IMG/VR virus record: IMGVR_UViG_3300010430_000336
Span: 1 to 30,697 of that record
Source: a virus
Reading direction: 5' to 3' (one strand)
Length of the DNA stretch: 30,697 nucleotides
Shown here: positions 1 through 30,697 of the stretch, piece after piece
Position numbering within the stretch: position 1 is the stretch's first letter
How the letters are laid out: each line of letters opens with the position of its first letter
Notes under the pieces: model-generated
What the model was told of the DNA's origin: nothing
Databases searched by the model: none
The model's input: only the letters and a program-made list of their open reading frames with translations
Made by a program: the position numbers and the translations under genes

Positions 1-132
1 GCGGGAAACGACAACTCACAGGCCTCCCCATCCTCGATGGAGAATGGTGGTGGTGATGTGAATATAGATGACCTGGCTGAAGCCACTGGTCTTAACCCAA
101 ATGGAGCTGGTAACGGCGACATCAATATATAA
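1..132 (+). CDS. 3' end of an unidentified gene (partial)
   Basis: Frame 1 is open from the window edge to a TAA at 130-132. The 43 visible residues are rich in Gly, Asn, Ser and Asp (for example ENGGGDVNIDDL and NGAGNGDINI), which looks like a flexible acidic C-terminal tail. The next gene follows after 9 bases with its own Shine-Dalgarno AAGGAG, so the two are probably co-transcribed. Low-complexity acidic tails occur on phage portal and scaffold proteins, but nothing here identifies the family. Confidence 0.6.
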   Translation, partial: AGNDNSQASPSSMENGGGDVNIDDLAEATGLNPNGAGNGDINI

Positions 133-141
133 GGAGACATT

Positions 142-351
142 ATGTCTAATGATGCAACAGTAGATGGGCAAGTAGTAGACCCAGGGTTCGTTCCCTACGT
201 GCGTAAGCGTAGCGGCATCGGCCCGAAGACTGCAGGAGCTAGGCGTATGCAAAACCCTGATAGGGCTGCAATACGACTAGAGAAAGTAGAGATTGGTATG
301 ATGAAATACAATGCTCTTTTCTCTCGTTTGGGTGTCTTTGTTACACCTTAA
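142..351 (+). CDS. small basic hypothetical protein (69 aa)
   Basis: The ATG at 142 follows AAGGAG (132-137) at close spacing. The product is rich in Arg and Lys (YVRKRSGIGPKTAGARR) and has no membrane segment. It is the last gene before the 339-base non-coding stretch 352-690, so transcription from it would run into the structured RNA candidate. I do not recognise the family. Real gene likely; function unknown. Confidence 0.6.
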   Translation: MSNDATVDGQVVDPGFVPYVRKRSGIGPKTAGARRMQNPDRAAIRLEKVEIGMMKYNALFSRLGVFVTP

Positions 352-367
352 GCGATTGGCTAGCGGC

Positions 368-511
368 GGGTATGCTCTCCCTGCGGGGTCGGCTGCGCTG
401 ATACGAAATGAGTAAGCAAGTCAAGGGCTGCCGAAGGCAGAGCGTAGCGAACCCTTTACTTAGCGACACGAATGAGTACAGTCAGCTTTAGCCCCCAAAG
501 GGGACATACCC
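368..511 (+). ncRNA. candidate structured RNA with nested helices
   Basis: Complementary segments nest in order without crossing: GGGTATG 368-374 with CATACCC 505-511; TCCC 378-381 with GGGA 501-504; GGG 386-388 with CCC 494-496; GGC 391-393 with GCC 491-493; GCTGA 397-401 with TCAGC 482-486; AAGT 418-421 with ACTT 458-461; AAGGG 423-427 with CCCTT 452-456; and a terminal hairpin CTGCC 428-432 / GGCAG 436-440 with loop GAA. The large internal loop between the fifth and sixth helices carries two near-identical copies of ACGAA(A)TGAGTA, at 403-414 and 468-478, one on each side. The element lies between two plus-strand genes and upstream of the early promoter. All pairs are Watson-Crick, so the strand is inferred from its neighbours. 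No known RNA family is recognised. Confidence 0.55.
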
Positions 512-516
512 AATGC

Positions 517-573
517 AATTTATATCTCAATGTTTTTTTTAAGATATGTGAGAAAGGTATTGAGATATGAATT
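517..573. repeat. 15-bp inverted repeat overlapping the early promoter
   Basis: Arms AATTTATATCTCAAT (517-531) and ATTGAGATATGAATT (559-573) are complementary at 14 of 15 positions, separated by 27 bases that begin with a T-run (533-540). The right arm contains the -35 box TTGAGA of the promoter at 560-588. This placement suits an operator for a dimeric or looping repressor. An RNA hairpin ending upstream transcription is less likely, because the T-run sits inside the loop. Confidence 0.6.
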
Positions 574-588
574 TACTTGGCGTATAAT
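560..588 (+). promoter_or_regulatory. sigma70-type early promoter
   Basis: TTGAGA (560-565), a 17-base spacer, then a perfect TATAAT (583-588). Transcription would start near 595 and give a leader of about 95 bases before the ATG at 691. The -35 box lies in the right arm of an inverted repeat, suggesting repression. It would drive the early small-gene and helicase operon. Confidence 0.75.
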
Positions 589-633
589 GGTATTGATGGT
601 TGAGTGATTTCAAGATTTACTGCTTAGCCAAAT

Positions 634-677
634 CCTTGTCACCGTGACGAGGGTAACTAACCGAGGCAACGCGCCTC
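634..677 (+). promoter_or_regulatory. leader hairpins upstream of the early operon
   Basis: The leader between the promoter and the first early gene has two hairpins: CCTTGTC 634-640 with GACGAGG 646-652 (one G-U pair, loop ACCGT) and GAGGC 663-667 with GCCTC 673-677 (loop AACGC). The second ends just before the ribosome binding site AAGGA (680-684). They may stabilise the 5' end or control translation. No T-run follows, so they are not terminators. Confidence 0.4.
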
Positions 678-690
678 ATAAGGATAAAAA

Positions 691-1011
691 ATGAAAAAAT
701 ATTTAGATGATAGTATACCTGTCCCCGCGCTACTTATAAACGGCATGTTTTATCGTGCTGTCCTTAAGTCAGATGAACTTACTGGTTTAAAGTGGTATGA
801 ATTAGAATCCGCTGGTGCTAGTAATGATGTTTCTGAAAAAGCTGCGTGGTTTGCAGTAGATATTATACACTGTGCTGATACTTGGGGCAGGTTACCGTGG
901 AGCGAACAAGACGCCCCTAGTGTTTATGCCGATGTTAAAGAAGCCTGTGTCTTTTTTGATAAACTTAATAATAATAAAGATTTAGTTAACACATGGATAA
1001 GGGGATTATAA
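691..1011 (+). CDS. early hypothetical protein (106 aa)
   Basis: First gene after the early promoter, with Shine-Dalgarno AAGGA about 6 bases before its ATG. The product is soluble and slightly acidic, with no visible motif; it contains GMFYRAVLK and WYELESAG stretches and Trp-rich segments. Family not recognised. Its position at the head of an early operon of small unknown genes is typical of phage proteins that act on the host, but that role is only inferred. Confidence 0.65.
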   Translation: MKKYLDDSIPVPALLINGMFYRAVLKSDELTGLKWYELESAGASNDVSEKAAWFAVDIIHCADTWGRLPWSEQDAPSVYADVKEACVFFDKLNNNKDLVNTWIRGL

Positions 1012-1013
1012 AG

Positions 1014-1241
1014 ATGAATTATAGTAATCAAATGGCCTTTCTATTCGTAGACCCGCTTCTTATTGAGGCGGTCTCTATATGGAAAGACATACCTGAGTGG
1101 AAAGCAGCAGATACTCTTTATACGCTGGACAAAGAGCAACTAGACTGGCTTACCTGTTACCATCCTGAAATCAGAGTTATCTATTGTGTCCTTAGAGGAC
1201 GCCGTGTAGCTCCTATGTCATTAGAGGAGATATTAGCATGA
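1014..1241 (+). CDS. hypothetical protein (75 aa)
   Basis: The ATG at 1014 is preferred over the upstream in-frame ATG at 993. It lies just after the previous stop (1009-1011) and follows AAGGGGA (999-1005) at good spacing, while the start at 993 has no such site. The protein is small and rich in Leu and Trp (PEWKAADTLYTLDKEQLDWL), without catalytic or membrane signatures. It overlaps the next gene by ATGA. Unknown function. Confidence 0.6.
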   Translation: MNYSNQMAFLFVDPLLIEAVSIWKDIPEWKAADTLYTLDKEQLDWLTCYHPEIRVIYCVLRGRRVAPMSLEEILA

Positions 1242-1828
1242 GTGTAGACGCGTTGATGCTTTCCCTTCTTACGGAGGATGAACTTAAGGCTTATCAAGCT
1301 AAACTAGATAAGAAAACTAAAACCAAATCTCCAGGTACTGGAGTATATCAAAAGAGGCATACGCCTTATAGGATTGTCCACAGCCAGTGGGAATTTAAAT
1401 CTGCAACTGTTAAAGTCTTTTTCCAAGAGTGTTCAAACTGTGGATATACTAATAACTACACAAATAATCATATTCTCTTCCGTTATGAGCGGACAAAAAC
1501 CTTCAAAGGGTCTATAGATGAAGAGGCTACTTTGGATGTACATGAAACGTATCGCCCGCGTAGTGGAGTTAGGTTACCTGATGATATCTACCTAGATGTA
1601 GATTATGTTACTGAAGATGTGCAACAGGTTGCGTATTGCGATAGCTGTACAGGTGATGGTGGTAAGATATCTACTAGGCATTTAATGGAGAACCTTGAGA
1701 TTCCTTATGAAGAGGAAATCATTACAGCCACCACCGAGGGACAAGAGTTAGTTATAATGCATGATGAGCCGACACCAGTTATGCAGACAAAAGAACTTTT
1801 GAAATATCTTGATGAGGAGAATGAGTGA
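1238..1828 (+). CDS. hypothetical protein with paired CxxC zinc-binding motifs (196 aa)
   Basis: The start ATG overlaps the previous stop (ATGA) and is preceded by GAGGAG. Two CxxC knuckles, C65-SN-C68 and C134-DS-C137, are separated by about 65 residues rich in beta-forming sequence. This suggests a single zinc site of the ribbon or rubredoxin-knuckle kind. The first about 35 residues are Lys/Leu-rich and helical; the last 40 are acidic. Zinc-ribbon proteins of this size in early phage operons often bind nucleic acid or host proteins, but no family is recognised. Confidence 0.65.
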   Translation: MSVDALMLSLLTEDELKAYQAKLDKKTKTKSPGTGVYQKRHTPYRIVHSQWEFKSATVKVFFQECSNCGYTNNYTNNHILFRYERTKTFKGSIDEEATLDVHETYRPRSGVRLPDDIYLDVDYVTEDVQQVAYCDSCTGDGGKISTRHLMENLEIPYEEEIITATTEGQELVIMHDEPTPVMQTKELLKYLDEENE

Positions 1829-2049
1829 TGAATATAATTGCACATAAAGGTACAATGTATATCGTTGCTCTTGTCGGGGTTGAGTGGTCTTTTCCTCAAG
1901 AGATATGGAATGATAGGGTGGATGCAGTTAACCGTTGTGTCGTTTTACAAAAGACTCTTGATGAAAGGAAGATGTCTCGTAAGAACTTTATCGAAAGACA
2001 TAGTACTTATGAAATAGTCCCTGTGACTCACAAGGAGTATATTAAATGA
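1828..2049 (+). CDS. hypothetical protein (73 aa)
   Basis: The ATG at 1828 shares a base with the previous TGA and follows GAGGAGA (1814-1820) at good spacing. An in-frame GTG at 1825 is a weaker alternative. The N-terminus is beta-rich and hydrophobic (MYIVALVGVEWSF); the rest is basic and probably helical. No motif is recognised. It overlaps the next gene by ATGA, so translation is probably coupled. Confidence 0.6.
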   Translation: MNIIAHKGTMYIVALVGVEWSFPQEIWNDRVDAVNRCVVLQKTLDERKMSRKNFIERHSTYEIVPVTHKEYIK

Positions 2050-2231
2050 AGACCAACACTTTGAAACAAGCCATCGATGAGTTACAGCATAGGACTACTT
2101 ATGCTATAACTATGGCTGCTAACAAGGTGGATATTGTTATTTTTAACCAGAAGACTGGTGAGGATATCTATGTCTCGCCTTATGAATATAAGATAATTAA
2201 CGAAGCAAATAAACTAATGGAGGGCAAATAA
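2046..2231 (+). CDS. hypothetical protein (61 aa)
   Basis: Starts in an ATGA overlap with the previous gene, with AAGGAG upstream at 2031-2036. Predicted helix-strand-helix pattern (LKQAIDELQHRTTYAITMAA, then a strand DIVIFNQKTG, then a C-terminal helix YKIINEANKLMEG). Small, soluble and near neutral; no family recognised. Its stop overlaps the next start as TAATG. Confidence 0.6.
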   Translation: MKTNTLKQAIDELQHRTTYAITMAANKVDIVIFNQKTGEDIYVSPYEYKIINEANKLMEGK

Positions 2232-2485
2232 TGCCTAATGAAAAAAGGTTACGTCAACGTTACAGCGAGTTAGGTGAAGTAGTATGTGATGAAGCTCGTG
2301 GTATCTTTGATGAGTGTGGTGCGGATGAGGATTTCTGTATCCAAGACGTGGGAGAAACCTACATTATCTTTGGTGGTACAAATCGTTTGATTTGGACTTG
2401 CCGAGGGTTTACTATCGATAAACATTTATGTACACCGAATTTTATCGATTCTTTTGAAAACTTAGTCACCATAAAGGTGCTATAA
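2231..2485 (+). CDS. Cys-containing hypothetical protein (84 aa)
   Basis: The ATG overlaps the previous stop (TAATG) and follows GGAGGG (2219-2224). Five cysteines are spaced irregularly (VVCDEA, DECGADEDFCIQD, WTCRGF, HLCTPNF), so a metal site is possible but no standard motif fits. Acidic N-terminal half, mixed C-terminal half. Function unknown. Confidence 0.6.
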   Translation: MPNEKRLRQRYSELGEVVCDEARGIFDECGADEDFCIQDVGETYIIFGGTNRLIWTCRGFTIDKHLCTPNFIDSFENLVTIKVL

Positions 2486-2510
2486 CTATCCCGAGGAGGG
2501 ACAACTAAAA

Positions 2511-2870
2511 ATGAAAATTTTAACTATTGGACAAGAGTGGAAGAGATTCTGCGATAAAACAGGTCTTAAAGAAAACATGGATGAGCGTGAATATCACAAT
2601 TCTCAGACTAGTTTCTATGCAGGATTCAGTTCTGCTATGGACATAATTTTTGGCGATCATTCAGATAGCTTTGTTGAAGATATCCAGGGTAATCTAGATA
2701 TCTTTGCTAGTGAAATGGATGACTTTCTTGAGAATCATCGTAAGCAGGAAAAAAGGATTCGCGAGGAAAATGAGAATCTTAACGAGCTTACTGATGGGGA
2801 TGAGGACATTGAGGCGTTTCTTAAGCACTTGTTTCGCGAAGCACTTAGTAATATGGGAGATAAATCATAA
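2511..2870 (+). CDS. acidic helical hypothetical protein (119 aa)
   Basis: Strong Shine-Dalgarno GAGGAGGGA (2493-2501) before the ATG. The product is Glu/Asp-rich; its middle (about residues 60-100) is strongly charged and heptad-like (ENHRKQEKRIREENENL), suggesting a short coiled coil. It ends in TAATG overlap with the helicase gene, so the two are probably translated together and could act together. No family recognised. Confidence 0.65.
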   Translation: MKILTIGQEWKRFCDKTGLKENMDEREYHNSQTSFYAGFSSAMDIIFGDHSDSFVEDIQGNLDIFASEMDDFLENHRKQEKRIREENENLNELTDGDEDIEAFLKHLFREALSNMGDKS

Positions 2871-4327
2871 TGAACTGGTCTCCTTTTCAAGAAGCGATAT
2901 TTGATGCTGTCCAGGTGGCAGAGTTTCAAAGTATCTTAGTGAATGCTGTGGCAGGTAGTGGTAAAACGACTACTATTGTCGAGGTGGCTAATAGGATCCC
3001 CCTTACGGGGATCTTCTTGGCTTTTAACAAGGCTATTGCTGAGGAGCTGGGGCAGAAATTGCCTCCGCATTTCCCAGCTAAGACTTTCCACGCTTTAGGG
3101 ATGAAAATTCTGAAAGATAGATTGGCCAGTAAGCTTAATGTGAGTGCCAGGAAAGTCAGTAACTTAATGAATGATGCCGAGGTTAATAAGGATATGGTTT
3201 ATCCTGTTAGTCAACTTGTTGGTCGAGCTAAGACCTACGGGATTGGTATCTTCTGGGATATTGAGGAGGAAGAGGCGTGGTACAATTGCCTGGATGCTCT
3301 TAGTTTAGATGTGCCGAAAGGTTTTAGTGAAGAGCAAGTTGTTAAAATGGCACAGACTTTTCTTCAAAAATCTAATAGTGTTTTAACTACGATTGATTTT
3401 GATGACATGCTGTATTTACCTTTGCTTTTACAGAGGAAATATGGTTGGGATCTGAAAGATTACCCTGTCATTATTATTGATGAGGCTCAAGACAATAACG
3501 GCATTCAGCTCGAATTGTTGAAGCAGCTTACGGATAAAGTTATAGGTGTTGGTGATAGAAACCAAGCCATCTATGCTTTCAGAGGTAGTGATTATACCAG
3601 TATGGATTTACTTTCTAAGGCATTTAATTGTCAGGAGTTTCCATTAGATGTGAGCTATCGTTGTCCACAAAGTGTGGTTAGAGAAGCACAGGAAATTGTG
3701 CCGCATATTAAGGCGAGAGAGGATGCGCCTGAAGGTAATGTCGGCATGATGGAATTGGAAGAGTTTCATGAAACGGATTGGGGTAGGGATACAATGATTG
3801 TATGCCGAACCAATGCTCCCCTTATGGAGGTGGCTTTCAAGAGACTGAAGAAACAACTGCCATTTACTATGCTAAGTAATGAGCCGCAGAAGTTAATCTT
3901 TTATGTGAAGAGTATTAAGGCTGGCGGCATCCAGGAGTTTAAGACGAGGCTGGAAGAGAAACATAATGCCGCGATGGAAGCTTTAGAAAAGGCGGGTCGT
4001 AAGAATAGGATGGCTATGGAGCATGACCGCTTTGATAGTATCTACTTCTTAGCAAGTCAGTGTGATAGTGTGCCGATGCTAGAGGCTTTGCTCAATAAGA
4101 TATTGTATTCTAAAGGAGGTCCGGCTTTGTGCACAATACACAAAAGTAAGGGTCTTGAGCGGAAGAATGTCGTTATCTTCAGAGCGGACTTGCTGCCTGC
4201 ACCGTGGGTAGTGAAGAATGATAAGCCAGAGGAGCTTCAACAAGAGGCAAATCTAGAGTATGTGGCTATCACCAGGGCACAGGATGAACTCACTTATGTT
4301 TATGGCGAAGACGACAGGAGTATATAA
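2870..4327 (+). CDS. UvrD/Rep-like superfamily 1 DNA helicase (485 aa)
   Basis: An ATP-driven 3'-5' helicase of the UvrD/Rep/PcrA type by motif order. Motif I (Walker A) AGSGKTT is at 28-34, motif II IIDEAQD at 202-208, motif III GDRNQAIYAFRGS at 228-240, motif IV SYRCP at 262-266, motif V CTIHKSKGLE at 421-430 and motif VI EYVAITRAQDEL at 463-474. At 485 residues it is shorter than cellular UvrD (about 700), as phage versions often are, with reduced 1B and 2B regions. Probably used in phage replication or recombination alongside the nuclease and Sak4-like ATPase downstream. It shares TAATG junctions with the genes on both sides. Confidence 0.93.
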   Translation: MNWSPFQEAIFDAVQVAEFQSILVNAVAGSGKTTTIVEVANRIPLTGIFLAFNKAIAEELGQKLPPHFPAKTFHALGMKILKDRLASKLNVSARKVSNLMNDAEVNKDMVYPVSQLVGRAKTYGIGIFWDIEEEEAWYNCLDALSLDVPKGFSEEQVVKMAQTFLQKSNSVLTTIDFDDMLYLPLLLQRKYGWDLKDYPVIIIDEAQDNNGIQLELLKQLTDKVIGVGDRNQAIYAFRGSDYTSMDLLSKAFNCQEFPLDVSYRCPQSVVREAQEIVPHIKAREDAPEGNVGMMELEEFHETDWGRDTMIVCRTNAPLMEVAFKRLKKQLPFTMLSNEPQKLIFYVKSIKAGGIQEFKTRLEEKHNAAMEALEKAGRKNRMAMEHDRFDSIYFLASQCDSVPMLEALLNKILYSKGGPALCTIHKSKGLERKNVVIFRADLLPAPWVVKNDKPEELQQEANLEYVAITRAQDELTYVYGEDDRSI

Positions 4328-4491
4328 TGACTGAAGAACTATGGTGTCTTATCAAAGAATATATCGATGCTCGTATTGATGAAAAAATATCTGATGATCA
4401 TGGGAGGTCAGACTGTAGCGAAGCTGTCCGTACTATGAACTGTAATGAAGACGTTAGGTCTTTTATACATGGAGATAAGAGCGATGTTTAA
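4327..4491 (+). CDS. short acidic ORF after the helicase (54 aa)
   Basis: The ATG shares its A with the helicase stop (TAATG), and the frame stays open for 54 codons to TAA 4489-4491, which overlaps the next start. It is acidic and helical at the N-terminus (MTEELWCLIKEYIDARIDEK). Translational coupling and the absence of any other gene in this stretch support it. Function unknown. Confidence 0.55.
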   Translation: MTEELWCLIKEYIDARIDEKISDDHGRSDCSEAVRTMNCNEDVRSFIHGDKSDV

Positions 4492-4693
4492 ATACACGAT
4501 TAATGTTTACCAAATACGTGGGTATAGTGGTAGCATCAAAGCTGATATTCTAAATGCTGATGGAGAAGAGGTAGCAACTACTTGGGGAGCTGGTAACGCA
4601 GTTCATCAGTGGGTGGGTGAGACTTTGAAACATCTCCATAAGGAGCATAGAGAACATATCCCGTTTCCTGTTAAGGAAGAGACTCTTACGTAA
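4484..4693 (+). CDS. hypothetical protein (69 aa)
   Basis: The ATG at 4484 is chosen over an upstream in-frame ATG at 4445 because GGAGATAAGA (4471-4480) precedes it and it overlaps the previous stop by only 8 bases. The N-terminal half looks beta-rich (KYTINVYQIRGYSGSIKADI); the C-terminal half is helical and His-rich (LKHLHKEHREHI). No known motif. Last gene before the second promoter. Confidence 0.6.
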   Translation: MFKYTINVYQIRGYSGSIKADILNADGEEVATTWGAGNAVHQWVGETLKHLHKEHREHIPFPVKEETLT

Positions 4694-4697
4694 ACTC

Positions 4698-4726
4698 TTG
4701 ACATATCTGCTCCCTGCTTATATAGT
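4698..4726 (+). promoter_or_regulatory. sigma70-type promoter for the nuclease operon
   Basis: A perfect -35 TTGACA (4698-4703), 17-base spacer and TATAGT (4721-4726). The start would fall near 4733 and the first ATG is at 4760. The spacer carries one arm of an inverted repeat whose other arm covers the start region, which would let a protein block the promoter. Confidence 0.75.
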
Positions 4727-4734
4727 GGGAGCAG
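4707..4734. repeat. 8-bp inverted repeat within the promoter; operator or terminator stem
   Basis: CTGCTCCC (4707-4714) and GGGAGCAG (4727-4734) are perfect inverse complements 12 bases apart, followed by TTTATTTATTTA. As RNA from upstream it could be a weak intrinsic terminator for the early operon. As DNA it spans the spacer and start region of the TTGACA/TATAGT promoter. Both uses are possible. Confidence 0.55.
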
Positions 4735-4759
4735 TTTATTTATTTATGAGGATATAATT

Positions 4760-5017
4760 ATGGCAAGGCAAGCGGGTCATGCTAAACAAAAAAAGAATCT
4801 GTATTTGAGGAGAGACATATGCGAACGCTACGACTTGTTCCTCACACCAATCGGTCAAGACAGACCTCCGCACGGAGCTTGGTCAAAGCTGGTGGAGAAA
4901 CTATTACGGATACACTGGAAAGAACTTCCAGAGGAACAAAAAGCTTTTATCGAGCAACAACTTTCGAGCCGCAAGGAAAAGGACACGAAGGAAGTATTGA
5001 AGCTATTGAACATGTAG
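4760..5017 (+). CDS. basic hypothetical protein (85 aa)
   Basis: First gene after the second promoter, with GAGGA (4747-4751) upstream of its ATG. Lys/Arg-rich N-terminus (GHAKQKKNLYLRRDICERYD), then two predicted helices. The charged start followed by RRDICERYD and a helix pair loosely resembles small DNA-binding regulators of the ribbon-helix-helix type, but the match is too weak to name. An overlapping frame with its own strong Shine-Dalgarno begins at 4819. Confidence 0.6.
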   Translation: MARQAGHAKQKKNLYLRRDICERYDLFLTPIGQDRPPHGAWSKLVEKLLRIHWKELPEEQKAFIEQQLSSRKEKDTKEVLKLLNM

Positions 5018-5172
5018 ATCCAAATGTATTAGCATTGGACTATAGTGGAGAGCGACCTCGGTATCAACTGTTTACTAACTACAAGACGGAGAAGTGGGAT
5101 GAAAGATTTAAAAGATTCCAAAGGCATATGGATTGCTTGGCTGGTGTTAGTAGCCGTCTGGATGTTCGCTGA
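4819..5172 (+). CDS. possible overlapping ORF (117 aa)
   Basis: An ATG with GAGGAG (4807-4812) six bases upstream opens a frame that overlaps the 85-residue gene for 199 bases and then runs alone to 5172. The part downstream of 5017 looks more protein-like (YSGERPRYQLFTNYKTEKW) than the overlapped part (Ser/Thr/Arg-rich). It may be a true overlapping gene, the remains of a gene cut by recombination, or chance, because GAGGAG also encodes part of LRR in the other frame. Low confidence. Confidence 0.3.
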   Translation: MRTLRLVPHTNRSRQTSARSLVKAGGETITDTLERTSRGTKSFYRATTFEPQGKGHEGSIEAIEHVDPNVLALDYSGERPRYQLFTNYKTEKWDERFKRFQRHMDCLAGVSSRLDVR

Positions 5173-5197
5173 AGATATAATTAACCAACTATCCTGA
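5099..5197 (+). CDS. short single-pass membrane peptide (32 aa)
   Basis: ATG at 5099 with GGAG (5088-5091) upstream; the frame ends at TGA 5195-5197, which abuts the GAGGAGG site of the next gene. The peptide has a charged start (MKDLKDSKG), a hydrophobic core at residues 9-25 (WIAWLVLVAVWMF) and a short polar tail. This is the pattern of small phage membrane peptides that act as toxins, holin-like factors or host inhibitors; which of these is unknown. It lies in a different frame from the 117-residue ORF. Confidence 0.5.
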   Translation: MKDLKDSKGIWIAWLVLVAVWMFAEDIINQLS

Positions 5198-5210
5198 GGA
5201 GGATAAAACA

Positions 5211-5441
5211 ATGACGACAACTTTCGATCATGCTCAGTTAAATGATTTTCGTAGTAAAGTCTTAGCTGGCGAAGAAATAGATGAAACTGAATTGCGAGGT
5301 GCTATTGAGTATCTTGCTAACCTTAGAGCTGGGATTGCAAGTACTGCTGCTCCTAAAAGTAAAAGTACGAAGGCTCCGGCTAAGACAAAAGCTAAGGCTG
5401 CGAAGGATGCAGAGAATATGCTTGGGGATTTGTTAGGGTGA
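5211..5441 (+). CDS. small protein with Lys/Ala-rich tail (76 aa)
   Basis: Strong GAGGAGGA (5196-5203) before the ATG. Residues 1-42 form an acidic helical domain (VLAGEEIDETELRGAIEYL). Residues 45-65 are a Lys/Ala/Pro/Ser-rich linker (APKSKSTKAPAKTKAKAAK), and the end is a short hydrophobic helix (AENMLGDLLG). The stop overlaps the GTG start of the nuclease gene, so coupled translation and a joint role are plausible. The tail may bind DNA or dock the nuclease; that is inference. Confidence 0.65.
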   Translation: MTTTFDHAQLNDFRSKVLAGEEIDETELRGAIEYLANLRAGIASTAAPKSKSTKAPAKTKAKAAKDAENMLGDLLG

Positions 5442-6445
5442 GCTTTGCGGATGAAGCTCTCGAAGCAGTAGAGGATATGGAGGCAAACCCTACTGTCGAG
5501 CTTATACCGATTGCCGATTTAACGATGCCAGAAGTGGTAGACAATACCCAACTTAGTGACTACGCCAAGTGTCCAAAGATGTTTTACTGGGCACGTCTGC
5601 AAGGACTACAACCTGGCGCTCAGTCTATTCACTTACATGCTGGTAAAGCTTTCGCTAAAGCGATGGAAGATTTTCGTGTCTGTTACTTTGGTGAGGGTGG
5701 TACATTTGACGACGCTGTAGCTGCTGGTCTTTATGCTATTATTAGGGCATATGGAGAACCAACTGAAGCTGAGTCTGATGAGTACTGGATAGCTAGTGCT
5801 AAGTCATGGGAGGGTATGGCTTGTGCTTACATCCATACTGTTCATAACTGGGATCCACGACACGATGCGTTGAAGCCTGTCACTGATGACAAAGGCAAGC
5901 CGACTGTTGAATGTTCATTTGCGATTCCCTTAGATGTAAATAACCCGAGTACTGGTTTACCCTATCTGTTTCATGGTCGTTACGACCTGTTAGCGAGTTA
6001 TGGCGGCTCTCTCTTTGTCGAGGATGATAAGACAGCTAGTCAATTGGGAGCGAGCTGGTCAGGGCAATGGGATTTAAGGAGTCAGTTCACTGGATACTGT
6101 AAGGGTGCTAAGGCATTTGGTGTCGGTGTAGCTGGTGCTATCATACGAGGGACTGCTATCCTTAAGACTAAGATCACCCATGCTGAAGCTATAGTATATC
6201 GGCCTGACTTTCTTATCGAGAGATGGGAGCATGATGTACACCATATCCTTTTGAATATGAATCAAAGTTTCGAGCAACAGTTTTGGCCGACACTTGGGAC
6301 ATTTAATGAAGGGTGCAATGCCTATGGGGGATGTGACTATAAGCAGTTATGTAGTAGTGAGAATCCTGAAGCATGGCTGTCGAATTATCATAGGAACTTT
6401 TGGGATCCGACTAACCCTGACGGGGAGGAGGTGAAGAATGATTAA
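5438..6445 (+). CDS. PD-(D/E)XK nuclease with Fe-S cysteines, Cas4/RecB type (335 aa)
   Basis: Starts with GTG in a GTGA overlap. The nuclease signature is visible: H67 in LHAGKAF, D183 in HGRYDLLA, the D-x-K triad D196-D-K198 in FVEDDKTA, and the QxxxY motif Q216-FTG-Y220. C45 (YAKCP) together with C293, C299 and C305 (CNAYGGCDYKQLC) gives the Cx(n)Cx5Cx5C arrangement of the 4Fe-4S cluster in AddB and Cas4 nucleases. The expected activity is metal-dependent DNA exonuclease. With the Sak4-like ATPase and SSB-like protein downstream it fits a phage recombination set. No cas genes or CRISPR repeats lie nearby, so a CRISPR role is not supported. Confidence 0.88.
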   Translation: MSFADEALEAVEDMEANPTVELIPIADLTMPEVVDNTQLSDYAKCPKMFYWARLQGLQPGAQSIHLHAGKAFAKAMEDFRVCYFGEGGTFDDAVAAGLYAIIRAYGEPTEAESDEYWIASAKSWEGMACAYIHTVHNWDPRHDALKPVTDDKGKPTVECSFAIPLDVNNPSTGLPYLFHGRYDLLASYGGSLFVEDDKTASQLGASWSGQWDLRSQFTGYCKGAKAFGVGVAGAIIRGTAILKTKITHAEAIVYRPDFLIERWEHDVHHILLNMNQSFEQQFWPTLGTFNEGCNAYGGCDYKQLCSSENPEAWLSNYHRNFWDPTNPDGEEVKND

Positions 6446-6686
6446 GAATCAAGCCCTCCTTAAAGTGGGGGATAAAGTTTGTTACCAACCAGCCCATCTA
6501 AAAGCTAAAGGGGAGTATGAAAATGGCCGAGTTAAAGAGATACCAGACCATACTTTTGATTATGTTCGAGTTGTCTATAATTGCAATGGCGATTGGAATA
6601 ACTTTCATAACTATACTTCAGCTCTCACAGACTTAACTGACTTAGACATGGGTTGGCAACATGGGGAGATTAGTGATGACCATTAA
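6438..6686 (+). CDS. hypothetical protein with SH3-like pattern (82 aa)
   Basis: Overlaps the nuclease stop by 8 bases, with GGGGAGGAGG (6421-6430) upstream. The sequence has the short-strand pattern of small SH3/Tudor-like domains (LKVGDKVCYQPAH, then GRVKEIPD, then VRVVYNCNGDW). Such domains bind nucleic acid or proteins, but the resemblance is only in pattern. Function unknown. Confidence 0.6.
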   Translation: MIKNQALLKVGDKVCYQPAHLKAKGEYENGRVKEIPDHTFDYVRVVYNCNGDWNNFHNYTSALTDLTDLDMGWQHGEISDDH

Positions 6687-6945
6687 TGGCAAGTGTACTG
6701 TTAAGGATTTGTGTCATGAGGAGCTGCATATCTTTGTGCAGAATCAATTGGTGCAGATGGAACTGGATAGGGAGAAAGGAGATTGGGAAGCGTACCGCTA
6801 TGAGGAAAAGCTAATGATGACTGTTGTGTTAGCTCACGTGGCCTATGCTCGGACTCCTTTGGAAGCTAGCTATGCTCATGTAGCTACGCTTCGAGTGATG
6901 GAGGGGCTAGAGATTTTGGCTGGCTTACCACATCCTGAGGGGTAA
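6676..6945 (+). CDS. helical hypothetical protein (89 aa), possible first part of a frameshift product
   Basis: The ATG at 6676 follows GGGGAGA (6663-6669) and is preferred over the in-frame ATG at 6661, which has no such site. Mostly alpha-helical (FVQNQLVQMELDREKGDW), with two cysteines near the start. It ends GAG-GGG-TAA (6937-6945). A 116-codon zinc-ribbon frame is open immediately downstream in the +1 frame without a standard start, so this may be the N-terminal part of a protein of about 205 residues made by +1 frameshifting, or of a gene broken by a 1-base change. Confidence 0.6.
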   Translation: MTINGKCTVKDLCHEELHIFVQNQLVQMELDREKGDWEAYRYEEKLMMTVVLAHVAYARTPLEASYAHVATLRVMEGLEILAGLPHPEG

Positions 6946-7288
6946 GAAGCGACCCGTAACATACCATATCCATCGGGAGCGATTTGTTGCCAATGGGTAT
7001 CGGTATGACGAGAAGCGGGAGACTCAGAATCGGTATCTGTGTAGCAGCAGATATTTTTGTTCCAAGTGTGGAGAGATATGGGCTACAGAAGATGTGGCCT
7101 TTGGTAAATTCTATAAGGTGGTTCACAAGAATTGTTCTAGATGTAGTGCCAAAGTATCTAGTGGCAGTATCCTTATTGATATATTTGGCGACCTAAACCG
7201 AGAGAGATGGGAGGGTGCTCCCTTTGATCTTTTAATATTTGAATTTCTATTATTGATGGAGAAAAAAGATGCAAGAGAATCAACTTGA
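6941..7288 (+). CDS. zinc-ribbon reading frame without a standard start; likely frameshift extension
   Basis: Frame 2 is open from 6911 to TGA 7286-7288. It contains a protein-like sequence with paired zinc knuckles, CSKC (7058-7069) and CSRC (7133-7144), 21 residues apart. No ATG, GTG or TTG occurs in this frame before the GTG at 7094, and starting there would drop the first knuckle. Entry by +1 slippage at GGG-TAA (6940-6945: re-pairing to GGT, then AAG) would join it to the upstream 89-residue protein. Alternatives are initiation at CTG 6920 or 6935, a sequencing error, or a decayed gene. It overlaps the next start by 20 bases. Confidence 0.5.
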   Translation, partial: GKKRPVTYHIHRERFVANGYRYDEKRETQNRYLCSSRYFCSKCGEIWATEDVAFGKFYKVVHKNCSRCSAKVSSGSILIDIFGDLNRERWEGAPFDLLIFEFLLLMEKKDAREST

Positions 7289-7658
7289 TGAAATGAAGGC
7301 GGCGAAGCCTATATCCGCTGAAGAACAAATGAAGGCGGCTATAGATGCGCTTACTGTTGTGACTGATAATGATGTGAGTGTAGCTATGCGGTCTAATGTA
7401 GTGCGTAGTCACATGGAACGTACAGGTAATATCCTTATGAGTAAAGCTTTCCATATGGTTGAAAAGTTTGACGACCTTATTACGCCGATAGTGTTGTTAG
7501 ATTTATCAGAACTAGGTGACGATTCACGATGGCTTTTATTTGATACAGCTTATACACGAAAGAGTACTGAGCTTATGGGTATCGCTATTGCTTGTATCGA
7601 AAATGCTAAGGCTTGTAAGATACAGATAGCTTTGGAAAATCAACAGGCTAAACTTTAG
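7269..7658 (+). CDS. helical hypothetical protein (129 aa)
   Basis: Shine-Dalgarno GGAG (7258-7261) before the ATG. Almost entirely helical and amphipathic, with Met-rich stretches (MKAAKPISAEEQMKAAIDAL, VVRSHMERTGNILMSKAFHM) and no membrane segment. Last gene before the third promoter. Family not recognised. Confidence 0.65.
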   Translation: MQENQLDEMKAAKPISAEEQMKAAIDALTVVTDNDVSVAMRSNVVRSHMERTGNILMSKAFHMVEKFDDLITPIVLLDLSELGDDSRWLLFDTAYTRKSTELMGIAIACIENAKACKIQIALENQQAKL

Positions 7659-7667
7659 ATAGGCTAA

Positions 7668-7703
7668 ACAGTTCTTGAACTGTCTATTTAGGTTTGGTAA
7701 AAT
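7668..7703 (+). promoter_or_regulatory. sigma70-type promoter with palindrome over the -35 box
   Basis: TTGAAC (7675-7680), 17-base spacer, TAAAAT (7698-7703). The -35 box lies in a perfect palindrome, ACAGTTC (7668-7674), TT, GAACTGT (7677-7683), an arrangement typical of a repressor site. Transcription would start near 7710 and serve the Sak4-like ATPase and SSB-like genes. As RNA the palindrome has too small a loop to be a good terminator. Confidence 0.65.
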
Positions 7704-7718
7704 ATATTTTCACAAATT

Positions 7719-7747
7719 GGCGTAGACTCTAAATCAGGGTTTACGCC
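7719..7747 (+). promoter_or_regulatory. leader hairpin before the Sak4-like gene
   Basis: GGCGTA (7719-7724) pairs with TACGCC (7742-7747). After a 1x1 mismatch ACTC (7726-7729) pairs with GGGT (7737-7740, one G-U). The stem starts about 9 bases after the predicted transcription start and ends just before AGAGGA. It could protect the messenger 5' end or tune translation. No T-run follows. Confidence 0.45.
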
Positions 7748-7764
7748 TAACAAGAGGATAGAAT

Positions 7765-8622
7765 ATGTCGGATACAGAAATTCCCTTTTATAAAAAGGAT
7801 ATAGAGAATGTCGATCCATTGGTTCCTGGATTTAAAACTTTTTTACTCGGCACTCCTGGAGGCGGTAAAACCAAATCCTTAGAAAGTTTAATTGATTGTG
7901 GTCTCGAAGTGTTTTGTATCTTCACAGAACCAATGGATACAATCAGTATGGAAATACGGAATCACCCAAGATTCCATTATGTATATATAGCACCATCCGC
8001 TCCTGGATTTGATGCTTTGATTAAGAATGCTAAAGACATCAATACGATGAACCAAAAAATGTTATCCCAATTAACAGGCATTGAGAAGAATAAGTATGGA
8101 CAATTTATTAAATTGCTTGAAGCGATGTCGAATTTCACTGACCAACATGGTGAATGTTTTGGAGGTGCGGATAGCTTTGGTACTAATTCTGTATTGGTTG
8201 TTGATTCTTTATCTGGAATGAACGTAATGGCAATGGATCTTGTGGTAGGATCAAAGCCGTGTAAGTCACAAGCCGATTGGGGCATAGCTATGGACAACTT
8301 AGGTCGTCTTATTAATCAGCTAACCTCCCTCCGTTGTCATTTCGTTCTCACCGGACACCTATCTTTGGACAAGGATGAACTAACTGGTCGCATGATGCAA
8401 GGAGCGGCTACGTTAGGGAAGAAACTTGCTCCCGACTTACCGAGGTTTTTTAGTGATGTCGTCAAAGCTTATAGAGTTGGCGATGAGTTCTATTGGGCTA
8501 CTAAAGATCCTATGGTTGATTTAAAATTTCGTCTCTTACCTAATGCAGATAAGATGACTCCAGGTTTCGTTCCTGTATTTGAGGAATGGAAAACTCGTGC
8601 CGCCCTAAGTGAGGATAAATAA
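7765..8622 (+). CDS. RecA-like AAA ATPase, Sak4-type recombination protein (285 aa)
   Basis: A phage P-loop ATPase: Walker A GTPGGGKT at 29-36 and Walker B VLVVDS at 143-148, then a segment LTSLRCHFVLTGHLSL typical of the RecA/Rad51-like core. Length and architecture match phage proteins annotated as AAA ATPase or Sak4, single-strand annealing ATPases that work with a dedicated SSB. The next gene encodes an SSB-like protein, which is the usual partner, and a RecB-type nuclease lies upstream. Preceded by AGAGGA and a leader hairpin. DNA binding and annealing are family inferences. Confidence 0.85.
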   Translation: MSDTEIPFYKKDIENVDPLVPGFKTFLLGTPGGGKTKSLESLIDCGLEVFCIFTEPMDTISMEIRNHPRFHYVYIAPSAPGFDALIKNAKDINTMNQKMLSQLTGIEKNKYGQFIKLLEAMSNFTDQHGECFGGADSFGTNSVLVVDSLSGMNVMAMDLVVGSKPCKSQADWGIAMDNLGRLINQLTSLRCHFVLTGHLSLDKDELTGRMMQGAATLGKKLAPDLPRFFSDVVKAYRVGDEFYWATKDPMVDLKFRLLPNADKMTPGFVPVFEEWKTRAALSEDK

Positions 8623-8673
8623 TTAGGGGCATCCTAATACCGATTGGTTTCCGATTGGACTTAAAATTAAAAT
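8622..8673 (+). promoter_or_regulatory. intergenic hairpin, tandem octamer and weak promoter
   Basis: The gap before the SSB-like gene has a small hairpin ATTAGG (8622-8627) / CCTAAT (8633-8638), a direct repeat of CCGATTGG (8640-8647 and 8651-8658), and a weak promoter-like pair TTGGTT (8644-8649), 18 bases, TAAAAT (8668-8673). This could give extra SSB-like transcript. The -35 match is poor. Confidence 0.3.
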
Positions 8674-8694
8674 CTTAAATAAGAGGACAGTAAC

Positions 8695-9150
8695 ATGTCA
8701 GATAGTAACTTTGACCCAGCAGCGTTTTTAAATATGGAAGTAGATGCAGCCCTTGAGACTGAATTTACCCCTATCCCTGAAGGCGAATACCCTGCACAAA
8801 TTGCGGATATTAAACCGCGTACAGTTAACACTAAAAATGGCGAGCGTGTCATCGTAGGTGTGAGCTGGCTTATCACTGACCCATCAGTTGCGGAAGCTAC
8901 TGGTATAGATGCTCCAAGAGTTAAGCAAGACATTTGGATCGATCAAGAAGATAATGGTGCGCTGTCTGTTGGCGTTAACCAAAACATCCAGCTTGGTCAC
9001 TTGCGTGATATCTTGGGACAAAACAATCCTGGTGAAGTATGGTCTTTCGCTCAACTGACTGGTGGTTGTGCCACTATTAAAGTTAAGCATCGTCTTACTG
9101 AACAAGGTCGTATCATGTCAGAGGTAGCGGATACAGCCAAAGCTGCATAA
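8695..9150 (+). CDS. single-stranded DNA-binding-like protein (151 aa)
   Basis: AGAGGA upstream of the ATG. The order of features matches the phage DUF669/SSB-like proteins found beside Sak4-type ATPases: N-terminal acidic segment, IPEGEYPAQIADIKPRTV strand pair, VIVGVSWLITDP, an insertion with IWIDQEDNGALSVGVNQ, and a closing strand CATIKVKHRL. It lacks the acidic DDDIPF tail of cellular SSB. The likely role is coating single-stranded DNA during replication and annealing. A terminator follows, making it the last gene of this unit. Confidence 0.75.
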   Translation: MSDSNFDPAAFLNMEVDAALETEFTPIPEGEYPAQIADIKPRTVNTKNGERVIVGVSWLITDPSVAEATGIDAPRVKQDIWIDQEDNGALSVGVNQNIQLGHLRDILGQNNPGEVWSFAQLTGGCATIKVKHRLTEQGRIMSEVADTAKAA

Positions 9151-9174
9151 GTTAGACTCTTTTAGTCGTACAAG

Positions 9175-9204
9175 AAGGGGGGACTTTATTGTCTCCCTTT
9201 TTTT
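9175..9204 (+). terminator. intrinsic terminator after the SSB-like gene
   Basis: AAGGGGGGAC (9175-9184), loop TTTATT, GTCTCCCTTT (9191-9200), with the T-run continuing to 9204. The stem has about 10 pairs with two G-U. It separates the ATPase/SSB unit from the methyltransferase gene, whose start is only 18 bases further on, so readthrough or an unseen promoter must serve that gene. Confidence 0.8.
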
Positions 9205-9221
9205 ATCAGGAGAAAAATAAT

Positions 9222-10541
9222 ATGAAGCTACGTCACATAGATGATATAGTCATAGGAAAAGAACGTCAAAGAAGTAACATGGCGGACAAGGAAGTGGTTA
9301 GTCACGTAACAGATTTAGCGACCGAACTCTCGGAGAAAGGTTTGTTACACCCCATCGTAATAAGAACTCATGAAGATCCTACATTGGTTGCTGGTGAATG
9401 TCGTTTAACTGCGGTTACGATATTGAAAGAACTTGGTCTTGGTATTAAGTTTGATGGCGAAGTGTTGGAACCTGGATACATACCGTGTAGCGTAATGGGA
9501 GAATTAAGTGATGTCGAATACGAGGAAGCAGAACTTACTGAGAACCTTAGAAGACTCGATCTTCTTTGGCAGGATAAAACCGCCGCAATTGCTCGTCTCC
9601 ACGCCCTTAGAACAGGACAGCTGGGTGCTTACGGAGTGGGTGCGCGCCCCAGAGAGGGACAAAGTCATAAGGATACTGCAAGAGAAATAAATAAAACTGA
9701 GAATGTTAGTGCCCATCAGGTTGAGGTTGTTAAAGATGCTGTTGAGTTATTAGACCATCTTGATGACCCCGATGTTATGAAGGCTAAAAGTCAGAAGGAG
9801 GCTGTGAAAATTGTCCAACGAAAACATAAAGAGAAAGCTAGAATCGCAATGGCGGAGGAGTACGTTCCCACCGCATCTCCCCACACTCTCCACCATGATG
9901 ACTGTTGCAATGTCCTCCGAGAAGTTGAAGATGGAACCATTGACATCATCCTTACAGACCCTCCATATGGGATCGACATGCATAAAGGCACCTCATGGGA
10001 TGGAGACACTCATGGCTATGATGACAGTGCTGAACGTCTTGGAGAGTTATTTGCTGTCCTACCTAGAGAATGGTACAGGGTTGCCGCAGAAAAATCGCAC
10101 GCATATGTATTTTGCGATATATCAAATTGGTCTCTCCTTAGAGTTAAGATGGAGGCGGCTGGATGGGTCGTATGGCAACGCCCTCTTATCTGGTACAAGG
10201 GAAACATTGGAAGCTTTGCGAATAGTGAGCGGGGGTTTAGATATACCTACGAGTGCATCCTCTTTGCCAATAAAGGGCTTCGCGAAACTAATGGACTTCC
10301 GCACGATGTTATATGCATCAATCAGATCCAGAATCAAGATCATCCTGCAGGAAAACCGCCGGAACTGTACAGTCACCTCCTCTCTATTAGTGCCTTACCT
10401 GGAGATACTGTACTCGATTGCTTCGCTGGAGGTGGACCTATCTTCCCTGCCGCCACCAAAAACCATTGCGTTGCTATTGGATGTGAGTTAGATAAGAAGT
10501 ATCATGCTATAGCTAAGTTACGGATGGAAGAGGAACTGTAA
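9222..10541 (+). CDS. ParB-domain / adenine-N6 DNA methyltransferase fusion (439 aa)
   Basis: The ATG at 9222 follows AGGAGA; the upstream in-frame TTG at 9189 lies inside the terminator. The N-terminal domain (about 1-200) has ParB/Srx-type motifs: LLHPIVIR 41-48, LVAGECRLTA 55-64 and ENLRR 107-111. The C-terminal domain (about 225-439) is a DNA methyltransferase with DPPY at 247-250, HPAGKP at 374-379 and the AdoMet loop FAGGG at 401-405. In most relatives the loop reads FxGSG. The DPPY-before-FxG order is that of beta-class enzymes. No restriction gene is adjacent, so it probably marks phage DNA against host restriction or acts in regulation. Confidence 0.9.
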   Translation: MKLRHIDDIVIGKERQRSNMADKEVVSHVTDLATELSEKGLLHPIVIRTHEDPTLVAGECRLTAVTILKELGLGIKFDGEVLEPGYIPCSVMGELSDVEYEEAELTENLRRLDLLWQDKTAAIARLHALRTGQLGAYGVGARPREGQSHKDTAREINKTENVSAHQVEVVKDAVELLDHLDDPDVMKAKSQKEAVKIVQRKHKEKARIAMAEEYVPTASPHTLHHDDCCNVLREVEDGTIDIILTDPPYGIDMHKGTSWDGDTHGYDDSAERLGELFAVLPREWYRVAAEKSHAYVFCDISNWSLLRVKMEAAGWVVWQRPLIWYKGNIGSFANSERGFRYTYECILFANKGLRETNGLPHDVICINQIQNQDHPAGKPPELYSHLLSISALPGDTVLDCFAGGGPIFPAATKNHCVAIGCELDKKYHAIAKLRMEEEL

Positions 10542-10687
10542 TGTCCAAGAGGAAAAAGAAGAAAGGTCTTAGTGCGAGAATGATTAAAGATATCAAGAAG
10601 AGTAATCTTAGTGAGGAGGCTCTCGCCACTATGTATAAAACAACTGTCGATAAAATAAGAGAGGTCAAGAATGACGTACCAATTTGA
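10541..10687 (+). CDS. short basic HTH-like protein (48 aa)
   Basis: The ATG shares its A with the methyltransferase stop (TAATG). Lys-rich start (MSKRKKKKG), then two helices with a turn pattern like a small helix-turn-helix (SEEALATMYKTTVDKIREV). It may bind DNA; the length allows only a minimal domain. Overlaps the next gene by 17 bases, as is common in this operon. Confidence 0.5.
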   Translation: MSKRKKKKGLSARMIKDIKKSNLSEEALATMYKTTVDKIREVKNDVPI

Positions 10688-10856
10688 TGACGATGAGTTA
10701 GAAGAGTTCTATATGCAGAGGAGGAAAGTTCGTCTGTATAAGAAGAAGCTATGGGCGCACCCAGAATGTGGTGACCCTGATCATCCAGGCTGCGGCGAGT
10801 GTGATGAGGAATTGTGGGATTGTGATGACAGGGAGGAGCTATGGACAAAATCTTAG
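10671..10856 (+). CDS. acidic Cys-rich hypothetical protein (61 aa)
   Basis: GAGGT precedes the ATG at 10671. N-terminal half charged and helical (DDDELEEFYMQRRKVRLYKK). The C-terminal half has four cysteines and a His in PECGDPDHPGCGECDEELWDC, which could hold one zinc ion. Ends inside the polymerase gene start (overlap 10841-10856). Unknown function. Confidence 0.55.
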   Translation: MTYQFDDDELEEFYMQRRKVRLYKKKLWAHPECGDPDHPGCGECDEELWDCDDREELWTKS

Positions 10857-12505
10857 TTGTAACTGACATGCCAGATAAACATGGTAATGTCTTAGCAGGT
10901 AGTGGTGGGATTGAGTGGACTAAACTTCTTAATGAGGTTGGTCTTGATAGGGCAGAAGATGTAGAGATCAAATGTATTATGCCTACTCATGATCCTAAAG
11001 GAAATGATCTCCTGAAGATAAATAAGAAAGATCCTAACGGTTATGATATCGGAGGGCTAAGAGTCCACAAAGATGTGGTGTTTCATATTGGTCAGTTTTT
11101 CAAGGGGTTAGATGAGAATCCGAACAGACTAATCTTTGGACTTGGAGCTATACCGATACTTGCTTTTACTGGAAGCATTAGTGTTAAACAGCAGAGGGGA
11201 AGTATGTATACTTCTCGTTACGGTAAATTCATTGGGACACATCATCCCGATACCTTTCTTAAAATGTGGGAGTGGAGATATGTTAGTAGGTTTGATTACA
11301 TCAGAGGACTCAAATATAGAGATGCCTCATTTCCTGAACCTCAGTACGATTTTACTATCGACGCCGAGTACGGAGAAACTGTGGATTGGCTCGAAGGATT
11401 ACTTAGTTCTTTGGAAGCAATTACAACAGTTGAGTCGGGTGGACTTCATCGAAAGTTGCATGTGGCTTGCGATATCGAAACCTTTAGACGACAGCAAATC
11501 AGTGTATGTGGTTTGGCAGTATCAAAAACAAAAGCAATCGCGATACCTTTTATTGACTTCTCAGCGAGGGATTACTGTCGTTGGTCACTTGACGAAGAAA
11601 CAACTTTGGTCTCTCTCATTAAACAAATCCTCACCCACCCTAATGTCGAAGTATCTGGACAAAATTTCCACTATGACACAATGTACTTTGCCCGTACTTG
11701 GGGACTCTTGCCAAGACACGATCTAGATTGTATGCACATGATGCATTCGTGTTGGCCTGGAGAGATGGAGAAAAGCCTCGCGTTTCTTAGTAGTGTCCTT
11801 TGTGAATACCATATGTATTGGAAAGATGAAGGGAAGGAGATTCATGATAAGGTCAAGACACCTGAAGATCAAATTAGGTATCTTACTTACAATGCTAAGG
11901 ATTGTGTTACTACTTGGGAAAGTGCTGAGGCATTACGCGATATATTAAATGGGAAAGGTTTGTGGGATGTGTGGGTATTTCAACAACAGATGACTTATCC
12001 TTTAGCTAAGGTCATGATGAGGGGTGTTAACTATGATACAGAAAGGCAGGTGCAATTACGCTTCCAATTCTCGGAATTGTTACGTCACTACGAGGCGTTA
12101 TTCGAACGTATTGTTCCCAGCAATCGGTATTTTCCGAACGCTAAGAAAGGATCGAGTCCGTGGTATAGAAGTCCCACTAAGCTCAAGACACTACTATACG
12201 AAATCCTCGGTTGCGAAGTACAACGTGATAAGAAAACAAAACGTCCCACAACTGCTGATGCGGCAATACAGACGCTCTATAATAAAGAACCCGTCCTCGC
12301 GCCACTACTTAAGAAATTACTTGAGTACCGAAGCATTAATGTATTTGTATCAACCTTTCTCTCACCGTCAGTTGACACAGCGACTGGGCGGATGCACACC
12401 TTTTACAATCTAAGCGGGGCTGAAACCTTTAGACTGAGTAGTAAAAAGGATGTGTATGATACCGGAGCTAACTTACAAAATATTCCTAAGGGGGATGAGA
12501 AATGA
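10841..12505 (+). CDS. split family A DNA polymerase, N-terminal part: UDG-like domain, 3'-5' exonuclease, thumb (554 aa)
   Basis: Strong GGAGGAG before the ATG. Residues 1-145 resemble the uracil-DNA-glycosylase fold of some phage polymerases (ILVVTDMPDKHGNVLAGSGG at the start, GLGAIPILAFTG 100-111, GTHHPDTFL 132-140). Residues 205-370 are a DnaQ-like proofreading exonuclease: D211/E213 in CDIET, N275 and D279 in GQNFHYD, Y350-NAK-D354. The rest is thumb and palm start, ending at NLQNIPKGDEK, the conserved element just before polymerase motif A. The stop there removes all polymerase catalytic motifs, which are encoded separately at 12875-13702. No frameshift can join the parts because two other genes intervene. 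Confidence 0.88.
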   Translation: MDKILVVTDMPDKHGNVLAGSGGIEWTKLLNEVGLDRAEDVEIKCIMPTHDPKGNDLLKINKKDPNGYDIGGLRVHKDVVFHIGQFFKGLDENPNRLIFGLGAIPILAFTGSISVKQQRGSMYTSRYGKFIGTHHPDTFLKMWEWRYVSRFDYIRGLKYRDASFPEPQYDFTIDAEYGETVDWLEGLLSSLEAITTVESGGLHRKLHVACDIETFRRQQISVCGLAVSKTKAIAIPFIDFSARDYCRWSLDEETTLVSLIKQILTHPNVEVSGQNFHYDTMYFARTWGLLPRHDLDCMHMMHSCWPGEMEKSLAFLSSVLCEYHMYWKDEGKEIHDKVKTPEDQIRYLTYNAKDCVTTWESAEALRDILNGKGLWDVWVFQQQMTYPLAKVMMRGVNYDTERQVQLRFQFSELLRHYEALFERIVPSNRYFPNAKKGSSPWYRSPTKLKTLLYEILGCEVQRDKKTKRPTTADAAIQTLYNKEPVLAPLLKKLLEYRSINVFVSTFLSPSVDTATGRMHTFYNLSGAETFRLSSKKDVYDTGANLQNIPKGDEK

Positions 12506-12702
12506 CAGAGGAACAAAAAATAGTCTTTATACAATCACAGATCTTATGCGCTACAGCAGAGATACAAGGTATGGTGGCAGAAAATTCTGATCGATTAGCT
12601 AGGGATGGTAATGTATCTTACACTGCTGAATGTTTTATGGATGTCCCTAGTCGATACGGGCTTGAGCATAACCAAGTTATCGAATATTTAAAAGGAGTTT
12701 AA
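12502..12702 (+). CDS. small protein inserted within the split polymerase locus (66 aa)
   Basis: ATGA overlap with the polymerase N-part stop and GGGGG upstream. Helical start (EEQKIVFIQSQILCATAEIQ) followed by NSDRLARDGNVSYTAECF, similar to small phage proteins of unknown role found in replication operons. It has no LAGLIDADG, GIY-YIG or HNH motif, so it is not an evident homing endonuclease. Translation is coupled to the polymerase genes. Confidence 0.6.
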   Translation: MTEEQKIVFIQSQILCATAEIQGMVAENSDRLARDGNVSYTAECFMDVPSRYGLEHNQVIEYLKGV

Positions 12703-12704
12703 TC

Positions 12705-12875
12705 GTGATTGAAGTCCGAATATCACAAGATAGATTAAAGAATCTTGACTTTGAGGATCTTTATATGAAGTTAATCGAATCTGGTATGAACCTAGATCGA
12801 ACTATTACACGATGGGATGACCCCGATACGGGTGAACTTGTCTTTCGTCAACGAGATGAAGGGGAGAAAGAATAG
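12705..12875 (+). CDS. second small ORF within the split polymerase locus (56 aa)
   Basis: A GTG at 12705 follows AAGGAG (12692-12697) at 7-base spacing; the frame ends at TAG 12873-12875, which overlaps the GTG of the polymerase C-part (TAGTG). Acidic, mixed strand and helix (VRISQDRLKNLDFEDLYMKL, then RWDDPDTGELVFRQRD). No recognised family. The start/stop overlaps and good ribosome site support real translation. Confidence 0.55.
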   Translation: MIEVRISQDRLKNLDFEDLYMKLIESGMNLDRTITRWDDPDTGELVFRQRDEGEKE

Positions 12876-13702
12876 TGGATTTATTAAAAACTTATTATCC
12901 GGAGAACTATGATGTACTCAATACTAAGGTGGTGTTACCTAATGTCAAAAAGTTATTTAAGCCAGACCCAGGTTGGGTTATATGCGATACTGATTTGGCG
13001 CAAGCTGATGCTCAAGTGGTGGCAGCTGAAGCTGATGATAGTGAACTACGAGACATCTTTGACGATCCGACTCGCGATTTGCATAATGAAAATGCACAGG
13101 CCATCTTTGGAGGTAAGCATTATCCTGCCGGTACTGAACACCCTAAGAGGCAGATTGCAAAGGGCGGGGTACACGCTGTCAATTATATGGTCGCTGCACG
13201 TACGCTGGCTGCAACGCTCGGGATTACTGTCCATGAAGCGGAACAGTTTATTGCTAAGTGGCTTAGTGCTCATCCTGGGATTGCTGATTGGCATAAGCGG
13301 ATTAGATATGAACTTAATACCAGACGATATATTGAAAATAGATTTGGAAATAGGAGGACTTTCTTGGGTCGGTTAGACCGGCATAATATAATCAATGAGG
13401 CTCTGGCTTGGATACCACAGAGTACAGTTGGTCTTATTATAAACCGCGCATGGATTAATCTTGAGAATGAGTTTAGCGATGATCAGTTGCAAGTCTTACT
13501 CCAAGTCCATGATAGCTTAGTGTTCCAAGTACCTTACGTAAACTCGAAAGAAGTGTTTACGCAATTAAAGAAACATCTGCTTATACCAGTACCGTATGAT
13601 CCCCCGCTTATAATCGATGTTGGATTAGAAGTAAGTGAGGATGATTGGGGATCGGTTAAGAAACTAGATTGGAATGACTATAATGAAGAAGCGCAGTGTT
13701 AA
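12875..13702 (+). CDS. split family A DNA polymerase, C-terminal part: palm and fingers (275 aa)
   Basis: The GTG at 12875 follows GGGGAGAAA; a TGA at 12857 in this frame rules out an earlier start. Motif A is DTDLAQADAQ (38-47, catalytic D40), motif B (O-helix) R92-QIA-K96-GGV-H100-AVN-Y104, and motif C VHDSL (catalytic D213). It begins with LPNVKKLFKPDPGW, the segment that normally follows NLQNIP, so it continues the protein encoded at 10841-12505. Unlike E. coli Pol I, the O-helix Phe762 position is His and the Glu after the motif C Asp is Ser. The two chains presumably assemble into one replicative polymerase. Confidence 0.88.
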   Translation: MDLLKTYYPENYDVLNTKVVLPNVKKLFKPDPGWVICDTDLAQADAQVVAAEADDSELRDIFDDPTRDLHNENAQAIFGGKHYPAGTEHPKRQIAKGGVHAVNYMVAARTLAATLGITVHEAEQFIAKWLSAHPGIADWHKRIRYELNTRRYIENRFGNRRTFLGRLDRHNIINEALAWIPQSTVGLIINRAWINLENEFSDDQLQVLLQVHDSLVFQVPYVNSKEVFTQLKKHLLIPVPYDPPLIIDVGLEVSEDDWGSVKKLDWNDYNEEAQC

Positions 13703-14891
13703 CTGGATACAAGAGTATGTAGCACAACAGCAGAATAGTGAAGCGCCTGATGAGTTCCATTTGTGGACAGCTGTATCAACAATAGCTGGAGCACTTGGAA
13801 GAAAGGTTTGGTTTGATATGGGGAACCATATCGTAGTGCCGAATTTTTATATCGTATTTGTTAGCCCCCCTGGAGTCGTACAGAAGTCGACTACGTTGGG
13901 GGCAGGTAAGTCTCTGTTAAAGAAGTTAGATGATCCACCGATTCATTTCGGTCCGGATACTGTAACATGGCAAGCTATAACTGATACACTTATTGATGCG
14001 GCAGATACGGAAGAGATAATGAATCCTAATGGTGTAGTAGATTACATTACTATGAGTTCATTACATCTTGCTGTGAGTGAGTTAGGGACATTTTTTCAGG
14101 AGAACGACTCTGATAAGATTAACCTTATGACTCACTTGTGGGATGCTCCTCCTGACTATACTAAAAGGACACGAATGGATGGTAACATTATTATAAATAA
14201 TCCCTGTATAAATTTTATCGCTGGATGTACACCCGCCTGGATAACAGATAACTTACCGAGTTACTTTATAGGTGGAGGGTTGTCATCAAGGATGATCTTT
14301 ATATTTGCTGACAAGAAGGCGAGAAGGTTAGCCTATCCTGCTAAGCAAAAAGAGACACAGAGACAAAAGGTTCTAGTGGATGAGCTACGCAAGATTAATA
14401 ATATGCGTGGTGTCTTTACTATGGATGCTGATGCTCGTGCCTATGGAGTGGAGTTTTATAATACCGTTTGTGATATGTTAGATAGCGAGGCAATGGATCC
14501 GAGATATAAGAGTTTTATTTCACGTCTCCAGACTCACTATCATAAGACTGCTATGATTGTAAGTGCATCAACGAGGGAAGATATGGTAATCGATATGCAT
14601 TGTGTAGAGACAGCACACATGTTAACTATGTCAGCTTTCACTAAACTACAACAGGTCTATAGTTTGATAGGCCAAACGAAGGAGGTACAACATCATGAGT
14701 TAGTTCTAGGTGTATTTGATTTAGTAGATAAACCATATCTTACTGAGGAAGAAATCTTCAACAAGGTATGTAAACAAATGGGTCACTGGCATTTCAAAAA
14801 TGCATTGGCCTCTAATGTAGCTGCTAGACATATTGGTAAGAAGCAAGTCGGTGCTGACATTGTGTATTGCCGTATAGGGGAAAGCCCCTAG
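13674..14891 (+). CDS. DUF3987-like P-loop protein, probable replication helicase/ATPase (405 aa)
   Basis: The N-terminal region, FHLWTAVSTIAGALGRKVWF (28-47) and VPNFYIVFVSPPGVVQKST (55-73), matches the opening of the DUF3987 family of phage and plasmid replication proteins. The P-loop is degenerate: PPGVVQKST instead of GxxGxGKS/T. SELGTFF and CINFIAGCTPAWI follow where the family has its Walker B and sensor regions. A primase/helicase-associated ATPase role is the family inference. It overlaps the polymerase C-part by 29 bases. An alternative ATG at 13683 has GGA at a better distance. It is the last gene before the strong terminator. Confidence 0.7.
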   Translation: MTIMKKRSVNWIQEYVAQQQNSEAPDEFHLWTAVSTIAGALGRKVWFDMGNHIVVPNFYIVFVSPPGVVQKSTTLGAGKSLLKKLDDPPIHFGPDTVTWQAITDTLIDAADTEEIMNPNGVVDYITMSSLHLAVSELGTFFQENDSDKINLMTHLWDAPPDYTKRTRMDGNIIINNPCINFIAGCTPAWITDNLPSYFIGGGLSSRMIFIFADKKARRLAYPAKQKETQRQKVLVDELRKINNMRGVFTMDADARAYGVEFYNTVCDMLDSEAMDPRYKSFISRLQTHYHKTAMIVSASTREDMVIDMHCVETAHMLTMSAFTKLQQVYSLIGQTKEVQHHELVLGVFDLVDKPYLTEEEIFNKVCKQMGHWHFKNALASNVAARHIGKKQVGADIVYCRIGESP

Positions 14892-14935
14892 CATATAAGC
14901 CACCAGAGCTATCCTAAGCTCATATGAGCGCGATT

Positions 14936-14972
14936 AAGCCCCCCAAGCTGCCAATGTTCGGGGGGTTTTTTA
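14936..14972 (+). terminator. strong intrinsic terminator at the convergent junction
   Basis: Six C (14939-14944), a 15-base loop and six G (14960-14965) followed by TTTTTT (14966-14971). It ends the plus-strand operon 45-75 bases after the last stop and lies before the minus-strand stop at 15001. On the minus strand the stem is followed only by CTTAATC, so it should stop leftward transcription poorly. A 12-bp palindrome GCTCATATGAGC (14918-14929) lies just upstream. Confidence 0.85.
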
Positions 14973-15000
14973 TTGCCCATAGTCGGCAGTACAGGGCGGA

Positions 15001-15453
15001 TTATAGGTACGCCTCAACGGTATCGGGTTCTTCTGTATAGATTATTACATGAGGGTATGTCTTCATGTTGGGGGTCATGATACGCTCAGCCACACAAATC
15101 ATGTGACCTGCACGAGCTTGGGACATAGTTAGTCCTTCAGCTCTACCTACTTCAACAATAGATTTTATCTGAGCTTTCCTATCTTTGCGTACCATAATTA
15201 TGAGAAGATCTATTTCATCAGGTTGTACTAGATGTAACCATCCCGGCCATAGCTTTACACATTGATAGTCATCGAGAGTAATGGGAGTGTGTGCGTCATC
15301 TAGTTCCAGTTCGTAGTAACCTTCTGGATTATATTCATGGACTCCATGTGCTGGGAATTTACTACCGACAAAAGAATAGCCTTTGTCTACAAAGCGTTTC
15401 ATCATAGCGGAGGTACCGCATCGAGGACCGATACCTGTTACTACTATTCTCAT
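15001..15453 (-). CDS. sulfotransferase-like P-loop protein (150 aa)
   Basis: The N-terminus VVTGIGPRCGTSAM (4-17) matches the PRxGTS phosphosulfate-binding loop of sulfotransferases, which is related to nucleotide kinase P-loops. VRKDRKAQIKS (88-98) fits the second, Arg...Ser, 3'-phosphate-binding element. At 150 residues it is short for a full sulfotransferase (200 or more), so the acceptor-binding part is reduced. Last gene of the leftward late operon, immediately after the giant virion protein. It may modify a virion or host surface component, or have become a nucleotide-binding protein of other function. Confidence 0.6.
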   Translation of the reverse strand: MRIVVTGIGPRCGTSAMMKRFVDKGYSFVGSKFPAHGVHEYNPEGYYELELDDAHTPITLDDYQCVKLWPGWLHLVQPDEIDLLIIMVRKDRKAQIKSIVEVGRAEGLTMSQARAGHMICVAERIMTPNMKTYPHVIIYTEEPDTVEAYL

Positions 15454-18400
15454 TTAAAAATCTCCTGGATATAAGTCGTCTAAGTGATCCTTAAGACGTT
15501 GGCTCTTACGCCTATCTGCTCTACCGAGTAGTCTACGTTGGCCTAGTTGACGTTTCTGTTTCACTGAACTGGATAGTGACTTGCCGTTGATTCTGAATGG
15601 TGCTAAGTTAGAATCCTGTGATAGTGTTTTATTATAGACACGTATAGCTTTACGTGCCGCAGCTTTTTGTTCACGAGTCCCATTCTTTTGTGCACGATAG
15701 AAGTCATCCATCAGACGAGAACGGCGTAACCGATAGAATGTTTCATAGTCATTCAGGACTCCGTAGCGTTCAAAAGCTCGCGTCTTCTTGGAGGGCTGGA
15801 AGCCTAATCCCATAGCTCCTAGTGTCTCGTAATACTGGAAGCGAGAGTCGAAGTCGTCTGCGGAAATACCTTCAAGGAAATCCCCCTTACGTGTAGTTAT
15901 CCCTTGATTCTCTTTCAAGTGAAAGGCTGACATAGCTTGCCGTGCAAAGGCTGGCATCACTCCAGCTACACGATGATAAGTCGAGGCATCTTCTTCAGCG
16001 ATAGCACGGTACACATTATATGCCCAACCAGCTAGAGGTCCACCTGCTGCGACAACTGCTTTACCTGTAACCTCGTTGGGGCTATCACTAGCATTATACA
16101 TACCTCTAAATCCAGGTATGATGTGTCCCATTGATATCGATCCTGTGAGGTCAACTTCAGGAACTGGTATACCAAAAGCATCCATTACAGATAAGAGACC
16201 GTTTTCTCTACCTGATAAACCATAGGTTAATGTCTCAGGATTATCAAAAAGATTATCACTTAAGGAGCGTACATCTTGACGGAACGTATCATAGTTATCT
16301 TCACCATAATATTTTTTATACATCCAGTTGAGAATATATTCCAAGTCTTGCATACCAGGGAGACCCATAACACCACCAATGGCTAGTAGGACTACTAATG
16401 CCCGACCTTGTGCATGACCACCTTCGCCTCCAGTATAAATGTTGAGAACATTCTGAAGATAATTCTGGAAGAGGAAGATGTTTGACTTGATCGGTCCACG
16501 CATAAGTGGTGCACGATTCTCACGTGAATAATCAAATTGTGTCGCAAGAATATCATCCTCGATTCTAAATGCTTTCTCTTCAGGGGATAGGGTTGCCCAC
16601 TCAGGTGTCTTGCGGCGAAACTCTAGAGCTGATAACATAGCGACACGACGATTATACTCCTCCGCTATGTTAAAGAATACAGATGATTTCTCGACGATCC
16701 ATGTGTATACTTCATTAACCTTCTGGTTACTTCCAAACCAGATTGGTGCTGACGGGTCTGCCTCTTGTGCTAAGTGTCTTGCAAAGGTTTGGTTAAGGAT
16801 ACCTCTTGATAACATCTGCTCATAGATGTATGCATCCTCTTCAACTCTAGCCCGTTTCTCTGGTGACATTTTATCAAGATTAACATCGATAGAACCACGA
16901 TAAAGCATTGCTTTTGCACCAGCATTCTTTAAGGAGTTAAGTACAAGGGCGTCAGCCTTTGTTTTAGATATACCAGAATCTATTGCCCGCTGTACAAAGA
17001 CAGGATAAGTTATCATCGGTGTTTGTGACATATTAACCACTGCCGATTTAACATTGAATCCTAAGTACATAAGGAAACCGAATTGACGTAACCGAGCCAT
17101 ATCGTTAGCGGGGTTATGAATATATTTAAAATGCTCCTGCATGTAATCGATTATGTTGCTTAGGGCTTCTACTGATACACCTTCCTCTTTGTCGAGTTGG
17201 GCTGCATCTTCTCGTAAGATATTAATCTGAAGGAACATCTTCTCACCGTGAGTTACACGTGCGATATTATTTGCAGCCGTAACCTGATAGGCAGAGAAGG
17301 TTCTCATAGCATCTTCATTATAACCTTTGACACCACCACGGCGATTCAAATGTTTCATCATCGCAGAGCCTGGACCTTTTTCCAGTTTGAGTTGTTCGAT
17401 AAATTCTTTCTGCTCAGGTGTTAGTGTTTCGAAGACTCCAGCATCCCTCATAGTCTCTACTACTCGATCTATAAATACTGAAGGCATATTCACGAGTTGA
17501 GCAGTTAAGTCATCTAGTTTAACAGAGGATGTGACTCTGTGAGGTATAGCATGGGTAGATAGTTTCTTCTCCATCTCCTTCATAAAAGCTTTCTTCTGCT
17601 TGAAGGTATCGAAAGTATAGAAGCCCGTATGTTCGTGGTCTTCGTTGATACCCCAAGTGCCATCTTCTTTTTGTGTACGAATATTGACTACATACTTCCC
17701 GAAGCGCATCATTGGAAAATAGTCTCTATTTCTCATCATATCGAAGGAGGCTCTTATCTCATCTAGGGCTTTAATAAAGCTATCTGTTACAGGAGTACCA
17801 TCGGATTCTACATACCGTATGAGTGCCTCTTGACGTGACTCAGGTGTACTCTCTGGTAGATCTAATTGGGCACGATAGAACTGGATAAAGTCATCAGTTG
17901 TTACCCTATCGTATCCTAATTGGCGAAGTCTTTTAGATATTACAGCAAGCTCCATACCATTAAGCGAGAAGCGAAATGATTCCTGTATCTCATTAAATAC
18001 TTCAAGGATCTCAGGTGTCAATGGATCTTGATTAACCTTTGTCCAAAGAGCTTGCTTCTCGGCATCAGATAATTTACGCTCAAGCTTATCTGATTCCAGA
18101 GTTAACTCAAACAGGTATCGTGATAATTGATTCGATTCTGTAGAGCCTAGACCCTTCCAGTTCTGTACAACTTGGTCGGCATTAGAGATATGTGTTTGTT
18201 TCTCATTCGCCCAGTCACGTACAGCAGTCACGAAATCGCGAAGTGGCTGGATAGCATTACGTATTGGTGTCTCCTGGAATCGCTGTGCCAATTGACGAAT
18301 GTTCATAACCGTCATCAGTATGGGGCGATAGACAGGATGCTCCATTAACCAGTACCATCTTTTAGTACGCTGTTCATTGGCTTGATAGGCTCTCTGGATA

Positions 18401-21087
18401 TTAGAGTTAGCCCCCATATCACGGAGAGTTTGCGTAGCGACACTATTAGCAACAAATCTCCCATTGATAGTAGTCTCTTCTTTAAAGAGTATATCGGGAT
18501 TAGTTATAAAAAATTCTGTACGATCTTTAATATTGGTATAGAAACCATCCACGCCGAATTGACTACGGAGTATGTTTTGAAAGACGTTTCTTTTCTCAGG
18601 AGAAAGTCCTTCAAACATCTCATCGATAGGTACGTTATTAAGTTCCAATAGATATTTATATAAATCAGGATCTACTTTCATAACATAATCAAGCACCATC
18701 CTACGATCACGGAGGCCTTCTTGTGTGTTGTAGAGTTTAGCTATACCAAATCTATATTTACCAATATGGCCTGTAGGTCTTAAGGATTTACCTTTAGATG
18801 TTTTACCGTAAGCTGTGACACCTTTGTAGGCATAACCATACTTGACAGAAGCTTTAGCTTGACTCTCGGGTATATAAAGAGACATAGTATTAGAAGGTTG
18901 TGTCCCTTCCATTGGTGGAGTAGATTCAGGAAAGAAAGTCTCGGGAACTTGTGGCTCTTCTTTAGCTTCCTGTTGACGTTCCTTCTGTATATCACGCATA
19001 ACTCTTTTAGATAGAGTATTGTTTTCTGCTTCCTGTTGGATAGCTAGTTGACGAATCTGTTCTTTAACTCTAAAGGATTCTATCCACGCCTGTGCAGTTT
19101 TATCTAGACCATAGTCGTTTTTCAACATATTGAATAGATCTTTTAACTTCGTCATCGCCCTATCCCAGAACGGTTTATGTGCGACAAATTCCTGCTTTGT
19201 ACGTGCGTCTTTCGACATATACTTAGCCATTTGTCTGGCTATGAATTCCTCAAAGGATAAGTAATAGGTAGGATTACTATTGAACTCATCTATATAAGTT
19301 TGACGAAGTTCTGCATCAGCTCCAACTAAAGAGATAGGTTCATGATATTGTTCCAAAAATTGTTCTTCAGTTAGGGATTTATTACTCTCAACCCAGTTCC
19401 AGTAAGCGTTCATCACACCAGCTTTAACATCTGGAGCCGATTGATCAAACATATCTATAACCATAGCGTGACCAAATTCATGGGCAAGTGTCTCATAAAT
19501 TTCTGCTTGAGTTAAATCACTAATAGTCTGTGGATCGACGTTAGGATTCTGTACTTGTACTTTGGCACTTATATAAGGAATGTTTACATAGATAGCAGTC
19601 CCATCAACTACAGGAATAGCGGAGCCAGCAACTAGTGTGTCGCTTTCTTCTATCCGAGTTGTCATACTATTATAAAGATTTTTACCTATAAGAGTAATCT
19701 TTTTCCCAGGCATTAACTTATCTACCCAACCTTGGACAGTATCTACCATTACCTGTGATTCAGCTGATGATGTGATATCCATCATACCAGAAGATATAAC
19801 ACGATCTTTTACATTAGAGACTTTTACGTTAGGCTCACCATCTACAGGTTGTATCAAGTAATTGATATTGTGACTAGATGTCATATCATTTCGTATAGAA
19901 GCCATCTCAGGGTTATATAAATAAGGAACCTGATCTTCAGCTACTACTCCAGCAAACTGAGGTGAAAGAGGATTACCTTCAGGTGTATCGATGATGGCTT
20001 GATTAAGTTCATTGAACCGGATAATTTCTGTCTCAACTGTCTTAGATACAGAGTCAATACCGTTATCAATACGCTGTTTATTCTCAGATGTTTCTACAGT
20101 CTCACTCGGAGTTTGTTGCCTCTGTTTCGGAGTTGGTTTACTTAGACCACCAACAACAGCACCTACCGCATTACCAGTCATACCGCCGAGGATAAGAGAG
20201 TCAATGAGTTCCCATTTTTGCTTAGGCTGAAGGGCAAGTACATCTTTATCTGTTAGTATATTTGTACCGATGATATCGATACCGGTCTGTGCAAATTCAG
20301 TAACCGCTTCAGTGAATCCCGTAACCCCTGCCTCTTTTGTGACTCTACCTAATAAGGAGTCTGGGGTTTTCTTGAATACGTTATTAAAGAAATCGTTTGT
20401 ATGTTTACCTACGACATTATTAAGTCCGAACTTATCTCCGATACGAAATACGTTAAGCATATCTAGTCCAGTTTTAAGTGTACCTTGGACTATATATTCA
20501 TCGAGTGTACCTTCAAGACCTTCGGCTTGTACCTGTTCTTTAGATTCACCAAATGAAAGTGGTGCTGTGACTGCGGTAGCTCCAGCAAATCCACCTACCG
20601 GACCACCAACTAATGTACCACCTACAGTAGCAGCAAGTGTCGCAGCAAGTTGTGGCGCAACCTCTCCGAGACCTTCTGTAGCATAGATACCGAATTCCTT
20701 AAGTGCTTCGAGTTTACCATCTGCTTCAGCGGCCAAAAGGACATCTTGAAAGGATGCAACATCTCTCTCGTATAGAGAAGCTTTCTCTCTCCAGAGGTCG
20801 GCTAGTTCTTCATCTCCAAATAGGTTAGCTACAGATGCACCGCTTTGGTAAGTACCACGAGCGAATGCATCCGTGAAGGTCTCACCGATACCTCGTTCTT
20901 CTATTTGTGGTAAAAAAGCTGCAAACGGATCAGCAGCTGTATCGTCTATGGAAGGAAGTAAACCCGCAAAAGGGTCTGCTGTTGGTTCTTCCTCTTTGCC
21001 AAAAATTCGATCTAGTATACCTGTAGAATCGTCATCTTGTAAAGTCGGAAGAAGACCCGCGAAAGGGTCATCACCTTTGATTGTCAT
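15454..21087 (-). CDS. giant internal virion / polyvalent protein with zincin-like motif (1877 aa)
   Basis: Probably packaged in the head and ejected with DNA, like the large internal proteins of podoviruses. Three DPFAxxLP repeats lie at 7-14, 38-45 and 53-60. A Gly/Ala-rich hydrophobic region at about 135-180 could insert in membranes. H536-EFG-H540 in LAHEFGHAM is the HExxH zinc-peptidase motif. Around 740-860 is a region ending FYTNIKDRTEFFITNPDIL that faintly recalls ADP-ribosyltransferase-like polyvalent domains. The second half is helical with VVNMSQTPMITYPVF, a signature of large polyvalent proteins, and a hydrophobic stretch near 1560 (RALVVLLAIGGVMGLPG). The C-terminus is very basic (GQRRLLGRADRRKSQRLK), suiting DNA contact. 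Cell-wall or membrane passage for the genome is the likely role. Confidence 0.85.
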   Translation of the reverse strand: MTIKGDDPFAGLLPTLQDDDSTGILDRIFGKEEEPTADPFAGLLPSIDDTAADPFAAFLPQIEERGIGETFTDAFARGTYQSGASVANLFGDEELADLWREKASLYERDVASFQDVLLAAEADGKLEALKEFGIYATEGLGEVAPQLAATLAATVGGTLVGGPVGGFAGATAVTAPLSFGESKEQVQAEGLEGTLDEYIVQGTLKTGLDMLNVFRIGDKFGLNNVVGKHTNDFFNNVFKKTPDSLLGRVTKEAGVTGFTEAVTEFAQTGIDIIGTNILTDKDVLALQPKQKWELIDSLILGGMTGNAVGAVVGGLSKPTPKQRQQTPSETVETSENKQRIDNGIDSVSKTVETEIIRFNELNQAIIDTPEGNPLSPQFAGVVAEDQVPYLYNPEMASIRNDMTSSHNINYLIQPVDGEPNVKVSNVKDRVISSGMMDITSSAESQVMVDTVQGWVDKLMPGKKITLIGKNLYNSMTTRIEESDTLVAGSAIPVVDGTAIYVNIPYISAKVQVQNPNVDPQTISDLTQAEIYETLAHEFGHAMVIDMFDQSAPDVKAGVMNAYWNWVESNKSLTEEQFLEQYHEPISLVGADAELRQTYIDEFNSNPTYYLSFEEFIARQMAKYMSKDARTKQEFVAHKPFWDRAMTKLKDLFNMLKNDYGLDKTAQAWIESFRVKEQIRQLAIQQEAENNTLSKRVMRDIQKERQQEAKEEPQVPETFFPESTPPMEGTQPSNTMSLYIPESQAKASVKYGYAYKGVTAYGKTSKGKSLRPTGHIGKYRFGIAKLYNTQEGLRDRRMVLDYVMKVDPDLYKYLLELNNVPIDEMFEGLSPEKRNVFQNILRSQFGVDGFYTNIKDRTEFFITNPDILFKEETTINGRFVANSVATQTLRDMGANSNIQRAYQANEQRTKRWYWLMEHPVYRPILMTVMNIRQLAQRFQETPIRNAIQPLRDFVTAVRDWANEKQTHISNADQVVQNWKGLGSTESNQLSRYLFELTLESDKLERKLSDAEKQALWTKVNQDPLTPEILEVFNEIQESFRFSLNGMELAVISKRLRQLGYDRVTTDDFIQFYRAQLDLPESTPESRQEALIRYVESDGTPVTDSFIKALDEIRASFDMMRNRDYFPMMRFGKYVVNIRTQKEDGTWGINEDHEHTGFYTFDTFKQKKAFMKEMEKKLSTHAIPHRVTSSVKLDDLTAQLVNMPSVFIDRVVETMRDAGVFETLTPEQKEFIEQLKLEKGPGSAMMKHLNRRGGVKGYNEDAMRTFSAYQVTAANNIARVTHGEKMFLQINILREDAAQLDKEEGVSVEALSNIIDYMQEHFKYIHNPANDMARLRQFGFLMYLGFNVKSAVVNMSQTPMITYPVFVQRAIDSGISKTKADALVLNSLKNAGAKAMLYRGSIDVNLDKMSPEKRARVEEDAYIYEQMLSRGILNQTFARHLAQEADPSAPIWFGSNQKVNEVYTWIVEKSSVFFNIAEEYNRRVAMLSALEFRRKTPEWATLSPEEKAFRIEDDILATQFDYSRENRAPLMRGPIKSNIFLFQNYLQNVLNIYTGGEGGHAQGRALVVLLAIGGVMGLPGMQDLEYILNWMYKKYYGEDNYDTFRQDVRSLSDNLFDNPETLTYGLSGRENGLLSVMDAFGIPVPEVDLTGSISMGHIIPGFRGMYNASDSPNEVTGKAVVAAGGPLAGWAYNVYRAIAEEDASTYHRVAGVMPAFARQAMSAFHLKENQGITTRKGDFLEGISADDFDSRFQYYETLGAMGLGFQPSKKTRAFERYGVLNDYETFYRLRRSRLMDDFYRAQKNGTREQKAAARKAIRVYNKTLSQDSNLAPFRINGKSLSSSVKQKRQLGQRRLLGRADRRKSQRLKDHLDDLYPGDF

Positions 21088-21088
21088 T

Positions 21089-22243
21089 TTATAATCCTTG
21101 CAATTTTGCCTTCTGTTCGTCAGTTAGATTTACTGTATTCAAGAATGTTTTTTGTTGTTCTGGAGTCGCTAAGTTATAACGCTCTTGGATTTGAGCGAAA
21201 CCTTCATCTGTTGCAAGATACGCTTCCATCTCTTTATTAGGCTGCATTGTTGTGTTAGTCTCAGTGAACTTTCCACTCTTCATCTGCTTATAGACTTCTT
21301 TAACACGTTTATTGACCGCTTTACTAGACGTATCAACATCAGGCTCAAAGTTAGATATCTTCAACTCAAGTTCATCAAGGACAGCATTATAAGCATCCTT
21401 CATAAGTTTCTGATTGGCTGAACCTTTCACACTCATGACGTATCTACTCTTTTCCTTCTCTGTTTTCAGCTTCTCGATAGCCACTTTAGCCTCAGTAGTA
21501 GCCACTTCAGAAGCTACCGTTCCTTGTTTAGCATCTTGTTCTGCGGCAAAGGCTTCCCGAGCTGCTTGGTTTTCAGTGGTGATTTCTGCATGCCTTGTTT
21601 GGCGGCCTTCCTCTTTTAACGCTTTTTGACGTGCCTCTTCATCCATACCAGCTTTACCACCGATAAGAGAATACATAAGAGCATCTTCTAAATTAGAACC
21701 CCCAGCAGCAGCAGTCAATAGACCTGCAACAGCTGACCACAATTTAGGATCTTGGAACCATTCTACTTTCTCTTCAGGTGTAACTCCTGGATAATCTTTT
21801 TGAACTAGAGTATCCACTTTTCCTTGTACATGTTTGATTGCGCTTTCAGGGTCATCTTTAAATGTACCCATCCAAGCAGACGCACCACCATCCCCATCAA
21901 AATCTACATCTAGGGTTTCTGTGGTAGTCACATCCATAGGTACAAGACTACCTTGAGGTATGATTTCTTGTTGAACTACTGGAGGTGCATCAAAAGACCC
22001 AGTAGCCCCACCACCTCCACTAGTAGCTTGAAGGTTTGGAGGAACTTGTACCTGTGGCTGCGAAGTAGTCGGTATACCTGCGATACTATTACCAAGTGTA
22101 GTCGTAGTTACTGGGACTGCTGGTACATTAGGAAGCGGCTTCTGTAAAGCTGCTCCAACAGGTGCCCCAGGATTCTGTGTTTTTAAAAGATTCTGTCTTC
22201 TAATAACCTCTTCCATAGGGACAGTATTTGTTGCAATAGTCAT
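21089..22243 (-). CDS. internal virion / ejection-type protein (384 aa)
   Basis: GGGAG lies before the ATG. Residues 25-110 are Pro/Thr/Gln/Gly-rich and probably disordered. Residues 165-195 hold a small hydrophobic Ala/Gly patch (VAGLLTAAAGGSNLEDALMY). Residues about 200-265 are a charged Ala/Glu/Lys helix, likely a coiled coil; the tail (from 330) is helical. It lies between a small Gly/Ala membrane-like protein and the giant virion protein, where podoviruses encode their ejection proteins. The next gene starts 2 bases after its stop. No catalytic motif. Confidence 0.65.
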   Translation of the reverse strand: MTIATNTVPMEEVIRRQNLLKTQNPGAPVGAALQKPLPNVPAVPVTTTTLGNSIAGIPTTSQPQVQVPPNLQATSGGGGATGSFDAPPVVQQEIIPQGSLVPMDVTTTETLDVDFDGDGGASAWMGTFKDDPESAIKHVQGKVDTLVQKDYPGVTPEEKVEWFQDPKLWSAVAGLLTAAAGGSNLEDALMYSLIGGKAGMDEEARQKALKEEGRQTRHAEITTENQAAREAFAAEQDAKQGTVASEVATTEAKVAIEKLKTEKEKSRYVMSVKGSANQKLMKDAYNAVLDELELKISNFEPDVDTSSKAVNKRVKEVYKQMKSGKFTETNTTMQPNKEMEAYLATDEGFAQIQERYNLATPEQQKTFLNTVNLTDEQKAKLQGL

Positions 22244-22452
22244 TAGAATCTCCCTTGTAAAAATTGTCCGAATGCAGGATTAGCGTTCTTTACATTCGGT
22301 GCCCCAGAGATAGCTGTGCCAAGTGGTTTCATTTGAGACGTTTGTCCCGTAACCGCACCACTTACTTTGGGAGTCTGTTTATTTTTATTCGCAAGCATTT
22401 GGGAGGCTACTGTAGATCCACCTGCTATTACTGCTGACCATATTGCTGCCAT
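22243..22452 (-). CDS. small virion protein with hydrophobic N-terminal helix (69 aa)
   Basis: The ATG at 22452 has AGAGGTG upstream on the minus strand and is preferred over the in-frame start at 22494. It begins MAAIWSAVIAGGSTVASQML, an Ala/Gly/Ser-rich hydrophobic helix of the kind that opens podovirus internal proteins such as T7 gp14, followed by a polar Gln/Asn/Pro tail. It probably belongs to the ejection apparatus. Its stop abuts the next gene start. Confidence 0.6.
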   Translation of the reverse strand: MAAIWSAVIAGGSTVASQMLANKNKQTPKVSGAVTGQTSQMKPLGTAISGAPNVKNANPAFGQFLQGRF

Positions 22453-22462
22453 GATACACCTC

Positions 22463-23188
22463 TTACGTTGCTTGGGTCTGTCCGCCGAATCCACCGGTGA
22501 CTAGACCTTGATATTGACTTAACATATCCCATGGATTTTGTTGTCCAAAGTACCACTGGGCTAATTGATTATCTAGTTGTGCTTGTTCCCATGCTGATTG
22601 ATCTTGTCCCACAGCACCCTGTACTGAAGATGGCATGTTACCCATACTCCAAATAGATGGCGCTTGGCTAACTGCAAACTGAGCATTCTGGCTACCCGTC
22701 TTAAAGGCATCAGACATAATATCTGTAGCTTGATCAGCCATAATATTTTGTGCATTAGATGCTGCCATACCTTCAGCAACACCTTGTCTTGAACCACCAT
22801 ATTGACCCGCAGTAAGAGCATCCACTCCAATAGTAGGCATGATGTTACGATTAAAATCTTCCGTTACCTGTCTGTTAGCTTGACCAATTTGATTCTGTAC
22901 TAAAGGACTATTAGCTACATCAAGTGTCCCGATAAGATCACCGAATCCTTTAGTCGCTGTACCTGTCAAATCTTGACCAGCTGTATTAGCGTAATCTAAA
23001 GAACCCTGCCAACCTGCTTCGATGTTAGCATTCGGATCTACTTGTGTATTAGGAAGAGCTGCGCCTTTCGATGTCTCGAATTGGCTAGCTGCATTAGCAA
23101 ATATATCTTTAAGATACGGCTGTTGTGCCGCCCACGGAGTATTCGTTGTCTTAGAATTTCCGCCACCACTACTACCACCACCAGACAT
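22463..23188 (-). CDS. virion structural protein, Gly/Gln/Ala-rich (241 aa)
   Basis: AGAGGT precedes the ATG. N-terminus MSGGGSSGGGNSKTTNTPWA is flexible; the rest has repeated Asn/Gln/Ala helices and the segment YGGSRQGVAEGMAASNAQN, which recurs in marine podovirus structural proteins. No enzymatic motif. Its place between the GNAT-like gene and the ejection proteins suggests an internal or tail component. Confidence 0.6.
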   Translation of the reverse strand: MSGGGSSGGGNSKTTNTPWAAQQPYLKDIFANAASQFETSKGAALPNTQVDPNANIEAGWQGSLDYANTAGQDLTGTATKGFGDLIGTLDVANSPLVQNQIGQANRQVTEDFNRNIMPTIGVDALTAGQYGGSRQGVAEGMAASNAQNIMADQATDIMSDAFKTGSQNAQFAVSQAPSIWSMGNMPSSVQGAVGQDQSAWEQAQLDNQLAQWYFGQQNPWDMLSQYQGLVTGGFGGQTQAT

Positions 23189-23189
23189 G

Positions 23190-23603
23190 TTATACCTCTC
23201 TTACCACTACATTATAGTGATGATTAGCTTTGAAAGCTTCTGTTGCGATCTTAGCTGCGCCATCACGACACCAACATTCCATCGCGCTACAATCATTATC
23301 TTTCACAAATTGAATAAGAGCAGGCTCTACCTCTGACCAACGATCAACAGGAAGTCCACCCATAGTTACTAAGCGTATCGCACGCCGTCTGGGATAAGTG
23401 ATAAGCATAACAGTAAAGACGCCTATCAATTCCATACCATCGAATACACCGAGACAACCTTGCTCGCCTCTACTGATGCACTCTATAATATCTGCCACAG
23501 TATATTCCCCATCAGCCTGATCTATCGCCGACTCTAACATAGGGATAATTTCTTTATGTCGCTTACCTGCCTCAAATGCAGATAGCTTTTCTAACTTTAC
23601 CAT
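23190..23603 (-). CDS. GNAT-like protein at the podovirus internal-protein position (137 aa)
   Basis: The ATG at 23603 is chosen because the longer in-frame ATG at 23621 has no ribosome site; GGAG lies 13 bases before 23603. The pattern helix-strand-strand-helix, with CLGVFDGMELIGVFTVMLIT and a later AMECWCRDGAAKIATEAFKAN, resembles acetyltransferases of the GNAT fold. T7-like phages have a GNAT-like gp13 of similar size just before their internal virion proteins. The acetyl-CoA pyrophosphate loop is not clear, so enzyme activity is uncertain. It overlaps the previous stop as ATGGTAA. Confidence 0.55.
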   Translation of the reverse strand: MVKLEKLSAFEAGKRHKEIIPMLESAIDQADGEYTVADIIECISRGEQGCLGVFDGMELIGVFTVMLITYPRRRAIRLVTMGGLPVDRWSEVEPALIQFVKDNDCSAMECWCRDGAAKIATEAFKANHHYNVVVREV

Positions 23604-24307
23604 ACTAATCTTAATCTCCATGGCTGTGTTTGGTCAAAATTAAAACCACCTGATGCACTTCTACCAGAACAACTTGTCCCACTCACACCCTTGAGGCAGC
23701 CACCACCAGTAACAAAGTCTTCGGTAAAGTCAAAATAGTACGAGCCCCAACAAGAACGACATCTACCAACAATTAATCCGTTATGAAAATCCCATACTTG
23801 TATTAATGTTTGTTCCTCTAATACCTCAGAATCCCATTCATACATTTCGACACGAGCTAGTATACCTTCAGTTACATTACCTTCCCACACAAGTCTAAGG
23901 GATTCAAAATCACCTGCACCAAAACCTATTATATATGCACTTAAAATACGTCTGTCCCTAAAATAAACACCAGCACATTCTTCTTCAGTTCCTTCTTTAT
24001 AGATACCACCAGACAAAGGTTCTATACTACCTACCTCAGACCCAGGAGGTACAGGGTCACTGGTATTTGAATAAGCACTCCAATACCCGTTATGATTCGA
24101 TTCTGTTGGAAACTCTTCCGGTATTATCTTATAATTAGATTCTAAACCTTTACCCCTCAGATCATCGATAGTTATCTCTGCATCTGGGTCTGTTATACCT
24201 GCGAGGAGTCTTACCTCAGGGTCATTTAAAGATATAAGAGATCCTGGCCGACCTAGTAAATCAGCAACCATAGAAAGATCTATCGGACCAGTTAAAGGAA
24301 GAGGCAT
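23597..24307 (-). CDS. tail/fibre-associated structural protein with GPIDLSMV N-terminus (236 aa)
   Basis: The N-terminus, MPLPLTGPIDLSMVADLLGR then ISLNDPEVRLLAG and ITIDDLRGK, is the recurring short domain that opens many phage minor tail and fibre proteins. The remainder is beta-rich, with a Cys/Gly-rich end (RCRSCWGSYYF, CLKGVSGTSCSGR). It may be a host-binding domain held to the virion by the N-terminus. It lies 3 bases after another fibre gene. Confidence 0.65.
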   Translation of the reverse strand: MPLPLTGPIDLSMVADLLGRPGSLISLNDPEVRLLAGITDPDAEITIDDLRGKGLESNYKIIPEEFPTESNHNGYWSAYSNTSDPVPPGSEVGSIEPLSGGIYKEGTEEECAGVYFRDRRILSAYIIGFGAGDFESLRLVWEGNVTEGILARVEMYEWDSEVLEEQTLIQVWDFHNGLIVGRCRSCWGSYYFDFTEDFVTGGGCLKGVSGTSCSGRSASGGFNFDQTQPWRLRLVW

Positions 24308-24310
24308 TAC

Positions 24311-24739
24311 TTAACTCCCATCGAAGCCAGTTACGTTACCAGATGAGGTTACATTATCAGAATCGATAGTGGGAGCACTTACTGTGCCGCTGGCATTAAG
24401 ATCTATACAACTGATATTTTGATCTACTGTTAAAGCACCACCGATAGTTGAGCTGGCAGCAGTCACAATGGAGTCCGCCGTGATATCGTTAACAGTAATA
24501 TCCCCTCCAGTGACAGTCAATTTAGTTAACATCTCTGCTTCCAGCGCACCAAGACGATCTTCAATAGCCTGGAAACGAGCCTCTATTACAGAAGCATCTT
24601 CGCCCTCAAATCCTGTAAAGGTATTCTTAAGGACTTGTTTGATAAGACGAATATGATCATCACCTTCAGTTAAAGGGTCACTAACCGATGGTAATGATGG
24701 ATCAAGTTCATCTATTGTATTCGCTGTTTCTACTGGCAT
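24311..24739 (-). CDS. tail fibre-like protein (142 aa)
   Basis: Residues 10-41 carry the fibre N-terminal motif LPSVSDPLTEGDDHIRLIK followed by QVLKNTF, which is shared with the 361-residue protein at 27553-28638. A short heptad helix (IEARFQAIEDRLGALEAEML, about 52-71) suggests trimerisation. The C-terminal half is Ser/Thr/Ile/Asp repeats (ITVNDITADSIVTAASS) as in beta-helical shafts. The start ATG overlaps the previous gene's stop. It lacks a large receptor-binding head domain, so it may be a short shaft or adaptor fibre. Confidence 0.7.
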   Translation of the reverse strand: MPVETANTIDELDPSLPSVSDPLTEGDDHIRLIKQVLKNTFTGFEGEDASVIEARFQAIEDRLGALEAEMLTKLTVTGGDITVNDITADSIVTAASSTIGGALTVDQNISCIDLNASGTVSAPTIDSDNVTSSGNVTGFDGS

Positions 24740-24999
24740 TATCTATCTCCATCTCTATGACGGTCTGCTTGCCGGTTAATAGCTTCAGCAAGACTCTGAT
24801 TAGTTTTACTGAAATGTAAAATCGTTTCATTCGTTTCTGCATGGCGCTTTATATCTGATTCGCGCCATTCATCACGTTCACTTTTATGTTCGTTTCTGAC
24901 TGCTTTCATATCTTCTAAAAACCATCTGATTAGAAAGAAGAGCGCAGCAATCACGACACCTGCTAACCCAAAATCTTGAAACATGGAATAGTCCATCAT
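24739..24999 (-). CDS. single-pass membrane protein with charged coil, lysis-block candidate (86 aa)
   Basis: GAGGA upstream. Residues 11-28 form one membrane segment (GLAGVVIAALFFLIRWF), followed by a long charged helix (DMKAVRNEHKSERDEW, then ETILHFSKTNQSL). This layout is that of an inner-membrane spanin (Rz-like) or of a small holin. It directly follows a two-segment membrane protein and an endolysin. No Rz1-like lipoprotein was found inside it. Confidence 0.6.
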   Translation of the reverse strand: MMDYSMFQDFGLAGVVIAALFFLIRWFLEDMKAVRNEHKSERDEWRESDIKRHAETNETILHFSKTNQSLAEAINRQADRHRDGDR

Positions 25000-25248
25000 T
25001 TAGTCCTCTTTATGTTTCTGATACAGTCGCATAAAGAGAATCCATAAAGCAGTAACCAAGCCAGTGACAGATGTAACATCAATCGCTTCGATACCGCCTA
25101 TCGTATATTGATCATAAATAGCAACGGCACTGGCAATTAATCCCATTGCGCTTGCTTCCTTGATCCCCGTCTTAGGTTTCGATTTAATCTTGGATATTAT
25201 TTTTATTAATATCTCAAGACCTAGTTTTATTGCTAATGGATTTGCCAT
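25000..25248 (-). CDS. holin-like small membrane protein (82 aa)
   Basis: Two hydrophobic segments, about 34-48 (AMGLIASAVAIY) and 59-76 (TSVTGLVTALWILFMRLY), with a basic N-terminus and a charged tail KHKED. Size, topology and position 3 bases after the endolysin gene fit a holin, which would open the inner membrane for the lysin. No family motif is recognised; holins are too diverse for a firm call. Confidence 0.6.
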   Translation of the reverse strand: MANPLAIKLGLEILIKIISKIKSKPKTGIKEASAMGLIASAVAIYDQYTIGGIEAIDVTSVTGLVTALWILFMRLYQKHKED

Positions 25249-25251
25249 GAA

Positions 25252-25551
25252 TCACCTCGGATCGTATTCTACATGAATGTGACTTGAATGAGATACAACA
25301 TCATAATCATCCCCAAGTTCCGTTTGTAATGTATCTACAGCATACATCTTTGAAGCCTCATCAAAATAACGACTTCTAAGATCAAGTGCATATCCATAAT
25401 AGTGTAAACTTCCGGCAGAATGTGCACCTTCAAGACCAGCAGTAATAACAAGCTCTTCGCCTAAATCTTTCCAGATTTTATCCGCAGCAACGAGAGCTTT
25501 TCGCATCTCGATTTGCAGACCTGCTATTATAACTCCATCTTTGATTTGCAT
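25252..25551 (-). CDS. endolysin, peptidase M15-like (99 aa)
   Basis: The ATG at 25551 follows GGGA; the longer in-frame start at 25587 lies inside the promoter and is rejected. The M15 zinc-peptidase signature is complete: S48-L-H50-YYG-Y-A-L-D57 and H91-I-H93-VEYD. It should cleave the peptide cross-links of peptidoglycan. At 99 residues it is a bare catalytic domain without a wall-binding module or signal peptide, so release needs a holin, probably one of the membrane proteins that follow. It is the first gene after the lysis promoter. Confidence 0.85.
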   Translation of the reverse strand: MQIKDGVIIAGLQIEMRKALVAADKIWKDLGEELVITAGLEGAHSAGSLHYYGYALDLRSRYFDEASKMYAVDTLQTELGDDYDVVSHSSHIHVEYDPR

Positions 25552-25585
25552 TTTTCTGTCCCGTTTATTTGTATCACCTAAAAAC

Positions 25586-25614
25586 ACTATAACAAATTAG
25601 GCGATCAAAGTCAA
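25586..25614 (-). promoter_or_regulatory. sigma70-type promoter for the lysis genes (minus strand)
   Basis: On the minus strand TTGACT (25614-25609), 17-base spacer, TATAGT (25591-25586). It begins 3 bases after the stop of the phospholipase-like gene, and the predicted start is near 25579, about 28 bases before the endolysin ATG. It would give the lysis and downstream virion genes a transcript independent of the upstream tail operon. Confidence 0.7.
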
Positions 25615-25616
25615 TA

Positions 25617-25994
25617 CTATCTCTTATCTTTTTCAAGACGTATATGGTTGAGGGCTTTCGCTTTTGAGTAAGGTTCTCCGTATCTAAAATAAAACCTACC
25701 AAAGATAAGTACTGCTAAAAAATATGGAAGTATAAGAAGAGTGCCGATTACAGCATTAATCAAATTCCGAGTGGCATCCCTCAATAATGCTGCCCCGAAT
25801 TTAAGGTCACACTGTAACCGACGTTTTTCATCACCACCAACTAGATAACCCCAATCATGTTTATCACATTGAGCTTCAAACATCCAAGAGAACATTAGAG
25901 TCTTTAACCACTCTGGCATACTATTTGTCCCGCATCCATTACTGATACGTTTCTTTTCGTTATCTGTCAGTTCGCTAAATCTAGGATAGTTCAT
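25617..25994 (-). CDS. phospholipase A2-like protein with C-terminal membrane segment (125 aa)
   Basis: AAGGTG precedes the ATG. The sequence NGCGTN (19-24), then FEAQCDKHDWGYLVGG (39-54) and D63, follows the phospholipase A2 pattern: Cys followed by the catalytic His-Asp pair (H46-D47), a nearby Tyr and a second Asp. Residues 80-103 form a strong membrane helix (INAVIGTLLILPYFLAVLIF) followed by a basic tail. Membrane-anchored phospholipid hydrolysis next to endolysin and holin-like genes suggests a part in lysis or envelope disruption. The usual calcium-loop glycines are not clear, so activity is inferred. Confidence 0.65.
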   Translation of the reverse strand: MNYPRFSELTDNEKKRISNGCGTNSMPEWLKTLMFSWMFEAQCDKHDWGYLVGGDEKRRLQCDLKFGAALLRDATRNLINAVIGTLLILPYFLAVLIFGRFYFRYGEPYSKAKALNHIRLEKDKR

Positions 25995-26011
25995 AAATCA
26001 CCTTCTTATTT

Positions 26012-26659
26012 TTAGACTACATCTAATGAGCCTGCATTATTCCATATATCTCCTGAAGCTAATCCAGCAGCAGAAGTAGGTAGGTTACCGATATTTAAAG
26101 TACCAGTACCAGCAGAGTTCAAATTAATCGAGCGGTTATTACTACCATCTTCAGTAAGCGTAATAACGGCATTATTACCAACAATCGCCTCATAAGAAGC
26201 TGTACCTGTTACTGGGTCAAACTTATAGAAAGTGGCGGCTTCATTAGCTGCACCTAGATGAGTAACACCGCTAACAAACCAGCCATGCTCTGTATCACCA
26301 GTAATCATATCCAAGACGTTAAAGCCTATCTTATGTGAACCAGCTAAGACTGTATTAACACCTTGAGTAATAGTTGATCCAGAAGTATAGAGTATCTTCA
26401 TAAGATGATAGGTAGTGGTAGCTCCAACTTGCTGACCACCTACAGTAATCGTTACTCCTGATGGTGCGCCTGTTGTCCATGTAGTAGGATTAGAGGTATC
26501 TAAACCACTACCTGTGAAATTAACAATCGGATTAACTGGATCAGTAGCATCAACAGATATATCTGTACCACCTTGCACAGAATCTACTTGACCACCACCG
26601 CCACCACCACCAGCAGGCGATCCTAAAAGAACTGGGATTATAGGGGCTTTAATAGTCAT
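26012..26659 (-). CDS. tail fibre-like structural protein (215 aa)
   Basis: Begins MTIKAPIIPVLLGS, then a run of glycines (about 17-23) and QVDSVQGGTDISVDATDPVN, a beta repeat common in phage fibre and baseplate proteins. The end, NIGNLPTSAAGLASGDIWNN, is the conserved closing segment (LPTSxAGLxSGxxW) of such proteins. Beta-rich throughout with no catalytic motif. Role: part of the host-contact apparatus. Confidence 0.7.
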   Translation of the reverse strand: MTIKAPIIPVLLGSPAGGGGGGGQVDSVQGGTDISVDATDPVNPIVNFTGSGLDTSNPTTWTTGAPSGVTITVGGQQVGATTTYHLMKILYTSGSTITQGVNTVLAGSHKIGFNVLDMITGDTEHGWFVSGVTHLGAANEAATFYKFDPVTGTASYEAIVGNNAVITLTEDGSNNRSINLNSAGTGTLNIGNLPTSAAGLASGDIWNNAGSLDVV

Positions 26660-26661
26660 GA

Positions 26662-26940
26662 CTAGTACCTCGCACTGGTTATAGACGCAAAGACACTACC
26701 TGTCAATTGCTCTACGATAATCTTTGTGTACCCTACTCCATAAATATTCTGAGGCATCATTGGTACAGTACCTCCAGACACTATAAGGATAGGATCGTTA
26801 TCTTGATGGACAGCATAGATGTTAGCTGTACCACTTCCTGTAAGAGCAACGGTAGTAACTCTGTCTCGTATCAAACCCGCTGGTTCAAATTCAAGAGGAA
26901 TTCCGTTAACTACTTCTACTTTTGGTTGTACACTTGACAT
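26662..26940 (-). CDS. small beta-rich structural protein (92 aa)
   Basis: GGGAG lies before the ATG. Composed of short strands (TTVALTGSGTANIYAVHQ, DPILIVSGGTVP, YTKIIVEQLTGSVFASI) typical of small virion decoration or fibre-tip proteins. No known family. It lies 2 bases upstream of the fibre-like gene and is surely co-transcribed with it. Confidence 0.6.
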   Translation of the reverse strand: MSSVQPKVEVVNGIPLEFEPAGLIRDRVTTVALTGSGTANIYAVHQDNDPILIVSGGTVPMMPQNIYGVGYTKIIVEQLTGSVFASITSARY

Positions 26941-26971
26941 AATAATCTCCCGATATTATATTAGTTAATTC

Positions 26972-27541
26972 TTATCTATTATCAATAACAGCATCTACAG
27001 CTGCTTCATCTACAGCATTTTTAACAGATACCTTTAATGCTCGACCTGACTGTATGTGTCCTATCTTTACACCAACACCAGTAGCAAAGAAATCTTGTAT
27101 AGCTTGAGCATCTGGTAAAGAGTACTCTCCGTCATCCTTTGTTGACACATCAAAAGGATAAGTTAATATAGCATTCTGTTCTGATATCTTTAAACCTATC
27201 CAATTAATCTGAGCCAACTCTGATAAACTAAATTGAACACTATCATAGGTAAAACCTTCGTCAATAAGTTCACTTGTTCTAGCATCAATAGCAGCACAAG
27301 CAGACATCTTACATTGGTCTAGAGAAGATATTGAAGGAGGGAGTACATGATTCGTAACTAAATCATTAAGTATAGTTTCATCCCCTGCACTCAGTGCATC
27401 ATCCATAAAAATACCTAATACAAATAACTCATCTGTATAAGTTATATGGGATAGATGCGTAACAATAGCTGAGGCTTTGATCTCAGATTCCAATTGTTTT
27501 GGATTTACTTCTTGTGTATATGTATATTTAGTTATAGTCAT
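26972..27541 (-). CDS. DUF4376-like fibre-associated protein (189 aa)
   Basis: AAAGGAA precedes the ATG. The C-terminal region from about residue 83, AAIDARTSELIDEGFTYDSV then QFSLSELAQINWIGL, matches the pattern of DUF4376 domains in phage tail-fibre assembly or tail proteins (T/S-rich helix, GFxYD, FSLsxxaQxN). The N-terminal half is beta-rich and not recognised. It probably binds or helps fold the adjacent 361-residue fibre protein. Confidence 0.65.
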   Translation of the reverse strand: MTITKYTYTQEVNPKQLESEIKASAIVTHLSHITYTDELFVLGIFMDDALSAGDETILNDLVTNHVLPPSISSLDQCKMSACAAIDARTSELIDEGFTYDSVQFSLSELAQINWIGLKISEQNAILTYPFDVSTKDDGEYSLPDAQAIQDFFATGVGVKIGHIQSGRALKVSVKNAVDEAAVDAVIDNR

Positions 27542-27552
27542 GATTAGTTCCT

Positions 27553-28638
27553 TTACGATACTCTTACTACTGTCATTGTTCTGCGATACATTGTTGCATC
27601 GTTTGCTACACTACCCCACTCCATTCCTATTTCATCCGTAGTCCCGTTACATGTTATAAAGGTAGAGGTAAACATACCATGCCTAAGATCCTTTTTAGTA
27701 CGATAATCTCTAATACTATTAGTATCAGAAATACCGTTTTTAGTGAATCTAATACGTACCTGTATGTTATCATTAGAATGTTCATAGGTAGACGAAAATG
27801 TTACAAAATAAGTCCCAGCTTCAGTTGGTATATAATCCATATTAACGATAGGAGTATAACCAGGAATACCTCCAATGATTGTCTCATTAGCCGATTGGTG
27901 TAATACAAAGGGACTTAGTATTCTTACTTGTGTAATATCAATATCAATATCAGGATTACTTACTGTAGATAAAGCTAAATTATTTCTATCAAATCCAACA
28001 ACAGCACCACCTGTTACCAAATTAGCTCTTTCACCGCTAGTTATAATCTGACCAGAACCCGCATTGGTTACATCATTCATACTTGTCACAGATACAAGGC
28101 CAAGTATATCCTGAATAAAGGTTGGCTTCCATGTCCCATTAGGGCGAGTAGGAGCAGTATCTGTTGCATCCCAAAAGAGAATCTTTTTATCAGCAATACC
28201 ACCGTTGCTAAAGTCACTCCAACGATCAATAGATAATTGATTGAACATAGTCCTGAAATCTATATCAAGAAAATCCCCATTAGACTTATTCTTTCCATAG
28301 AGGTACGCCCATTTAAAATCATTATAAGCAGCCGTTACCCCGAGTTGGTCTTTATTAACATCTGTACCCCATATAACATAACGATCTAAAGATTGATTAT
28401 AAGTAGCATCCAAAGCCGCCTGCACATTAGCACCTGGAGCTACACCACTATACGTCACACTAGAAGCAGCAATAGAGCTACTTGTTGTAATTACATCATT
28501 CCAATCTATTACATTAGGAATATTTGTAAAAGTATTCTGAAGTGCTGCTTTTATCTCACGTAAATGATCGGGACCTTCTATAAGAGGCTCACTCTGAATA
28601 GGTTCAGCAGGATTAAGTGTATTTACATATATAGTCAT
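27553..28638 (-). CDS. tail fibre / receptor-binding candidate (361 aa)
   Basis: The N-terminus NTLNPAEPIQSEPLIEGPDH then LREIKAALQNTF is the virion-binding motif also present at the start of the 142-residue fibre. The middle has WDATDTAPTRPNGTWKPTF, a segment seen in fibre proteins. The last about 110 residues are alternating strands (TEAGTYFVTFSSTYEHSN, VRIRFTKNGISD, RRTMTVVRVS) in the order of a C1q/TNF-like jelly roll, a common receptor-binding tip. Long enough for a trimeric fibre. Host-range determinant by inference. Confidence 0.75.
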   Translation of the reverse strand: MTIYVNTLNPAEPIQSEPLIEGPDHLREIKAALQNTFTNIPNVIDWNDVITTSSSIAASSVTYSGVAPGANVQAALDATYNQSLDRYVIWGTDVNKDQLGVTAAYNDFKWAYLYGKNKSNGDFLDIDFRTMFNQLSIDRWSDFSNGGIADKKILFWDATDTAPTRPNGTWKPTFIQDILGLVSVTSMNDVTNAGSGQIITSGERANLVTGGAVVGFDRNNLALSTVSNPDIDIDITQVRILSPFVLHQSANETIIGGIPGYTPIVNMDYIPTEAGTYFVTFSSTYEHSNDNIQVRIRFTKNGISDTNSIRDYRTKKDLRHGMFTSTFITCNGTTDEIGMEWGSVANDATMYRRTMTVVRVS

Positions 28639-28647
28639 AATAATATC

Positions 28648-28830
28648 CTATGGCTCTAAAGCCTCTACTCGAGCTTCTAACTCCAATAGAGATTCTTGTA
28701 TTAATAAAGTAGCTGCACTAATACGTCTAAGTTCTTCTAACATCCACACAGTCTCTATAGTAGAGGTAGGTGGATCAATTGGAACATACACATGGTTACG
28801 TGCTTCTATATCTGTCGCTGTAACAGTCAT
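28648..28830 (-). CDS. short helical protein (60 aa)
   Basis: The ATG overlaps the previous stop by 4 bases. First 25 residues are extended (YVPIDPPTSTIETVWML); the rest is one amphipathic helix with heptad leucines (LLIQESLLELEARVEALEP), which could trimerise. It lies between the tail accessory protein and the large fibre. Possibly a fibre chaperone or adaptor; function unknown. Confidence 0.6.
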   Translation of the reverse strand: MTVTATDIEARNHVYVPIDPPTSTIETVWMLEELRRISAATLLIQESLLELEARVEALEP

Positions 28831-30416
28831 ACATACACTCCCACTTCTTGAAACTTCAAGACGTATTTCTCTAAAAGAAAATCATATTTATCATCAGTCT
28901 CAAAACGTACTGATATATATTTTCCTTGTGTAAACGGTGTGATAAATCTATCTACAGCAGGGTCAAATACAAACGGACCTTCCCATATAATTTCATCATC
29001 ATAATCATCTTGACCACCTAAATAGATATCTATAGTACCACCTTCAAGACGAATAGTTGGCCACAACTCTACAATAAGTTTATGGCTATTAGGGTCTGCA
29101 AGTGGTCTACCAAAACGATCTGTTGTTTCGAAACTAATGGCATCACGTTGCACCCTGGAATAAAATTGTTCACCCTGTCTTTCCATTACATTATGACAAG
29201 CATGAATGATTCTTGTCGCATCAGTATACAGAACTACAGCATCCATAGCAGGATCAAAATACTCATTCCATCCTGTACTCTGCGCACCCCATCCACCAGC
29301 AGGCGGGTTAGTCCATGTAATAAGATCAAGAGGTTTTTGATAACCTGTAGCACCACAAGTAGCTGGAGTACAGTCTCTATCACCCCATGCACCTGTTTCC
29401 CAATTCCAGATTAATATCTGAGTAGGATACCTTTCATCATCATCTTTAGTAGAGAAGAAAACCCATATCTCTTGCTGGCTCTCATTCACCTGTACAAAAG
29501 TATCGGTATAGAAATCACTATTCAGTTTTTCTTGGAAGAAACGTCTAACCTTATCATTACCAACTGATTCCCAAGTAACACCATTATGTACTATAAAGTC
29601 ATTAGTAGTTACCACAAAGTGATAGTTCTTAAAAGATGCTATACAGTCAGTAGCTAACACACCAAAATCATCAAACTTAAGATCAAACTTAAAGACACTA
29701 TTACCACCAACAAACTGCATTGTGTATACAGAAGAGTTCTTATAGATATAATTAACATTGCCCAAAGCTTTGCAATCTATAAGTGTACCCGCAGTTTCTG
29801 CCAATACATTATCACCAGCTAAAGACCCTGCAGCCACAGGATCCCACGTTGGAGGTACACTTCCTGGGTCAGCAGCCGTACTCCACCTTAGATAATTAGG
29901 ATCACGATTAACCCCACTAGGAGGTATCGCACCTAACGCTACTAAGAAGTTACCAAAAGATCGTAAAGTAGTAAACCTATCTGTAGGTAAAAGACCTGGA
30001 AGATCTTGTATGTCGTTACCAGTATCACCATCCCAAAACTTAGGAGGACTTGATGGATGATTAAATACAGGTAAATTATTCATCATAGTACCTGTAATCT
30101 TTTCATTATCAGTAGCCACCCATGTAGCAACCTGTGTCAAATCATAGTTAACATTAGCTATAGAAGCATATACCTCACTAATCCCGATAGATAATACTGA
30201 CCAAGCCAACTCTGTACGAGCACTTGTCAACATATAGAAGGGAATCATTGGTATAGCTACTGCAAGGTAATCTAACTCACCCCATGCTCTTTCAACACCA
30301 TTCTTAGTAAACCTGACATTATCACCACCAGACCAAGCTTCTACAGGAATAGTATCAGGAGACTCATCTAAGATAAGCCCCACTCTACCTAATTCTGAAA
30401 CCGGATATCTAGCCAT
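28827..30416 (-). CDS. P22 gp10-like tail accessory / DNA stabilisation protein (529 aa)
   Basis: The N-terminus PVSELGRVGLILDESPDTIP then VEAWSGGDNVRF is the opening seen in many podovirus proteins annotated as packaged-DNA stabilisation or tail nozzle (P22 gp10-like). Beta-rich throughout, with motifs such as TLRSFGNFLVALGA, YIYKNSSVYTMQFVGG and EIWVFFSTKDDDERYPTQIL that suggest a propeller-like repeat. Length fits this class. The adaptor gene immediately upstream supports a head-tail connector role: closing the tail channel and holding the fibres. It starts in a TAATG overlap. Confidence 0.75.
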   Translation of the reverse strand: MARYPVSELGRVGLILDESPDTIPVEAWSGGDNVRFTKNGVERAWGELDYLAVAIPMIPFYMLTSARTELAWSVLSIGISEVYASIANVNYDLTQVATWVATDNEKITGTMMNNLPVFNHPSSPPKFWDGDTGNDIQDLPGLLPTDRFTTLRSFGNFLVALGAIPPSGVNRDPNYLRWSTAADPGSVPPTWDPVAAGSLAGDNVLAETAGTLIDCKALGNVNYIYKNSSVYTMQFVGGNSVFKFDLKFDDFGVLATDCIASFKNYHFVVTTNDFIVHNGVTWESVGNDKVRRFFQEKLNSDFYTDTFVQVNESQQEIWVFFSTKDDDERYPTQILIWNWETGAWGDRDCTPATCGATGYQKPLDLITWTNPPAGGWGAQSTGWNEYFDPAMDAVVLYTDATRIIHACHNVMERQGEQFYSRVQRDAISFETTDRFGRPLADPNSHKLIVELWPTIRLEGGTIDIYLGGQDDYDDEIIWEGPFVFDPAVDRFITPFTQGKYISVRFETDDKYDFLLEKYVLKFQEVGVYV

Positions 30417-30697
30417 TAGTTTAAACTCATTTCTCTATCTGAATTAATCTCTTCAAGTTCAGTATTACGAACCATCAACTTAGTACGTTCTTCAGCAAAT
30501 ACTTTTTCTTGTATCGCCATACCCTTAACATCACGAGTATCTTCCATCAAAATGATGGCGGCTTTAGCAACTGTTAAACGTGCCGCATTCTCTAGCCATA
30601 CATTCACATTATCAGGGTTATCCCATGCACGCATACTCTTCTGATGGTATAACATAAACAATGTATAAGTATCATCAGGCTCAGGAAATAACCGATA
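30416..30697 (-). CDS. head-tail adaptor-like protein, C-terminal fragment (partial)
   Basis: The frame is open to the window edge; the apparent TTG start at 30661 is not needed because upstream codons read YRLFPEPDDTYT. The sequence YRLFPEPDDTYTLFMLYHQK, then WLENAARLTVAKAAIIL, resembles the C-terminal part of phage adaptor proteins, where a P-x-P-D-x-x-Y-T strand is followed by a helix bundle. Its place before the gp10-like gene fits the P22 gp4-type connector. The N-terminus lies outside the window. Confidence 0.65.
   Translation of the reverse strand, partial: YRLFPEPDDTYTLFMLYHQKSMRAWDNPDNVNVWLENAARLTVAKAAIILMEDTRDVKGMAIQEKVFAEERTKLMVRNTELEEINSDREMSLN

What the first reader, a model, noticed from the sequence alone, without database searches (positions are those of the whole stretch)
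368..511. Nested-helix RNA candidate with twin internal-loop motifs
A 144-base non-coding stretch folds by hand into at least eight nested helices closed by GGGTATG/CATACCC and capped by a CTGCC-GAA-GGCAG hairpin. Two copies of ACGAA(A)TGAGTA face each other across one internal loop, and TAGCGA occurs at 445-450 and 461-466. This is far more ordered than a terminator or leader and does not match a tRNA or an RNA family I know. It could be a phage regulatory or packaging RNA or a ribozyme-like element.
Basis: seen in the sequence. Interest (0 to 1): 0.8.

Follow-up and report, generated by a model that had tools for sequence, protein, structure and literature searches.

The report
Single-stranded DNA promoter hairpin in phages
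A 144-base fold in a tailed phage looks less like a regulatory RNA than like a DNA hairpin that, when single-stranded, offers the host RNA polymerase a ready-opened promoter to start making the second DNA strand, and the same hairpin turns up in many other phages, including true single-stranded-DNA phages.

Summary
The fold is real: -60.1 kcal/mol, z -4.07, 0 of 200 shuffles as good. No Rfam family, tRNA or ORF accounts for it. The RNA reading is not the best one. A paralogue lies on the opposite strand ~5 kb upstream, in an overlapping contig. Both share a core, GTCAAG...AGCGTAGCG...CTTTAC, in which GTCAAG pairs with CTTTAC through a C.T mismatch. Scanning for this core found 25+ further long hairpins in tailed phages, two filamentous phages (between the pIV and rolling-circle Rep genes), microviruses and conjugative-type elements. 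The M13 intergenic region has the same stem.

In 27 structured members the 3' arm carries a -10 element 16-18 nt after the TTTAC/TTGAC -35 (sum 86 against 53 expected, 0 of 4000 shuffles). The 5' arm and unstructured hits do not. The stem is paired up to -12 and falls open at -11, as in an open promoter complex. Flanking genes show no consistent orientation.

Best explanation: a strand-specific single-stranded-DNA promoter/priming hairpin (Frpo/ssi/complementary-strand-origin type) used to start second-strand synthesis. The mechanism is inferred from sequence and untested at the bench. In the window copy the -10 is weak (4 of 6) and only partly unpaired.

The parts
368..511 (+). Whole hairpin (rod), proposed single-stranded-DNA promoter/priming hairpin; the + strand is the folded, template-bearing strand
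   Evidence: RNA fold z -4.07; DNA fold z -2.07; paralogue and homologues share core and architecture
420..425 (+). GTCAAG, 5' arm of the conserved core; template side of the -35 duplex, with C422 mismatched to T457
   Evidence: same in RNA2, L069, L106, L117, L099, L084, L094, L108, L081, L116 and Eel River pequenovirus, but imposed by the search pattern
428..440 (+). Apical hairpin CTGCC-GAA-GGCAG
   Evidence: fold
441..449 (+). AGCGTAGCG, conserved apical motif just before the 3' arm; overlaps TAGCGA (445-450), identical to the CS-6 motif of plasmid single-strand origins
   Evidence: shared with RNA2, which was found by folding and not by this motif; CS-6 = TAGCGA/T (PMC10378824; PMC6395029)
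454..459 (+). CTTTAC, 3' arm of the conserved core, paired with 420-425
455..460 (+). -35-like hexamer TTTACT, in duplex
477..482 (+). -10-like hexamer TACAGT (4 of 6), spacer 16; its CAG is unpaired in the DNA fold
403..414 (+). Twin motif copy 1 (ACGAAATGAGTA), half of two tandem G.A internal loops
   Evidence: single occurrence in the genome
468..478 (+). Twin motif copy 2 (ACGAATGAGTA), other half of the tandem G.A loops
515..573 (+). Neighbouring A+T-rich 25-bp hairpin between the rod and the next promoter; an A+T-rich hairpin and promoter also follow RNA2. Possibly part of the cassette, role unknown
560..588 (+). Ordinary sigma-70 promoter TTGAGA-17-TATAAT (11/12) for ORF 691 onward; context, not part of the hairpin

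Best explanation
The element is a strand-specific single-stranded-DNA initiation site, working like Frpo/ssi promoters and phage complementary-strand origins. When the + strand is exposed as ssDNA during replication it folds into this rod. The stem rebuilds a double-stranded -35 and spacer, while the -10 falls where the stem opens, imitating an open promoter complex. Host RNA polymerase would bind, use the 5' arm and the 5' flank as template, and make a short RNA toward lower coordinates that primes second-strand DNA synthesis. The paralogue on the opposite strand at about -4.8 kb would prime in the other direction, giving two facing start points for strand-displacement replication. Shown here: the fold, the shared core, the -35/-10 spacing, the bubble at -11 across members, and the ssDNA-phage and rolling-circle contexts. 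Inferred: binding by RNA polymerase, primer synthesis and its direction, and that ssDNA forms here during infection.
For: (1) Paralogue on the minus strand (window -4846 to -4702, contig L002) shares GTCAAG..AGCGTAGCG..CTTTAC, with other stem bases changed compensatorily. (2) Core scans of viral and genome collections return structured homologues; covariation 0.381 against 0.144 +/- 0.035. (3) -10 at 16-18 nt from the -35 in the 3' arm: 86 against 53.4 expected, 0/4000, n=27. 5' arm 56 against 51.2, p=0.16. Unstructured hits with the same core letters p=0.29. The effect also holds without the doubtful L083. (4) In the 12 members with a -10 of at least 4/6, pairing probability is 0.98 just before the -10, 0.79 at -12, then 0.31 and 0.30 at -11 and -10. 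(5) ssDNA contexts: filamentous phages L073 and L081 carry it between pIV-type secretin and rolling-circle Rep genes. Microvirus relatives, including Eel River basin pequenovirus with the same C.T mismatch, carry it in non-coding DNA. TrwC relaxase in L108 and ArdC in L084. M13 has GTCAAGC/GCTTTAC paired at about 5626-5676, in the IV-II intergenic region upstream of the + origin, where PMC5405960 places the minus-strand origin. (6) A distant relative phage, G047 (proteins 22-27% identical), has it in the same place, ahead of the helicase/replication block. (7) Neighbouring genes have no consistent orientation, which fits priming better than a gene promoter.
Against: In the window copy the -10 is only 4/6, and in the RNA fold it is paired apart from a bulge; the DNA fold opens CAG. 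Its DNA-energy z-score is modest (-2.07) and similar on both strands. Microvirus and some GC-rich members show no clear -10. The minimal M13 origin promoter does not depend on -10/-35 elements (PMC7430646). The -35 letters were imposed by the search pattern, so only the -10, the bubble and the stem extension are independent. The Vibrio relative ABTNL-3 has rods in equivalent places without this core. No transcript or replication data exist.
Confidence: 0.66

Rival explanations
1. A structured phage RNA (cis-acting leader or small RNA, for example an antiterminator like HK022 put or an RNase III processing site) transcribed from the + strand.
For: RNA fold stronger on the + strand (z -4.07 against -2.72); compensating changes; in several tailed phages it lies between genes on the coding strand, before operons; RNA1 and RNA2 lie ahead of the two divergent operons.
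Against: No excess of G.U pairs on the folded strand; -35/-10 pattern and bubble at -11 unexplained; found in microviruses and filamentous phages; a sigma-70 promoter lies downstream of the rod (560-588), so the transcript from that promoter would not contain it.
Confidence: 0.14
2. An ssDNA initiation site recognised by a primase or primosome (host DnaG/PriA or phage DUF3987 primase) rather than by RNA polymerase, with AGCGNAGCG as the recognition motif.
For: AGCGNAGCG resembles known ssDNA-origin motifs (CS-6 TAGCGA/T; the AAGCGG of phi-X174-type primosome sites, from memory); microvirus and GC-rich members lack a clear -10; the phage carries a DUF3987 protein annotated as primase.
Against: -10 enrichment with correct spacing and bubble position in the other members.
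Confidence: 0.12
3. Ordinary double-stranded promoters: back-to-back divergent promoters, or a single promoter inside an inverted repeat acting as operator.
For: RNA2 reads TTGACA-16-TATAAG on the opposite strand as well; L083 looks like a normal divergent promoter region; TTTACA-16-TAAAAT of RNA2 points at the structural operon.
Against: -10 enrichment only in the 3' arm (5' arm p=0.16); arms complementary up to -12 and not within the -10; no consistent gene orientation.
Confidence: 0.08

Closest known systems
Frpo / ssi2-ssi3 single-stranded promoters of conjugative plasmids (F, ColIb-P9)
   Same: Imperfect ssDNA hairpin rebuilding -35 and -10; transcript can serve as primer (PMC11541004, PMC9849209, PMC8406263). 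In F, an A+T-rich hairpin forms the apex on the template strand upstream of ssb
   Different: No sequence similarity seen to F Frpo; apical AGCGNAGCG instead of an A+T-rich UP hairpin; in tailed phages; no consistent downstream gene on the Frpo-driven side
M13/f1 complementary-strand (minus) origin
   Same: Viral strand holds GTCAAGC...GCTTTACGG hairpin with the same C.T mismatch, between genes IV and II; primed by host RNA polymerase (PMC7430646)
   Different: No AGCGNAGCG and no clear -10 near the M13 stem; the minimal M13 promoter works through the downstream-DNA channel, without -10/-35
ssoA-type single-strand origins of rolling-circle plasmids
   Same: ~160-nt ssDNA structure primed by RNA polymerase; CS-6 TAGCGA motif present
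   Different: RSB (TTTATGCCGAGAAAA, PMC6395029) absent; described for Gram-positive plasmids, not tailed phages
RSF1010/R1162 ssiA and ssiB (from general knowledge)
   Same: Two ssDNA initiation sites on opposite strands serving strand-displacement replication
   Different: Primed by plasmid RepB' primase; no sequence relation tested

Membership tests
Frpo-type ssDNA promoter | ssDNA hairpin with -35 and -10 correctly spaced in one arm, -10 toward the base | tested here: met
   in the window copy TTTACT-16-TACAGT (weak -10)
Frpo-type ssDNA promoter | Mispaired -10 mimicking an open complex (from memory of the Frpo literature) | tested here: met
   family profile (n=12); partial in the window copy
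Frpo-type ssDNA promoter | Sequence similarity to F/ColIb Frpo | tested here: not met
   F leading region searched for the core letters: no Frpo match; different apical sequence. Described as working like Frpo, not as a member
Frpo-type ssDNA promoter | RNA polymerase transcribes it only when single-stranded and SSB-coated | not testable with these tools
   needs in vitro transcription
ssoA-type single-strand origin | CS-6 motif TAGCGA/T in the apical region | tested here: met
   445-450
ssoA-type single-strand origin | RSB sequence | tested here: not met
   published RSB letters not found in 368-511 by reading the sequence
Phage complementary-strand origin (M13 type) | Hairpin in the viral strand of the intergenic replication region | tested here: inconclusive
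   met for homologues L073, L081 and M13 itself; the window phage is a dsDNA tailed phage
Known structured RNA (Rfam 15) | Match to a curated covariance model | tested here: not met
tRNA/tmRNA | ARAGORN hit | tested here: not met
Retron ncRNA | Adjacent reverse transcriptase gene | tested here: not met
   no RT among the searched ORFs near the element
HK022 put-type antiterminator RNA | Located in the leader between promoter and first genes, suppresses termination | tested here: inconclusive
   rod lies upstream, not downstream, of the local promoter; function not tested

The most novel reading that the evidence does not exclude
Tailed dsDNA phages widely carry a previously uncatalogued class of single-stranded-DNA promoters (core GTCAAG-AGCGNAGCG-CTTKAC, -10 held open in a stem bubble), shared with ssDNA phages and conjugative elements, that lets host RNA polymerase prime strand-displacement replication or express genes from displaced strands.
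Probability: 0.5. Interest if true: 0.8.

Novelty: new variant of a known kind. Interest (0 to 1): 0.66.

Why it matters
If right, it ties one hairpin family to second-strand initiation across microviruses, filamentous phages, conjugative elements and ordinary tailed phages. It gives a sequence signature to find such sites in genomes, points to host RNA polymerase priming in PolA/DUF3987-type tailed phages whose origins are unknown to me, and offers natural pre-opened promoters for studying how sigma-70 uses the base at -11.

Tried and rejected
Rfam at gathering and at relaxed thresholds: nothing. BLAST of the element against phages and plasmids: only chance-level hits except L116 to microviruses. 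Exact twin-motif search: only the overlapping contig. Single-sequence covariance model on 46 related phage records: self only. Hammerhead and attC readings were considered and dropped by eye because their core letters or end boxes are missing. ABTNL-3 rods (three, at equivalent operon starts plus the convergent end) do not contain the core and show no convincing -35/-10 by eye, so they are not counted. L083 (perfect -10) is an ordinary divergent intergenic region with insignificant flank pairing (p=0.295) and was left out of the final tests. L116's two opposite copies are probably a chimeric microvirus contig with inverted duplication, so they are not evidence for paired sites. HNH/omega-RNA-type elements were not pursued, as no such nuclease gene was found nearby. 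No protein structure prediction was run; the element is nucleic acid.

Full report
Observation. The window is a 30,697-base linear virus record. At 368-511, between ORFs ending at 351 and starting at 691, the + strand folds into one 144-nt rod, -60.1 kcal/mol, z -4.07, no shuffle as good. The minus strand gives -54.3, z -2.72. In a 144-nt sliding scan of 39.8 kb of this phage it ranks 7th of 1656 windows. No Rfam family, tRNA or tmRNA matches.

The phage. An overlapping contig (L002/L003, over 99.8% identical) adds 9,127 bases upstream. Terminase and portal lie there on the minus strand, and the replication genes on the plus strand of the window. Relatives are distant: Vibrio phage ABTNL-3 (helicase 40%, terminase 41% identical), Microcystis phage Mel-JY34 and others. 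The replication set is a UvrD-type helicase, split PolA, Sak4-like protein, ParB-methyltransferase fusion and a DUF3987 'primase'.

A paralogue. The second-strongest structured window of the scan is a rod on the minus strand at about -4846 to -4702, just ahead of the terminase/portal operon. It shares with the first GTCAAG, AGCGTAGCG and CTTTAC, the C.T mismatch inside that stem, a bulged A beyond it, and a C-GA-A/U-GA-G tandem pair. Neighbouring stem bases differ compensatorily (AAGGG/CCCTT against AAGTAG/CTACTT; AAGT/ACTT against TTGT/ACAA). In both loci the rod is followed by an A+T-rich hairpin and a sigma-70 promoter.

Homologues. Scans for the core found further long hairpins. In the first scans most matches are unstructured, as expected by chance; in the structured ones flank complementarity is usually significant. 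With the stricter GTCAAGG/CCTTKAC pattern, 25 of 31 distinct matches form extended rods; 20 of these have CCTTGAC and 5 CCTTTAC, so the mismatch is common but not obligatory. Tailed-phage contexts: upstream of a helicase block (L069 and L112/G047; the latter is a distant relative with the same layout and hairpin position), upstream of terminase/portal (L117), between portal and capsid (L106), and on contigs with terminase, portal or PolA genes (L134, L136, L140, L148, L150, L153, L154). ssDNA and mobile-element contexts: filamentous phages L073 and L081, between secretin (pIV) and rolling-circle Rep; L116 with a G2P-type Rep, whose hairpin matches non-coding DNA of Microviridae; TrwC relaxase (L108); ArdC (L084). 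M13 itself folds GTCAAGC...GCTTTACGG at about 5626-5676 in the intergenic region. PMC5405960 places the minus-strand origin upstream of the plus origin there.

What it encodes. TTTAC(A)/TTGAC(A) is a -35. Because the search fixed those letters, the independent tests are the -10 and the stem. Over 27 structured members the best -10 match 16-18 nt downstream in the 3' arm sums to 86 against 53.4 in shuffles (0 of 4000), with 11 members at 4/6 or better. The reverse-complemented 5' arm gives 56 against 51.2 (p 0.16), although the two arms are largely complementary. Unstructured matches with the same core letters give p 0.29. Aligned on the -10 in the 12 members with a good -10, pairing to the 5' arm is 0.98 just before, 0.79 at -12, then 0.31 and 0.30 at -11 and -10. 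The duplex thus ends where sigma-70 melts a promoter (general knowledge). L136 (TTGACA-18-TATAAT), L152, L145 and L146 are the cleanest. The window copy reads TTTACT-16-TACAGT; in the DNA fold the CAG of its -10 is open.

DNA or RNA. If the + strand were selected as RNA, G.U pairs should exceed the A.C mismatches that become G.U on the other strand. Counts are 28/404 and 24/397. Flanking genes show no fixed orientation (left +15/-10, right +18/-9), against a conventional gene promoter in either direction. Some members do fit gene expression in the Frpo sense: ArdC in L084 and a 68-aa gene in L117 start on the side to which a hairpin transcript would run.

Comparison with the known. Frpo/ssi promoters are ssDNA stem-loops that rebuild -35 and -10 and give transcripts usable as mRNA or primer (PMC11541004, PMC9849209, PMC8406263). 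ssoA origins are RNA-polymerase-primed ssDNA structures with a CS-6 motif TAGCGA/T and an RSB box. The window element has CS-6 but not RSB. M13's minimal origin works without -10/-35 (PMC7430646). So the element works like these, with its own signature, and is not filed as a member of any one of them. A literature search for Frpo in phages found only plasmid papers, within the held open-access library.

Limits. No experiment; the -35 letters were a search condition; the window's own -10 is weak; microvirus and GC-rich members lack a clear -10, so primase recognition of AGCGNAGCG remains open; ABTNL-3 has rods at matching places without this core.

Noticed in passing
L002 9968-10112 (window about -4846 to -4702, minus strand): Paralogous hairpin with TTTACA-16-TAAAAT in the 3' arm and TTGACA-16-TATAAG in the complement of the 5' arm, ahead of the terminase operon.
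   Followed up: yes
L055 (MF497422) 65-157 (+), 38838-38920 (-), about 23252-23342 (+): Vibrio phage ABTNL-3 has three mutually similar rods, each followed by a CAATCG...CGATTG hairpin, at the two operon starts and the convergent end; no GTCAAG core. Could be another type of initiation or leader element.
   Followed up: partly
10841-13702: DNA polymerase A is split into two ORFs (10841-12505 and 12875-13702) with a small ORF between; also split in ABTNL-3 but a single gene in Mel-JY34.
   Followed up: no
15454-21087: 1877-aa minus-strand protein whose C-terminal part resembles DarB-like antirestriction proteins.
   Followed up: no
L003 2487-2520 and window about -4550 to -4510: Repeated TTTACGTAAA-type palindromes in two intergenic regions, possible operator or phage-specific promoter sites.
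   Followed up: no
L116 4370-8661: Contig appears to be a microvirus with inverted duplication (two Rep genes and two hairpins on opposite strands), probably a chimeric assembly.
   Followed up: partly
L074 3587-3644 (reverse-complement coordinates): Near-perfect long inverted repeat with TTGACA-17-TATAAT in both arms, no AGCGNAGCG core.
   Followed up: no
L170 (M13 NC_003287) about 5626-5676 of the record: The M13 intergenic hairpin carries the same GTCAAG/CTTTAC stem with C.T mismatch as the phage family; apical loop differs.
   Followed up: partly
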